Part shown: positions 1 through 46,815 of the stretch, in pieces | Layout: the number at the start of each line of letters is the position of its first letter | Position numbering within the stretch: position 1 is the stretch's first letter | Assembly (NCBI GenBank): GCA_030148805.1 | Contig: JASBSS010000008.1 | Coordinates: 1-46,815, forward strand | Direction: 5' to 3' | Length of the DNA stretch: 46,815 nucleotides | Source of the DNA: Thiogranum sp. | Lineage (GTDB): Bacteria; Pseudomonadota; Gammaproteobacteria; DSM-19610 | Notes under the pieces: model-generated | What the model saw: only the letters and a program-made list of their open reading frames with translations | What the model was told of the DNA's origin: nothing | Database searches by the model: none | Position numbers and translations under genes: made by a program

Positions 1-142
1 CGTACGCCTTGAACTCGCCGCCCAGCTTCTCCGCGCCCACCTTCGTCAGCGCCGCCGTCAGCGTCGTCTTCCCGTGGTCCACGTGACCTATCGTTCCCAC
101 ATTCACATGCGGCTTCGTACGTTCAAATTTTTCCTTGGACAT
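1..142 (-). CDS. tuf: Elongation factor Tu, N-terminal fragment (runs off the window)
   Basis: Translation factor GTPase that delivers aminoacyl-tRNA to the ribosome. Only the first 47 codons are inside the window, starting at the ATG at 142. They read [20 protein letters not shown] and continue through the G1 loop GHVDHGKT, followed by [22 protein letters not shown], which is unmistakable EF-Tu. It lies 75 bases downstream of the tRNA-Thr gene on the same strand, the Tyr-Gly-Thr-tuf order of gammaproteobacterial tufB loci, so it is probably cotranscribed with the tRNAs. The rest of the gene is missing because the window ends. Confidence 0.97.
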
Positions 143-217
143 CGAAACGGTTCTCCCCGTGGTGTTCGCCGTGCTGTTTTACCAATATATAAGGGCCGGT
201 TCAGGACCGCCCGCAAC

Positions 218-293
<76 letters not shown>

Positions 294-304
294 AAAATTC
301 ATCT

Positions 305-378
<74 letters not shown>

Positions 379-601
379 AGTTCATCCATATCCACCTTGA
401 CGCCGTGGAGGGACATGACCAACCCGGGCCCGCGGCCCCTCGCCCCTCCGGCTCGCGCGCATCGCGAAGCCCAACCCCGCCTGCCCATCCTCCTCCAGCC
501 GACGGAAGATGCTATAACAGATGATCGTCGTCCACCCTCCCCGATCCGGGAAAAGGTCCGCCTACAGATGACCTCGGCCATCCGCACTACCGAAACTACT
601 C

Positions 602-686
602 TGGTGGAGGGGGGAGGATTCGAACCTCCGAAGGCTGAGCCGTCAGATTTACAGTCTGATCCCTTTGGCCACTCGGGAACCCCTCC
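602..686 (-). tRNA. tRNA-Tyr (anticodon GTA)
   Basis: 85-nt class II tRNA with a long variable arm and encoded CCA (602-604). The acceptor strand begins GGAGGGG and the anticodon loop CTGTAAA gives GTA. It is the first gene of the Tyr-Gly-Thr-tuf transcription unit. Confidence 0.97.
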
Positions 687-702
687 GAAACGCAAGCCGC
701 GT

Positions 703-731
703 ATTGTGATCGGGGGCGGTACGCCTGTCAA
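703..731 (-). promoter_or_regulatory. Strong sigma-70-type promoter of the tRNA-tuf unit
   Basis: On the minus strand a perfect -35 TTGACA (726-731) is followed after 17 bases by CACAAT (703-708), matching 4 of 6 -10 positions. A GC-rich discriminator (ACGCGGC) follows. The predicted start near 696 leaves a leader of about ten bases before tRNA-Tyr at 686. A GC-rich discriminator is the usual mark of stringently controlled stable-RNA promoters; that control is inferred here. Confidence 0.75.
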
Positions 732-808
732 CTCCAGGAAGGCGATTTTTCCTTAATAAATCTGTAACCTTGTGCCGATAGAGCCAATTTCCGCCGGGCT
801 CTGTCAGA

Positions 809-817
809 TGGTAATAT
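809..817 (+). promoter_or_regulatory. Possible extended -10 promoter of ugd
   Basis: TG-G-TAATAT at 809-817 fits an extended -10 element (4 of 6 plus TGn). No good -35 is visible 16-18 bases upstream. It would give an 80-90 base leader before ugd. The same intergenic region (732-907) holds a weak AGAGCC/GGCTCT hairpin around 785-807 and no gene. Confidence 0.3.
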
Positions 818-907
818 CAGCCTGCCTTAATGTGCTCATTTTCCTGCTGAACTGACCGGACAACCAACGCACAACAGCAAAAACCGCAAGATCTCTCGGA
901 GAATTCA

Positions 908-2242
908 ATGAAAGTCACAATTTATGGGTCCGGTTACGTCGGTCTCGTCACCGGCGCCTGCCTCGCCCAAGTGGGTAACGACGTCCTTTGCGTTGACATC
1001 GATCCTGAGAAAATCGAGAAGCTTAACAAGGGCGAAAGCCCGATTTTCGAACCCGGTCTAAGCGAAATGCTGGTTGCCAACCAGGCCGCCGGGCGACTTC
1101 GGTTCACCCTCAGCCCGCAAGAAGGCGTCGCCCATGGGTTGTTCCAGTTCATCGCCGTCGGCACGCCGCCCGACGAGGACGGCTCGGCCGATTTACAGCA
1201 CGTGCTGGCGGTGGCCCGCTCGATCGGGGAACACATCAGCGACTATCGCATCATTGTCAACAAATCGACGGTTCCGGTAGGCACTGCCGACCGGGTACGG
1301 ACCCAGATCCAGGAAACGCTGGCTGAACGGGGCGCGACGATTGAGTTCGACGTCGTCTCGAACCCCGAATTCCTCAAAGAAGGTGCGGCTATCGAGGACT
1401 TCATGCGTCCCGATCGGGTCATCATCGGCACCGACAATCCGCGCACCACGGAATTGCTGCGCACACTCTACACGCCGTTCAATCGTAATCATGAGCGCAT
1501 CCTGGCGATGGACATTCGTTCGGCGGAACTGACCAAGTACGCGGCCAACTCGCTGCTGGCCACCAAGATCAGCTTCATGAACGAGCTGTCGAACATCGCC
1601 GAGCGGCTGGGCGCCAATATCGAACAAGTGCGCATCGGGATCGGCTCCGACCCGCGCATCGGCTATCAGTTCATTTACCCCGGCGCCGGTTACGGCGGTT
1701 CCTGTTTTCCGAAGGACGTCCGCGCCCTGGAGCGAACGGCGCTGGCCAACGGTTACACCGCGGAACTGCTTCATGCCGTCGAGGCGGTCAACTTCCGCCA
1801 GAAACAGAAGCTGTTCGAGAAGATCAGCGCGCACTACAACGGCGAGCTGAAAGGCAAAACCTTCGCCTTGTGGGGCCTGGCCTTCAAACCCAACACCGAT
1901 GACATGCGCGAAGCCTCGAGCCGGGTGTTGATGGAGGCGTTGTGGAAACAGGGCGCCACGGTGCGCGCCTTCGACCCCGAGGCCGGCGCGGAAACCGCGC
2001 GCATCTACGGCGAGCGCGGCGACCTGATCCTATGCGATTCGCAGGCAGCAGCGCTGGCGGGCGCCGATGCACTGGTCGTGATCACGGAATGGAGCCAATT
2101 TCGCAGCCCGGATTTCGACCACATCCGCGACACCCTGAAGGCACCGGTAATATTCGACGGTCGCAACCTCTACGACCCGGAATTTCTGGTCAAGCAAGGC
2201 TTCACCTACTACTCCATCGGCCGCGCGCCCGCCAAACCCTGA
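908..2242 (+). CDS. ugd: UDP-glucose 6-dehydrogenase
   Basis: Oxidises UDP-glucose to UDP-glucuronate with two NAD+, supplying precursors for exopolysaccharide, capsule or lipid A modification. 444 residues, usual for the family. An N-terminal Rossmann motif GSGYVG (residues 8-13) binds NAD. The central VGTPP and KSTVPVGT segments are present. The catalytic cysteine lies in [12 protein letters not shown] (Cys266). The C-terminal UDP-binding domain carries [16 protein letters not shown]. The ATG at 908 follows CGGAGAA by six bases. It is a single-gene unit convergent with the YbaK-like gene; a 30-bp palindrome separates them. No other polysaccharide genes lie nearby, so the end product cannot be told. 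Confidence 0.96.
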
Positions 2243-2253
2243 ATCGAGCGCGC

Positions 2254-2283
2254 ATCGCCGTGGCATCGCGATGCCACGGCGAT
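2254..2283. repeat. Perfect 30-bp palindrome between convergent genes
   Basis: Bases 2254-2268 (ATCGCCGTGGCATCG) are the exact reverse complement of 2269-2283, giving a 15-bp stem with no mismatch. It lies between the end of ugd (2242) and the stop codon of the convergent YbaK-like gene (TCA at 2283-2285). Neither strand has a T-run after it, so it is not a classical intrinsic terminator. It may act as a bidirectional RNA-end hairpin or as a protein site. Confidence 0.9.
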
Positions 2284-2753
2284 CAGTGATGGCGGATGAA
2301 TTCCGAGTGACGCGCATCGGCCAACAGGGCCTCGAAGGTCTCCGCGCTGACGTGGACCAGGCTTTCGTGATCGCCGGCCTCGAAATAGATATCCGACTGC
2401 TCGACCAGGCTCTCGTCGACAATGGTATCCAGATCGTAGACGTTGCCGAACGGCGGCACCGCGCCAGGCTCGCAATCCTCGAACAAGGCCCCCAGTTCCT
2501 GCTCGGTGGCCAAACCCAGATTGCGGTTGGTCTGACGGTGCAATTCACCCAGGTCCACCCGACAACTGGCTGGCAACACCGCGAGCAAATAGCCGCGCTC
2601 GTCCCCCAGGACCACCGATTTGGCAATACAGTTGCCAGGCACATGGGCCAGCTGGGCCGATTCGAGACTGGTGGAGGAATGGGGATGAGGAAGAATCTCG
2701 AAGTCCGCATCCTGCTCCGCTAGATAGTCGGAGACTCGATTGGCGATGGACAT
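2283..2753 (-). CDS. YbaK/EbsC-family aminoacyl-tRNA deacylase-like protein
   Basis: Member of the YbaK/EbsC/ProX-editing fold, whose characterised members hydrolyse mischarged tRNAs in trans. 156 residues from the ATG at 2753, chosen because AGGAGGTG (2760-2767) stands at ideal distance; a GTG three codons upstream overlaps that site. Family features are the early LPHPHSS segment, the IAKSVVLGDERGYLLAVLPA core with its conserved lysine, and PPFGNVYDLDTIVD, matching the PfG-hydrophobic block. The C-terminal half (ESLVEQSDIYFEAGDHESLVHV) is also typical of this branch. The substrate tRNA cannot be deduced. Confidence 0.85.
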   Translation of the reverse strand: MSIANRVSDYLAEQDADFEILPHPHSSTSLESAQLAHVPGNCIAKSVVLGDERGYLLAVLPASCRVDLGELHRQTNRNLGLATEQELGALFEDCEPGAVPPFGNVYDLDTIVDESLVEQSDIYFEAGDHESLVHVSAETFEALLADARHSEFIRHH

Positions 2754-2795
2754 GGCAATCACCTCCTGACGACGGTTCCGTGGCTAAAGTATAGT

Positions 2796-3650
2796 TCAGG
2801 CGGGGCCGGTTGCTAGCGGATGGGCGGGATCACGGATCCATTCACTCCAGGAACCGACGTACAGGCGGGAACCGTGCAGACTGGCCGCTTCCATGGCCAG
2901 CAAATTGTGGCAGGCGGTGACGCCGGATCCGCACATGTGCACGACCGCAGCGGGCGGCGTCGCGCCCAGTCGTGCCAGCCAGCGTGCGCGTAGCGCTTCG
3001 CTATCCAGAAAGCGTCCGTCAACGGCGAGATTGTCTTGCAGCGGGAAGTTGACCGCCCCGGGAATATGTCCGGCGACCGGATCTATCGGCTCGTCCTCGC
3101 CGGTGAAGCGCGCCGGGGTGCGCGCATCGACCAGAAGAAACCGCCGGGCACTGAGATTTTCCTCGATTTCGCGTGTCGTCACCCAGCCGCTGCCGACGCA
3201 GAGTTCCGCGTCGCGCGCATGTTCCAACGCCAGGGCATCACTTTGCGCCCCACCAAGCGCCTGCCATGCCGCCCACCCGCCATCGAGCACCGCTACCCGA
3301 CGGTGCCCTATCGCGCGCAGTAACCACCAAAGCCGCGCCGCCAGGGCACCGCTGCCTTGGTCGTAGACGATCACCTGGGTGGTGGGATGCAGACCCCAAC
3401 GTCCCAACCGCTCGGCGAACAGCCGCCAGTCCGGCAAGGGATGACGACCGCTGCGCGGGCCGGGTGGACCGGCAAGATCGCGATCCAGGTGAGCGTAGAC
3501 GGCGCCCGGGATATGACTTTCCCGATAGCTTTCCGGCCCCCATCCCGGCGCGGCCAGATCGAAACGGCAGTCGACGAAAAGCCAATCCGGCGAGCGGTAA
3601 TGACGCTCACAAATCTCCGCACTGATCAGCGTGTCGCAGTATTCTGACAT
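2796..3650 (-). CDS. Two-domain sulfurtransferase (thiosulfate / 3-mercaptopyruvate type)
   Basis: Tandem rhodanese protein of 284 residues. Such enzymes move sulfane sulfur from thiosulfate or 3-mercaptopyruvate to cyanide or thiol acceptors. The N-terminal inactive rhodanese domain has the LFVDCRFDL start and HIPGAVYAHLDRDLA. The C-terminal catalytic domain has LLVDARTPARFTG, HIPGAVNFPL, and the loop CGSGVTAC with the active Cys at about residue 240. The CG(S/T)GVTA loop is the form associated with mercaptopyruvate sulfurtransferases such as SseA. The start was set at MSEYCDT; ATGs 4 and 10 codons upstream are possible and no Shine-Dalgarno decides. It is followed on the same strand by the YbaK-like gene after 42 bases. 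Confidence 0.9.
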   Translation of the reverse strand: MSEYCDTLISAEICERHYRSPDWLFVDCRFDLAAPGWGPESYRESHIPGAVYAHLDRDLAGPPGPRSGRHPLPDWRLFAERLGRWGLHPTTQVIVYDQGSGALAARLWWLLRAIGHRRVAVLDGGWAAWQALGGAQSDALALEHARDAELCVGSGWVTTREIEENLSARRFLLVDARTPARFTGEDEPIDPVAGHIPGAVNFPLQDNLAVDGRFLDSEALRARWLARLGATPPAAVVHMCGSGVTACHNLLAMEAASLHGSRLYVGSWSEWIRDPAHPLATGPA

Positions 3651-3800
3651 GGCACCGTACATCCTATGTCCGCAGACCATTGTCTCACCGGCAGGCGCCG
3701 ACCACCACCGTCGGTCTCAGGCACGACATGCGCGCCTCTCGTGTCGGTTCAAGCCGTCGCCACCGGCCGCCGATACCCTCTTACACTGACGGATCCGACT

Positions 3801-4211
3801 ATGAGACCTCTAATCCTGCTGCTTGCCAGCCTGGGCGTCATCGCCAATGCCACGGCGCGCGATATCGACGGCCAATATGCCGTTTTCGGCATCGGAGCGG
3901 AAGATTGCGCCACCTATCTGGTAGCCACCGAGCAGGGCGACAGCGCCGGCGAGTGGTACCGGCACTGGCTGCTGGGCTATTTCAGCGCGGTCAACAACGC
4001 GGCGGCCAACACCTACAACATTCTCGGCGACAAGGGATTGATGGACATTCTCAGTTGGCTGGAAGGCTACTGCGCCGCCAACCCCACTACCAGTTTTTCC
4101 ACCGCGGTGGCCGAAATGGTGTCACTCCTCTACGCCGATCGGCAGAACATGGCGCCGGGCAAAAAGGGCGGCTGGCAGAAATTCAGCGAACCGGCCTCGG
4201 CGCCACCCTGA
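3801..4211 (+). CDS. Small exported protein with a cysteine pair (HdeA-like appearance)
   Basis: 136 residues with a clear signal peptide (MRPLILLLASLGVIANATA, cleaved near residue 19). The mature domain of about 115 residues is largely helical and has exactly two cysteines (C36 and C91), which could form one periplasmic disulfide. Size and layout resemble the HdeA-like fold, but no family motif settles this. The ATG at 3801 follows GGAT by six bases. The open frame extends further upstream but that part does not look like protein. The 3' end overlaps the convergent lipoprotein gene by 29 bases. Confidence 0.7.
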   Translation: MRPLILLLASLGVIANATARDIDGQYAVFGIGAEDCATYLVATEQGDSAGEWYRHWLLGYFSAVNNAAANTYNILGDKGLMDILSWLEGYCAANPTTSFSTAVAEMVSLLYADRQNMAPGKKGGWQKFSEPASAPP

Positions 4212-4734
4212 TCGCCGCATAATCACCCAACGCCTGGCGCATCTGCGACAAGCCAATGGGGGCCATCCTCGCGGGAGTATCGAACGCGCCCGAACAGACC
4301 AGGGTCATGTCCGGCCGACCTGCGGCCGACAGACGGATGTGGAATTGCCACGCAGCCATCAGCACCCCCACGGCACTCACGCCCAGGTTCGCCGCCACGC
4401 GCACCGGGGTCTGCAAGCTAACATCCGTTTGCTCCAGGCGCACCGCCTCCACGTCGAACGAACCCGGCGGCACCTGTCGCTCCGTCGGCGACGGATCGCG
4501 CAGAAGAAAGTAACAAAAAGGTGCGTACTGGTCAGTCCCACCATAAGTCCTGATCGCTCCGCGCTGCAAGTACACGCGCGCGTCTCCGGCGGGCACCGTC
4601 AGCTCGCGCAACAGGCGCACCTCGTCCCCGGGCCCCAAGGGACTGGCGTAAAAGCCCGTTCGCGGGCCCATATCCTGGCAGGCGGTCACCAGCAGCAACA
4701 CCAGCATCCCACCGTACTGCAGACTCCTCGCCAT
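4183..4734 (-). CDS. Predicted outer-membrane or periplasmic lipoprotein, unknown function
   Basis: 183 residues beginning with a type II signal peptide whose lipobox LLVTAC places the lipidated cysteine at residue 19, followed by Gln-Asp. Asp at +3 does not clearly favour either membrane. The rest is a soluble domain with no motif I recognise; paired cysteines may exist around 'APFCYFLL' and 'LVCSGAF'. It lies 65 bases downstream of the DMT transporter gene on the same strand, so the two may be cotranscribed. It overlaps the convergent exported-protein gene by 29 bases. Confidence 0.7.
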   Translation of the reverse strand: MARSLQYGGMLVLLLVTACQDMGPRTGFYASPLGPGDEVRLLRELTVPAGDARVYLQRGAIRTYGGTDQYAPFCYFLLRDPSPTERQVPPGSFDVEAVRLEQTDVSLQTPVRVAANLGVSAVGVLMAAWQFHIRLSAAGRPDMTLVCSGAFDTPARMAPIGLSQMRQALGDYAAIRVAPRPVR

Positions 4735-4799
4735 CCTCGACTCAGCTCCCTATGCGACGTCGCGCTTTCTGCCGGGGTTCGCGGCGCTCGCCCCGGGAA

Positions 4800-5684
4800 T
4801 CACTCTTTCCGGCCCCCCAACGACAACCGCAAGTCCCACTGATGCAGGGCCAGGCCGGTCAGAATCAGGGCGGTGCCCAGCCACACGCTGGGCAGGATCT
4901 GCTCCCCGTTCAACCAATGACCGAGCATCAGCGCGGTAACCGGCGTCACCAGGGTGATCAGGTTGACCTTCACCACCGACACCCTTCCCAATAGATAGTA
5001 GTACCAGAAAAACCCCAGCACCGAACCGAACAGCGCCAGATAGGTTATGGCGAAGCGGGCCCGCTCGGGCAAGTGTGCCGGCCAACTGCCGTCGAACAAA
5101 AACCAGGTGAGCACGAACGCGGGTACCGCGACACTCAGACCGCCGCCGGTCACCGCCAGCGCCGGCAAACCGATGGCCAGACGCTTGACCCAAACCGCGC
5201 TGGCGGCGTGCAGAAGCGCCGAGAGCAACACCGCCACCACCCCGGCGCCAACGTGCGGACCGACTTGCACACTGCCGGAAAAGATCACTGCCAACCCGAA
5301 GACCCCGAGCAACAGACCCGCCAGACCAGGAAGCGAAACCCGCTGGTCGGCCAGCCACAACACGGAAAACACGCTGGTCAGCAGGGGCGAAAGGCCGAAC
5401 AATACCGCTATCCAACCCGAGGGCACGTATTGCGCCGCCCAGTAGACCAAACCCATGGCGCCATAGATCGCCAATCCGGCGGCCAGATAGGCACCCCGCG
5501 CCTTGGCGTGCCAGGGCATCTCGACCCCGCTGATGCGAATGGCCAGCAGGCAGAATAGCAGCCCCAGGGTCATGCGCGCCGTGACCCCAAACAGGAACCC
5601 GCCCCCCTCGCTGCTCCACTGAATGGCCAGCGGCGTGGTGGACCAGATGAGTATGACGCCCGCGAAAGCGGCTGGTATCGACAT
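4800..5684 (-). CDS. EamA/DMT-family transporter (RhaT/YdcZ-like permease)
   Basis: Inner-membrane permease of the drug/metabolite transporter superfamily, whose known members export amino acids, nucleosides or other metabolites. 294 residues with about ten hydrophobic segments forming two EamA repeats. The second repeat has the characteristic LALFGSVLGFFWYYYLLGRV followed by LITLVTPVTALMLGHWLNGE. The ATG at 5684 is preceded by GAGG at seven bases. A strong intrinsic terminator ends only about 25 bases upstream of this start, so expression must depend on read-through (see terminator and leader ORF). The substrate is unknown; the attenuator suggests it could be an amino acid or translation-linked metabolite, which is inference. 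Confidence 0.88.
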   Translation of the reverse strand: MSIPAAFAGVILIWSTTPLAIQWSSEGGGFLFGVTARMTLGLLFCLLAIRISGVEMPWHAKARGAYLAAGLAIYGAMGLVYWAAQYVPSGWIAVLFGLSPLLTSVFSVLWLADQRVSLPGLAGLLLGVFGLAVIFSGSVQVGPHVGAGVVAVLLSALLHAASAVWVKRLAIGLPALAVTGGGLSVAVPAFVLTWFLFDGSWPAHLPERARFAITYLALFGSVLGFFWYYYLLGRVSVVKVNLITLVTPVTALMLGHWLNGEQILPSVWLGTALILTGLALHQWDLRLSLGGRKE

Positions 5685-5708
5685 GCTGTCGCCTCGAACT
5701 GAACAAAT

Positions 5709-5745
5709 AAAAAAAGGCCGCAGTCCTGATGGTCTGCGGCCTTTT
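5709..5745 (-). terminator. Intrinsic terminator in the leader of the DMT transporter gene (attenuator)
   Basis: On the minus strand AAAAGGCCGCAG (5734-5745) pairs perfectly with CTGCGGCCTTTT (5712-5723), a 12-bp stem with a 10-base loop, followed by a run of seven T. It ends about 25 bases before the transporter ATG, with the ribosome site between. There is too little room for a promoter after it, so it most likely acts as a regulated attenuator rather than a simple end for mug. Confidence 0.85.
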
Positions 5746-5767
5746 GGAAAACAGGGACTACTGAGCT

Positions 5768-5869
5768 CTAACCGGTTTCCTCCAGGCCACAAACGGCGCG
5801 GCACAGCCAGACGCGTTTGCGCGCGGCCGACGGGACGACAAAGAAAACAGGATGTGAAACTCGCTTCAT
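5768..5869 (-). CDS. Candidate 33-aa leader peptide upstream of the attenuator
   Basis: Short ORF from ATG at 5869 to TAG at 5768, ending 23 bases before the terminator stem. It begins MKRVSHPVFFVVPSAARK and continues with a Trp, two Cys and a C-terminal LEETG. It has five Val, five Arg and two adjacent Phe codons but no run of one amino acid that would identify the effector. The placement promoter/short ORF/terminator/transporter is that of ribosome-mediated attenuation. There is no good Shine-Dalgarno, only GGA nine bases upstream, so translation is unproven. It could be a chance ORF. Confidence 0.45.
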   Translation of the reverse strand: MKRVSHPVFFVVPSAARKRVWLCRAVCGLEETG

Positions 5870-5882
5870 GATGGATCCGAGT

Positions 5883-5909
5883 GTCCTACACCGGACGCGC
5901 TGCTGTCAA
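5883..5909 (-). promoter_or_regulatory. Possible promoter of the leader ORF / DMT transporter
   Basis: A perfect TTGACA (-35) occurs on the minus strand at 5904-5909, 53 bases after the end of mug. The -10 is poor: TAGGAC with a 15-base spacer (5883-5888), or GACACT with 18. The predicted start falls only a few bases before the leader ATG, so the leader would be nearly leaderless. Confidence 0.4.
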
Positions 5910-5962
5910 CCACGAACAGGCGACCCGGCGTCCGAAGGCGCCGCGGCACGAGGGCGCAGCGT

Positions 5963-6574
5963 CTACCGGGCCGGCAGCTGCGGCGCAAGCGCCAGGCGCT
6001 CGGCCAAGGCGTCATACCAATCGGTCAGCTGGCGCAAGGAGAAGACGGCGTTGGCCGGACTGGAATTGGGTGTTACGAAAATCTGGGTAACCCCGACACG
6101 CAGGGGCTGCCAACCCCACTGAACGGCATCCTGCGAATGCCCGGTGTATCTGAGGAACTGTTTGAAAGCCACTTTGCCGTGAAACCAGGCCACCGCCGGC
6201 TGGTGGCGCTCCAGCACGGTCTGCAGCCGCCGCGCGCCCTGACGGTAGTCGGCGGCGCGCAACTGCGCGCTCCCGCGCGTGGCCCGCTTCACCAGATCGG
6301 TGAAACCGATACGGTACTGGGCAAACAAACACTCGATGGCGGCTGCCCCCGGCTGCAACGGCTGAACCACCAATTGGCTGGCATTGAGCGCCGGCCAGAA
6401 ACGATTGCGCGGATTGGCGAAATAGTAACCGGCGGCAACCGAGGGGAGCGACGGATTCAGCCCGATCGACAGCACTCGCAGGCCGGGCGCGAGGTAATCG
6501 GGCAGCGTGTTCAGCGACCTGCGTTCCCGGGTGCGATCACGCGGGCATCTCGTCGCCTTTGCGCACCGGGCCAT
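5963..6574 (-). CDS. mug: Mug-family mismatch-specific uracil/thymine DNA glycosylase
   Basis: Base-excision repair enzyme removing U or T mispaired with G and ethenocytosine. The family motif GLNPS (after LRVLSI) is the active-site GxNP(S). It is followed by the typical AGYYFANPRNRFWPAL, and the C-terminal intercalation loop TPNSSPANA fits the TDG/Mug NPSS-type loop. The core needs about 180 residues. The ORF opens upstream but the gene overlaps the end of the metallo-hydrolase gene. The ATG at 6574 has no Shine-Dalgarno, and no ATG, GTG or TTG follows between the hydrolase stop (6537) and the conserved core, so the true start is uncertain; a CTG near 6508 is possible. Function is confident, the 5' end is not. 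Confidence 0.85.
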   Translation of the reverse strand: MARCAKATRCPRDRTRERRSLNTLPDYLAPGLRVLSIGLNPSLPSVAAGYYFANPRNRFWPALNASQLVVQPLQPGAAAIECLFAQYRIGFTDLVKRATRGSAQLRAADYRQGARRLQTVLERHQPAVAWFHGKVAFKQFLRYTGHSQDAVQWGWQPLRVGVTQIFVTPNSSPANAVFSLRQLTDWYDALAERLALAPQLPAR

Positions 6575-7247
6575 AGGGGCCGTGACGATGGCGGTCATGA
6601 TAGTGCATGCGATAGTGCGTGAAACGCTCCAGATCGTCGAAATGCAGAAACGGATTACCCTCGACCTGTTCTCCCAGCGTGGAGGTCGGTTGTCGCGCGT
6701 AATTGTGGCCGGGCAGTATCAGCGTCTGTGCCGGCAGTTTTTCCTGCATGTCGTTGAGGGTATGAAACATCTGCTCCGGATCCCCGCCGCGCAGGTCGCA
6801 ACGGCCGCAACCGAAGACAAACAAGGTGTCTCCGGTAATCAGCTGGTCGCCGACCTTGTAGCAAGCGGAACCCGGGGTATGGCCGGGCGTGTGCAGCACT
6901 TCGATCACCGTGTCCCCCAATTGAATCCGATCACCGCCATGATGGAGGGTGGGAAGATCCAGATACGAACCCCAAAAGCGCGCCTCTTTCTTCAGCAGGT
7001 GCAACTGGGCGTCGTAACGATCCAGCAAGGCCGCGACGCCGTTGACATGGTCGTGGTGGCTGTGGGTGAGCAGAATATCGCTGATACGCACCCCGCGCTC
7101 GGCGGCCAATTGCACGATCGCCGGAACATCCCAGGCGGGATCGACCACCGCCGCCGTGCCGCTGGCACGATCCTCGATCAAATAGATGAAATTCTCCATC
7201 GGGCCCAGTTCCAGGGAATGAATCGCGTGCGGGGTGGAATCTGACAT
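6537..7247 (-). CDS. Metallo-beta-lactamase-fold hydrolase (glyoxalase II / persulfide dioxygenase-like)
   Basis: 236 residues with the full MBL-fold metal set: THSHHDHVNG (HxHxDH), HTPGHTPGS, GDTLFVFGCGRCD with its bridging Asp, and PGHNYA. This arrangement is shared by hydroxyacylglutathione hydrolases (GloB) and ETHE1-like persulfide dioxygenases; substrate cannot be separated by eye. The C-terminal tail HYRMHYHDRHRHG is unusually His-rich. The ATG at 7247 follows AGGAG by eight bases. It is downstream of a VOC gene by 16 bases and overlaps the start of mug, so the three form an operon. The VOC/MBL pairing resembles a glyoxalase I/II module, which is only suggestive. Confidence 0.88.
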   Translation of the reverse strand: MSDSTPHAIHSLELGPMENFIYLIEDRASGTAAVVDPAWDVPAIVQLAAERGVRISDILLTHSHHDHVNGVAALLDRYDAQLHLLKKEARFWGSYLDLPTLHHGGDRIQLGDTVIEVLHTPGHTPGSACYKVGDQLITGDTLFVFGCGRCDLRGGDPEQMFHTLNDMQEKLPAQTLILPGHNYARQPTSTLGEQVEGNPFLHFDDLERFTHYRMHYHDRHRHGPYGPVRKGDEMPA

Positions 7248-7263
7248 GCTCGGCACTCCTGGG

Positions 7264-7695
7264 TCAGGAAATTTCGCGGGCGAACAGCTGCTGGTGGGAG
7301 CGAAACGCCTTCAACTCGATGCCGTTGCCGCTGGGGTCGCGCAGAAACAGGGTCGCCTGCTCGCCAACCTGGCCGCGAAAACGGATGTGCGGCGGCAAGA
7401 GAAACTTGGCACCGGCGGCTTGCAGCGACGCGGCCATGGCCTGCCACTGCTCCCAGTCGAGCACCAGGCCGAAATGCATCACCGGGACCCGTTTGCCATC
7501 CACCCGGTTGGTGGGCAGATTCGGCATCTGCTCGCACAGATGCGCGGTCAGTTGATGCCCCTGGAAGTCGAAGTCGATCCAGCGCCCATGCTCGCGCCCG
7601 ACGCGACAACCCAGCACTTCGACGAAGAAATGCCGTGTCGCTTCCAGATCGGTCACCGGGAAGGCCAGGTGAAACGGCGGAATTTCCTGCGTCAT
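7264..7695 (-). CDS. VOC-superfamily protein (glyoxalase/bleomycin-resistance/dioxygenase fold)
   Basis: 143 residues forming two beta-alpha-beta-beta-beta modules. It opens with [23 protein letters not shown], with His9 as a probable metal ligand. The middle [11 protein letters not shown] supplies another His, and the end [15 protein letters not shown] carries the conserved Glu. These are the metal positions of VOC enzymes. The reaction is not predictable. It is the first gene of VOC-MBL-mug and is divergent from the cupin gene across 44 bases. Confidence 0.85.
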
Positions 7696-7739
7696 TTACG
7701 TTACCATTGCGTCCCGACCGACACTGTCCCTATTCGTCC

Positions 7740-8114
7740 ATGCGCGCAACCATCATCCACAGTCAGTCTACACAGGAATACTGGTTCGAGGAAGGTTGCC
7801 ATATCCAGGAGATCGGTAACCGGTCCGACGACCCGCAGGTGTCTGTCGCCCGCGCCCGGGTGCCACCGGGTCGGCGGACCCGCTGGCATTGTCTGGAGGC
7901 CACCGTCGAGCGCTATCTGGTGACCGCCGGGCAGGGAGTGGTGGAAGTGGGCGACCTACCTCCGAGTCGGGTCGTGGCGGGAGACCTGGTGGTGATTCCG
8001 TCGGGCATGCGTCAACGCATCCACAACGACGGCGAATGCGATCTGGTGTTTTACGCCATTTGCAGCCCGCGCTTCGACAAACGCAACTATCGCCCGCTCG
8101 AACCCGAGGATTAG
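7740..8114 (+). CDS. Small cupin-fold protein
   Basis: 124 residues, a single conserved beta-barrel. Cupin motif 1 is recognisable in PPGRRTRWHCLEATVERYLV and motif 2 in AGDLVVIPSGMRQRIHNDGE. Motif 1 has only one His before the Glu, so metal binding may be altered. Many such proteins are dioxygenases, isomerases or ligand sensors; nothing here picks one. The start MRATIIHS at 7740 fits the family. The stop overlaps the convergent HhH gene by 4 bases. Confidence 0.8.
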   Translation: MRATIIHSQSTQEYWFEEGCHIQEIGNRSDDPQVSVARARVPPGRRTRWHCLEATVERYLVTAGQGVVEVGDLPPSRVVAGDLVVIPSGMRQRIHNDGECDLVFYAICSPRFDKRNYRPLEPED

Positions 8115-8719
8115 GCGGCGTCGCCGGGAAACTGCTGGCGCAACTTACGCACCGTGGCGGCGCCGACGCCGTGGATGGCCGCGAGTTGGCGGTCACTGGC
8201 CCGCTGCAGCTGCCGCGGCGAGCGGATCCCGGCCTTGAGCAACGCGCGGGCGATTTTCACGTTCACCCCGGCCGCTTTGACGCCCGAGAAGAATGCCATC
8301 AGCGCCTGCCGGTCGCGGAACGTGGCGCACTGCGAGTCCGCATGGCGCACCACCGGCGGCGGGCGCAGCCCGAACCGTCGCGTGAGGACTCGCAGCCGTG
8401 CCGGCAGCGGCCGTGCCGCGGGCCAGGCCTCCAGTGCGCGCTGCAGCAACCAGTGGGTCGCGCGCAAGGCGGCGGCAAGCGTGATGCCGCTGGCAAGCCA
8501 CTGATTCCAAGGGGTGTGCCCAGACCAAAGCGACAGCGCGTAGAGCCACGACCCCGCTTCGAGCAGGGAAATCACGCCCAGCAGCACTGCCGGGAGGGTG
8601 AACGCCAGGGTCCAGGCGTAGGGCTGTAACCTGATACCCTGTTGTTCCAGCCAGCTGGCGATATGGTAGCGCCAGTGATCGAACAGAGTCGGATCGGCGT
8701 AAAATTCGTCTCTGATCAT
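8111..8719 (-). CDS. Membrane protein with C-terminal helix-hairpin-helix domain
   Basis: 202 residues. Two hydrophobic segments lie at about residues 33-55 and 70-90, then a basic linker. The C-terminal domain (about 150-200) contains LLKAGIRSPRQLQRASDRQL followed by AAIHGVGAATVRKL, a tandem helix-hairpin-helix as in DNA-binding proteins, often annotated DUF4332-like. The combination suggests a membrane-anchored nucleic-acid-binding protein, but no function is established. The start MIRDEF follows a purine-rich GAGGTGGGAAGAGG. Confidence 0.65.
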   Translation of the reverse strand: MIRDEFYADPTLFDHWRYHIASWLEQQGIRLQPYAWTLAFTLPAVLLGVISLLEAGSWLYALSLWSGHTPWNQWLASGITLAAALRATHWLLQRALEAWPAARPLPARLRVLTRRFGLRPPPVVRHADSQCATFRDRQALMAFFSGVKAAGVNVKIARALLKAGIRSPRQLQRASDRQLAAIHGVGAATVRKLRQQFPGDAA

Positions 8720-8853
8720 CCTCTTCCCACCTCGTGCCACACCGCGAGCGAGCAGTGTTGCCATTTTTTGCCCGCGACGCCGTGACCGGGTTCACATTTC
8801 GCCCCCCGTCTCGGCAGCGTCTTGATTAAGGTAGCGTCTGCCGCTGGCAACTA

Positions 8854-8882
8854 TTGAGTCACCGGTGACATATACCTATGCT
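8854..8882 (+). promoter_or_regulatory. Promoter of uup placed for a leaderless transcript
   Basis: TTGAGT (8854-8859), 17-base spacer, TATGCT (8877-8882). The start point expected seven bases later falls at about 8889, two bases before the uup ATG at 8891, and no Shine-Dalgarno precedes the ATG. The spacer contains a perfect 12-bp palindrome GTCACCGGTGAC (8858-8869) overlapping the -35 edge, a possible operator. Confidence 0.5.
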
Positions 8883-8890
8883 TCGCCCCC

Positions 8891-10780
<1,890 letters not shown>

Positions 10781-10870
10781 CCGAATCCGCGCAATCTACA
10801 GGCCATTTCTCTGTCATCGGACAACGGCTATGGCACAATAGCGCGCTGTAGCCGAGCCAGGTAAGCCAGC

Positions 10871-11161
10871 ATGACCGAACCCGAACTGACCACCGAAGAG
10901 CGCATCCTGCGGGTGATGAAGAACGTTCTCACCAGCGTCGCCAAAGACACCGCCACCGAGCCGGGACTCAAACATCCGTTGTCGGAAGCGACCATCAACG
11001 ACATTCGCGCCTGCCTGGTCATGATCAGCGCCAGGGAACAGGAGCTGGCAAAACAGTTCAATCGCGACACCAGCGCCCGGCCCCGGTTTATCGACGAACC
11101 GAAATCGGAAGTGGTGGTGTCGTTGGACAGCCTGAAGCAGGGCGGCAAAAAGAAAGACTAA
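10871..11161 (+). CDS. Conserved 96-aa protein of unknown function
   Basis: Small charged cytoplasmic protein: helical N-terminal part TEERILRVMKNVLTSVAKDT, a conserved-looking PGLKHPLSEATINDIRACL segment, and a basic tail ending GGKKKD. Similar proteins in this class are sometimes labelled segregation and condensation protein A, apparently without good reason, because this is far shorter than ScpA and lacks its domains. The ATG at 10871 is preceded by a weak AGG. An extended -10-like TGGCACAAT lies about 35 bases upstream (10830-10838). It follows uup by 90 bases. Confidence 0.75.
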   Translation: MTEPELTTEERILRVMKNVLTSVAKDTATEPGLKHPLSEATINDIRACLVMISAREQELAKQFNRDTSARPRFIDEPKSEVVVSLDSLKQGGKKKD

Positions 11162-11271
11162 GGTGTCGCCGCTTGGTGCCGGCCGGCAAATTACGCCGGC
11201 GCGCATCCCCGCCGCAGGAAGCCTTTTCGCCTCCCCCGCCGGCAATGGCGCCCCCATGGCTCCGTTGGCCC

Positions 11272-12051
11272 CTAAGCGCGGGGTTCGCGCACTTCGACAA
11301 ACGAGTTGTAGAACTGTTTCGCGGTGCGACCGGTGTGCGCGCCGCGCGTGAGGGCAAACAGCTTCGCCGCCTGGTGCAGCGCCTCCCGGTCGCCCGCATG
11401 GTCACGAAACAAATGATCGACAATGGCCAGATAGCCCGCCATATCCACCGAATAAAACGACAGCCAGAGGCCGAAGCGGTCGGACAGGGAAATCCGCTCC
11501 TCGAGCGCGTCGGAGAAATGAACCTCACCACCCACGCTGCGCGTGGCCTGGTTGTCCTGCATGGACTCCGGCAACAAATGGCGACGATTCGACGTGGCGT
11601 AGAACAACACGTTCTCGGGCGGTGCCTCGATGGAACCTTCCAGCAGGTTTTTCAAACCGATATAGGTATCGTCGTCGGCGGCGAAGGAAAAATCGTCGCA
11701 ATAGATGATGAAGCGCCGGGCCTGGCCGCGCAACGGGTCCAGAACGTCGGGCAGATCGCGCAAGTCGCGCCGAAAAATTTCGACCAGCCTCAGGCCTTGC
11801 GGGGCGCAGGCGTTGAGCAGCGCCTTGACCAGTGAGGACTTGCCGCTGCCGCGCGAACCCCACAGCAGGGCATTGTTGGCCGGTAGGCCGGCGAGAAAAC
11901 GGCGGGTGTTTTCCAACAACCGCGTCTTCTGCTGATCGATGCCGACCAGATCGGAAAGCGCGACCGGGTCGAGCGTCTTGACCGGCTTGAGCTCACCCCG
12001 ACGCGCGCGCCAGATCGCAGCCCATTCCCGCTCCCAATCGACAGGCTCCAT
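11272..12051 (-). CDS. DUF815-family AAA ATPase
   Basis: 259-residue P-loop ATPase. Walker A is GSRGSGKSSLVKALLN (about residues 65-80). Walker B is FIIYCDDFSF, and the sensor-like segment VLFYATSNRRHLL follows. A C-terminal lid carries an arginine-containing ISLSDRFGLWLSFY and LFALTRGAHTGRTAKQF. These fit the DUF815 family (predicted ATPases related to AAA+), whose biological role is not settled. It lies 3 bases after the DUF2007 gene on the same strand, so the two are translationally coupled. Confidence 0.88.
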   Translation of the reverse strand: MEPVDWEREWAAIWRARRGELKPVKTLDPVALSDLVGIDQQKTRLLENTRRFLAGLPANNALLWGSRGSGKSSLVKALLNACAPQGLRLVEIFRRDLRDLPDVLDPLRGQARRFIIYCDDFSFAADDDTYIGLKNLLEGSIEAPPENVLFYATSNRRHLLPESMQDNQATRSVGGEVHFSDALEERISLSDRFGLWLSFYSVDMAGYLAIVDHLFRDHAGDREALHQAAKLFALTRGAHTGRTAKQFYNSFVEVREPRA

Positions 12052-12054
12052 CTC

Positions 12055-12285
12055 CTAGGCCTGTTTCCCACCGGAGTCGCCCGCCTCGTAGCGGGCAATC
12101 ACCTGGCGGGCGGCCGGCACCTGTTCCTCTGGGACCAGGATATTGACGAACCCCTGCACCGCCAGATCGCCGACGCCGCCTTGCAGGTAATAGCCGCCCA
12201 CATGCGCCGAGATACCGTTTGCCTCCAACAGGCCACGCACAATGTGTCCCTCGGTGATGTTGCTGGCGTTATAGACTTTTTGCAT
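12055..12285 (-). CDS. DUF2007-family small protein
   Basis: 76 residues: MQKVYNASNITEGHIVRGLL followed by EANGISAHVGGYYLQGGVGDLA and NILVPEEQVPAARQVI. This is the compact alpha-beta unit of the DUF2007 putative signal-transducing family, related in fold to PII-like small domains. GGGAG stands nine bases before the ATG. It is the first gene of a pair with the DUF815 ATPase. Confidence 0.85.
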   Translation of the reverse strand: MQKVYNASNITEGHIVRGLLEANGISAHVGGYYLQGGVGDLAVQGFVNILVPEEQVPAARQVIARYEAGDSGGKQA

Positions 12286-12426
12286 GGCAGACGGCTCCCT
12301 TCGAGGACTGGGATGTTAGCAAGAGCCGCGCCGGGTGGCCATGTGGTGGCCGCCTCCGGTTCGCCAACGACCCTGTTCCTGTATATTACCTAACCGATAC
12401 CAGTCACCCCCGAGCCGCGAACCGCC

Positions 12427-13593
12427 ATGGGTCAGTCGATCGTATTTTCCGTCTTTCTGATTTTCACCGGCGCCGCGGTGCTGGCGACACTAGCGCTGTA
12501 CGCGCGCCAGTCGATGCTGGTCGCCTATATCCTGCTGGGCATGCTGATCGGTCCTTCGGCGCTCGGTCTGGTGAAAGACGTGCAGCTGCTCCAGGACCTG
12601 TCGCACGTGGGGATCGTGTTTCTGTTGTTTCTCCTGGGGCTCAATCTTCACCCCCAGAACCTGTGGCACATGTTCCGCAAAGCGACCCTGGTGACCCTGC
12701 TCAGCTCCGCCCTGTTCGCCGCCTTGGGGGCGATCACCGCGTTACTGTTCGCTTACAACGGCGCGGAAGCGGCGGTCATCGGCGCCGCGCTGATGTTCTC
12801 CAGCACGATCATCGGCCTGAAGCTGCTGCCAAGCACGGTCCTGCATCACCAGCACAGCGGCGAGATCATTATCAGCGTGCTGCTGTTGCAGGATCTGATC
12901 GCCATCATCATCCTGCTGATATTGCACGGCCTGGCCGGGGACCAGCCCGGGTGGCGGGGAATCGTTCCGCTGGCGCTCACGCTGCCGGCATTCATGCTGT
13001 TCGCCTTCGGCTTTTCCCGCTACGTGCTGACACGCCTGCTGGCACGTTTCGACACGATCCAGGAATACATCTTTTTGCTGGCGATCGGCTGGTGCCTGGG
13101 CATGGCGGAACTGGCCGACGCGGTCGGGCTGTCGGCCGAGATCGGCGCATTCATTGCCGGGGTCGCGGTGGCCACCGAACCGATTTCACGCTTCATCGCG
13201 GAAAGCCTGAAACCGCTGCGGGATTTCTTTCTGATCGTGTTCTTCTTCAGCCTCGGGGCGGCGTTCGATCTCTCTGCCATGAGCGCCGTATGGATCCCGG
13301 CGATGGTACTGGCCGCGATCGCGCTGTGGGTCAAACCCTGGGCGTTCAAACGTCTCTGGGTTCACCAGGGAGAGGCGGCGGGCCAGGCCGGTGAAATCGG
13401 GGTACGCCTCGGACAAATCAGCGAATTTTCCCTGCTCATCGCGGTCCTGGCCACCGAATCGGCGGTCATCGGCATGCAGGCCTCGTATCTGATCCAATTG
13501 GCGACGCTGATTACCTTCATCGCCTCGTCCTATTACATCGTCCTGCGCTATCCCACGCCCATCGCCGTATCCGATCGGCTGCGACGCGATTGA
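12427..13593 (+). CDS. CPA2-family cation:proton antiporter (Kef-like membrane domain)
   Basis: Inner-membrane K+ or Na+/H+ antiporter domain of 388 residues with about 12 hydrophobic segments. Family features are YILLGMLIGPSALGL near residue 35, the GLNLHP segment, LLLQDLIAIIILLIL (residues about 157-172, with the conserved Gln-Asp of KefB/C-like proteins) and GLSAEIGAFIAGVAV. There is no C-terminal TrkA-N/RCK regulatory domain, so it is shorter than KefB/KefC, which are about 600 residues, and lacks the glutathione-gating part. A weak TATATT occurs about 50 bases upstream. The ion and regulation are unknown. Confidence 0.9.
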   Translation: MGQSIVFSVFLIFTGAAVLATLALYARQSMLVAYILLGMLIGPSALGLVKDVQLLQDLSHVGIVFLLFLLGLNLHPQNLWHMFRKATLVTLLSSALFAALGAITALLFAYNGAEAAVIGAALMFSSTIIGLKLLPSTVLHHQHSGEIIISVLLLQDLIAIIILLILHGLAGDQPGWRGIVPLALTLPAFMLFAFGFSRYVLTRLLARFDTIQEYIFLLAIGWCLGMAELADAVGLSAEIGAFIAGVAVATEPISRFIAESLKPLRDFFLIVFFFSLGAAFDLSAMSAVWIPAMVLAAIALWVKPWAFKRLWVHQGEAAGQAGEIGVRLGQISEFSLLIAVLATESAVIGMQASYLIQLATLITFIASSYYIVLRYPTPIAVSDRLRRD

Positions 13594-13623
13594 ATCCCTG
13601 GCTGGCTGGCCGCAGCGCGGGCC

Positions 13624-14169
13624 TCAGCCCGAGTAGAAATAACGCCACGGGGTGGCGGAGTGTTCGCCAAGCGTCGCGAGCAACTTGTCGGAAGGGACGG
13701 CTTCGTGCGGATGGATCCCGCCGATTTCTAGAAAATAGCGGCCGAAACCCGCGGCCTGGCGCCAGTCCAGTTCGCTGACCGCCGCGCTTTTGCCACATGC
13801 CGGACAGCGGTGGCGCGTGTGCGCGGCGACGGGCTCGAAGGGGGCGTGGGCGGTGCGGCAGGCCGGGCAGCGCGGTTTTACCGCGGCGGCGTTACCGATA
13901 CAGCGGGGGGTGGAATAAAGATGCTGGCGGACACAGCACGGCTCCTGCCCGCCGAGCGCTTCCGCGGGCGCCATTGGCACCCGCGGGGAGCAACCCAGAA
14001 ACATCACCAGTGTCGGAAACTCCGCGCCGGGCGGAAAGCGGTCGGTCGCGGGCCGGCCGCCCGCGGGCGACAACGCCAGCAAGCCCAGCGCGTCCAATCT
14101 TCGCAGCAGCTCGTCTGTGGCGGCCGGAACCCAGTGGGAATCCGCGGCACAGAGGTACAAAGAAGGCAC
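13624..14169 (-). CDS. Zinc-ribbon-containing protein of unknown function
   Basis: 181 residues from a GTG at 14169. The C-terminal half holds two CPxC pairs, CPACRTAH and HRCPACGKS, separated by about 20 residues, which would form one zinc ribbon. An upstream CC...C cluster (EPCCVRQHLYSTPRCIG) may bind another metal. It ends with an HPHEAVPSDKLLATLG region. I do not recognise the N-terminal half. It follows the MbcA/ParS-like gene by 13 bases on the same strand and is probably cotranscribed with it. Confidence 0.65.
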   Translation of the reverse strand: MPSLYLCAADSHWVPAATDELLRRLDALGLLALSPAGGRPATDRFPPGAEFPTLVMFLGCSPRVPMAPAEALGGQEPCCVRQHLYSTPRCIGNAAAVKPRCPACRTAHAPFEPVAAHTRHRCPACGKSAAVSELDWRQAAGFGRYFLEIGGIHPHEAVPSDKLLATLGEHSATPWRYFYSG

Positions 14170-14182
14170 GGACCGGAAAAAT

Positions 14183-14584
14183 TCAGCCTTTGGAGCCGGA
14201 CATATCCCAGCTGAAGGAACAATCCAGGTAGGAGCGCACCGAGATCAGACCGACGATACCGTCCTCCACCATGGTGGCGACAGGGGTTCGTTGACGAAAC
14301 TTGCGGTTGGGCTTGTGCATCCACAGGCGGCCCATGCGCTTGCTGAACGGATAGGTGGTGCGCAACGCGTCGGCGATACTGATCAGATGCTCTACCCGCT
14401 TCATGACATCCGGTTCATCGGGTAGGGGACGATTCTCCCGCAGACGTTTGACTTCGCGGGCAGGCGCGTCATCCAGGCCAAGCAGGACCAGCTGGTCCTT
14501 GGCCTCGATTTCCCACTCGTCGAGCATGTCCAAAATGCCACGCGTCAGTTCCAGCCGCTCGTCTTCTGTCATGCTGCTGCTCAT
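14183..14584 (-). CDS. MbcA/ParS/Xre-type antitoxin-like (DUF2384) protein without a RES toxin
   Basis: 133 residues. The N-terminal part (LTRGILDMLDEWEIEAKDQL) and VMKRVEHLISIADALRTTYP resemble the helical core of MbcA/ParS/Xre antitoxin proteins. The C-terminal RTPVATMVEDGIVGLISVRSYLD matches the toxin-binding tail of that family, where 'P...m..G..gl..V...L' is typical. The partner in known systems is a RES-domain NAD-degrading toxin, and none is adjacent. GAGG stands eight bases before the ATG. It may be a stand-alone regulator or pair with the downstream zinc-ribbon protein. Confidence 0.75.
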   Translation of the reverse strand: MSSSMTEDERLELTRGILDMLDEWEIEAKDQLVLLGLDDAPAREVKRLRENRPLPDEPDVMKRVEHLISIADALRTTYPFSKRMGRLWMHKPNRKFRQRTPVATMVEDGIVGLISVRSYLDCSFSWDMSGSKG

Positions 14585-14754
14585 ACTGCCATCCTCGCTT
14601 AGATTCTGCTTTATAGTGTAACACGTCGCGGGCTGACCGCCCCGGCACCGCGGAGCTGGTCGATTCCCATGCCCGGCCGGGGGTTGGGAGTGACCAATCC
14701 CGCAGTGAGGCCGCGGTTTGCGCTGGGAAAGGAAGGCAGGGGGAGAAAGGCGAA

Positions 14755-15051
14755 ATGAGCGCTTCGGGCTTGGGGTTGTTGATCGTCCTGGGGGGACTGG
14801 TGTGGTTCTGGCACGATTCGCTGCGCGTGCGCGAACGGGCCATGCAGGCGGCCCGCGAGGTCTGTCAACGGCAGCAGTTGCAGTTGCTCGACGCCACAGT
14901 GAGCCTGCAGCGCCTGGCCTGGTGCCGGCGCGCGCACCGCGCTCCCTGCCTGCGGCGAACCTTCCAGGTCGCCTACAGCGAGGACGGCATGGAACGGCAC
15001 AGCGGTTTTGTCATTGTGGCCGGAAACCACGTGGAACAAGTGGGTTTGTAG
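14755..15051 (+). CDS. DUF3301 family single-pass membrane protein
   Basis: 98 residues: an N-terminal hydrophobic segment (LGLLIVLGGLVWFWHDSLRV), then the conserved RERAMQAAREVCQRQQLQLLD typical of DUF3301, and a C-terminal beta-rich FQVAYSEDGMERHSGFVIV. Function unknown. The ATG at 14755 is preceded by GGGGGAGAAAGG. The 170 bases upstream (14585-14754) hold no other gene; they should contain divergent promoters for this gene and the MbcA-like gene. Confidence 0.85.
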   Translation: MSASGLGLLIVLGGLVWFWHDSLRVRERAMQAAREVCQRQQLQLLDATVSLQRLAWCRRAHRAPCLRRTFQVAYSEDGMERHSGFVIVAGNHVEQVGL

Positions 15052-15067
15052 GCGACCGTGGCTCGCT

Positions 15068-15076
15068 TGCTATAAT
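15068..15076 (+). promoter_or_regulatory. Perfect extended -10 promoter
   Basis: TGCTATAAT is an exact extended -10 (TGn plus TATAAT, 6 of 6). The -35 region is not well matched, as is usual for extended -10 promoters. The predicted start near 15083 gives a leader of about 29 bases for the gene at 15112. Confidence 0.65.
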
Positions 15077-15111
15077 TTGGCCCGCCCAGTCGGACCGATG
15101 CGGACAGCCCA

Positions 15112-15351
15112 ATGCCATACTACATTTTCAAAGTCATTCCAGGCCCTACCAGCCTGATGAAAAATCTGGAAAAAATAGAACAGCACGAAACCTTCAAGGA
15201 AGCCAAGCTACGCGCTCGCGCCATGCGCGCCGAGTCCGGCGACGACGCCGGCGCGCAGATCAAGATCATGTTTGCGGAAAACGAGTTGGAGGCGGAGGAG
15301 AAACTGCAGGAAAAACGCGAACAGCCGATTCTGCGCGAATGGGAAAAATAG
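15112..15351 (+). CDS. Conserved small charged protein, unknown function
   Basis: 79 residues, no cysteine. A short beta-like start (MPYYIFKVIPGPTSLMKNLE) is followed by a long, highly charged helix (EQHETFKEAKLRARAMRAES, then ENELEAEEKLQEKREQP). Cytoplasmic and probably helical or coiled-coil. It lies under a perfect extended -10 promoter and is followed after 9 bases by the cysteine-rich gene, so the two are an operon. Confidence 0.75.
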   Translation: MPYYIFKVIPGPTSLMKNLEKIEQHETFKEAKLRARAMRAESGDDAGAQIKIMFAENELEAEEKLQEKREQPILREWEK

Positions 15352-15360
15352 CCTTCTCCC

Positions 15361-15819
15361 ATGGTCGAGGAAGATAAATTCCGCGCCACCTACAAGCGCA
15401 TCAACGAACGCATGTGTGTGTTCGAAAAAGCGATCCTCAGCCGCCGCTGCGCCTGCCTCTGCGCCACCCGTTTTTATCTGGCCGATCGCGAGGGCGTGGC
15501 CTGTGACTCCGCCCCCGCCCACCGACGCTGCCTGCGACTGATCGTCTTGCTGCGGGAGAACGCCAAGTTCGCGTTGAAACTCAAGGCGATCGACGGCGAA
15601 TTGCCGCACGGCAAGGAACTCAAAATACAAAATGGCGGTTTACTGGGGCTGCAACGGGTATTGCGCCCGGATCTCAGCGCCGACACCGTGGTGGATGTCG
15701 CCGGGCTCGCCACCTTGGGCGAACGCACCTACGGCTCGCTGGAGGAGCTGCCCTACCGGGAAATCGTCAAGACTGTCGTCGCCTTCGAGGGCCGTCGGCG
15801 CCCCCGCTCCAAACGCTAG
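15361..15819 (+). CDS. Cysteine-rich 152-aa protein of unknown function
   Basis: Six cysteines are confined to the N-terminal third: C19, C30, C32, C34, C48 and C57, the middle ones as CACLC. The rest is cysteine-free, with a helical RLIVLLRENAKFALKLKAID and a C-terminal LPYREIVKTVVAFEGRR. The spacing would suit a metal or Fe-S cluster, but it matches no family I recognise. The start at 15361 lacks a clear Shine-Dalgarno apart from GCC-TTCTCCC context; translational coupling to the gene 9 bases upstream is likely. Confidence 0.7.
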   Translation: MVEEDKFRATYKRINERMCVFEKAILSRRCACLCATRFYLADREGVACDSAPAHRRCLRLIVLLRENAKFALKLKAIDGELPHGKELKIQNGGLLGLQRVLRPDLSADTVVDVAGLATLGERTYGSLEELPYREIVKTVVAFEGRRRPRSKR

Positions 15820-15887
15820 CGGCCCATCGGCAGCCCTATCCCTCGGCCGCACGCCCGGCTGAGCGACGAAAAATTCCTTGCAAAACC

Positions 15888-15914
15888 TAAAGACCGCCGG
15901 CCCGCTTCCGACAT
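15888..15914 (+). promoter_or_regulatory. Weak FliA (sigma-28)-like promoter candidate
   Basis: TAAAGACC (15888-15895), spacer of exactly 11 bases, TCCGACAT (15907-15914). Compared with the enteric sigma-28 consensus TAAAGTTT-N11-GCCGATAA each half matches 5 of 8. It lies about 50 bases upstream of the hydrolase gene at 15966. No motility gene is in the window. Confidence 0.2.
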
Positions 15915-15965
15915 ATCGCTAGTCTGTTCCCGCAATTACAGTAACGTTATAAGGCTGGCAAAGGT

Positions 15966-16820
15966 ATGGAAATCGAAGCGTTTCCCGACGAATCGCGCAC
16001 CTGGACCGTCACCTACGTGGTCTACGATGCAGACAGCAAAGACGCCGTGGTGATCGACCCGGTGCTGGATCTGGATGTCACACCCTGGCGCACTTCCACC
16101 GAGTCGATCGATCATCTTGCTGATTTCATTAAGCTTAAACAGCTCTCGGTGCACTGGATTCTGGATACCCACGTGCACGCCGATCACATCACCGGCGCCA
16201 GCGAATTGAAAAAACGGCTGCGCGCCCCGATGGCTATCGGCGGCGAGATCCGGCGTGTACAGGAGGTATTCAAGCAGGCTTTCAACTTCGGTGACAATTT
16301 CCGCGCCGACGGCAGTCAGTTCGACCGCCTGTTGCACGACGGCGACGTGCTCGACGCCGGCCGCCTTAAAGTCAACGTGCTGCACACCCCGGGGCACACG
16401 CCCGCCTGTTGCACCTATCACATCGGTGATGCCTTGTTCTGCGGCGACGTGCTCTTCATGCCGGATATCGGCGTGGCACGCTGCGATTTTCCGGGCGGCA
16501 GCCCCGAAGATCTCTACCGTTCGGTCAAACGGCTCTACAGCTTCCCCCATAGTACCCGCGTGATGGTGGGACACGACTATCCCGATAAACGGGAGTTCCA
16601 GTACCAGACCACGATCGGCCAAAGCAAGGCCTTCAACTGCGACCTGCCCAACAGCATCTCGGAGGCCGATTTCGTGGCCCGCATCCGCCAGCGCGACAGC
16701 CTGCTGCCCGCACCGCGCCTGTTGTTTCCCAGTTTGCAGGTCAATATCAACGCCGGCGAGTTGCCCGAGCCGGAAAACAACGAGGTGGCCTATTTAAAAG
16801 TGCCCCTGAATTACCTGTAA
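15966..16820 (+). CDS. Metallo-beta-lactamase-fold persulfide dioxygenase-like protein
   Basis: 284 residues. MBL-fold motifs are complete: DTHVHADHITG (HxHxDH), HTPGHTPACCTY, FCGDVLFMPDIGVARCDFPGG, and VMVGHDYP. The FMPDxGxxRxDFPGG block and the long C-terminal part with LPAPRLLFPSLQVNINAGEL are those of the ETHE1/Blh-like branch, whose members oxidise glutathione persulfide to sulfite with Fe(II). The catalytic role is inferred from family. AAAGGT precedes the ATG. It is followed after 43 bases by the cNMP/rhodanese fusion gene, whose rhodanese domain also handles persulfide, so the pair likely shares a sulfane-sulfur substrate. Confidence 0.88.
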   Translation: MEIEAFPDESRTWTVTYVVYDADSKDAVVIDPVLDLDVTPWRTSTESIDHLADFIKLKQLSVHWILDTHVHADHITGASELKKRLRAPMAIGGEIRRVQEVFKQAFNFGDNFRADGSQFDRLLHDGDVLDAGRLKVNVLHTPGHTPACCTYHIGDALFCGDVLFMPDIGVARCDFPGGSPEDLYRSVKRLYSFPHSTRVMVGHDYPDKREFQYQTTIGQSKAFNCDLPNSISEADFVARIRQRDSLLPAPRLLFPSLQVNINAGELPEPENNEVAYLKVPLNYL

Positions 16821-16863
16821 AGCCGCTCGAGTTCGCAGCCGCAGCCCCAAGAGACGACGCCTC

Positions 16864-17964
16864 ATGATTAGCATCAAGCTCACACGAGTGCTGGAGAATC
16901 TGTCCTCGCACTACATGCCCTTCACGCTATTGTCACGCGAACGCCTGTCCGAGGTGGTGAACATCGTACGCTTCATGGAACTGCGCGAAGGCGAGATCAT
17001 GCAGATCCGCGGCAGCTCGGCCAATGACTATCTGTACGTGGTGGAAGGGCATCTGGAAGTCATCCAGCGCGGTTCGATCCGCTCGTTCACCGGCCCTGAG
17101 GATACCCGCAACCGCCCCTTCATTCTGCCGAGCGCACCGGCGACCGCCACCATCGTGGCGCGACAGAATTCGATCGTCTGCCACGCCGACCGCGCGATGC
17201 TGGACAACCTGATCGCCTGGGATGAAATGGTCCACCTCAGCGAGGACACCGACAGCGAACTGCACGACCGCCTCGAACTGGTCCGCAACTCGCTGGTATT
17301 CCGTCGCCTGCCGCTGGAACTGGTGGAGAGCGCCTTCAAACGCATGGAGATCCGCACGGTGTCGTGTGGCGAGGACATCATCCGCATGGGCGACGACGGC
17401 GACGCCTACTACATCATCAGTCGCGGCACGGCTGAAACCTATCAGCTCGGCCTGTACGACGACGAACCCTCCAAAGTCGCCGATCTGGCCGCGGGCGATG
17501 CCTTTGGTTGCGAGGCGCTGATCTCGGGCAACAAGCGCTGCGAGACGGTGCGCGCCACCAGCGACTGCACCCTGCTGGTACTCAACCGCGAAGCCTTCGA
17601 CGATCTGATCAAGACGCCGCTGATAAAAACCGTGCACCCGAATATCGCCCGTACCATGATGGAGACCGGCTACAAGCTGCTGGACGTGCGTTACGCCGAG
17701 GAATTCGACGATCACCATATCCCCGGCGCCATTCTCATGCCACTATACGAGGTGCGCAATCGCCTGGAAGAACTGGACAGGCGGCAACGGTATATTGTCT
17801 ACTGCCACGCAGGCGGACGCAGCGCCGTCGCCACGCTGATCCTCAATCAGAACCAATTTGATGTGGTCAGCCTCGAGGGCGGCATCCGCGACTGGCCGTT
17901 CGAAACCACCTCGGTGGTGGACACGGTGGAGGAATCCACGAGACAGGCAGTAAACGCCAAATAG
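16864..17964 (+). CDS. Fusion: two cyclic-nucleotide-binding domains plus rhodanese domain
   Basis: 366 residues, no transmembrane segment. The first cNMP-type beta-roll spans roughly 20-125 (REGEIMQIRGSSANDYLYVV), the second 145-250 (CGEDIIRMGDDGDAYYIISR, then LAAGDAFGCEALISGNKRCE). The classical FGExAL-x9-R-S/T-A phosphate cassette is changed to FGCEALISGNKRCETVRA in domain two and absent in domain one, so the ligand is uncertain. The C-terminal rhodanese domain (about 265-350) has LLDVRYAEEFDDHHIPGAI and the active loop YCHAGGRSA with Cys314, a six-residue loop suited to sulfur rather than phosphate. It follows the persulfide-dioxygenase-like gene by 43 bases. Confidence 0.9.
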   Translation: MISIKLTRVLENLSSHYMPFTLLSRERLSEVVNIVRFMELREGEIMQIRGSSANDYLYVVEGHLEVIQRGSIRSFTGPEDTRNRPFILPSAPATATIVARQNSIVCHADRAMLDNLIAWDEMVHLSEDTDSELHDRLELVRNSLVFRRLPLELVESAFKRMEIRTVSCGEDIIRMGDDGDAYYIISRGTAETYQLGLYDDEPSKVADLAAGDAFGCEALISGNKRCETVRATSDCTLLVLNREAFDDLIKTPLIKTVHPNIARTMMETGYKLLDVRYAEEFDDHHIPGAILMPLYEVRNRLEELDRRQRYIVYCHAGGRSAVATLILNQNQFDVVSLEGGIRDWPFETTSVVDTVEESTRQAVNAK

Positions 17965-18010
17965 CCCTACGCACGCGCCGCCGTGGAGGCTCTAGGCAGG
18001 AGTCCCGGCT

Positions 18011-18229
18011 ATTAACGACCCGCTGACAAACGAAGAAATCGAGGCCCTGCGCCAGCAACTGGACGAACTGCGCCTGGAGCACCGCGATCTGGACGACGTC
18101 ATCGGCCACCTCGGTCAAGCGGCCTATCCGGACCCCTTGCAGCTCAGACGACTGAAAAAGCGCAAGCTGCGACTGAAAGACATGATCCAACGGATCGAAA
18201 GCCGACTGATCCCGGACATCGACGCCTGA
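18011..18229 (+). CDS. YdcH/DUF465-like small coiled-coil protein with probable ATT start
   Basis: 72 residues: NDPLTNEEIEALRQQLDELR, then LEHRDLDDVIGHLGQAAYPD and LQLRRLKKRKLRLKDMIQRI. This is the family pattern of YdcH/DUF465: heptad leucines, HRxLDxxI, and LKKrKLxLKDxI. Function is unknown. The reading frame is closed by TAG at 17993 and contains no ATG, GTG or TTG before the conserved region. An ATT at 18011 sits eight bases after a good AGGAG (17998-18002), so ATT is the most likely initiator. It follows the cNMP/rhodanese gene by 46 bases. Its stop abuts the stop of the convergent gene (TGA|TCA). Confidence 0.85.
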   Translation: MNDPLTNEEIEALRQQLDELRLEHRDLDDVIGHLGQAAYPDPLQLRRLKKRKLRLKDMIQRIESRLIPDIDA

Positions 18230-18913
18230 TCAATTGCGCGCGTAGACCACCTGCCGCACCGGGGACTGGATCTGGATGCTGGCGCCCTGCACCTGCGCCA
18301 CCCGCCGCACCTGGACATACAAGCGCTTCGCGCCCTCGCCGGCGCTCAAGGTATAGGGGACGCTCGGTTTGTAGTCCTGCCAGTCGGCGTCGGCGAAATC
18401 CCGCTGTTCGCTGATGCGGATTTGGTTGACCGGCCCCGAGGCCCGCGCCGAGACCAGCACGCTGGCCAGCGACGCCCCGGCACTGTGCCTGATGCGCACT
18501 GCTTCCAGCCTCAGCCCCGGCGCCGACTCCGCCGCGGCGCTCGGCGGCGCGCCACAACTCGGCCCCCCGCCACCGGTGACCAGCTTTACCACCAGGACAC
18601 GATTATCGTACAGCGGCTGCAGCGCCTGCCGCCGGCCCTGGTAGCCGGCGGCCGACACCGTCACCGCCAGCGGATTCGCGCTCAGATCGCTGAAGCGCAC
18701 CACCCCCCGCGCATCGCTGCGGCGGGCGCCAAACTGGTCGCCACGGGCGCCGGTGCCCAGACAGACCGCGGCGTCGTTCACCGGCCGACCGTCGTGGCGG
18801 TTCAACACGTGCACTTCCAACCAGGGTTCTTGCGCGAGCGCCGGCGAGGCCACGGGCAGGAGCAAAAACAGGGGGAGAAAAATCCGGACGCCTTTCGGCA
18901 AAAGCTCTTTCAT
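18230..18913 (-). CDS. Exported protein with carboxypeptidase-regulatory-like domain
   Basis: 227 residues with a signal peptide (core IFLPLFLLLPVASPALAQ, cleaved near residue 27). Residues about 30-110 resemble the transthyretin-like/carboxypeptidase-regulatory fold: LEVHVLNRHDGRPVNDAAVC, then DARGVVRFSDLSANPLAVTV and SAAGYQGR. The C-terminal half (ISEQRDFADADWQDYKP, YTLSAGEGAKRLYVQVRR) looks like a second beta-sandwich of the fibronectin-like type. Likely a periplasmic or surface accessory protein; partner unknown. Monocistronic, with the PilZ gene upstream on the same strand. Confidence 0.7.
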   Translation of the reverse strand: MKELLPKGVRIFLPLFLLLPVASPALAQEPWLEVHVLNRHDGRPVNDAAVCLGTGARGDQFGARRSDARGVVRFSDLSANPLAVTVSAAGYQGRRQALQPLYDNRVLVVKLVTGGGGPSCGAPPSAAAESAPGLRLEAVRIRHSAGASLASVLVSARASGPVNQIRISEQRDFADADWQDYKPSVPYTLSAGEGAKRLYVQVRRVAQVQGASIQIQSPVRQVVYARN

Positions 18914-18986
18914 CGATAACCACCGCCGCCGTTGCAGTCTTTTCTTTCAGTGTATAGCCGATACCCCGGCAGGTACAGTGCGGGGT

Positions 18987-19406
18987 TCAATCCTCAAAGG
19001 CCGGGAATTCGCGCGCGAATTTTCGAATCCACTCCCGCGCCGCCTGTTCGCTGTCCAGGCGGCGCCCCTCGTTCGCCAGCACCTCCGTGCGGTATTGTTC
19101 GATATGACAGAGCTGTTCGATCATGCGCATCTGGAACAACTCTTGCTCATCCGTGAATGCCACCCCCACGAGGAAATTCTCCCCGTCCCGATGACACCAG
19201 GCGACGCGGGCGCGGGCACTGAATTCCGGCTCCACCGCCGCAATACGGATCACCAGACGACAACCGGGCGGCAGCGAACGCGCGCAGACAAATGCCAGCC
19301 CCCCGCCGCCAACGTCCCTGAGGTGCTCCTGGCACAGTGGCGTGCCGTCGTCATCTATTTGATATTCCATGGGTATCCCCGATGGATGACGGATGTACCT
19401 ACGCAT
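18987..19406 (-). CDS. PilZ-domain protein
   Basis: About 139 residues. The c-di-GMP motif RxxxR is present at the very N-terminus as RRYIR. The second motif, normally (D/N)xSxxG, reads DVGGGGLAF with Gly in place of Ser. The barrel continues with PPGCRLVIRIAAVEPEFSAR and VAWCHRDGENFLVGVAFTDE, typical PilZ strands. The C-terminal helix (EQEL to EFPAFED) is extra. It probably is a c-di-GMP effector for motility, attachment or secretion, with binding uncertain because of the substitution. The ATG at 19406 and a TTG at 19412 are both possible; AAGGA lies 11 and 5 bases before them respectively. Confidence 0.82.
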   Translation of the reverse strand: MRRYIRHPSGIPMEYQIDDDGTPLCQEHLRDVGGGGLAFVCARSLPPGCRLVIRIAAVEPEFSARARVAWCHRDGENFLVGVAFTDEQELFQMRMIEQLCHIEQYRTEVLANEGRRLDSEQAAREWIRKFAREFPAFED

Positions 19407-19600
19407 AAGCAACCCATTCCTTTGCTCTTCGGCGCTGTTCCAGAAGTGTAGACCGCGCGCGCCGGATGGTCTCTGCCGGGGATACGGCCGCGGCGCGAAG
19501 AGCTAAACAGCGATCCGGGCAGGGCGGGCGCAAAATGTGCGCCAGCGCCAAAAACCGCTGATGTGATTCAACTATTGTCGCCAGCTGACGCTAATCGGTA

Positions 19601-20635
19601 GTGGACAGATACCAGTCAACTATGGAAAAGCGCTGCGCAAAATCGAAGACCGGGGCAGGGTTGAGCTCGACGAGACCAAAACCGATTCGTCGGGCGCTCG
19701 TCGAGGCGGCCCAGCAACGTGCCAGCCGGATAAATGATGTCATTGAAAGCACAGGACAAAATGGACCAATACCGTGGCAGGCGCGGAATCAGCAGGAACA
19801 GATTCAGCGCCAGTTGGCGCACCTGCGCAAAGAAGCGATGCAGGCCCGGCGTCTGGCCGAACAGATCAGCAATCTTTCACAGGGAGTGAGCATGACCGAG
19901 GTACCGGACCAAACCCAGGGACGCGCCACTGACACCGGCCGCAAAGGCGCGGTAAGACCACGCTCGGGCGGCAGTCAGGCGCGGTTCAATCCCTTGCACC
20001 CCTCGATGGAACTGCCTCCCGAGCAACTGATCCGCTTGTTGGGTCTCGAGGCCAAGACCGGGCGCGCGCGGCGTAAAGCGCCACCCCCGCCCGCCGGGAA
20101 TGACGCCGGCGCCCTGACGGCAAAGCGCACGACCCTGAGCGCGAGCGAGCTGCCGCGGATGGAGATCGGCGCGCGGGAACGCAACCCTCGGCGCCGCGCG
20201 CAAGCGCACACGCCTGCCCGGCGAGGCACCAGCCCGCTTCTGCTCGCAACCGGTATGGGCGTAATCGCCGGCGCCGTGGTCGCCGCCTATCTGCTGTTGG
20301 GGCAGCCGCCGCGCGGTCTCCCCGCGACGTCACCCTCGCAAGTCACTACCGCGACCCCGCCCGAGGAAAAGGTAACGACGGGGAATCAGCCGACACCATC
20401 CCCGGCGCTCGCGCCACAGAACCCCTCGCCCGCGACTCCGACCGCGGACCCGGTCGCGCCGCCACCTGCCCTCGGCGACAACAGCCGTTGGGAAGCCGTG
20501 GTACAGGCACAGGAACAACGCCTGCAGGCTGCAGCGGCACAGCGGTTCTCCCAACGACTGCGGCTGCACGACAACGGCCCCGAGACCGGGCCCAAATCCG
20601 ACGACCCCGCGCAAGGCGAACAACCCTTATTCTAG
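19601..20635 (+). CDS. Single-pass membrane protein with proline-rich periplasmic region, unknown function
   Basis: Up to 344 residues. A charged helical N-terminal part (QQEQIQRQLAHLRKEAMQAR) is followed by a basic disordered region, one transmembrane segment (about residues 211-230, LLLATGMGVIAGAVVAAYLLLG), and a Pro/Thr-rich stretch. The C-terminus is helical and Gln-rich (WEAVVQAQEQRLQAAAAQRF). No family recognised. The start is uncertain: the ATG at 19892 has an excellent AGGGAG, but the 97 codons before it look like real protein, so a start near 19601 or 19622 is preferred. Its 3' end overlaps the convergent DUF2914 gene by 9 bases. Confidence 0.65.
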   Translation: MDRYQSTMEKRCAKSKTGAGLSSTRPKPIRRALVEAAQQRASRINDVIESTGQNGPIPWQARNQQEQIQRQLAHLRKEAMQARRLAEQISNLSQGVSMTEVPDQTQGRATDTGRKGAVRPRSGGSQARFNPLHPSMELPPEQLIRLLGLEAKTGRARRKAPPPPAGNDAGALTAKRTTLSASELPRMEIGARERNPRRRAQAHTPARRGTSPLLLATGMGVIAGAVVAAYLLLGQPPRGLPATSPSQVTTATPPEEKVTTGNQPTPSPALAPQNPSPATPTADPVAPPPALGDNSRWEAVVQAQEQRLQAAAAQRFSQRLRLHDNGPETGPKSDDPAQGEQPLF

Positions 20636-21163
20636 AGCCCCGTCCTGGCCCGCCGAGCGACGCGGCATGCTGCCCGACGGGCGCAAAGACACACCCGGGG
20701 TGGGCGCGACCAACCCGGCGGGGCTGGTATCTTCACTCGCCGGCTGCAACAAGGGTGTACCGGCAGCGTAACGGAAAAGCTCCGTGTATAGCGGCCAGCC
20801 GCTTTCATCCAGCACGGTGACCGACCATTCGCCCACCTGGTCGGGATCGATGACTTTTTTCGAATAAACCCGCCAGCGGGCACCACCGACCTTGAAGGGC
20901 ACCAACGACACCGGCTTGCCCTCATAGCGCCAGCGATGGGTCACCGTGCGACCGGTCAGATTTCTGAGATCGGTAAAAAAGTACACGGCCTCGAGCCGAT
21001 CCGTGGCCACCACCACCCGGTCGACCGGCTCGCGATTTTTTATCCCCGAGGTGAATTGGGCGCGCGCCACTTGCCAGCGCGGATCGGGGACGACGCCTTG
21101 CGCCGCGTTCAGCGCTTCGGGACGGGCCAATAAAATGCCCAGCAACAGGTACCAGCTTCGCAT
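20627..21163 (-). CDS. Exported DUF2914-family protein
   Basis: 178 residues with a signal peptide (MRSWYLLLGILLARPEALNA). The central domain reads ARAQFTSGIKNREPVDRVVV, YFFTDLRNLTGRTVTHRWRY and RWRVYSKKVIDPDQVGEWSV, then ESGWPLYTELFRY; this W/Y-rich beta-sandwich with T-V-x-H-x-W is DUF2914. Role unknown; probably binds a ligand or partner in the periplasm. A Pro/Ser-rich tail follows. It is the last gene after M16 peptidase and zapE on the minus strand, 22 bases downstream of zapE. Confidence 0.85.
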   Translation of the reverse strand: MRSWYLLLGILLARPEALNAAQGVVPDPRWQVARAQFTSGIKNREPVDRVVVATDRLEAVYFFTDLRNLTGRTVTHRWRYEGKPVSLVPFKVGGARWRVYSKKVIDPDQVGEWSVTVLDESGWPLYTELFRYAAGTPLLQPASEDTSPAGLVAPTPGVSLRPSGSMPRRSAGQDGALE

Positions 21164-21185
21164 CGGTGCTCTCTCTCCTGTGTCG

Positions 21186-22274
21186 TCAACCGCGCTGCAG
21201 GCGCCGCGAACGCGCCGAGTACGCCCCGGCCGACATCTGCGCCAACCGACTCGCCGTGCGCTGGAACGCCGCGCGCAAACGCGCCCCCTGGTACAGCTGC
21301 CCCGGCGGCGCCGCGGCCGTGATCACCAACATGACACCGCCATCATACAGCGCATCGACCAGATGGATAAAACGACGCACGGCCTCGTCCTGTTCATCAC
21401 CCAGCTGCGGCACCCCCTGGAGCAACAGGACCGGGAAATCGTGCGCCAATTGCAGGTAATCCGCCGTGGAGCGGGCGCTTTGGCAGAGTTGGGCGAAGTC
21501 GAACCAGACCGCGTTCGACGCGCGGGCGCACACCTGCAGCCGCCGCCCGGCGATCTCCAGGGTGCCGCCGACAGCATAGCCGTCCGGCGCCAGGGCCTGC
21601 ATTTTCCGCCGCAGCCAGCCTTCGGCCTCGGCGGCCGGAAGCACCCGATAAGCGCCTTGCTCGGTGGCCTGCCGCAGCCGGTAGTCGCACCCCCCGTCGA
21701 GATTGACCAGCCGCGTACGGCGCTGAAGAAGCTCTATCGCCGGGAGGAAGCGATCCCGTTGCAGCCCGTCGCGATACAATGCCTCGGGCGCGTCGTTGGA
21801 GGTGGCCACCAGTACCATGCGGCGACGGAACAAGGCCTCGAGCAGCCCCGCCAACAGCACCGCGTCGGCGATATCGGTCACGTGAAACTCGTCCAGACAC
21901 AGCACCCGCTGGCGCGCGGCCAACTGGGAGGCCACCGCCTTGAGGGGGTCGCGCGTCTTCGGCAAGGCATCGAGCGCCCGCTGCACCTCCAGCATGAAAC
22001 GATGGAAATGCAAGCGTCGCTTCTCGGCGAAGGGCAGTGCTTCGTAGAAGCAGTCCATCAGATAGGTCTTGCCGCGACCGGGCCCGCCGTACAGGTAGAC
22101 GCCCTGCAGCGAGTCGGGACGGCGGCGGAAAAAACGCCAGCCGCCGGCCAGCCGCCGCGCCCCCGTGAGGCTCTCGAACAGTTGCTGCAAATGCAGCACG
22201 CCGCCCCGCTGGATCTCGTCGGCGAAAAAATCCTCGCGCTGCAAATCCTCGTGATAGCGCTGCAATGGCGTCAT
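21186..22274 (-). CDS. zapE: ZapE / AFG1-like cell-division ATPase
   Basis: 362-residue AFG1-like ATPase. E. coli ZapE associates with FtsZ during constriction under stress. The N-terminal MTPLQRYHEDLQREDFFADE is typical. Walker A is GGPGRGKT (63-70), followed by YLMDCFYEALPF and HFHRFM. Walker B is LCLDEFHVTDIADA. The TSNDAPEALYRDGLQRDRFLP block and AAPPGQLY near the end complete the family. Next to the M16 peptidase gene upstream (31 bases) on the same strand. Confidence 0.95.
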   Translation of the reverse strand: MTPLQRYHEDLQREDFFADEIQRGGVLHLQQLFESLTGARRLAGGWRFFRRRPDSLQGVYLYGGPGRGKTYLMDCFYEALPFAEKRRLHFHRFMLEVQRALDALPKTRDPLKAVASQLAARQRVLCLDEFHVTDIADAVLLAGLLEALFRRRMVLVATSNDAPEALYRDGLQRDRFLPAIELLQRRTRLVNLDGGCDYRLRQATEQGAYRVLPAAEAEGWLRRKMQALAPDGYAVGGTLEIAGRRLQVCARASNAVWFDFAQLCQSARSTADYLQLAHDFPVLLLQGVPQLGDEQDEAVRRFIHLVDALYDGGVMLVITAAAPPGQLYQGARLRAAFQRTASRLAQMSAGAYSARSRRLQRG

Positions 22275-22305
22275 GCGCGCCCGCTCACCGCTCAGTGTGT
22301 TTCCC

Positions 22306-25269
22306 CTACAGCGTGTTCACCTCGAGCGCCAGTTTCTCACACCGTTCACGGGCCGCCGCGTTGCTGATGACCGCGACATTGGCTGTGTCCGCCTGAAGAT
22401 AGGCCCCGGCAACGCGCTGCAGGTCTTCCAGCCTGACGGCGAGCACCCGGCTGCGGAACCGCCGGCGCAGTTCGGGGGTGCGGCCGTAGAGGGCATTGTA
22501 GAAAGCGTCCTTGGCTTCACCGGCCGGCGACCCGGGCTTGTCGATGTTGCTGATCACGCCCAGTATGGCTTCCTCGACCGCGCGCCACTCGTGCTTTTCC
22601 TCGAGCACCCAACTCACCGCCCGATCGAAGTCGTTCAGCGTTTCCTCCAACCTCGGGTCACGATAAGAATAGAAACGGAATGCGGCGTTGTCGCTGTCGT
22701 AGCTGGCCCCACCCCCGTAGGCTCCGCCCTGCTCGCGAATCGCGCGGTGCAGGTAGCCGTTGCGCAGGAAGCCGGCCAGGACACTCAGCGCGGCGGAATC
22801 CTCATGATCCATGGCCACCGCGGGGAAGGCCTTGGCGCAAAAATTCACCTGCGAATTGGTCAGCCATGCTTCGCGCACCGGGCGCCGTACCGGCTCGAGC
22901 GCAAACTCGCGAAAATCGGCGGCAGGCAGCGGCTGCCCCTCCCAGGCCTGGCCCAACTCCGCGCGCGCCTGGTCCAGGCGCTCGTCCTCCGCGATCAGCA
23001 GAAACTGACGCGGTGCCTGGAGGATGCGCTCGTGGATCTCGGCGAAGCGCGCGGCCAGTTGCTGCAACGGCTCGGCTTGCGCCAAACCGTCGTCAAGCCG
23101 CTTGAGCGCCTGGATGCCGGCCAGTCCGCGCAAGCGGTGCGCCAGCGCCGCGCCGTTGCTCAACCCCGCGCTCGCGGCGAGCATCGCCAGGGCGTGTCCG
23201 TTCCCGGTCACGCTCTGCTCGCGCCGCGCCCGCTGCTGCGCGACCAGCTCGCGGATGCGCGGGAGCTCGTCGAATCGCGGCGCCACCAGCGTATCGCGCA
23301 TCAGTTGCGCCAGCGCCGCATGGTTACGCACCAGCGCCTTGCCCGAGAGCGTGAACCAGCCCTCGAGCGCCTGCACGTCGTCGACGCCACCGCGCATACT
23401 GCTCGATGCGTTGATGCCGCCCGAAACGCTGGTCTGCAAAGCCTGCACGGTCAGATAATCCCGCCCGGCGCAACCGAGTTGAGTCAGCGTGTGGGTGTAC
23501 AGCGGCAATACCTCCAGCAGAGCGTCTTCCAGTCGCGGGAGTTGGGCGAGCACCTGCTGATAGATCAACCCGTTGGTTCCCTGCGGATAACAACTGAGCG
23601 CGCTGTCCCCCAGCAGCCCCTGCTCGCCTTCGGCGATATGCATATCGGCGGGAATGTCCTCCAATCCCACCTTGGGCAGCACCGTGGGGTCGTCGACCTG
23701 TTGCTGGCGCCGTTCGAGCAGTTCGGCCTGCTCGACCAGCCGCAGCCGCTGGGTTTGATCCAGTCGCTGCGCGATTTGCCGCAGGCGCCTGGCCTCGGCG
23801 GCCTCGCGGCGCTGCGCCAGCTCGGGGTCCGGCACCAACGTCAGGCGTACCCGGTGGGGGTTGTCCAACAGCAGCTCGCGCACCAGGCGGGGGATATACC
23901 CGGGGTCGCGGATGAGCCCGCGCAACTCCTCCAGCACCGGGTCGAGATCCAGCGCCTCGGCCGGATCGCCGCGGTGCACCGCGCTCGACAGTCCTTCGAG
24001 CACCAGCTGCAGGCCATAAGGGTAACCGTCGCCGGAAATCTCGCGCTGACTCAGCTCCAGTTGATGCAGAACCGCTTCGACGCGCTCGGTGGCAACACCC
24101 TGTTCGGCGACCTTGCCCAGCACGTCCAACACCAGTTGCTCCAGCGCATCGGCGTGTTCGGCCCGGCTGCCTTCGAGACCACACACGAAACTCATTTCCC
24201 GATTCGACGGCTCCAGACCGCACAGCGGCGAAGGCGCGCTGCCCAGTTCGGTGGTCTCCAACGCATGACGTAGGGGCGAGGCGCTGTCGTCAAGCAACAC
24301 GCCCTCCAACAAGTGGGCTTCGAGCTGCTCTTTCAGATTGGTGCTGTGACCGAGCAACCAGCCGATGACGATGTGCGTCTTGTTGCTCAGGTCGCCGCTT
24401 TCCTCCAGCGCATAGCTCTCCTGTACCCGCAGCGGCGCGTGGTAGCGCTTCTCGTCACTCACCGAAATAGCCACCTCCAGACGCTCGAAACGGCACAGCG
24501 CCTGGTCGTGAAACCGCTGCTGATGCTCGCGGGCGGGAATGTCGCCATAGGTCATGAAGACGGCGTTCGAGGGATGATAATGGGTTTTGTAGAAGGCCTT
24601 GAGCTGGCGATAGCTCAGATCCGGTATGTGTTCCGGGTCGCCACCGCTGTTGTAGTGATAGGTGCTGGTGGGAAACAGATATTTGGTCAGGGTCTGCCAC
24701 AAGGTGCTGGTCGCGGAACTCATGGCACCCTTCATCTCGTTGAACACCACCCCTTTGAACTGCAGCTCGGAGCCGGGATCGCGCGGATCGGCAAACTCCA
24801 CCCGGTGTCCCTCCTGGGCGAAGTCCAGTTCGTGCAGACGGGAGAAAAACACCGCGTCCAGGTAGACATCCATGAGATTGAAGAAATCCTTGCGGTTCTG
24901 GCTGGCGAAGGGATAGGCCGTCCAGTCGCTGCTGGTGAAGGCGTTCATGAAGGTGTTCAGCGAACGCCGTATCATCATGAAAAACGGATCGCGCACCGGG
25001 TAGCGCTCGCTACCGCACAACACGGTGTGCTCCAGGATATGCGCCACGCCGGTCGAGTCGGTAGGCACCGTACGCAGCGCCACCAGGAACACGTTCTCGG
25101 GGTTTTGCGCCGCCAGATGGTAATGCAACGCGCCGGTGCCACGGTGGCGGTACTCTTCGACCACCAGATTGAGCGATTCGATCGTCCGGCTCCCCTTCCA
25201 TTCGAACGCGGGGTGTACCTGGGCGGGTGAAGTTGTGCTGACCGGCTCGCCGGCGACTGCGCTGCTCAT
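22306..25269 (-). CDS. Large M16C-type metallopeptidase (insulinase family, PreP-like)
   Basis: 987 residues from ATG at 25269. The zinc motif HILEH is at residues 77-81 (inverted HxxEH), with FMNAFTSSDWTAYPFASQNR nearby and the distal Glu region NEMKGAMSS. The length and layout are those of clan ME M16C enzymes such as mitochondrial and plastid presequence protease PreP: an active half, a linker, and an inactive C-terminal half with AYGGGASYDS. Such enzymes degrade free peptides inside a closed chamber. There is no signal peptide, so it is probably cytoplasmic. The start MSSAVAGEP is chosen over a frame extension 36 codons longer that overlaps the divergent xthA promoter region. Confidence 0.92.
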   Translation of the reverse strand: MSSAVAGEPVSTTSPAQVHPAFEWKGSRTIESLNLVVEEYRHRGTGALHYHLAAQNPENVFLVALRTVPTDSTGVAHILEHTVLCGSERYPVRDPFFMMIRRSLNTFMNAFTSSDWTAYPFASQNRKDFFNLMDVYLDAVFFSRLHELDFAQEGHRVEFADPRDPGSELQFKGVVFNEMKGAMSSATSTLWQTLTKYLFPTSTYHYNSGGDPEHIPDLSYRQLKAFYKTHYHPSNAVFMTYGDIPAREHQQRFHDQALCRFERLEVAISVSDEKRYHAPLRVQESYALEESGDLSNKTHIVIGWLLGHSTNLKEQLEAHLLEGVLLDDSASPLRHALETTELGSAPSPLCGLEPSNREMSFVCGLEGSRAEHADALEQLVLDVLGKVAEQGVATERVEAVLHQLELSQREISGDGYPYGLQLVLEGLSSAVHRGDPAEALDLDPVLEELRGLIRDPGYIPRLVRELLLDNPHRVRLTLVPDPELAQRREAAEARRLRQIAQRLDQTQRLRLVEQAELLERRQQQVDDPTVLPKVGLEDIPADMHIAEGEQGLLGDSALSCYPQGTNGLIYQQVLAQLPRLEDALLEVLPLYTHTLTQLGCAGRDYLTVQALQTSVSGGINASSSMRGGVDDVQALEGWFTLSGKALVRNHAALAQLMRDTLVAPRFDELPRIRELVAQQRARREQSVTGNGHALAMLAASAGLSNGAALAHRLRGLAGIQALKRLDDGLAQAEPLQQLAARFAEIHERILQAPRQFLLIAEDERLDQARAELGQAWEGQPLPAADFREFALEPVRRPVREAWLTNSQVNFCAKAFPAVAMDHEDSAALSVLAGFLRNGYLHRAIREQGGAYGGGASYDSDNAAFRFYSYRDPRLEETLNDFDRAVSWVLEEKHEWRAVEEAILGVISNIDKPGSPAGEAKDAFYNALYGRTPELRRRFRSRVLAVRLEDLQRVAGAYLQADTANVAVISNAAARERCEKLALEVNTL

Positions 25270-25358
25270 AAGGGTATCTGCACCTGCTGTGACTCTGCTG
25301 TCCAGGGGATTGTAACGCGCCCGGCGGCGGCTGTGCCACGCCACCGGTCCCGGGCGCG

Positions 25359-25388
25359 TTGCCGCCGCGACGGACAAACCGCTAGAAT
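25359..25388 (+). promoter_or_regulatory. Promoter of xthA
   Basis: TTGCCG (25359-25364), 18-base spacer, TAGAAT (25383-25388; 5 of 6). The predicted start near 25395 gives a leader of about 22 bases before the ATG at 25417. Confidence 0.55.
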
Positions 25389-25416
25389 GCGGGTCTGAGA
25401 ACGCAAATTAAACCCT

Positions 25417-26235
25417 ATGAAAATCGTTTCATTTAACACCAACGGCATTCGCGCGCGCCCCCACCAATTGCAAGCGCTGATCGAGCAGCAGCAACCCGAC
25501 ATCATCGGCATCCAGGAAACCAAGGTGCCGGACGCGGATTTCCCCTGCGAGGCGATCGAGGCGCTCGGCTATCATGTCGCCTACCACGGACAGAAATCCC
25601 ATTACGGCGTGGCCCTCATGTCGCGCCAACCGCCGCTGGAGGTCATTCGCGGCTTTTCCCACGATGGCGACGATGCCCAGCGCCGCCTTATCGGCGCCCG
25701 CTTCGCCCTGGCCGACGGAAAAGAACTGAATGTGCTCAACGGCTATTTTCCCCAGGGCGAAAGCCGCGACCATCCGCTGAAGTTCCCGGCCAAGCAACGA
25801 TTCTACAGCGATCTGCTGGAACATTTGCAACAGACGCACGATCCCTCCCAGCCCCTGGCGGTGATGGGCGACATGAATGTCGCGCCGCTCGACGCCGACA
25901 TCGGTATCGGCGAAGACAACGCCAAACGCTGGCTCAGATCCGGAAAGTGCAGCTTTCTGCCCGAGGAACGCGAGTGGCTGCAACGATTGCTGGACTGGGG
26001 CCTGGTGGACACCTTCCGCCAGTGTCATGCCGAGTGCGACGATTTGTTCAGCTGGTTCGACTATCGCAGCCGGGGTTTCGAGCGCGAGCCACGCCGCGGG
26101 CTGCGCATCGACCTGATCCTCGCCACCCCGGTGCTGGCCGCCACCTGTCGCGACGCGGGTATCGACTATGCCATCCGCGGCATGCACAAACCCTCCGATC
26201 ACTGCCCCGTATGGGCGGATTTCGCCATCGACTGA
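25417..26235 (+). CDS. xthA: Exodeoxyribonuclease III (AP endonuclease)
   Basis: Base-excision repair AP endonuclease and 3'-exonuclease/phosphatase of 272 residues. Motifs: [19 protein letters not shown], with Asn for metal binding; [11 protein letters not shown], with the catalytic Glu; [25 protein letters not shown], with the Asp-Asn pair; [11 protein letters not shown]; and the terminal [10 protein letters not shown] with the Asp-His pair. All catalytic positions are present. Divergent from the M16 peptidase gene and followed by mlaC. Confidence 0.96.
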
Positions 26236-26242
26236 CCCCAGC

Positions 26243-26271
26243 TTGGTCCTCGGCCCGTCTGGGGATACAAT
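26243..26271 (+). promoter_or_regulatory. Promoter of mlaC placed for a leaderless transcript
   Basis: TTGGTC (26243-26248), spacer of exactly 17 bases, TACAAT (26266-26271; 5 of 6). Seven bases beyond the -10 is the A of the mlaC ATG at 26278, and no Shine-Dalgarno lies before it. Confidence 0.5.
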
Positions 26272-26277
26272 AAGCCC

Positions 26278-26967
26278 ATGAAATCTCTGCCGCTCACCTG
26301 GAAATCCTGGCTGCTCGTGGTCGGGCTGCTGAGCGCCTCGGTGATGGCCCCGCTAGCGCTGGCCGCCATCGAGGGCAAAGCGGTCGCCAGTGATCCACAG
26401 CCGTTGCTGGAACAGCGCATTCACCAGCTCGTGGTGCGACTGCGCGACAACTCGGAAGCGATCCGCAAGGACAAGAGCGTCGCCTACAAGATCAGCGACG
26501 AATTGATCGTGCCGATCATTGATTTCCCCCGTATTGCCCGCCTGGTCATCGGCAAATACTGGCGCGACGCCAGCGACACCCAGAAACGGGAAATCACCCA
26601 GGAGATCCGCGACCTGCTGGTGCGCTCCTATGTCACCGCCATGAGCAGCTACATCGACGACCTGGTTTCGGATAAAAACATGATCCAATTCCAGCCCTCG
26701 CATTATCAGGCCGGTGATCGCAAGGCATCGGTGCGGGCCGATATCGCCCTGGGGGGGCGCCCCCCGGCCCAGGTGAAATATCAACTTTATTTCGCCGGGC
26801 AGTGGAAAATCTACGACATCAGCATCGAAGGCATCAGCCTGGCCCTCACTTATCGCACCAGCTTCGGAGAACAAATCAAGCGCGAAGGGTTGGACGGCCT
26901 GATCGCCCAATTGGCCGAACGCAATCGCCGCGGGGAGGTTGAAATCCCCACCACGGCCAAGCCCTGA
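26278..26967 (+). CDS. mlaC: MlaC-like periplasmic phospholipid-binding protein
   Basis: 229 residues with a signal peptide (core SWLLVVGLLSASVMAPLALA). The mature protein fits MlaC/Ttg2D, which carries phospholipids between the outer-membrane lipoprotein MlaA and the inner-membrane MlaFEDB complex: IDFPRIARLVIGKYWRDAS, LLVRSYVTAMSSY and VKYQLYFAGQWKIYDISIEG, then ISLALTYRTSF. The other mla genes are not next to it, so it stands alone here between xthA and a small unknown gene. Its promoter would produce a leaderless mRNA. Confidence 0.9.
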   Translation: MKSLPLTWKSWLLVVGLLSASVMAPLALAAIEGKAVASDPQPLLEQRIHQLVVRLRDNSEAIRKDKSVAYKISDELIVPIIDFPRIARLVIGKYWRDASDTQKREITQEIRDLLVRSYVTAMSSYIDDLVSDKNMIQFQPSHYQAGDRKASVRADIALGGRPPAQVKYQLYFAGQWKIYDISIEGISLALTYRTSFGEQIKREGLDGLIAQLAERNRRGEVEIPTTAKP

Positions 26968-27054
26968 GCCCATCCGGGGGCCGAGCACCTCACATAGTGG
27001 TCTGATTTATGCAGGGATTCCTGAACGGATGTCTATCGCCGAAAGGAAACCAAC

Positions 27055-27345
27055 ATGCAGATTATCGACCGATGCCGCGACCCTTACGGACCTCTCTCCG
27101 ATACCCGCCGAGCCTTGCTGGCGCAGCTGCTCGCGGCTCCCGATCAGTGCCTGTGGGAACGCGCGCGCGGCCTGATTATTCGTGCCATCCCCATTGTGAC
27201 ACTTGAAGTTGCTGTAAAATCAGTTAGTTACAATCTTAAAATCCACGAGACACCGGACCCGTTCACGCTCTACCGGGCGCTGCGTTTCGCTGTGGATCAA
27301 GAGTGCGGCACCACCCCGGCGACATCAGGCGGCATCTGCAGATAG
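27055..27345 (+). CDS. Small protein of unknown function
   Basis: 96 residues, beginning MQIIDRCRDPYGPLSDTRRA and LLAQLLAAPDQCLWERARGL, with PDPFTLYRALRFAVDQECGT near the end. No transmembrane segment or family I can name. AAGGAAACCAAC before the ATG is a good ribosome site, which supports it being real. Its 3' end overlaps the convergent ycgL gene by 49 bases. Confidence 0.65.
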   Translation: MQIIDRCRDPYGPLSDTRRALLAQLLAAPDQCLWERARGLIIRAIPIVTLEVAVKSVSYNLKIHETPDPFTLYRALRFAVDQECGTTPATSGGICR

Positions 27346-27551
27346 TAGCCCTGACCCTGCAGCTGACCCATGACCTCCTCGACGTCCGCGTGCGCCAGCT
27401 GGCGCCCCGCATGGAGCTCCAGATCCATGACCTTTTCCAGTTTGCCGAGCAGTCGCGTCAAACCATCGGGAACGCGCGCGAATGGCTCGGCGCTGGGTAC
27501 GAACAGGAAGTAACCGGACTGGCCCAAGCTCTTGTATACACTGCATTTCAT
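27297..27551 (-). CDS. ycgL: YcgL-domain protein
   Basis: 84 residues beginning MKCSVYKSLGQSGYFLFV, the hallmark of the YcgL family, then FARVPDGLTRLLGKLEKVMD and a C-terminal DVEEVMGQLQGQGYYLQMPP. Function unknown. The start at 27551 agrees with the family N-terminus; the frame is open for 22 more codons upstream. Last gene of the minus-strand run from 33173. Confidence 0.92.
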   Translation of the reverse strand: MKCSVYKSLGQSGYFLFVPSAEPFARVPDGLTRLLGKLEKVMDLELHAGRQLAHADVEEVMGQLQGQGYYLQMPPDVAGVVPHS

Positions 27552-27570
27552 ACCCAGCCCCTGAGCGGCC

Positions 27571-27975
27571 TCAGGACAGCCTCCGGGGCGTGAACTCAAC
27601 CGCCACTTCCTTGACATAGGGTTGATTGAAAATCAGCTCCGCGGAAAAACCGCCGTCCACCAGACGCGCCTTGACCTGGGTGAGATCCGGCAGCCGGGTC
27701 GCCAGATAGGCGCAGCCGGCGGCGATCAACGCGTCGTTTCCAGCCTGCAATCCCTCCAGCACCTGAATGGCGACGAATTGCGCACGCTGGAGCGCATCGG
27801 GCTGGGCGACGGTGGCGCCACCGAGTGGCACCCCGCCGTTCATCTGTTCGTCCATACGCTGGAGACAGCGGCGCTGGTCGTCGTCCAGGGGCTTGCCGCG
27901 GTGGAATTCGACCTCGACCGCGTCGTTCACCACAATCGCGAGAATCCCGCCGTCGCTCTGTTCGTCAGCCTGCAT
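27571..27975 (-). CDS. Protein of unknown function upstream of ycgL
   Basis: 134 residues from ATG at 27975: acidic and mixed alpha/beta, with QADEQSDGGILAIVVNDAVE, FHRGKPLDDDQRRCLQRMDE, VAIQVLEGLQAGNDALIAAG and a final AELIFNQPYVKEVAVEF. It has no signal peptide or membrane segment. No Shine-Dalgarno is obvious and I do not recognise a family. It lies 19 bases before ycgL and 64 after the HIT-like gene, so it is probably in the same operon. Confidence 0.7.
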   Translation of the reverse strand: MQADEQSDGGILAIVVNDAVEVEFHRGKPLDDDQRRCLQRMDEQMNGGVPLGGATVAQPDALQRAQFVAIQVLEGLQAGNDALIAAGCAYLATRLPDLTQVKARLVDGGFSAELIFNQPYVKEVAVEFTPRRLS

Positions 27976-28039
27976 GCGGCCATTATCGCTGGTTCGCAAC
28001 GAGTAAAAAAGTCGGCTGAGGCGGGTCGGTGGCACGCGC

Positions 28040-29098
28040 TCAGGGCACAGGCGGATGCGACAGTCGCGCAGCGGCCAACGCGGCACCAATCCGGGAGGGG
28101 GTCAGCGCGCCATAATCCTGGTGGTTGAAGGTGATCATCCCGCCCGACATTTCATACCAGGACAACCCGTTCGACCAGGGCGCCAACTCGAACCCCCCCT
28201 GTTTGCGCCGCGCCAGACAGTACATCCCCTGACCCGTGTAGAGCAGATTGTAGGCCACGTCCGCCGCGTGCAACTGTTCGATATGTTCCCAGGCGGCATC
28301 GGCGCAAGCAAACCGAGAGCAATCGACGGGGTACTCCTCGGCGCCGCCGTTATGACGCCAGCACGACTTCTCCACTGGCAAGGGCTCGGCGCGCAGGAAC
28401 AGCTGGTAGTGCAGGTGATTGACCGAAGCGAATGCCCCGAGCGCGTTGTAGCCCACATGGATACCGGGAAGAACGAGACGCCAGGACTCGATCAGTCGCC
28501 AGAGAAACAGGTGCATGTCATGGCGATGGTATTGGGGCAGGCAGAATTCGCGTCGTGGCACCAGCAGACAGTGCAGGTCGACAAAGGGATATTTGTTGTA
28601 GTAAAGCGCAAAAGGCTGCCCGCACAGCTCGCCTTCCCATAACAGCTCCTGTTGCATGAAGCCTTTGTTGAAGTTGAATCCGTCGGCGTCGAAGGGCGCG
28701 CGGATACTACTCATCGGCTGTTGGCTGTTGCGCATAGGCCGAAACGCGCGCAGGTGGTTGAACTGGACCTCCCAGGGACCGGCCGTGCGGTGTTCGGTCA
28801 ACCTCAGGGCATCGAAACCCATGCAGATCATTTTCAGAAACACCAACAAGTCGTCCTCGGACTCGGCGACCCGCTCTCCTCGACCGAGCGTGGCGCGCAG
28901 GCGCTCGCGGTGGTGGTGAAATTGCTCCTGCAAACGGGCTTGCAACGACCCGAACAGCGGTGCGGCGAAGCCGGCGTTGGCGGTGACAAGAATAAACAGA
29001 TTGAGGCTGCCCACGTCCAATAGCGCTTCCAGCCCACGTTCAAAACCCTCACGAAAGGCAGTGGTCGAAACGAACAAGTCGGTATTGGACGCAGCCAT
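28040..29098 (-). CDS. HIT-superfamily nucleotidyltransferase/phosphorylase-like protein (VTC2/GDP-hexose phosphorylase type)
   Basis: 352 residues. The catalytic-type motif is NHLHYQLF with H228-L-H230-Y-Q232, as in galactose-1-phosphate uridylyltransferases, Ap4A phosphorylases and the VTC2/GDPGP1 GDP-hexose phosphorylases. Upstream are NFNKGFMQQELLWEG and the beta-strand pair ALYYNKYPFVDLHCLLVPRR, typical of this branch where the phosphate-ester substrate sits. The chemistry would be transfer of a nucleotidyl group from a nucleotide-sugar to phosphate or a sugar phosphate. Substrate unknown. The 11-base gap after the glycosyltransferase-like gene points to a shared pathway. Confidence 0.75.
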   Translation of the reverse strand: MAASNTDLFVSTTAFREGFERGLEALLDVGSLNLFILVTANAGFAAPLFGSLQARLQEQFHHHRERLRATLGRGERVAESEDDLLVFLKMICMGFDALRLTEHRTAGPWEVQFNHLRAFRPMRNSQQPMSSIRAPFDADGFNFNKGFMQQELLWEGELCGQPFALYYNKYPFVDLHCLLVPRREFCLPQYHRHDMHLFLWRLIESWRLVLPGIHVGYNALGAFASVNHLHYQLFLRAEPLPVEKSCWRHNGGAEEYPVDCSRFACADAAWEHIEQLHAADVAYNLLYTGQGMYCLARRKQGGFELAPWSNGLSWYEMSGGMITFNHQDYGALTPSRIGAALAAARLSHPPVP

Positions 29099-29109
29099 GG
29101 CGGGTACGC

Positions 29110-30183
29110 TCAGTGAACCGCCATGCGCAGGAGGTAGTCGGCCGCCTGCTCGGCCCCGGGGGTGGCGCAACGGCGTACCCGCACGCCGGCCAGCGCCGGC
29201 ACTAGCCCGGTGAAGCAGCCGTCTTCCAGCCGCGCGGGCGCAACCGCGAGCGCGGCGCCGTGGGCCTCCAGCCAGGGCAACAAGGTCGCCTCCTCTGGCC
29301 AGTCAGGGCGCGGTAGATACAGCAACGGCGTGGCGTTGGCCACACACTCGGTGACCGTGCCATAGCCACATTTACCCAGTACCGCGTCACACGAAGCGAT
29401 CAACTCGGTGAAACCCAGACCCGTGTCCTGATAACTGCTGACATCGGGGTGACGTACGTCCCAGTCGCGGCTGACCAGCCAATGAATCCCCTGGGCGCGC
29501 GGCCAGTTTTCGATCGGGAAGCGTGCCTTCACCCCGCCCGGCGCGACCAGTACGATGCGTTGCGCGTCGGTCGCCCGCGGTAAACGCTGGCGCAGTCGCT
29601 CGGGCTGCGCCCGTCCCAGTGCCGCGATCGGTCCCAACGCCACCCGATTGTCCAACCAGGCCATGGGCATGGAAGGCTCGGGGCACAGGAACGCCCGCGC
29701 GCTCCGGTAGGCCGACTCCATCTGCTCGAGTATCAGTGCCGCTTCCGCGCGCGCGGAAAAATAGTGCCGATAGATATCGGCCCAGTTGAGCGAACACATC
29801 GCCACCGCCGGAATGCCTTCGGCGGAGGCGGCGGCAAGTATCGGATAGGGGACATCGGCCAGGACCAGATCGGGCCTCAGGCGGCGCAGCAGCCGGGCTT
29901 GCGCGGCGACTTGCTCATCCCAATCCCGATGCAGGCGCCGATAGGCCGCGGCACTGGCCTCGAGATCGATGGCGAGCGCCGAATCCATCACCAGACCGAA
30001 GTCCGGCGGCTCGGCTATCAGCTCGAAATCGAGCCGGATCCGTCCGCGCAGAAACGCCGGCGACAGATCGGTAAACAAGCTCAGCCGCAATTCCGGCAAC
30101 CGGCGATGCAAGGCATTGAGCACGGGCGCCACCTGGGCGCCATGGCCATAGCCATGCGCAGTGATAGCCGTCAGCAGATGCAC
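29110..30183 (-). CDS. GT-B glycosyltransferase-like protein (GT28 / L-arabinokinase N-domain type)
   Basis: 357 residues. The N-terminus MHLLTAITAHGYGHGAQVAP with the GHGxGH loop is the acceptor domain of MurG/GT28-like GT-B proteins and of the N-terminal half of plant L-arabinokinases. The C-terminal donor half has IVLVAPGGVKARF, then the nucleotide-site-like LIASCDAVLGKCGYGTVTEC followed by a Pro-rich LLYLPRPDWPEE. It lacks transmembrane segments. Acceptor and donor are unknown. It lies 15 bases after lipA and 11 before the HIT-like gene, all in one run. Confidence 0.75.
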   Translation of the reverse strand: MHLLTAITAHGYGHGAQVAPVLNALHRRLPELRLSLFTDLSPAFLRGRIRLDFELIAEPPDFGLVMDSALAIDLEASAAAYRRLHRDWDEQVAAQARLLRRLRPDLVLADVPYPILAAASAEGIPAVAMCSLNWADIYRHYFSARAEAALILEQMESAYRSARAFLCPEPSMPMAWLDNRVALGPIAALGRAQPERLRQRLPRATDAQRIVLVAPGGVKARFPIENWPRAQGIHWLVSRDWDVRHPDVSSYQDTGLGFTELIASCDAVLGKCGYGTVTECVANATPLLYLPRPDWPEEATLLPWLEAHGAALAVAPARLEDGCFTGLVPALAGVRVRRCATPGAEQAADYLLRMAVH

Positions 30184-30198
30184 GAAACGCTCAGACCA

Positions 30199-31137
30199 CT
30201 AGACCAAACCTGCCGCCTGCTGGTCGGCGTGATAGGAGGAGCGCACCATCGGGCCGCTGGCGACCTGGCTGAAACCGAGCTCTTGACCGAGTCGACGTAA
30301 CTGGTCGAATTCATCCGGGTGGACGAAACGCGCCACCGGCAGATGGTGCCGACTCGGCTGCAGATACTGGCCGAGCGTCAGCATTTCCACATCGTGAGCG
30401 CGCAGATCACGCATCACCTGCGCCACCTCTTCGAGGGTTTCTCCCAGCCCCAGCATCAGACCGGACTTGGAAGGCACCCCGGGATGTTCCTGCTTGAAGC
30501 GTCGCAACAGCTCGAGCGACCACTGATAATCGGAGCCGGGACGCGCCTGCTTGTAGAGTCTGGGCACGGTTTCCAGATTGTGATTGAAGACATCCGGCGG
30601 AGCCGCACGCAGGATCTCCAGGGCGCGATCCCTGCGCCCGCGGAAATCCGGCACCAGCACCTCGATGCGGATCTGCGGACAGCGCTCGCGCACCGCCCGG
30701 ATGCAGTCCACGAAGTGGCCGGCGCCGCCGTCGCGCAGATCATCGCGATCCACCGAAGTGATCACCACATAACGCAGCCCCATCGCCTGGATCGTCTGCG
30801 CCAGATTGTTCGGCTCTTCGCCATCCAGGGGCTCGGGGCGCCCGTGGGCCACGTCACAGAACGGGCAGCGACGGGTACAGATGTCCCCCATGATCATGAA
30901 GGTCGCGGTCCCGTGGGCAAAGCATTCGCCGATATTCGGGCACGACGCCTCTTCGCAGACGGTATGCAGCCGGTTCTCGCGCAGGATGCTCTTCAGCCGC
31001 TGCACCTCCGGCCCTGCCGGCGACTTGGCCCGTATCCAGGCCGGTTTACGCAGGGGCGTTTGGGTCGGCTCCACCTTGATCGGGATACGCGCGGTCTTTG
31101 CCGCGCCACGCTGATGTTTTTGTTGTTGCTCAGACAT
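30199..31137 (-). CDS. lipA: Lipoyl synthase (radical SAM)
   Basis: Inserts two sulfur atoms into protein-bound octanoyl groups to make lipoyl cofactor. 312 residues. The auxiliary 4Fe-4S cluster ligands are in [12 protein letters not shown], the radical-SAM cluster in CTRRCPFC, and the C-terminal RSSYHA supplies the conserved serine ligand. [14 protein letters not shown] and [11 protein letters not shown] are also typical. The ATG at 31137 lies inside the end of lipB (8-base overlap), so translation is coupled. Confidence 0.97.
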
Positions 31138-31855
31138 TTGCACTCACTTTGCGGCCCATTTGGCGGGGCTCGTCCCGCCACTGCAGGTGGGCGCCGAGAC
31201 GCGCCGCGAAATACTTTGCCCATTGGCGCCCGACCTCCTCGACCTCCAGCGCGATACCGAGATCGCGCGCCTGCGTCACTGGCAGGCGAGGATAGCCGCA
31301 GGGGTTGATGTCTGCGAACGGCGCCAAATCCATGTCCACGTTCAGCGCCAGCCCGTGATAGCTGCAACCGCCGCTGACGCGCAACCCCAGCGCGGCGAGC
31401 TTGGCGCCGTCGACATAGACGCCCGGCGCGTCGGCACGGGTGTCGGCGCCGATGGCGAAACCGCGCAGCCAGTCCACCACCGACAGTTCCAGCGCCCTGA
31501 CCAGGGCGCGCACGCCGATACCCAAGCGGCGCATATCCAGCAGCGCGTAGGCGACCAGTTGACCGGGGCCGTGATAGGTGACCTGGCCGCCGCGATCACA
31601 ATCGACCACCGGGATTTCACCCGTGCGCAACAGATGCTCACGCTTGCCGTTCATTCCCAAGGTATAGACCGGGGGATGCTGCAACAGCCAGAGTTGATCG
31701 GCCGAGGCCGCCGACCGCTCGCGGGTGTAGGCCTGCATTTGACGCCACACGGACGTGTAGTCGCACAAACCCAACTGGCTCGCCAGCAGTTGCTGGCAGC
31801 GGTCGCCGTCGGCGGACACCGCTGGGCTCAGATTACCATCAGCAGGTCTTTGCAC
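31130..31855 (-). CDS. lipB: Octanoyl-ACP:protein octanoyltransferase
   Basis: Moves octanoate from acyl carrier protein to lipoyl domains, the step before LipA. 241 residues. [34 protein letters not shown] with the catalytic Lys, and the catalytic Cys in INPCGYPRL are all present. The start is GTG at 31855, with GGAG eight bases upstream; it lies within the 3' end of ybeD (28-base overlap). The N-terminal 20 residues are longer than in E. coli. Confidence 0.96.
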
Positions 31856-32097
31856 GCCGTGAGCTCCCGGTAGAGGTCATCCAACTGCGACCGGCTGGTC
31901 GCCTGCACGACGAAGGTCACCGACAAGTAGTTCCCCTCCCGGCTGGCCACGCAACGCATGGCGTCGATGTCGAAATCCGGCACATGACGCCGCACGATGG
32001 TCAGCGCCGTCGCCTCGAAGCCGCTGTCCGAGCGTCCCATCACCTTCAGCGGAAACTCGCAGGGAAACTCCAGCAGGCTGTCTTGCTCATCCATCAT
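31828..32097 (-). CDS. ybeD: YbeD/DUF493 small protein
   Basis: 89 residues (88 if the second of two adjacent ATGs is used). LLEFPCEFPLKVMGRSDSGF, then IVRRHVPDFD and SREGNYLSVTFVVQATSRSQ; this is the ACT-like fold of YbeD, which is linked to lipoate synthesis by its constant position before lipB. It overlaps lipB by 28 bases. The preceding 60 bases up to the UDG-family gene show only a poor ribosome site. Confidence 0.92.
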   Translation of the reverse strand: MMDEQDSLLEFPCEFPLKVMGRSDSGFEATALTIVRRHVPDFDIDAMRCVASREGNYLSVTFVVQATSRSQLDDLYRELTACKDLLMVI

Positions 32098-32159
32098 GCC
32101 ATGATAGAGCAAGTGGGCACAATTTACCCTGCCGGCTGCTCGGGAAATGGCCGCGGCGT

Positions 32160-32759
32160 TCAGGGCCCGGCAAACACCTGCCGCAAACGCCGGCGCAACG
32201 CGGGAATGGCCTCTTGCTCGAACCAGGGGTTGCGCCGCAACCACATGAGATTACGGGGCGAGGGATGGGGCATCGGAAAGCGCTCGGGCAGCAGCTCACG
32301 CCAACGGCCCACCGTTTCGGTTACCGTTTTACCCGCTGCGGGAGCGTGGTATTGCTGGGCGTAGCGTCCGATCAGCAGGGTCAATTCCACCCGGGGCAGG
32401 CAGGCCAGCAGCCGTTGCCGCCACAGACGCGCGCATTCCGGCCGCGGCGGCAGATCCCCCGAGGCGCCGCGCCCCGGGTAGCACAACCCCATGGGGATGA
32501 TCGCCACCCGGCTTTCGTCATAAAAGGTCTCGGCCGGCATATCCAACCAGGCGCGCAGGCGCTCGCCGCTGGGGTCGTCCCAGGGCACGCCGCTTTTATG
32601 CACGCGGGTGCCGGGGGCCTGACCGACGATCAGCAAGCGGGCGGAGGCACGCGCCCGCAGGACCGGCCTGGGCGCATACGGAAGATGCTCGCTACAATGT
32701 CGACACCCACGGACTTCCTGCAGCAGTGCGGCCAAACGACGCTGGGCCTTAGCGCTCAT
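32160..32759 (-). CDS. Uracil-DNA glycosylase superfamily protein
   Basis: 199 residues. Motif A region LLIVGQAPGTRVHKSGVPWD and motif B region PHPSPRNLMW are those of the UDG superfamily. Two cysteines (CRHC) near residue 19 could bind a metal, but the four-Cys Fe-S set of family 4/5 enzymes is not evident. The motif A Gln-Ala-Pro-Gly lacks the catalytic Asp of family 1 and is closer to the family-4-like sequence. Activity is therefore unproven. Six bases downstream of the SpoIIAA-like gene on the same strand. Confidence 0.85.
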   Translation of the reverse strand: MSAKAQRRLAALLQEVRGCRHCSEHLPYAPRPVLRARASARLLIVGQAPGTRVHKSGVPWDDPSGERLRAWLDMPAETFYDESRVAIIPMGLCYPGRGASGDLPPRPECARLWRQRLLACLPRVELTLLIGRYAQQYHAPAAGKTVTETVGRWRELLPERFPMPHPSPRNLMWLRRNPWFEQEAIPALRRRLRQVFAGP

Positions 32760-32765
32760 GGGAAG

Positions 32766-33173
32766 TTATAAGGGCGCGTCCTCGACGCCGGAAACCACGC
32801 CACCCGGCGCATTGAACCGTGCCAGCCACTGCAGGGCGGACAGCTCATCCTGGAAGATCTTGGTGGGATAAGGGGGTTTGTGGTAACGCATGAACAGGTC
32901 GCCCATTGCGCGGGTGAACGCCGACTTCACGATGATCCCCATGGCCGTAACCAGGGCCGCCACCCCTTCGCTCGAGGCGAACTGCTGCGCCTCGTATTCC
33001 GCCGCGGCCACGCTTTCGGCGTGCACCAGCAACGGGCACGGTTCACGAATGATCTCGAGGTGACGGCGATGCACCTCTTGCATGAGCTCCAGCGTCAAGT
33101 GGCAATTCTTGGGATAGCGCACGCGCAGGATCCCATCGTCCCCCAACCAGACCTGAACCTCTGAATCAGACAT
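32766..33173 (-). CDS. SpoIIAA/STAS-like alpha-beta protein (DUF7793-like)
   Basis: 135 residues with the order strand, helix, strand seen in SpoIIAA/STAS-like proteins: VWLGDDGILRVRYPKNCHLT, LELMQEVHRRHLEIIREPCP and LLVHAESVAAAEYEAQQFAS, then a hydrophobic VAALVTAMGIIVKSAFTRAM. Such modules often sense or relay signals; nothing indicates a partner here. The ATG at 33173 directly follows AAGGAG, with an extra GGGGA seven bases upstream. First gene of the minus-strand run. Confidence 0.6.
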   Translation of the reverse strand: MSDSEVQVWLGDDGILRVRYPKNCHLTLELMQEVHRRHLEIIREPCPLLVHAESVAAAEYEAQQFASSEGVAALVTAMGIIVKSAFTRAMGDLFMRYHKPPYPTKIFQDELSALQWLARFNAPGGVVSGVEDAPL

Positions 33174-33216
33174 CTCCTTGTCCCCGCGGCTGCAACCCCA
33201 TCTGTTCCCTGGCGAC

Positions 33217-33222
33217 GTTATA
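33217..33222 (-). promoter_or_regulatory. Possible -10 of the 33173-27297 gene run
   Basis: TATAAC (5 of 6) on the minus strand, 44 bases before the start at 33173. No good -35 is seen 16-18 bases upstream. The interval 33174-33340 holds no gene and includes a CCCGCC/GGCGGG hairpin near 33280-33300 that could terminate gspF transcripts. Confidence 0.35.
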
Positions 33223-33340
33223 CGTGAACGCAAACATGGAAGTTCATATGACCTTAGTAACTGTACCAACCCTGCGCTCGGCCCGCCAGCCAGCAGGCGG
33301 GGAAGCGGCGCGATCCGTCCCCGGCATCACGCCGGTTATA

Positions 33341-34561
33341 TCAGCCAACCAATTGATTGAGATTGAATATCGGCAGCAGGATTGCCAACACGATGATCAA
33401 CACCAGAGCGCCCATCACCAGGATGAGGATGGGCTCGAACAACCCCATCACCGCCGAAATCAGGGTTTCGATCTCCCGCTCCTGATTGACCGCGGCGCGC
33501 TCGAGCATCTGTTCGAGCTTGCCACTGGCTTCGCCGCTGGCAATCAGATGTACGGTCATCGGCGGGAAATGACCGCTTTTTTCCAGGGCCGCGTGAATGC
33601 TCGCCCCCTCTCTGACCTTGCGCGTCGCGTCCTCTACCGCTTCGCGCATCGGCAGATTGGACATCACTTCAGAGGCGATGCGCAGGCCCTCGAGCACCGG
33701 AACGCCGCTGGCGGTGACGATACTGAAGGTGCGCGCAAAGCGCCCCGAATTGATACCTCTTTCCAGCCGACCTATCAGCGGCAGATGCAACAGCAGGGCG
33801 TGAAAACGACGCTTGGGACCGTCTTTGCTCAGCAGCCAGACGGCGAAACCGACGCCAGCGGCGAGCAACAGCAGCAGCACCAGGCCATAAGCGCGCATGA
33901 AATCACTGACCGCGATCAGGCTGCGTGTCAACACCGGCAACTCCTGACCGATGTTTTCGAACACCTGAACCACTTGCGGCACCACGTAGGTCATCAGCCC
34001 GATCACCACGCCGATCGCCACCAGCGTCAGCAACGCCGGGTAGAACAGCGCCAGCTGGATTTTCTGCTGCATCTGCTGGCGGCTCTCGGTGTAATCGGCC
34101 AACCGCTCGAGCACGACGTCGAGGTGTCCGGATTGCTCGCCGGCCGATACCGTCGTGCGGTACAGCTCGGGGAACACGTGGGGGAAGTCACCCAGCCCCG
34201 TAGCCAAGGTGTGGCCCTCCATCACGCGCGAACGAACCGCCAGCAGCATGCTTTTCAGGCGAGCCTTCTCGGTTTGCTGATAAGCCGCCTGCAAGGATTC
34301 TTCCAAAGGCAGGCCGGAACGCACCAGTGTCGCCAGCTGTCTTGTGATCAAGGAGAGATCGGTCGCGCTGACACCCCGGCGCAAACGCAAGCCGCCGCCG
34401 CGGCGACTGCGCGTCTCGCGTTCCGTGGTTTCCTGAACTTCGACCGGCACCCAGCCCTTGTCGCGCAACAGCTGGCGCACCTGGCGCGCGGTATCACCCT
34501 CCAGTACACCTTTTTTTTCCTTGCCACCGTCGTCGAGCGCGACATATTCGAAAGCACCCAT
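33341..34561 (-). CDS. gspF: Type II secretion system inner-membrane platform protein GspF
   Basis: 406 residues with two T2SSF domains. The cytoplasmic N-terminus is FEYVALDDGGKEKKGVLEGD. The first domain (LITRQLATLVRSGLPLEESL) ends in a hydrophobic hairpin with LALFYPALLTLVAIGVVIGL, and the second (ARTFSIVTASGVPVLEGLRI) ends with ILVMGALVLIIVLAILLPIF. It is the platform that couples the GspE ATPase to pseudopilin assembly. It follows gspE by 12 bases and ends the local cluster; gspG-N are not present in the window. Confidence 0.96.
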   Translation of the reverse strand: MGAFEYVALDDGGKEKKGVLEGDTARQVRQLLRDKGWVPVEVQETTERETRSRRGGGLRLRRGVSATDLSLITRQLATLVRSGLPLEESLQAAYQQTEKARLKSMLLAVRSRVMEGHTLATGLGDFPHVFPELYRTTVSAGEQSGHLDVVLERLADYTESRQQMQQKIQLALFYPALLTLVAIGVVIGLMTYVVPQVVQVFENIGQELPVLTRSLIAVSDFMRAYGLVLLLLLAAGVGFAVWLLSKDGPKRRFHALLLHLPLIGRLERGINSGRFARTFSIVTASGVPVLEGLRIASEVMSNLPMREAVEDATRKVREGASIHAALEKSGHFPPMTVHLIASGEASGKLEQMLERAAVNQEREIETLISAVMGLFEPILILVMGALVLIIVLAILLPIFNLNQLVG

Positions 34562-34573
34562 GGGCTCGTGTCC

Positions 34574-36115
34574 TCAACCTTCCCGGGTGACGCGCAGGAC
34601 CTCTTCCAAGGTCGTCTCCCCGGCCAGGACCCGTCGCCAGCCGTCGTGGCGCATGCTGGTGGACGATTGCCGCGCATAGGTTTCCAGCTCGTGCTCGCCT
34701 TCGCCGTCGTGGATGCGGGTGCGCATTTCGTCGTCGATCTCTATGAGTTCGTAAATCCCCGTTCTACCCTTGTAGCCCAGCTGGTTGCACTCGCTGCACC
34801 CGACCGCCCGATACAGGGTGGGCGGATCGCTGGCATCCTGGTCGAGCAGCTCACAGTCCCCCGCCTGGGCGGTGTAGGCCTCCTTGCAGTTGTCGCACAA
34901 CACGCGCACCAGTCGTTGCGCCAACACCGCCACCAGACTCGACGACAAAAGGAACGGCTCCACCCCCATATCGCGCAGGCGCGTCACCGCACCGACCGCG
35001 CTGTTGGTATGCAGGGTCGAGAACACCAGATGCCCGGTCAGACTCGCCTGCACCGCGATCTCCGCGGTTTCCAGGTCGCGGATCTCACCCACCATCACCA
35101 CGTCGGGGTCCTGGCGCAAAATGGCGCGCAATCCACGGGCAAAGCTCATTTCGACTTTGGTATTGACCTGGGTCTGACCGATACCGTCGAGGTAATATTC
35201 GATCGGGTCCTCCACGGTCATGATATTGCGCCGCTTGTTGTTCAGCCGCTCCAGCGCTGCGTACAAGGTGGTGGTCTTACCCGAGCCCGTCGGCCCGGTC
35301 ACCAGGATGATGCCGTGGGGCTTCTGGATGACCCGGTCCATCACCTTCTGATCATACTGCGCCATGCCCAGATGGTTCAGATCCAGACGGCCCGCCTGCT
35401 TGTCCAACAGACGCAGCACCACGCGCTCGCCGTGACCGGAAGGAAGCGTCGAGACGCGCACGTCCACGGCCCGACCCGCCACCCGCAGGGAAATACGCCC
35501 GTCCTGTGGCAGGCGCTTTTCGGCGATATCGAGCTTGGCCATCACCTTGATACGCGAAACCAGCAACGGTGCCAGCACCCGCTGCGGCTGGAGCACCTCG
35601 CGCAGCACGCCGTCGACACGAAAACGTACCACCAGCCGGTTTTCGAACGGCTCGATATGAATGTCCGAGGCGTTTTCCTTCACCGCCTCGGTCAGCAAGG
35701 CATTGATCAATCGGATGATCGGCGCGTCGTCCTCGCTTTCCAGCAAGTCCTCGGTCTCGGGCAGGGCTTGGGCGACCTGGAACAGGTCCATGTCCTCGCC
35801 GATGCCCTCCATCATCTGCATGGCCTCGTTGGAGCCCTGCTCGTAGGTCGACGACAGCAGGCTGTTGAACTGCTCGCCGTCCACCCGGCGGAACTTCAAC
35901 GGTCGGGCGAGAAAACGGCGCAATTCGGTGATCGCGGGCACGGTGGCGTTCGGGCCCAGAACCACTTCGGCCTCGTTCTCCTCGAGCTGTGTCACCAACA
36001 GGCCATGGCGCTTCGCGAAGAGAAACGGCGGCCGGCGCCGTTGCCTCGATTCCGCCGCGCCGCTTTCGGCGTCGAGCACGAGTATGGTTTCGCCTTCGGC
36101 GTCAATTGCCGTCAT
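34574..36115 (-). CDS. gspE: Type II secretion ATPase GspE
   Basis: 513-residue secretion ATPase. Walker A is GPTGSGKTT, the Asp box [19 protein letters not shown] follows, Walker B is [12 protein letters not shown], and the His box [11 protein letters not shown] is present. A zinc domain is marked by CDNC and CSEC. The N-terminal domain (T2SSE_N) binds GspL in known systems. GGAGGTG is seven bases before the ATG at 36115, which lies within the last codons of gspD (14-base overlap). Confidence 0.96.
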
Positions 36116-38096
36116 CGGGTTTCACCTCCCCTGGCGGGGCGGCCCCCGGCGTCGCCTCGAAAGGCGGCGGCAGCTCCAGCAATTCGCGCATCTCGGGCAA
36201 TTTCGGCCGCGGCACGTCGGGCGTCAGAAACACCCCGTCCTCGAAGGAGCGGGCCTGCACGCCGCGAATCAGATTGTATTTGCTGGAGGTGTAGCTATCG
36301 GAGGTGTTCGGGTCACGCAGAATCGTCGGGTGGATGAACACCATGAGATTGGACTTGTCGACATTGCTGCCCTTGGAGCGGAACAACGCGCCGAGCAACG
36401 GAATGTCTCCCAGCAGCGGCACCTTCTGCGCCGACTGGCGCACGCGGTCCTCGATCAGACCGCCCAGCACCACGATCTGACCATCCTGGGCCAGGACGTT
36501 GGTTTTGATCGACCGCTTGTTGGTGATCAAATCAGATGCTTGTGCATTGTTGGCAATAGATGAGACCTCCTGTTCGATTTGCAACACTACCGCATCACCT
36601 TCATTGATTTGCGGCTTGATCTTTAACGTAATACCTACATCCTTACGTTGAATGGTCTGAAACGGATTCACCGAGGTGCTGGCAGCACCTGTGTTAGCGA
36701 AAGAGCCGGTTAGAAAGGGAACATTCTGACCGACCACTATCTCGGCCTCTTCATTATCCAAAGTCACCAGCGAGGGTGTTGAAAGAATATTCGAATCGCC
36801 GTCCGAGGCGAGCGCCTGTAACACCGCGCCAAAGCTGACCCCATCTTTATTAAAGCGCCCAGCACCAAACAGAAGACCCGGAGTCAGCGAGGGTAAAGTA
36901 TTCTTAATCACCGCATTGCCGATATCAGCGAGACTGCTGCCAGCATTGGTGAAGTTGGTACCGCCTACCGGTGCGGTCTGACCGCTGAGGTCAAACACGG
37001 CCCATTGAATACCCAACTGGCGCGCCTTGTTTTCCCCCACTTCGGCGATGATGGCGTCGACCAGCACCTGCGCGCGACGGATATCCAACTGCCGGATGAC
37101 ACTCTCCAGCGAACGCATCAGCGAAGGCGGTGCGGTGATGACCAACGAGTTGGTCGCCTCGTCAGCATGGATATCCAGATCCTTGTCGCCGTTGCTGGCG
37201 GCTTTCGCTTTTTTCGCCTCCTCGCCCTGGGATTTTCCCACCCCTTGCAGCACATCGACCAGGTCCGCCGCCTTGGCGTACTTCAGGTAGATCACCTTGG
37301 TGTTGCCTTCGGCCTCCAGCGGAGTGTCCAGATGCGAAATGATCGCGCGCAGCCGCAGGCGATCGGCGCGGTCGCCGCCCAGCAAGACACTGTTGGTACG
37401 CTCGTCGGCAACCAACGGCTCGCCGCCGGGGGCCTTCGCCTGACCGGCCTCGGACCGACTGATGGCGTTGAGAATGCGCACCACCTCCGCCGCCGAGGCG
37501 TGTTGCAGGCGAATGACCTCGATCTCGCTATCACTGACCTTGTCGATACGCTGGATGATGCTGACCAGTCGCGAGACGTTCTCCGCCCTGTCGGAAATGA
37601 TCAACACATTGGTATTCGGATAAGCCGCCAGATGCCCTTGTTGCGGCACCAGCGGGCGCAGAATCGGGACCAATTGGGCGGCCGCCACATGATCGACCTG
37701 CACCACCCGCGTGACCATTTCATCGCCGATACCGGGCTCCTGACTGCTGGCATTGGGAATGCTGTCTTGCTTGGCGCTCACGTCGGGCACGATCTTCTCG
37801 ACCGAACCGCTCGGCACGACGGCGAAGCCGTGGACCTTGAGAATGGAAAGAAAGACCTGATACACCTCGTCGCTGTTCATCGGCCGCGAGGAAATCACCG
37901 TCACCTTGCCCTTGACCCGCGGATCGACAATGAAGTTCTTCCCCGTCACCTCGGCCACGGTGCCGATCAGCGCGTTGATATCCGCATCTTTAAGATTCAG
38001 CGTTATCGTTTGCGCAAACAGCGGGATGACCCAGAACAGGCACAACAGTCCCCAAAGGTGCAGCCGTTGTCTGCGCTTAATACCTGAAGTTCTCAC
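36102..38096 (-). CDS. gspD: Type II secretion outer-membrane secretin GspD
   Basis: Forms the outer-membrane channel. 664 residues from a GTG at 38096, chosen because AGGAG is 10 bases upstream and a signal peptide ([18 protein letters not shown]) follows. The N0 domain ([20 protein letters not shown]) and N1-N3 repeats lead into the secretin core with [32 protein letters not shown] and [14 protein letters not shown]. The stretch encoding residues about 380-515 has clearly lower GC (about 49% by hand count over 36541-36960) than the rest of the gene. It overlaps gspE by 14 bases. Confidence 0.95.
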
Positions 38097-38130
38097 TCGG
38101 AATCTGCTCCTGCATTGCGCTGAATGCCTG

Positions 38131-39042
38131 TTAGTTGCCACCGGCGGGCAGAACCAGGCTCAGAGAGGTTTCCTGTCCGCCACGCAGCAGTGTCACATTG
38201 ATATTGTCGCCTTGTCCCAGGGCCTGCATCGCTTGCATGCCTTTGGCCGGCGAATCGATTTGCACGCCGTTGATCGACGTCACGATGTCCCCCGGTTTCA
38301 GTCCGAGCTCCTTGAGCGCCCCGCGCTCGCGGCCGGCCTGCAGCCGAAAACCGATAAATTTGCCGCCGGCCCGCGCCGGCGTGGCGCGCACGTAGTTCAG
38401 AAACGAGGCCGGATTCTGCTTGATCTCGTTGCGATAGCGGGTGAAGGCCGCGGCCCGACCGGCGTCGGCGCCGCCCTGAGCCCCGGGCGCGCCCCGCCGC
38501 GCGCCGGACGCAGCACCCTGCGGGGAGGCCAACTCGCGCGGCAGACGCAAGGTCTCGTAGCGACCGTTGCGTTCCAGGATGATCCGATCGGCGTAGATCT
38601 CTTTCAAGGTGGCGTTGCCCGGCAGGGTATCGCCAACCGAATAGTGTTCTTCCTGGCCACGCGGATCGCCGACGATGGCCCGCGCCTCGGCCGGGTCGTC
38701 GCTGGCGAACACGCCGCGCAGGCTCAGTTTCAGGTTCGTGTCGGGCGCATCGGCGATCACCGGCTTTTCCACCGGTTCCTCGCCGGCGACGCCGAACACA
38801 TGCCAGGAGGCGATCTGCTGTTCGTCGACCTGCTGCCGCGGTCGCTGTATCGCCGCCGGCACCCGGGGCGCGGCACGCAGCGCGATTTCCGGCTCCTGCG
38901 CCGGCAGCAGTTGCCACACCAGCCCTGCCAACAGCCACGCCAGCCAGAGCACCAGCAGGATATTCACCGCGCGCGCCAACTGCGCGCTGCGTTCGGGGCG
39001 CAGCCAGTTGTGTAAAGCAGGTGGGATAGCGAGACTGACCAT
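38131..39042 (-). CDS. gspC: Type II secretion inner-membrane protein GspC
   Basis: 303 residues. One N-terminal membrane anchor (VNILLVLWLAWLLAGLVWQL), a homology region (LKLSLRGVFASDDPAEARAI to ETLRLPRE) that contacts GspD N0, and a C-terminal PDZ-type domain (FIGFRLQAGRERGALKELGL, then KPGDIVTSINGVQIDSPAKG). An Ala/Gly-rich linker separates the last two. The start MVSLAIPPA at 39042 is chosen; a TTG at 39099 is possible. gspC-D-E-F are in one unit. Confidence 0.93.
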   Translation of the reverse strand: MVSLAIPPALHNWLRPERSAQLARAVNILLVLWLAWLLAGLVWQLLPAQEPEIALRAAPRVPAAIQRPRQQVDEQQIASWHVFGVAGEEPVEKPVIADAPDTNLKLSLRGVFASDDPAEARAIVGDPRGQEEHYSVGDTLPGNATLKEIYADRIILERNGRYETLRLPRELASPQGAASGARRGAPGAQGGADAGRAAAFTRYRNEIKQNPASFLNYVRATPARAGGKFIGFRLQAGRERGALKELGLKPGDIVTSINGVQIDSPAKGMQAMQALGQGDNINVTLLRGGQETSLSLVLPAGGN

Positions 39043-39128
39043 GGCGTTGCGGTTCGGCTTTAGGGCATCCTTGAAGAAGTAAACGCGACCATTTGGCAAA
39101 TAACTTAAATACCTGACACTAATCCATT

Positions 39129-39152
39129 ATTTTACAGCATTTTGTGATTGTA
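39129..39152 (-). promoter_or_regulatory. AT-rich region with -10-like hexamers upstream of gspC
   Basis: Minus-strand TACAAT (39147-39152) and TAAAAT (39129-39134), each 5 of 6, lie 85-110 bases before gspC in an AT-rich stretch. No -35 of quality pairs with either. The remaining 39153-39339 shows no supported gene, only a CTCGGG/CCCGAG hairpin at 39281-39296. Confidence 0.3.
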
Positions 39153-39339
39153 GCCGAATTTGCCGGTGGCGTCTTGAGCGGCTTGCAGGCGCCTTCCTCG
39201 GCACCTACACCGAAATCCGGGTGTGGACTGATCGGGCCTCCGGCCTGGACGCGAGCGTAGCCACCAGCATGGGCATCATCCTCGGGATCACCCGAGGCGG
39301 GAAGGGTAGCGGTGACCACCGGCCTGGAGCCCGGGCACT

Positions 39340-40626
39340 TTAAGAGGCGCGCGATCTGTTAGGTCGCCGTTTGGAGCCCGAGGCACGCCCCCGTTCCGGG
39401 CCGCTGCGGCGTCCGCCCGGTTTCCTCTTCGGCCGGGGCGCCGGCGGCGCCGGCTCCATCAGCAGATCGTCGCTGACCGGCTCGACCGGGATCGACTCGC
39501 CAATGTAGTCCTCGATTTCCGGGAGGGAATAGACGAAGCGTTCACAGGCGAAGCTGATGGCGTCCCCCTCGGCGCCCAGACGCGCGGTACGCCCGATACG
39601 GTGGACATAATCCTCGGCGTCCTGGGGCAGATCATAATTGAACACGTGGCTGACATCGGGAATGTGCAGTCCCCGGGCGGCTACGTCGGTGGCCACCAGA
39701 ATGGCCAGCTCGCCGTCCTGGAAATTCTTCAGCAGCGACTGACGCTTCTTCTGCGGCACATCGCCGGAGAGAATCGCCGCCTTGAAACCGTTACCCTCGA
39801 GATAACTCCAGACCTTCTCGCCATCGCGCTTGGTGTTGACGAAAACAATCGTGCGCTGGGCCTCGATGCGGCGCAACAAGCCCAGCAGCAAAGGGATCTT
39901 GTCCTCATTGGCGGTATGGTAAAGCACCTGTCGCACTTGGCGCGCGGTCACCTGCTCCGGTTCGACCTGCACGTGTTGCGGGTTGTTCATGTGCTCGTAG
40001 GCCAGTTCGTTGACACGCAGCGACATGGTGGCCGAGAACAACAGACCCAAGCGCTCGGTCGGCGGCGGGCAACGGCGCAACAAAAAACGCACATCCTTGA
40101 TGAATCCCAGATCGAACATCCGATCGGCCTCGTCGAGCACCACCACCTGGGCCCGGCGCAGATCGAACACCCGCTGCTTGAAATAATCAATAATGCGTCC
40201 AGGCGTGCCGATCAGTATGTCCACGCCCTCCGCCAGCTGCTGGCGCTGCTTGTCATAGTCGGTGCCGCCGTAAGCCAGACCCAGGCGTAAACCGGTATAT
40301 TGCCCCAGCTTGGTTGCGTCGCGATGAATCTGGATGGCCAGCTCACGCGTCGGTGCCAGGATCAGCGCGCGCACCTGGTTGGGTTTGCGTGCACTGTCGG
40401 CGGGATTACGCAGCAGATGATTGAAGGTGGCGATCAGGAAGGCGGCGGTTTTTCCGGTCCCGGTTTGCGCCTGGCCGGCGACGTCGCTACCTGCCAGCGT
40501 CAGTGGGAGGGTTTTTTCCTGGATCGGAGTGCAGGCCAAAAAGCCTGCCTCTTCAATGCCTTGAATAATTTCTTCCGGCAACCCGAAAGCCGCGAAGCTA
40601 CGCTTGGTGGTTACATTTTCAGTCAT
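39340..40626 (-). CDS. rhlB: ATP-dependent RNA helicase RhlB-type (DEAD box)
   Basis: 428 residues. [20 protein letters not shown] carries the Q-motif region, AQTGTGKT is motif I, PTRELA motif Ia, [11 protein letters not shown] Ib, VLDEAD motif II, SATM motif [18 protein letters not shown] motif V and [10 protein letters not shown] motif VI. A basic Arg/Lys-rich tail ([20 protein letters not shown]) binds RNA. RhlB unwinds RNA for the degradosome in enterics. Its place divergent from trxA-rho is the usual one for rhlB. The 234-base gap to trxA must hold both promoters but none is clear-cut. Confidence 0.92.
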
Positions 40627-40860
40627 GGGTGCGAAGCATAACCAATTTGACGAGATTATTCTCAGCTTTAGGCTTGCAATTGAGTGGCTTTTGGGCTGAA
40701 ATTAGTCATACTGTGGTATTACCCGGTGGCCGCGCGAAGGCCCGAGGTGAAACCGGCGGATCGGCCACGGTAAAGTCTGACAAGGCCCGCGTTTTTATAT
40801 TGCACCCCCGTTTCCTTAGTTCAAACTGTTCTATACCAAAGTGGTCAGGAGGCCCGCAGC

Positions 40861-41187
40861 GTGAGCGATAACATCGTTTATTTGACCGACGACTCTTTTC
40901 AAAATGAAGTACTGGAATCTTCCGAACCCGTATTGGTGGACTACTGGGCCGAATGGTGCGGACCGTGCAAAATGATCGCCCCCATACTCACCGAGATTGC
41001 CAGTGAATACCAGGGGAAAATCAAGGTTGCCAAGCTGAACATCGACGAGAACCCGCAGACGCCGCCCAAGTACGGCATTCGCGGCATCCCGACACTGATG
41101 CTGTTCAAGGACGGCAACGTCGAGGCCACCAAAGTCGGAGCGCTGTCCAAGTCGCAACTGACCGCCTTTATTGACACGAACCTGTGA
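40861..41187 (+). CDS. trxA: Thioredoxin
   Basis: 108-residue disulfide reductant. The active site WCGPCK has C33 and C36, with the buried Asp at position 27 (VLVDYWAEW) and the cis-Pro in [11 protein letters not shown]. The start is GTG at 40861 with AGGAGG eight bases upstream. It precedes rho as in other gammaproteobacteria. Confidence 0.97.
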
Positions 41188-41290
41188 GGGACGCCGACTT
41201 AACGGCGACCGTATTACAAACCGGAGGCATGGAGCTGATCCCAAGCATCTGAAGCGACCTACGCTGCTGCAATAGCGGCGTACCGAAAAC

Positions 41291-41308
41291 CACCGCCGCA
41301 TGGCGGTG
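41291..41308 (+). other. Hairpin in the trxA-rho interval
   Basis: CACCGCC and GGCGGTG form a 7-bp stem around a GCAT loop. It is followed by CCGTCTCCCCCC rather than T-rich sequence, so it is not an intrinsic terminator. It lies 37 bases before rho, in the region where rho leaders are autoregulated in enterics; a role here is speculative. Confidence 0.4.
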
Positions 41309-41344
41309 CCGTCTCCCCCCATACACTAAACGATACCAACGACT

Positions 41345-42598
41345 ATGAATCTGACCGAACTGAAACAAAAACCGGCATCCGAACTGATCAATATCGCCCA
41401 GGGCATGGGCATCGAGGGCGCGCGTTCGCGCAAGCAGGACGTCATTTTCTCCATCCTCAAATCGCACGCCAAAAGCGGCGAGGACATCTTCGGCGACGGC
41501 GTACTGGAGATCCTGCAGGACGGCTTTGGCTTCCTGCGCTCGGCCGACAGCTCCTATCTGGCCGGCCCCGACGACATCTATGTTTCACCGAGTCAGATTC
41601 GCCGTTTCGGCCTGCGCACTGGCGACACCGTGGCCGGCAAGATACGGCCGCCGAAAGAGGGGGAGCGCTATTTCGCCCTGCTCAAGGTCAACGAGATCAA
41701 CTATGAAAAACCCGAGCAGGCCAAGGGCAAGGTCTTGTTCGAGAACCTCACCCCGCTGCATCCCAACGAACGCCTGAAGCTGGAGCTGGGCAACGGCAGC
41801 ACCGAGGATATCACCGCGCGGGTCATCGACCTGGCCTCGCCCATCGGCAAAGGCCAGCGCGGCCTGATCGTCTCGCCACCCAAGGCCGGCAAGACCATGT
41901 TGCTGCAGAATGTGGCGCAATCGATAACCGCCAACCACCCGGAGTGTTATCTGATCGTTCTGCTGATCGACGAACGCCCGGAGGAAGTCACCGAAATGGC
42001 CCGCTCGGTGCGCGGCGAGGTGGTCTCGTCCACCTTTGACGAACCCGCGAGCCGGCACGTCCAGGTGGCGGAAATGGTCATCGAGAAGGCCAAGCGCCTG
42101 GTGGAACACAAACGCGACGTGGTCATTCTGCTCGATTCCATCACCCGTCTGGGACGCGCCTACAACACGGTCGTGCCCTCGTCGGGCAAGGTCCTCACCG
42201 GTGGTGTCGACGCCAACGCCCTGCACCGCCCGAAGCGCTTTTTCGGCGCGGCCCGCAATATCGAGGAAGGCGGCTCGCTGACCATCATCGCCACCGCCCT
42301 GGTCGATACCGGATCGCGTATGGACGACGTGATCTACGAGGAGTTCAAGGGCACCGGCAACATGGAAATCCACCTGGATCGCAAGATCGCCGAAAAACGC
42401 GTCTTCCCGGCCATCAACATCAACCGTTCGGGTACGCGCCGCGAGGAACTGCTCACCAACGTCGACGAGCTGCAAAAAGTCTGGATTCTACGCAAGCTGC
42501 TCCATCCCATGGAGGATATCGCGGCGATGGAATTTCTGCTCGACCGCCTCAAGGACAGCAAGACCAACAACGAGTTCTTCGATTCGATGAAGCGCTGA
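41345..42598 (+). CDS. rho: Transcription termination factor Rho
   Basis: Hexameric RNA-dependent ATPase that ends transcription. 417 residues. The N-terminal RNA-binding domain runs [20 protein letters not shown] then [20 protein letters not shown], the primary RNA site. Walker A is [12 protein letters not shown] (about residues 178-189), Walker B is [16 protein letters not shown], and the Q/R-loop [20 protein letters not shown] is complete. The C-terminal [20 protein letters not shown] is typical. The 157-base leader after trxA holds a GC hairpin. Its stop codon lies within a 22-bp palindrome shared with the convergent gene. Confidence 0.98.
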
Positions 42599-42613
42599 GG
42601 CGCGCCTCAGCGC
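42592..42613. repeat. Perfect 22-bp palindrome across the stop codons of rho and the convergent gene
   Basis: GCGCTGAGGCG (42592-42602) is the exact reverse complement of 42603-42613. The TGA of rho (42596-42598) and the TGA of the opposing gamma-carbonic anhydrase gene (TCA at 42607-42609) are the same hairpin arms. No T-run follows on either strand. Confidence 0.9.
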
Positions 42614-43140
42614 GCGCCGCGATGGCGCTCCTTGAGCTGCGCGTAATGTTCCGCCGAGTATTTGAGAAACCGTTTTTCGGTCGGGGTCAGCTCGCGCGCC
42701 TGCCGCGCCGGGGCGCCCACGTACAGGTAGCCGCCGGCCAGTTCCTTATTGGGGGGCACCAGCGCGCCGGCGCCGACCATGGCGCCGGCGCGGATCACCG
42801 CCCCGTCGAGCACCACGGCGCCCATGCCGATCAGACAAAGCCCTTCGACCGTACAGGCGTGCAGCACCACCTTGTGCCCTACGGTCACCTCGTCGCCGAT
42901 CACCAGCGCGGCGCCGCCGGGGGCGAATTCGCTGTCGTGGGTGACGTGCAGAACTGAACCGTCCTGGATATTGCTGCGCGCGCCGATACTGATGCTGTTG
43001 ATGTCGCCGCGCACCACCGCCATCGGCCAGACCGAGCTGTCGGCGCCGATGCTGACCCTGCCGCACACCAACGCCGATTCGTCCACGTAGGCCGAGGCGT
43101 GGATACGCGGAAACTCACCTTCGAACGGGCGGATCGCCAT
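42607..43140 (-). CDS. Gamma-class carbonic anhydrase-like hexapeptide protein
   Basis: 177 residues with a left-handed beta-helix of hexapeptide repeats. Zn-site histidines appear in VLHVTHDSEF and VGHKVVLHAC, at the places of the gamma-CA/YrdA family. N-terminal RIHASAYVDESALVCGRVSI and C-terminal GGYLYVGAPARQARELTPTE are typical of YrdA/PaaY-like proteins, not of acetyltransferases. Activity as a carbonic anhydrase is likely but not certain. It is the gene after coq7 on the minus strand, with a 6-base gap. Confidence 0.9.
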   Translation of the reverse strand: MAIRPFEGEFPRIHASAYVDESALVCGRVSIGADSSVWPMAVVRGDINSISIGARSNIQDGSVLHVTHDSEFAPGGAALVIGDEVTVGHKVVLHACTVEGLCLIGMGAVVLDGAVIRAGAMVGAGALVPPNKELAGGYLYVGAPARQARELTPTEKRFLKYSAEHYAQLKERHRGAR

Positions 43141-43146
43141 GCCGGA

Positions 43147-43791
43147 TCAGAGCCGGTAGGCCGTGCTCGTCATCACCCGCGAGGCCAGCTTCATCAGCCG
43201 GCGTACCGGTCGCGGCAGTGCCACGCCACCGGCGGCGAGGGCGTCGGCGCCGTGGCGCGCCTCGTCGCACTTCATCTGCTCGATAATGGCACGGCTTTTC
43301 TCGTCGTCGGGGGAAATGCTTGCCAAGTGGCCCTCCAGATGACGGCCCACCTGTTTTTCCGTCTCGGCGACAAAACCGAGGCTCCACTTGTCGCCCACGG
43401 CGCCAGCGGCGGCGCCTATGGCGAAAGAGCCCAGGTACCACAAGGGATTGAGCAGGCTGACGCGACCACCCAATTCGCCGACCCGCCGCTCGCACCAGTC
43501 GAGGTGATCGTTCTCTTCCTGCGCCGCGCGCTGCATGCGGGTCCGCACGGCGGCGTTCCGGGCCGTCAGCGCCTGACCCTGGTAGAGGGCCTGGGCGGCC
43601 ACCTCGCCCGCGTGGTTGACCCGCATGAGACGCATCGAGCGGGTTTTCTCCGCCGCGTCGAGATCGCCTTCCGGCCGTGCGCTTGCAGGGTTGGCCCTGC
43701 CGGTGACCAGCGGTTTGCCCGCCAGCGTGCGCAGCGCCTGATCCAGGTTGATGATCAGACGATCACAAGAACTGTAGTTTCGGCTTTCCAT
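43147..43791 (-). CDS. coq7: 5-demethoxyubiquinol hydroxylase (2-polyprenyl-3-methyl-6-methoxy-1,4-benzoquinone monooxygenase)
   Basis: Di-iron hydroxylase of ubiquinone synthesis, 214 residues. Iron ligands: Glu in NHAGEVAAQAL, the EENDHLDW ExxH pair, a mid Glu in ETEKQVGRHLEGHL, and the terminal DEARHGADA ExxH-like pair. SLLNPLWYLGSFAIGAAAGA forms the membrane-associating hydrophobic part. The start is ATG at 43791; a GTG two codons upstream is possible. The P. aeruginosa gene in the same position next to speD is coq7. Confidence 0.94.
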   Translation of the reverse strand: MESRNYSSCDRLIINLDQALRTLAGKPLVTGRANPASARPEGDLDAAEKTRSMRLMRVNHAGEVAAQALYQGQALTARNAAVRTRMQRAAQEENDHLDWCERRVGELGGRVSLLNPLWYLGSFAIGAAAGAVGDKWSLGFVAETEKQVGRHLEGHLASISPDDEKSRAIIEQMKCDEARHGADALAAGGVALPRPVRRLMKLASRVMTSTAYRL

Positions 43792-43875
43792 GTTCACAGT
43801 GTGCGCAACCTCCCGGGGGGTTGCAACATCGCTGGCGGCGGTGGGCGCAGTGACGGAACCTACGCCCCGTGGCAG

Positions 43876-44691
43876 CTACTTGTTTTTCGGCAGGATATTG
43901 CCGTAGAAAATCTCCATGATCTCGTGCTCGACCTGCCGGCTGATCCGGCGTTTTTCGGCGCCGGTCAGCGCCTCTTCGCCGACACCAAACAGATAATCGT
44001 TCAGCTTCAGATCCTTCAGGCACATTTTGGTGTGGAAGATATTCTCCTGATACACGTTCACGTCGATCATCTGATAGCGGTCGCGGGTGTCGCGGGAAAT
44101 GAAATTCTGGATCGAACTGATTTCGTGATCGATGAAATGCTTGCGTCCGCGCACGTTGCGGGTAAATCCGCGCACGCGGTAATCCATGATCACGATATCG
44201 GACTCGAAGCTATGGATAAGATAATTGAGCGCTTTGAGCGGGGAGATCACCCCACAGGTCGACACGTCGATATCGGCGCGGAAAGTGCTGATACCATTGT
44301 CCGGATGGCTCTCCGGATAGGTGTGCACCGTGACATGACTCTTGTCCAGGTGACCGACGACGGCCTCCGGCAGCGGCCCGGGACCGGCGTCGTTGACCAG
44401 CTCGGGTGACCCGATCTGCTCCTCGGAGATGAGCATGGTCACGCTGGCGCCCTGCGGATCGTAGTCCTGGCGGGCGATATTGAGGATATTGGCGCCGATG
44501 ATATCGCACACATCGGTGAGAATCTGCGTCAGCCGCTCGGCGTTGTAGGCCTCGTCGATGTACTCGATGTATTCGCGCCGGTGTTCCGGCAGATTGGCAT
44601 AGCAGATATCGTAGATATTGAAGCTCAGCGATTTGGTGAGATTGTTGAACCCCTGCAGCTTGAGTCGCTTCAGCGAAGAATTGATGGGCAT
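43876..44691 (-). CDS. speD: S-adenosylmethionine decarboxylase proenzyme
   Basis: Makes decarboxylated SAM for spermidine synthesis. 271 residues, the length of the E. coli class. Self-cleavage site is [13 protein letters not shown]: chain breaks between K117 and S118, and S118 becomes the pyruvoyl group. ADIDVSTCG carries the conserved Cys, and [16 protein letters not shown] is also typical. It follows the VOC gene by 9 bases on the same strand and lies before coq7 by 84. This order crp, osmC, speD, coq7 occurs in pseudomonads, with the VOC gene an addition. Confidence 0.97.
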
Positions 44692-44700
44692 GGCCGATTC

Positions 44701-45096
44701 CTAGCAGGTCACGATGGGCGGGTGGAAGATCATCTGCACGGTCACGCCCTGGGGACCGACACAGTAGAAGCTACGGGCGCCGTCGCGGTGGGTGCGCGGC
44801 TCGGATTTCATTTCGACCCCGTGGGCACGCAGAAATTCATACCAGTCATCCACATCCTGGGCGCTTCGCAGGATGAAGCCGATATGATCCAGCATCTGCG
44901 CCGAATCCGACAAGGCGCGCTCGCTGCGGTGCAGCGCCAGATTGTCGTTGCCCGAGGTGAGATAAACATTGTCCGGGTCCGGGCGCCACTCGACCTGCAT
45001 CCCCAGCAGGTCGACGTAAAACCGCTCCGCAGCCGCCAGATCGGCGACGTACAGCGCGACGTGACGTAATCCCGCGGTGGCAGCCGGTCGTTGCAA
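44701..45096 (-). CDS. VOC-superfamily protein with TTG start
   Basis: 131 residues. GLRHVALYVADLAAAERFYV, MLDHIGFILRSAQDVDDWYE and the final GVTVQMIFHPP give His, His and a late ligand as in glyoxalase/extradiol-dioxygenase fold proteins. No ATG occurs near the conserved start; TTG at 45096 is preceded by GGGAGG at six bases, which fixes it. The stop of the OsmC gene is at 45098-45100, so the two genes are one base apart. Substrate unknown. Confidence 0.85.
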   Translation of the reverse strand: MQRPAATAGLRHVALYVADLAAAERFYVDLLGMQVEWRPDPDNVYLTSGNDNLALHRSERALSDSAQMLDHIGFILRSAQDVDDWYEFLRAHGVEMKSEPRTHRDGARSFYCVGPQGVTVQMIFHPPIVTC

Positions 45097-45097
45097 G

Positions 45098-45514
45098 TCA
45101 GGCCTCCCGGATCTCGAAGTCATGGGTGATGGTGGCCATTTTGCCCAGCATGATGGAGGCCGAGCAGTATTTTTCCGCCGACAACGACACCGCCCGGGCC
45201 ACGCGCGTTTCATCCAGACCGGCGCCGGTGACGATAAAATGCACATGAATCCGGGTGAATACCTTCGGATCCTGCTCGGCGCGCTCGGCCTGCAGCTCGG
45301 CCACGCAGTCGCTCACCGCCTGGCGCGACTTCTTCAGGATGCTCACGACATCGAACGCGCTGCAGCCGCCCAGGCCGAGCAGCAGCATTTCCATCGGGCG
45401 AACGCCAAGATTCCGTCCACCGTGTTCCGGCGGACCGTCCATCACCACGGCGTGGCCGCTGCCGGACTCGCCCAGAAAAGTCGCGTCCTGAACCCACTTT
45501 ATGCGTGCCTGCAT
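45098..45514 (-). CDS. OsmC-family peroxiredoxin-like protein (YhfA type)
   Basis: 138 residues. The two redox cysteines of the OsmC fold are C51 in LLGLGGCSAFDV and C117 in SAEKYCSASIML. PMEMLLLG and VHFIVTGAGLDETRVARAV are typical of the YhfA branch found beside crp. OsmC/Ohr proteins reduce organic hydroperoxides; YhfA-type activity is less established. The start ATG is at 45514. It is divergent from crp across 127 bases with a shared CRP-type site. Confidence 0.92.
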   Translation of the reverse strand: MQARIKWVQDATFLGESGSGHAVVMDGPPEHGGRNLGVRPMEMLLLGLGGCSAFDVVSILKKSRQAVSDCVAELQAERAEQDPKVFTRIHVHFIVTGAGLDETRVARAVSLSAEKYCSASIMLGKMATITHDFEIREA

Positions 45515-45536
45515 GACCCCGCCCTCAACGTCAATT

Positions 45537-45552
45537 TGAGACCCCCGTCACA
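45537..45552. promoter_or_regulatory. CRP-binding-site candidate between osmC-type gene and crp
   Basis: TGAGA-CCCCCG-TCACA matches the CRP core TGTGA-N6-TCACA at 9 of 10 fixed positions with the exact spacing. It lies about 90 bases upstream of the crp start and 23 bases upstream of the divergent osmC start, suggesting autoregulation and control of the osmC-VOC-speD side. Confidence 0.5.
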
Positions 45553-45641
45553 ATTCTGCCTGGCCCGTAGATTGCATAAGCTAATGAAACCCGCCCACCC
45601 AACGCTATAACCGGGACAAGGGCCCGCGAAGGTACAGTCGA

Positions 45642-46313
45642 ATGCTGCCAAATACAATACCCGCCAGAACACCCGTTAAGCGGGCGTCATCCATCGATAA
45701 ATTCCTCGAACACTGTCATCGGCGCAGATACCCGTCGAAGAGTGTGATTATCTACGCCGGGGATCAGCCCGACGTGCTGTATTACATCGTCGAAGGCTCG
45801 GTCACGGTGCTGATCGAGGACGAGGACGGCCACGAAATCGTGCTCGCCTATCTCAACCCCGGCGACTTTTTCGGCGAAATGGGCCTGTTCGGCGAAAACA
45901 GCAACCGCAGCGCCTGGATCCGCACCCGCACCCAGTGCGAGCTGGCCGAAATCAGCTACGGCCGCTATCGCCAGTTGGCCGAGGAGGATCCGGGTATTTT
46001 GTTCGCCCTGGCCGGTCAGATGGCCACCCGTCTGCGCAACACCAGCCGCAAGGTGAGCGATCTGGCGTTTCTGGACGTCACCGGCCGGGTGGCGCGCGCC
46101 CTGCTCGACCTGTGCAAACAACCCGACGCCATGACCCACCCCGACGGCATGCAGATCAAGGTCAGCCGCCAGGAGCTCTCCCGGCTCGTCGGCTGCTCCC
46201 GGGAGATGGCCGGCCGGGTGCTGAAGGTGCTCGAGGAACAGGGCCTGCTCAAGGCCCGGGGCAAGACCGTCGTCGTCTACGGCGTCCGGCCCCGCCCGAT
46301 CGCCCGCGCCTAG
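45642..46313 (+). CDS. crp: cAMP receptor protein / Vfr-type global regulator
   Basis: 223-residue CRP. The N-terminal cAMP domain has [20 protein letters not shown] and the phosphate-binding cassette [20 protein letters not shown]. The dimer helix ([20 protein letters not shown]) leads to the winged helix-turn-helix [20 protein letters not shown] with the recognition helix [10 protein letters not shown], all as in CRP/Vfr. The N-terminal 15 residues are longer than in E. coli. Position beside an osmC gene matches vfr in Pseudomonas. A likely self-site is upstream. Confidence 0.94.
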
Positions 46314-46332
46314 CGGCCGGCACCGGCCAGCC

Positions 46333-46815
46333 CTAGTCCCGGTCCTCCGCGGCGCCGGCCAGTTCCCGGCGCATGGCGGCGATGGTTCCCGCGTAGTCCC
46401 GGGAGCCGAAGATCGCGGAGCCGGCCACGAACGTGTCGGCGCCCGCCCGGGCGATCTCGGCGATGTTGTCCACCTTCACGCCCCCGTCGATCTCGAGGCG
46501 CACGTTGCGCCCGCTGTCGTCGATGATGCGGCGGGCCTCCTCGAGCTTCGCCAGCGCGGAGGGGATGAACTTCTGGCCGCCGAATCCCGGGTTCACCGAC
46601 ATGAGGAGGACCATGTCCACCTTGTCGATGGCGTAGTCGAGCCAGGTCAGGGGCGTGGCCGGGTTGAAGACGAGCCCGGCCCGGCAGCCCAGGTCGCGGA
46701 CCAGCTGGAGGCTGCGGTCGACGTGCTCGCTGGCCTCCGGGTGGAAGGTGATCCAGCTCGCGCCCGCCTTCGCGAAGGACTCGATCAGCGCGTCCACCGG
46801 CTTGACCATGAGGTG
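46333..46815 (-). CDS. rpe: Ribulose-phosphate 3-epimerase, C-terminal fragment (runs off the window)
   Basis: Pentose-phosphate and Calvin-cycle epimerase. The 160 C-terminal residues in the window start HLMVKP, then [20 protein letters not shown], the [12 protein letters not shown] loop and [12 protein letters not shown] with the catalytic Asp. The TIM-barrel phosphate site FVAGSAIFG is present. The start of the gene is off the right edge. It is convergent with crp after 19 bases. Confidence 0.96.

Follow-up and report, generated by a model that had tools for sequence, protein, structure and literature searches.

A type II persulfide dioxygenase gene paired with a CNB-CNB-rhodanese gene in Thiogranum: a candidate regulated sulfane-sulfur module

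The window, as we call the whole 46,815-nucleotide stretch of Thiogranum sp. DNA analysed here, carries a gene for a protein resembling type II persulfide dioxygenases (PDO), followed directly by a gene for a protein in which two cNMP-type (CNB) domains precede a rhodanese domain. CNR is the label that we use in this analysis for the latter, the CNB-CNB-rhodanese protein. The domain make-up and motifs of the two proteins, their adjacency and parallel divergence across genomes, and the fusions and gene groups of the wider family lead us to infer, with moderate confidence, a two-gene cytosolic sulfane-sulfur module in which a regulated sulfurtransferase acts with a PDO; both activities, the cytosolic location, the direction of sulfur flow, the regulation and the class of ligand are predicted, and the signal is probably not classical cAMP. 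By its sequence, CNR also belongs to a common, unnamed CNB-CNB-rhodanese family tied repeatedly to sulfur proteins, which the first-pass annotation of this DNA had missed.

The PDO gene (15966..16820, + strand) encodes 284 aa from an ATG start, with the motifs THVHADH, PGHTP and CGD intact. A gap of 43 nt between its stop and the CNR start (16821..16863, +) separates it from the complete, ATG-initiated open reading frame of CNR (16864..17964, +; 366 aa). PDO and CNR are separate reading frames, unlike the one-polypeptide PRF and CstB fusions, and the gap holds no terminator-like site, the five such sites in 15000–18400 all lying outside it. A scan of the same interval found no sigma-70-like promoter, a negative that carries little weight because the GC content is about 60%. 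Upstream of PDO is a 152-aa ORF (15361..15819, +) with no Pfam match at E 0.01, found in the same position 5' of PDO in six other compared loci. It is preceded by a 79-aa ORF (15112..15351, +); a similar ORF lies 5' of PDO in the relatives G412 and G405, and the G412 counterpart has no Pfam match. Further out, on the minus strand, lies a gene for an Xre/MbcA/ParS C-terminal-domain protein (14183..14584), a type of gene also found near CNR in Thiohalobacter, NAT125 and G641. A DUF465 open frame, the start codon of which is ambiguous, lies 3' of CNR (18011..18229, +).

The metal site of PDOs is marked by the motifs HxHxDH, PGHT and GD. In alignment, the corresponding residues of the window protein are all present (H69-V-H71-A-D73-H74, H144 and D161), and the ORF matches Pfam Lactamase_B at E 1.1e-20. 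Its solved relatives are 4ysk (E 7.1e-81), 9g8t (1.2e-80) and 4efz (1.3e-80), whereas human ETHE1 (4chl) is matched at only 1.1e-19. We take 4ysk/4ysl to be PpPDO2 of P. putida. Likewise, 9g8t is taken to be the P. aeruginosa PaPDO of PMC12856154, as the code occurs three times in the available text of that paper and its Arg numbering fits the chain. By similarity, the window hydrolase is probably a type II PDO, nearer to the bacterial type II enzymes than to ETHE1. Its description in the first-pass annotation as ETHE1-like hence captured the persulfide dioxygenase type and missed the closer kinship, E values being about 1e-80 for type II PDOs against 1.1e-19 for ETHE1. The NCBIfam model Blh (bifunctional sulfur transferase/dioxygenase) matches PDO residues 4–284 at E 1.6e-93, although at 313.9 bits the match falls below the model's 625-bit cut-off and covers model positions 145–423 only. 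Enzymes of this type convert glutathione persulfide and O2 to sulfite, according to the accessible portion of PMC12856154.

The same text names Arg174, Arg244 and Arg247 as glutathione contacts in PaPDO. The window PDO keeps the equivalents of the first and last (Arg172 and Arg243) and has Ile240 (codon 16683..16685, +) in the column of Arg244. Set beside the type II PDOs (4ysk/4ysl, and PaPDO as far as PMC12856154 describes it), the window protein is alike over its full length and in its metal-site motifs, and shares two of the three glutathione-contact arginines; it differs by the Ile in the Arg244 column and by the CNR gene directly 3'. The column is Arg in both solved enzymes compared and, over 40 distinct PDO loci, Arg in 27, Ile in 11, and Ala and Met in one each. 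Nine of the Ile loci have CNR and two lack an intact CNR; Ala and Met occur in the related loci L101 and L102, which have no CNR match nearby. The Ile hints at a changed thiol partner of PDO. The Ile loci form one group of close relatives and may go back to one event. Co-evolution of the Arg244-to-Ile change with CNR is not claimed, because L101 and L102 also lack the Arg and two Ile PDOs stand without an intact CNR.

CNR matches Pfam cNMP_binding over two stretches (E 3.4e-22) and Rhodanese (E 3.8e-16), which bears out the first-pass description of two cNMP-type domains joined to a rhodanese with an intact CHAGGR loop. CNB1 spans residues about 1–130 (16864..17253, +), CNB2 residues about 131–255 (17254..17628, +; best cNMP_binding match 164–250) and the rhodanese domain residues about 256–350 (17629..17913, +). 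The active loop CHAGGR occupies residues 314–319 (17803..17820, +), and its Cys314 and Arg319 are invariant in all eight aligned CNR sequences. A rhodanese loop has six residues, Cys first and mostly Arg, Thr or Ser last, the Cys being the carrier of sulfane sulfur, and in yeast RDL2 the loop-end Arg is needed for thiosulfate use (all from the part of PMC8533005 available to us). The NCBIfam match NF041163 is confined to the CNB2 part of CNR, and the 20 NCBIfam matches include no model named for this architecture. A CRP/FNR-type transcription regulator was considered and rejected because a rhodanese follows CNB2; no HTH family occurs among the Pfam matches up to E 0.1. The closely related CNR of locus L009 is 94% identical to that of the window.

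The trypanosome PKA regulatory subunit 6ftf matches CNR residues 10–252 in one stretch (whole-sequence E 9.3e-9). A structure model of CNR, built from the eight-sequence alignment (pLDDT 68.5, pTM 0.52, with much of the rhodanese part poor), aligns in Foldseek to tandem CNB proteins with a best E of 1.5e-18. In the rows shown, query-normalised TM scores are 0.25–0.34 and r.m.s.d.'s about 14–24, so that the packing of the CNR domains is unsupported by the model. Sequence and model together suggest that CNB1 still looks like a CNB fold despite the absence of a phosphate-binding cassette.

The canonical cNMP phosphate-binding cassette reads Gly-Glu...Arg, and in classical CNB domains the Glu binds the ribose. 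In CNB2 the cassette FGCEALISGNKRCET (residues 214–228; 17503..17547, +) has Gly215 and Arg225 in place, with Cys216 at the Glu position. CNB1 has no cassette in the window, where residues 78–95 read PEDTRNRPFILPSAPATA, nor in the 93 family rows as aligned. The first-pass finding of a cassette altered in CNB2 and missing in CNB1 is hence confirmed, the alteration being Cys216. With no cassette in CNB1, and with Cys for Glu in CNB2 while Gly and Arg are kept, the signal is probably not classical cAMP. That CNR is nevertheless a classical cAMP-gated sulfurtransferase, CNB2 binding cAMP through Gly215 and Arg225, seems to us quite improbable. The own genome encodes a class I adenylate cyclase (E 4.5e-133), so cAMP can exist in the cell, and a search of that genome found no class III cyclase; Arg225 is retained; and 75 of the 93 best-scoring family rows have the Glu and resemble cNMP cassettes as outlined above. 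Weighing against a cAMP gate are Cys216 at the Glu position, the lack of a cassette in CNB1, and trypanosome PKA subunits, which share the tandem fold and are titled cAMP-independent, 6hyq being a structure with guanosine. The titles of these structures suggest that tandem CNB pairs can take other ligands. A classical cAMP sensor is therefore disfavoured by the sequences for the clade of the window, while cAMP sensing may still apply to the Glu-bearing majority of the family.

CNR lies directly 3' of PDO in nine genomes (G000, which is that of the window, G412, G413, G406, G407, G405, G399, G532 and G641), with 37–49 nt from the last sense codon of PDO to the CNR start. The distance matrices of PDO and CNR over the nine pairs correlate with a rho of 0.85, reached by 4 of 5,000 label permutations, although nine related pairs are few and shared ancestry can explain much, perhaps all, of this value. 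G532 and G641 carry the same family label (f202). Among the nine pairs, G641 is nearest to G399 in PDO and CNR alike; for G532 the nearest PDO is that of G405 (0.26) and the nearest CNRs are those of G407 and G405 (0.18 each). Since PDO and CNR agree in how they deviate from the family labels, the comparison suggests that the pair moved or was retained as a unit.

The pairing is genuine and recurs, but either gene can occur without the other. Half of the 18 CNR rows in the window's clade have no adjacent PDO: L014 and L015 (Thiohalobacter thiocyanaticus), G219, G505, G602, G637, a second copy in G411 and two copies in G547. For G602 the sequence covered reaches about 1 kb 5' of CNR, far enough to reveal a PDO spaced as in the nine pairs. 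The G547 genome does encode a PDO (53%), but at another site; the metallo-beta-lactamase gene close to one of its CNRs is a distant one (31% identity), and we did not count it as PDO. Searches of the L014, L015 and G219 genomes yielded no PDO at E≤1e-20. The gene immediately 5' of CNR in Thiohalobacter is of Xre/MbcA type, with PDO absent between them, and in G641 the order is Xre/MbcA-type gene, PDO, CNR. PDO in turn does not need CNR, as G404 and G411 illustrate. G404 has PDO and the usual upstream ORF with no CNR on a 3.4-kb contig, and no window-type CNR in the genome (88% complete), where the best match is a 28% relative; in G411 PDO is followed by a rhodanese remnant with the loop CHAGGC and without the CNB part. 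Within the order, 13 of 20 genomes have PDO at E≤1e-30, and the PDOs of G401, G403, G409 and G410 (51–56% identity) have no CNR match on the surrounding stretches covered.

These exceptions are what one would expect if PDO and CNR were mere co-inherited neighbours and CNR served other sulfur-transfer proteins. The nine clade CNRs lacking an adjacent PDO, the PDOs of G404 and G411 and the Thiohalobacter arrangement all fit that explanation; the tight spacing in nine genomes, the parallel divergence and the common departure from family labels do not, and we regard it as improbable. The first-pass annotation had named scattering of the two genes in relatives as evidence against a link, and the outcome is divided: the genes are apart in 9 of 18 clade rows and in G404 and G411, and adjacent in nine genomes. 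Its proposal of a sulfane-sulfur module with a gate of non-cAMP type agrees with that adjacency, with the rhodanese site and with the changes in CNB1 and CNB2, but has to accommodate a pairing that can be dispensed with.

Rhodaneses are usually regarded as unregulated sulfur carriers. CNR joins one to two sensor folds, and its relatives occur at E≤1e-25 in 124 of 274 genomes sampled from the class; PDO relatives at E≤1e-50 occur in 43 of 274 genomes from the same kind of draw. Among the CNR matches listed, most cover CNB and rhodanese and some are partial, and family open frames mostly run from about 350 to about 2,000 residues. Pfam analysis of nine long proteins identified three as SulP-STAS-CNB-rhodanese proteins of 885–954 residues (L163, L166 and L167) and one (L157) as a CoA-disulfide-reductase-like protein with two rhodanese stretches and one CNB; the remaining five carry both CNB and rhodanese at the N-terminal end, with no further domain reaching the cut-off. 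With phmmer, SulP was found within the CNR frames of six genomes (G533, G590, G667, G458, G451 and G644). In a second class, CNR is present at E≤1e-25 in 5 of 48 genomes, where it sits in an operon-like gene group: SulP and a SoxA/TsdA-type cytochrome c accompany it at all five loci, and a DsrE-like protein at four of them; a Pfam check of these neighbours covered one locus, L079. The only other near-full-length CNR relative found in the own genome is a 1,539-aa CNB-CNB-rhodanese-coil-FGE protein. Plasmid-borne spread of CNR was considered and set aside, as none of the 240 plasmid records with a match covers 80% of CNR.

A tree of 93 distinct rows (FastTree only, midpoint root) places the window in a 36-row half (support 100) together with the SulP-fused rows and the second-class group. 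The other 57 rows comprise stand-alone and long forms, two of them with a verified FGE domain. To obtain the rows, 147 frames were stripped of segments identical to others or contained in them; two frames, both of them the G570 reductase fusion, were omitted because fewer than 270 profile positions matched. The rows favour best-scoring matches (at most the best 30 loci per search). Of these 93 best-scoring rows, 91 retain the rhodanese Cys and 90 the Arg that ends the loop, which argues that rhodanese catalysis is under selection. The Cys is replaced by Ser in two rows, each adjoining a second CNR gene. The CNB2 Gly is present in all 93 rows and the CNB2 Arg in 90, and the Glu position holds Glu in 75, Cys in 15, Asp in two and Ser in one. 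All 18 non-Glu rows make up the window's clade, and none of the other 75 has Cys there. As the change from Glu to Cys is also seen in clade CNRs without PDO, it would have arisen before the pairing or independently of it.

The fusions to SulP speak for regulation rather than bulk catalysis, and this makes a serious rival of the possibility that CNR is itself a sensor, in which Cys314, supplemented by the thiols of Cys216 and Cys106, receives the signal through persulfidation and the CNB part relays it to PDO or to a fused SulP. When each SulP subunit carries its own rhodanese, the latter resembles a control part more than a bulk enzyme; Cys106, Cys216 and Cys314 are the sole invariant cysteines of the eight-sequence alignment; and Cys216 replaces Glu in 15 of the 18 clade rows and in none of the others. 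The near-universal retention of the loop Cys and Arg, however, is in keeping with turnover, Cys216 itself gives way to Asp or Ser in three clade rows, and the two rows with Ser for the rhodanese Cys, each beside a second CNR gene, sit poorly with a persulfidation sensor. On balance we consider CNR as a sensor unlikely, if worth keeping in view.

The reading that we favour, a regulated sulfurtransferase working with a PDO, would operate as follows. The host is a probable sulfur-oxidising gammaproteobacterium: its genome contains dsrA above the curated cut-off (E 5.5e-199), which fits a sulfur-metabolising host such as Thiogranum, although dsrA alone does not establish the oxidative direction. 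Thiosulfate, a persulfide of low molecular weight or a persulfide on another protein would donate sulfane sulfur to Cys314, from which CNR would hand it to an acceptor, in the simplest case glutathione or a thiol like it. The persulfide so formed would then be oxidised to sulfite by PDO, using O2. The two CNB domains in series may act as a regulatory domain that sets rhodanese activity or access to the partner, and the signal in the window's clade could be another small ligand or the state of Cys216. Elsewhere, the CNB-CNB-rhodanese unit may control SulP transporters and other sulfur proteins to which it is fused or beside which it is encoded. A route from SQR through PDO to rhodanese is described in the available sections of PMC13047784.

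Several known systems share parts of this arrangement. In PDO-rhodanese fusions (BpPRF, 5ve3–5ve5; S. aureus CstB; and the Rho-PDO of cable bacteria, as given in the accessible text of PMC13047784) a PDO and a single rhodanese form one functional unit, whereas in the window the domains are on separate genes and the rhodanese bears two CNB domains. Tandem CNB proteins (PKA regulatory subunits, PKG and the trypanosome cAMP-independent PKA-R) have two serial CNB folds, as does CNR; CNR differs in having no kinase and a rhodanese as third domain, no cassette in CNB1, and Cys for Glu in CNB2. Family 2 encapsulins bring together, in one wider system, cNMP-type domains (2B shells) and rhodaneses (2A cysteine-desulfurase operons), and cNMP-dependent control has been suggested for them, as far as the portion of PMC8346489 at hand goes; at the window locus, by contrast, no shell or cargo was seen. 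The literature searched, mostly papers outside subscription, yielded no account of a CNB-CNB-rhodanese protein, and an earlier mention is possible.

If the CNB part gates sulfur transfer, second-messenger-type or thiol signals would be linked to persulfide oxidation, and the SulP fusions would extend that link to anion transport. The swaps of Glu to Cys in CNR and Arg to Ile in PDO offer precise and cheap mutational tests. CNR, some relatives of which are carried on SulP sulfate transporters, may belong to a widespread, little-studied sulfur-control module. A bolder version, in which CNB-CNB-rhodanese is a widespread sulfane-sulfur signalling module with the rhodanese as receptor, the CNB part as transmitter and, in the window's clade, the pocket converted to a Cys216 thiol switch, we hold to be doubtful. 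Such a module would be fused to transporters, reductases and dioxygenases or encoded next to them.

The genome that carries the window also encodes a much longer, 1,539-residue paralogue of CNR, the protein in which two cyclic-nucleotide-binding (CNB) folds precede a rhodanese (L083:7699-12318, on G000:C13). The CNB-CNB-rhodanese unit forms its N terminus and an FGE-sulfatase-type domain its C terminus (Pfam E 2.1e-51); the stretch between them, judged by eye, holds a membrane helix and an extended coiled-coil region. CNR-type matches were found in all 20 genomes of the order, and in 16 of these the open frame around such a match is 1,100 residues or longer.

Tandem CNR genes occur at L139 (G520) and L140 (G631), where the rhodanese cysteine is replaced by serine in the first frame and is intact in the CNR gene that follows. 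The serine-bearing frames are long, like those of the SulP-STAS-CNB-CNB-rhodanese transporter fusions, with SulP putative here.

Two loci have the type II persulfide dioxygenase (PDO) next to incomplete CNR-type sequence. At one (G411, L074:3611-4756), an intact PDO is followed by a rhodanese remnant with a CHAGGC loop and no CNB part. At the other (G398, L082:7178-7853), a PDO piece abuts broken CNR pieces at a contig end, reflecting either a pseudogene or an assembly error.

Within the window, an Xre/MbcA/ParS C-terminal-domain protein (14183-14584, minus strand) lies near CNR, as it does in Thiohalobacter, NAT125 and G641. A few genes downstream of the PDO-CNR pair is a PilZ-domain protein (18987-19412, minus strand), possibly a c-di-GMP reader. 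A second metallo-beta-lactamase-fold stretch, a distant one about 30% identical to PDO, occupies 6654-7184 (minus strand).
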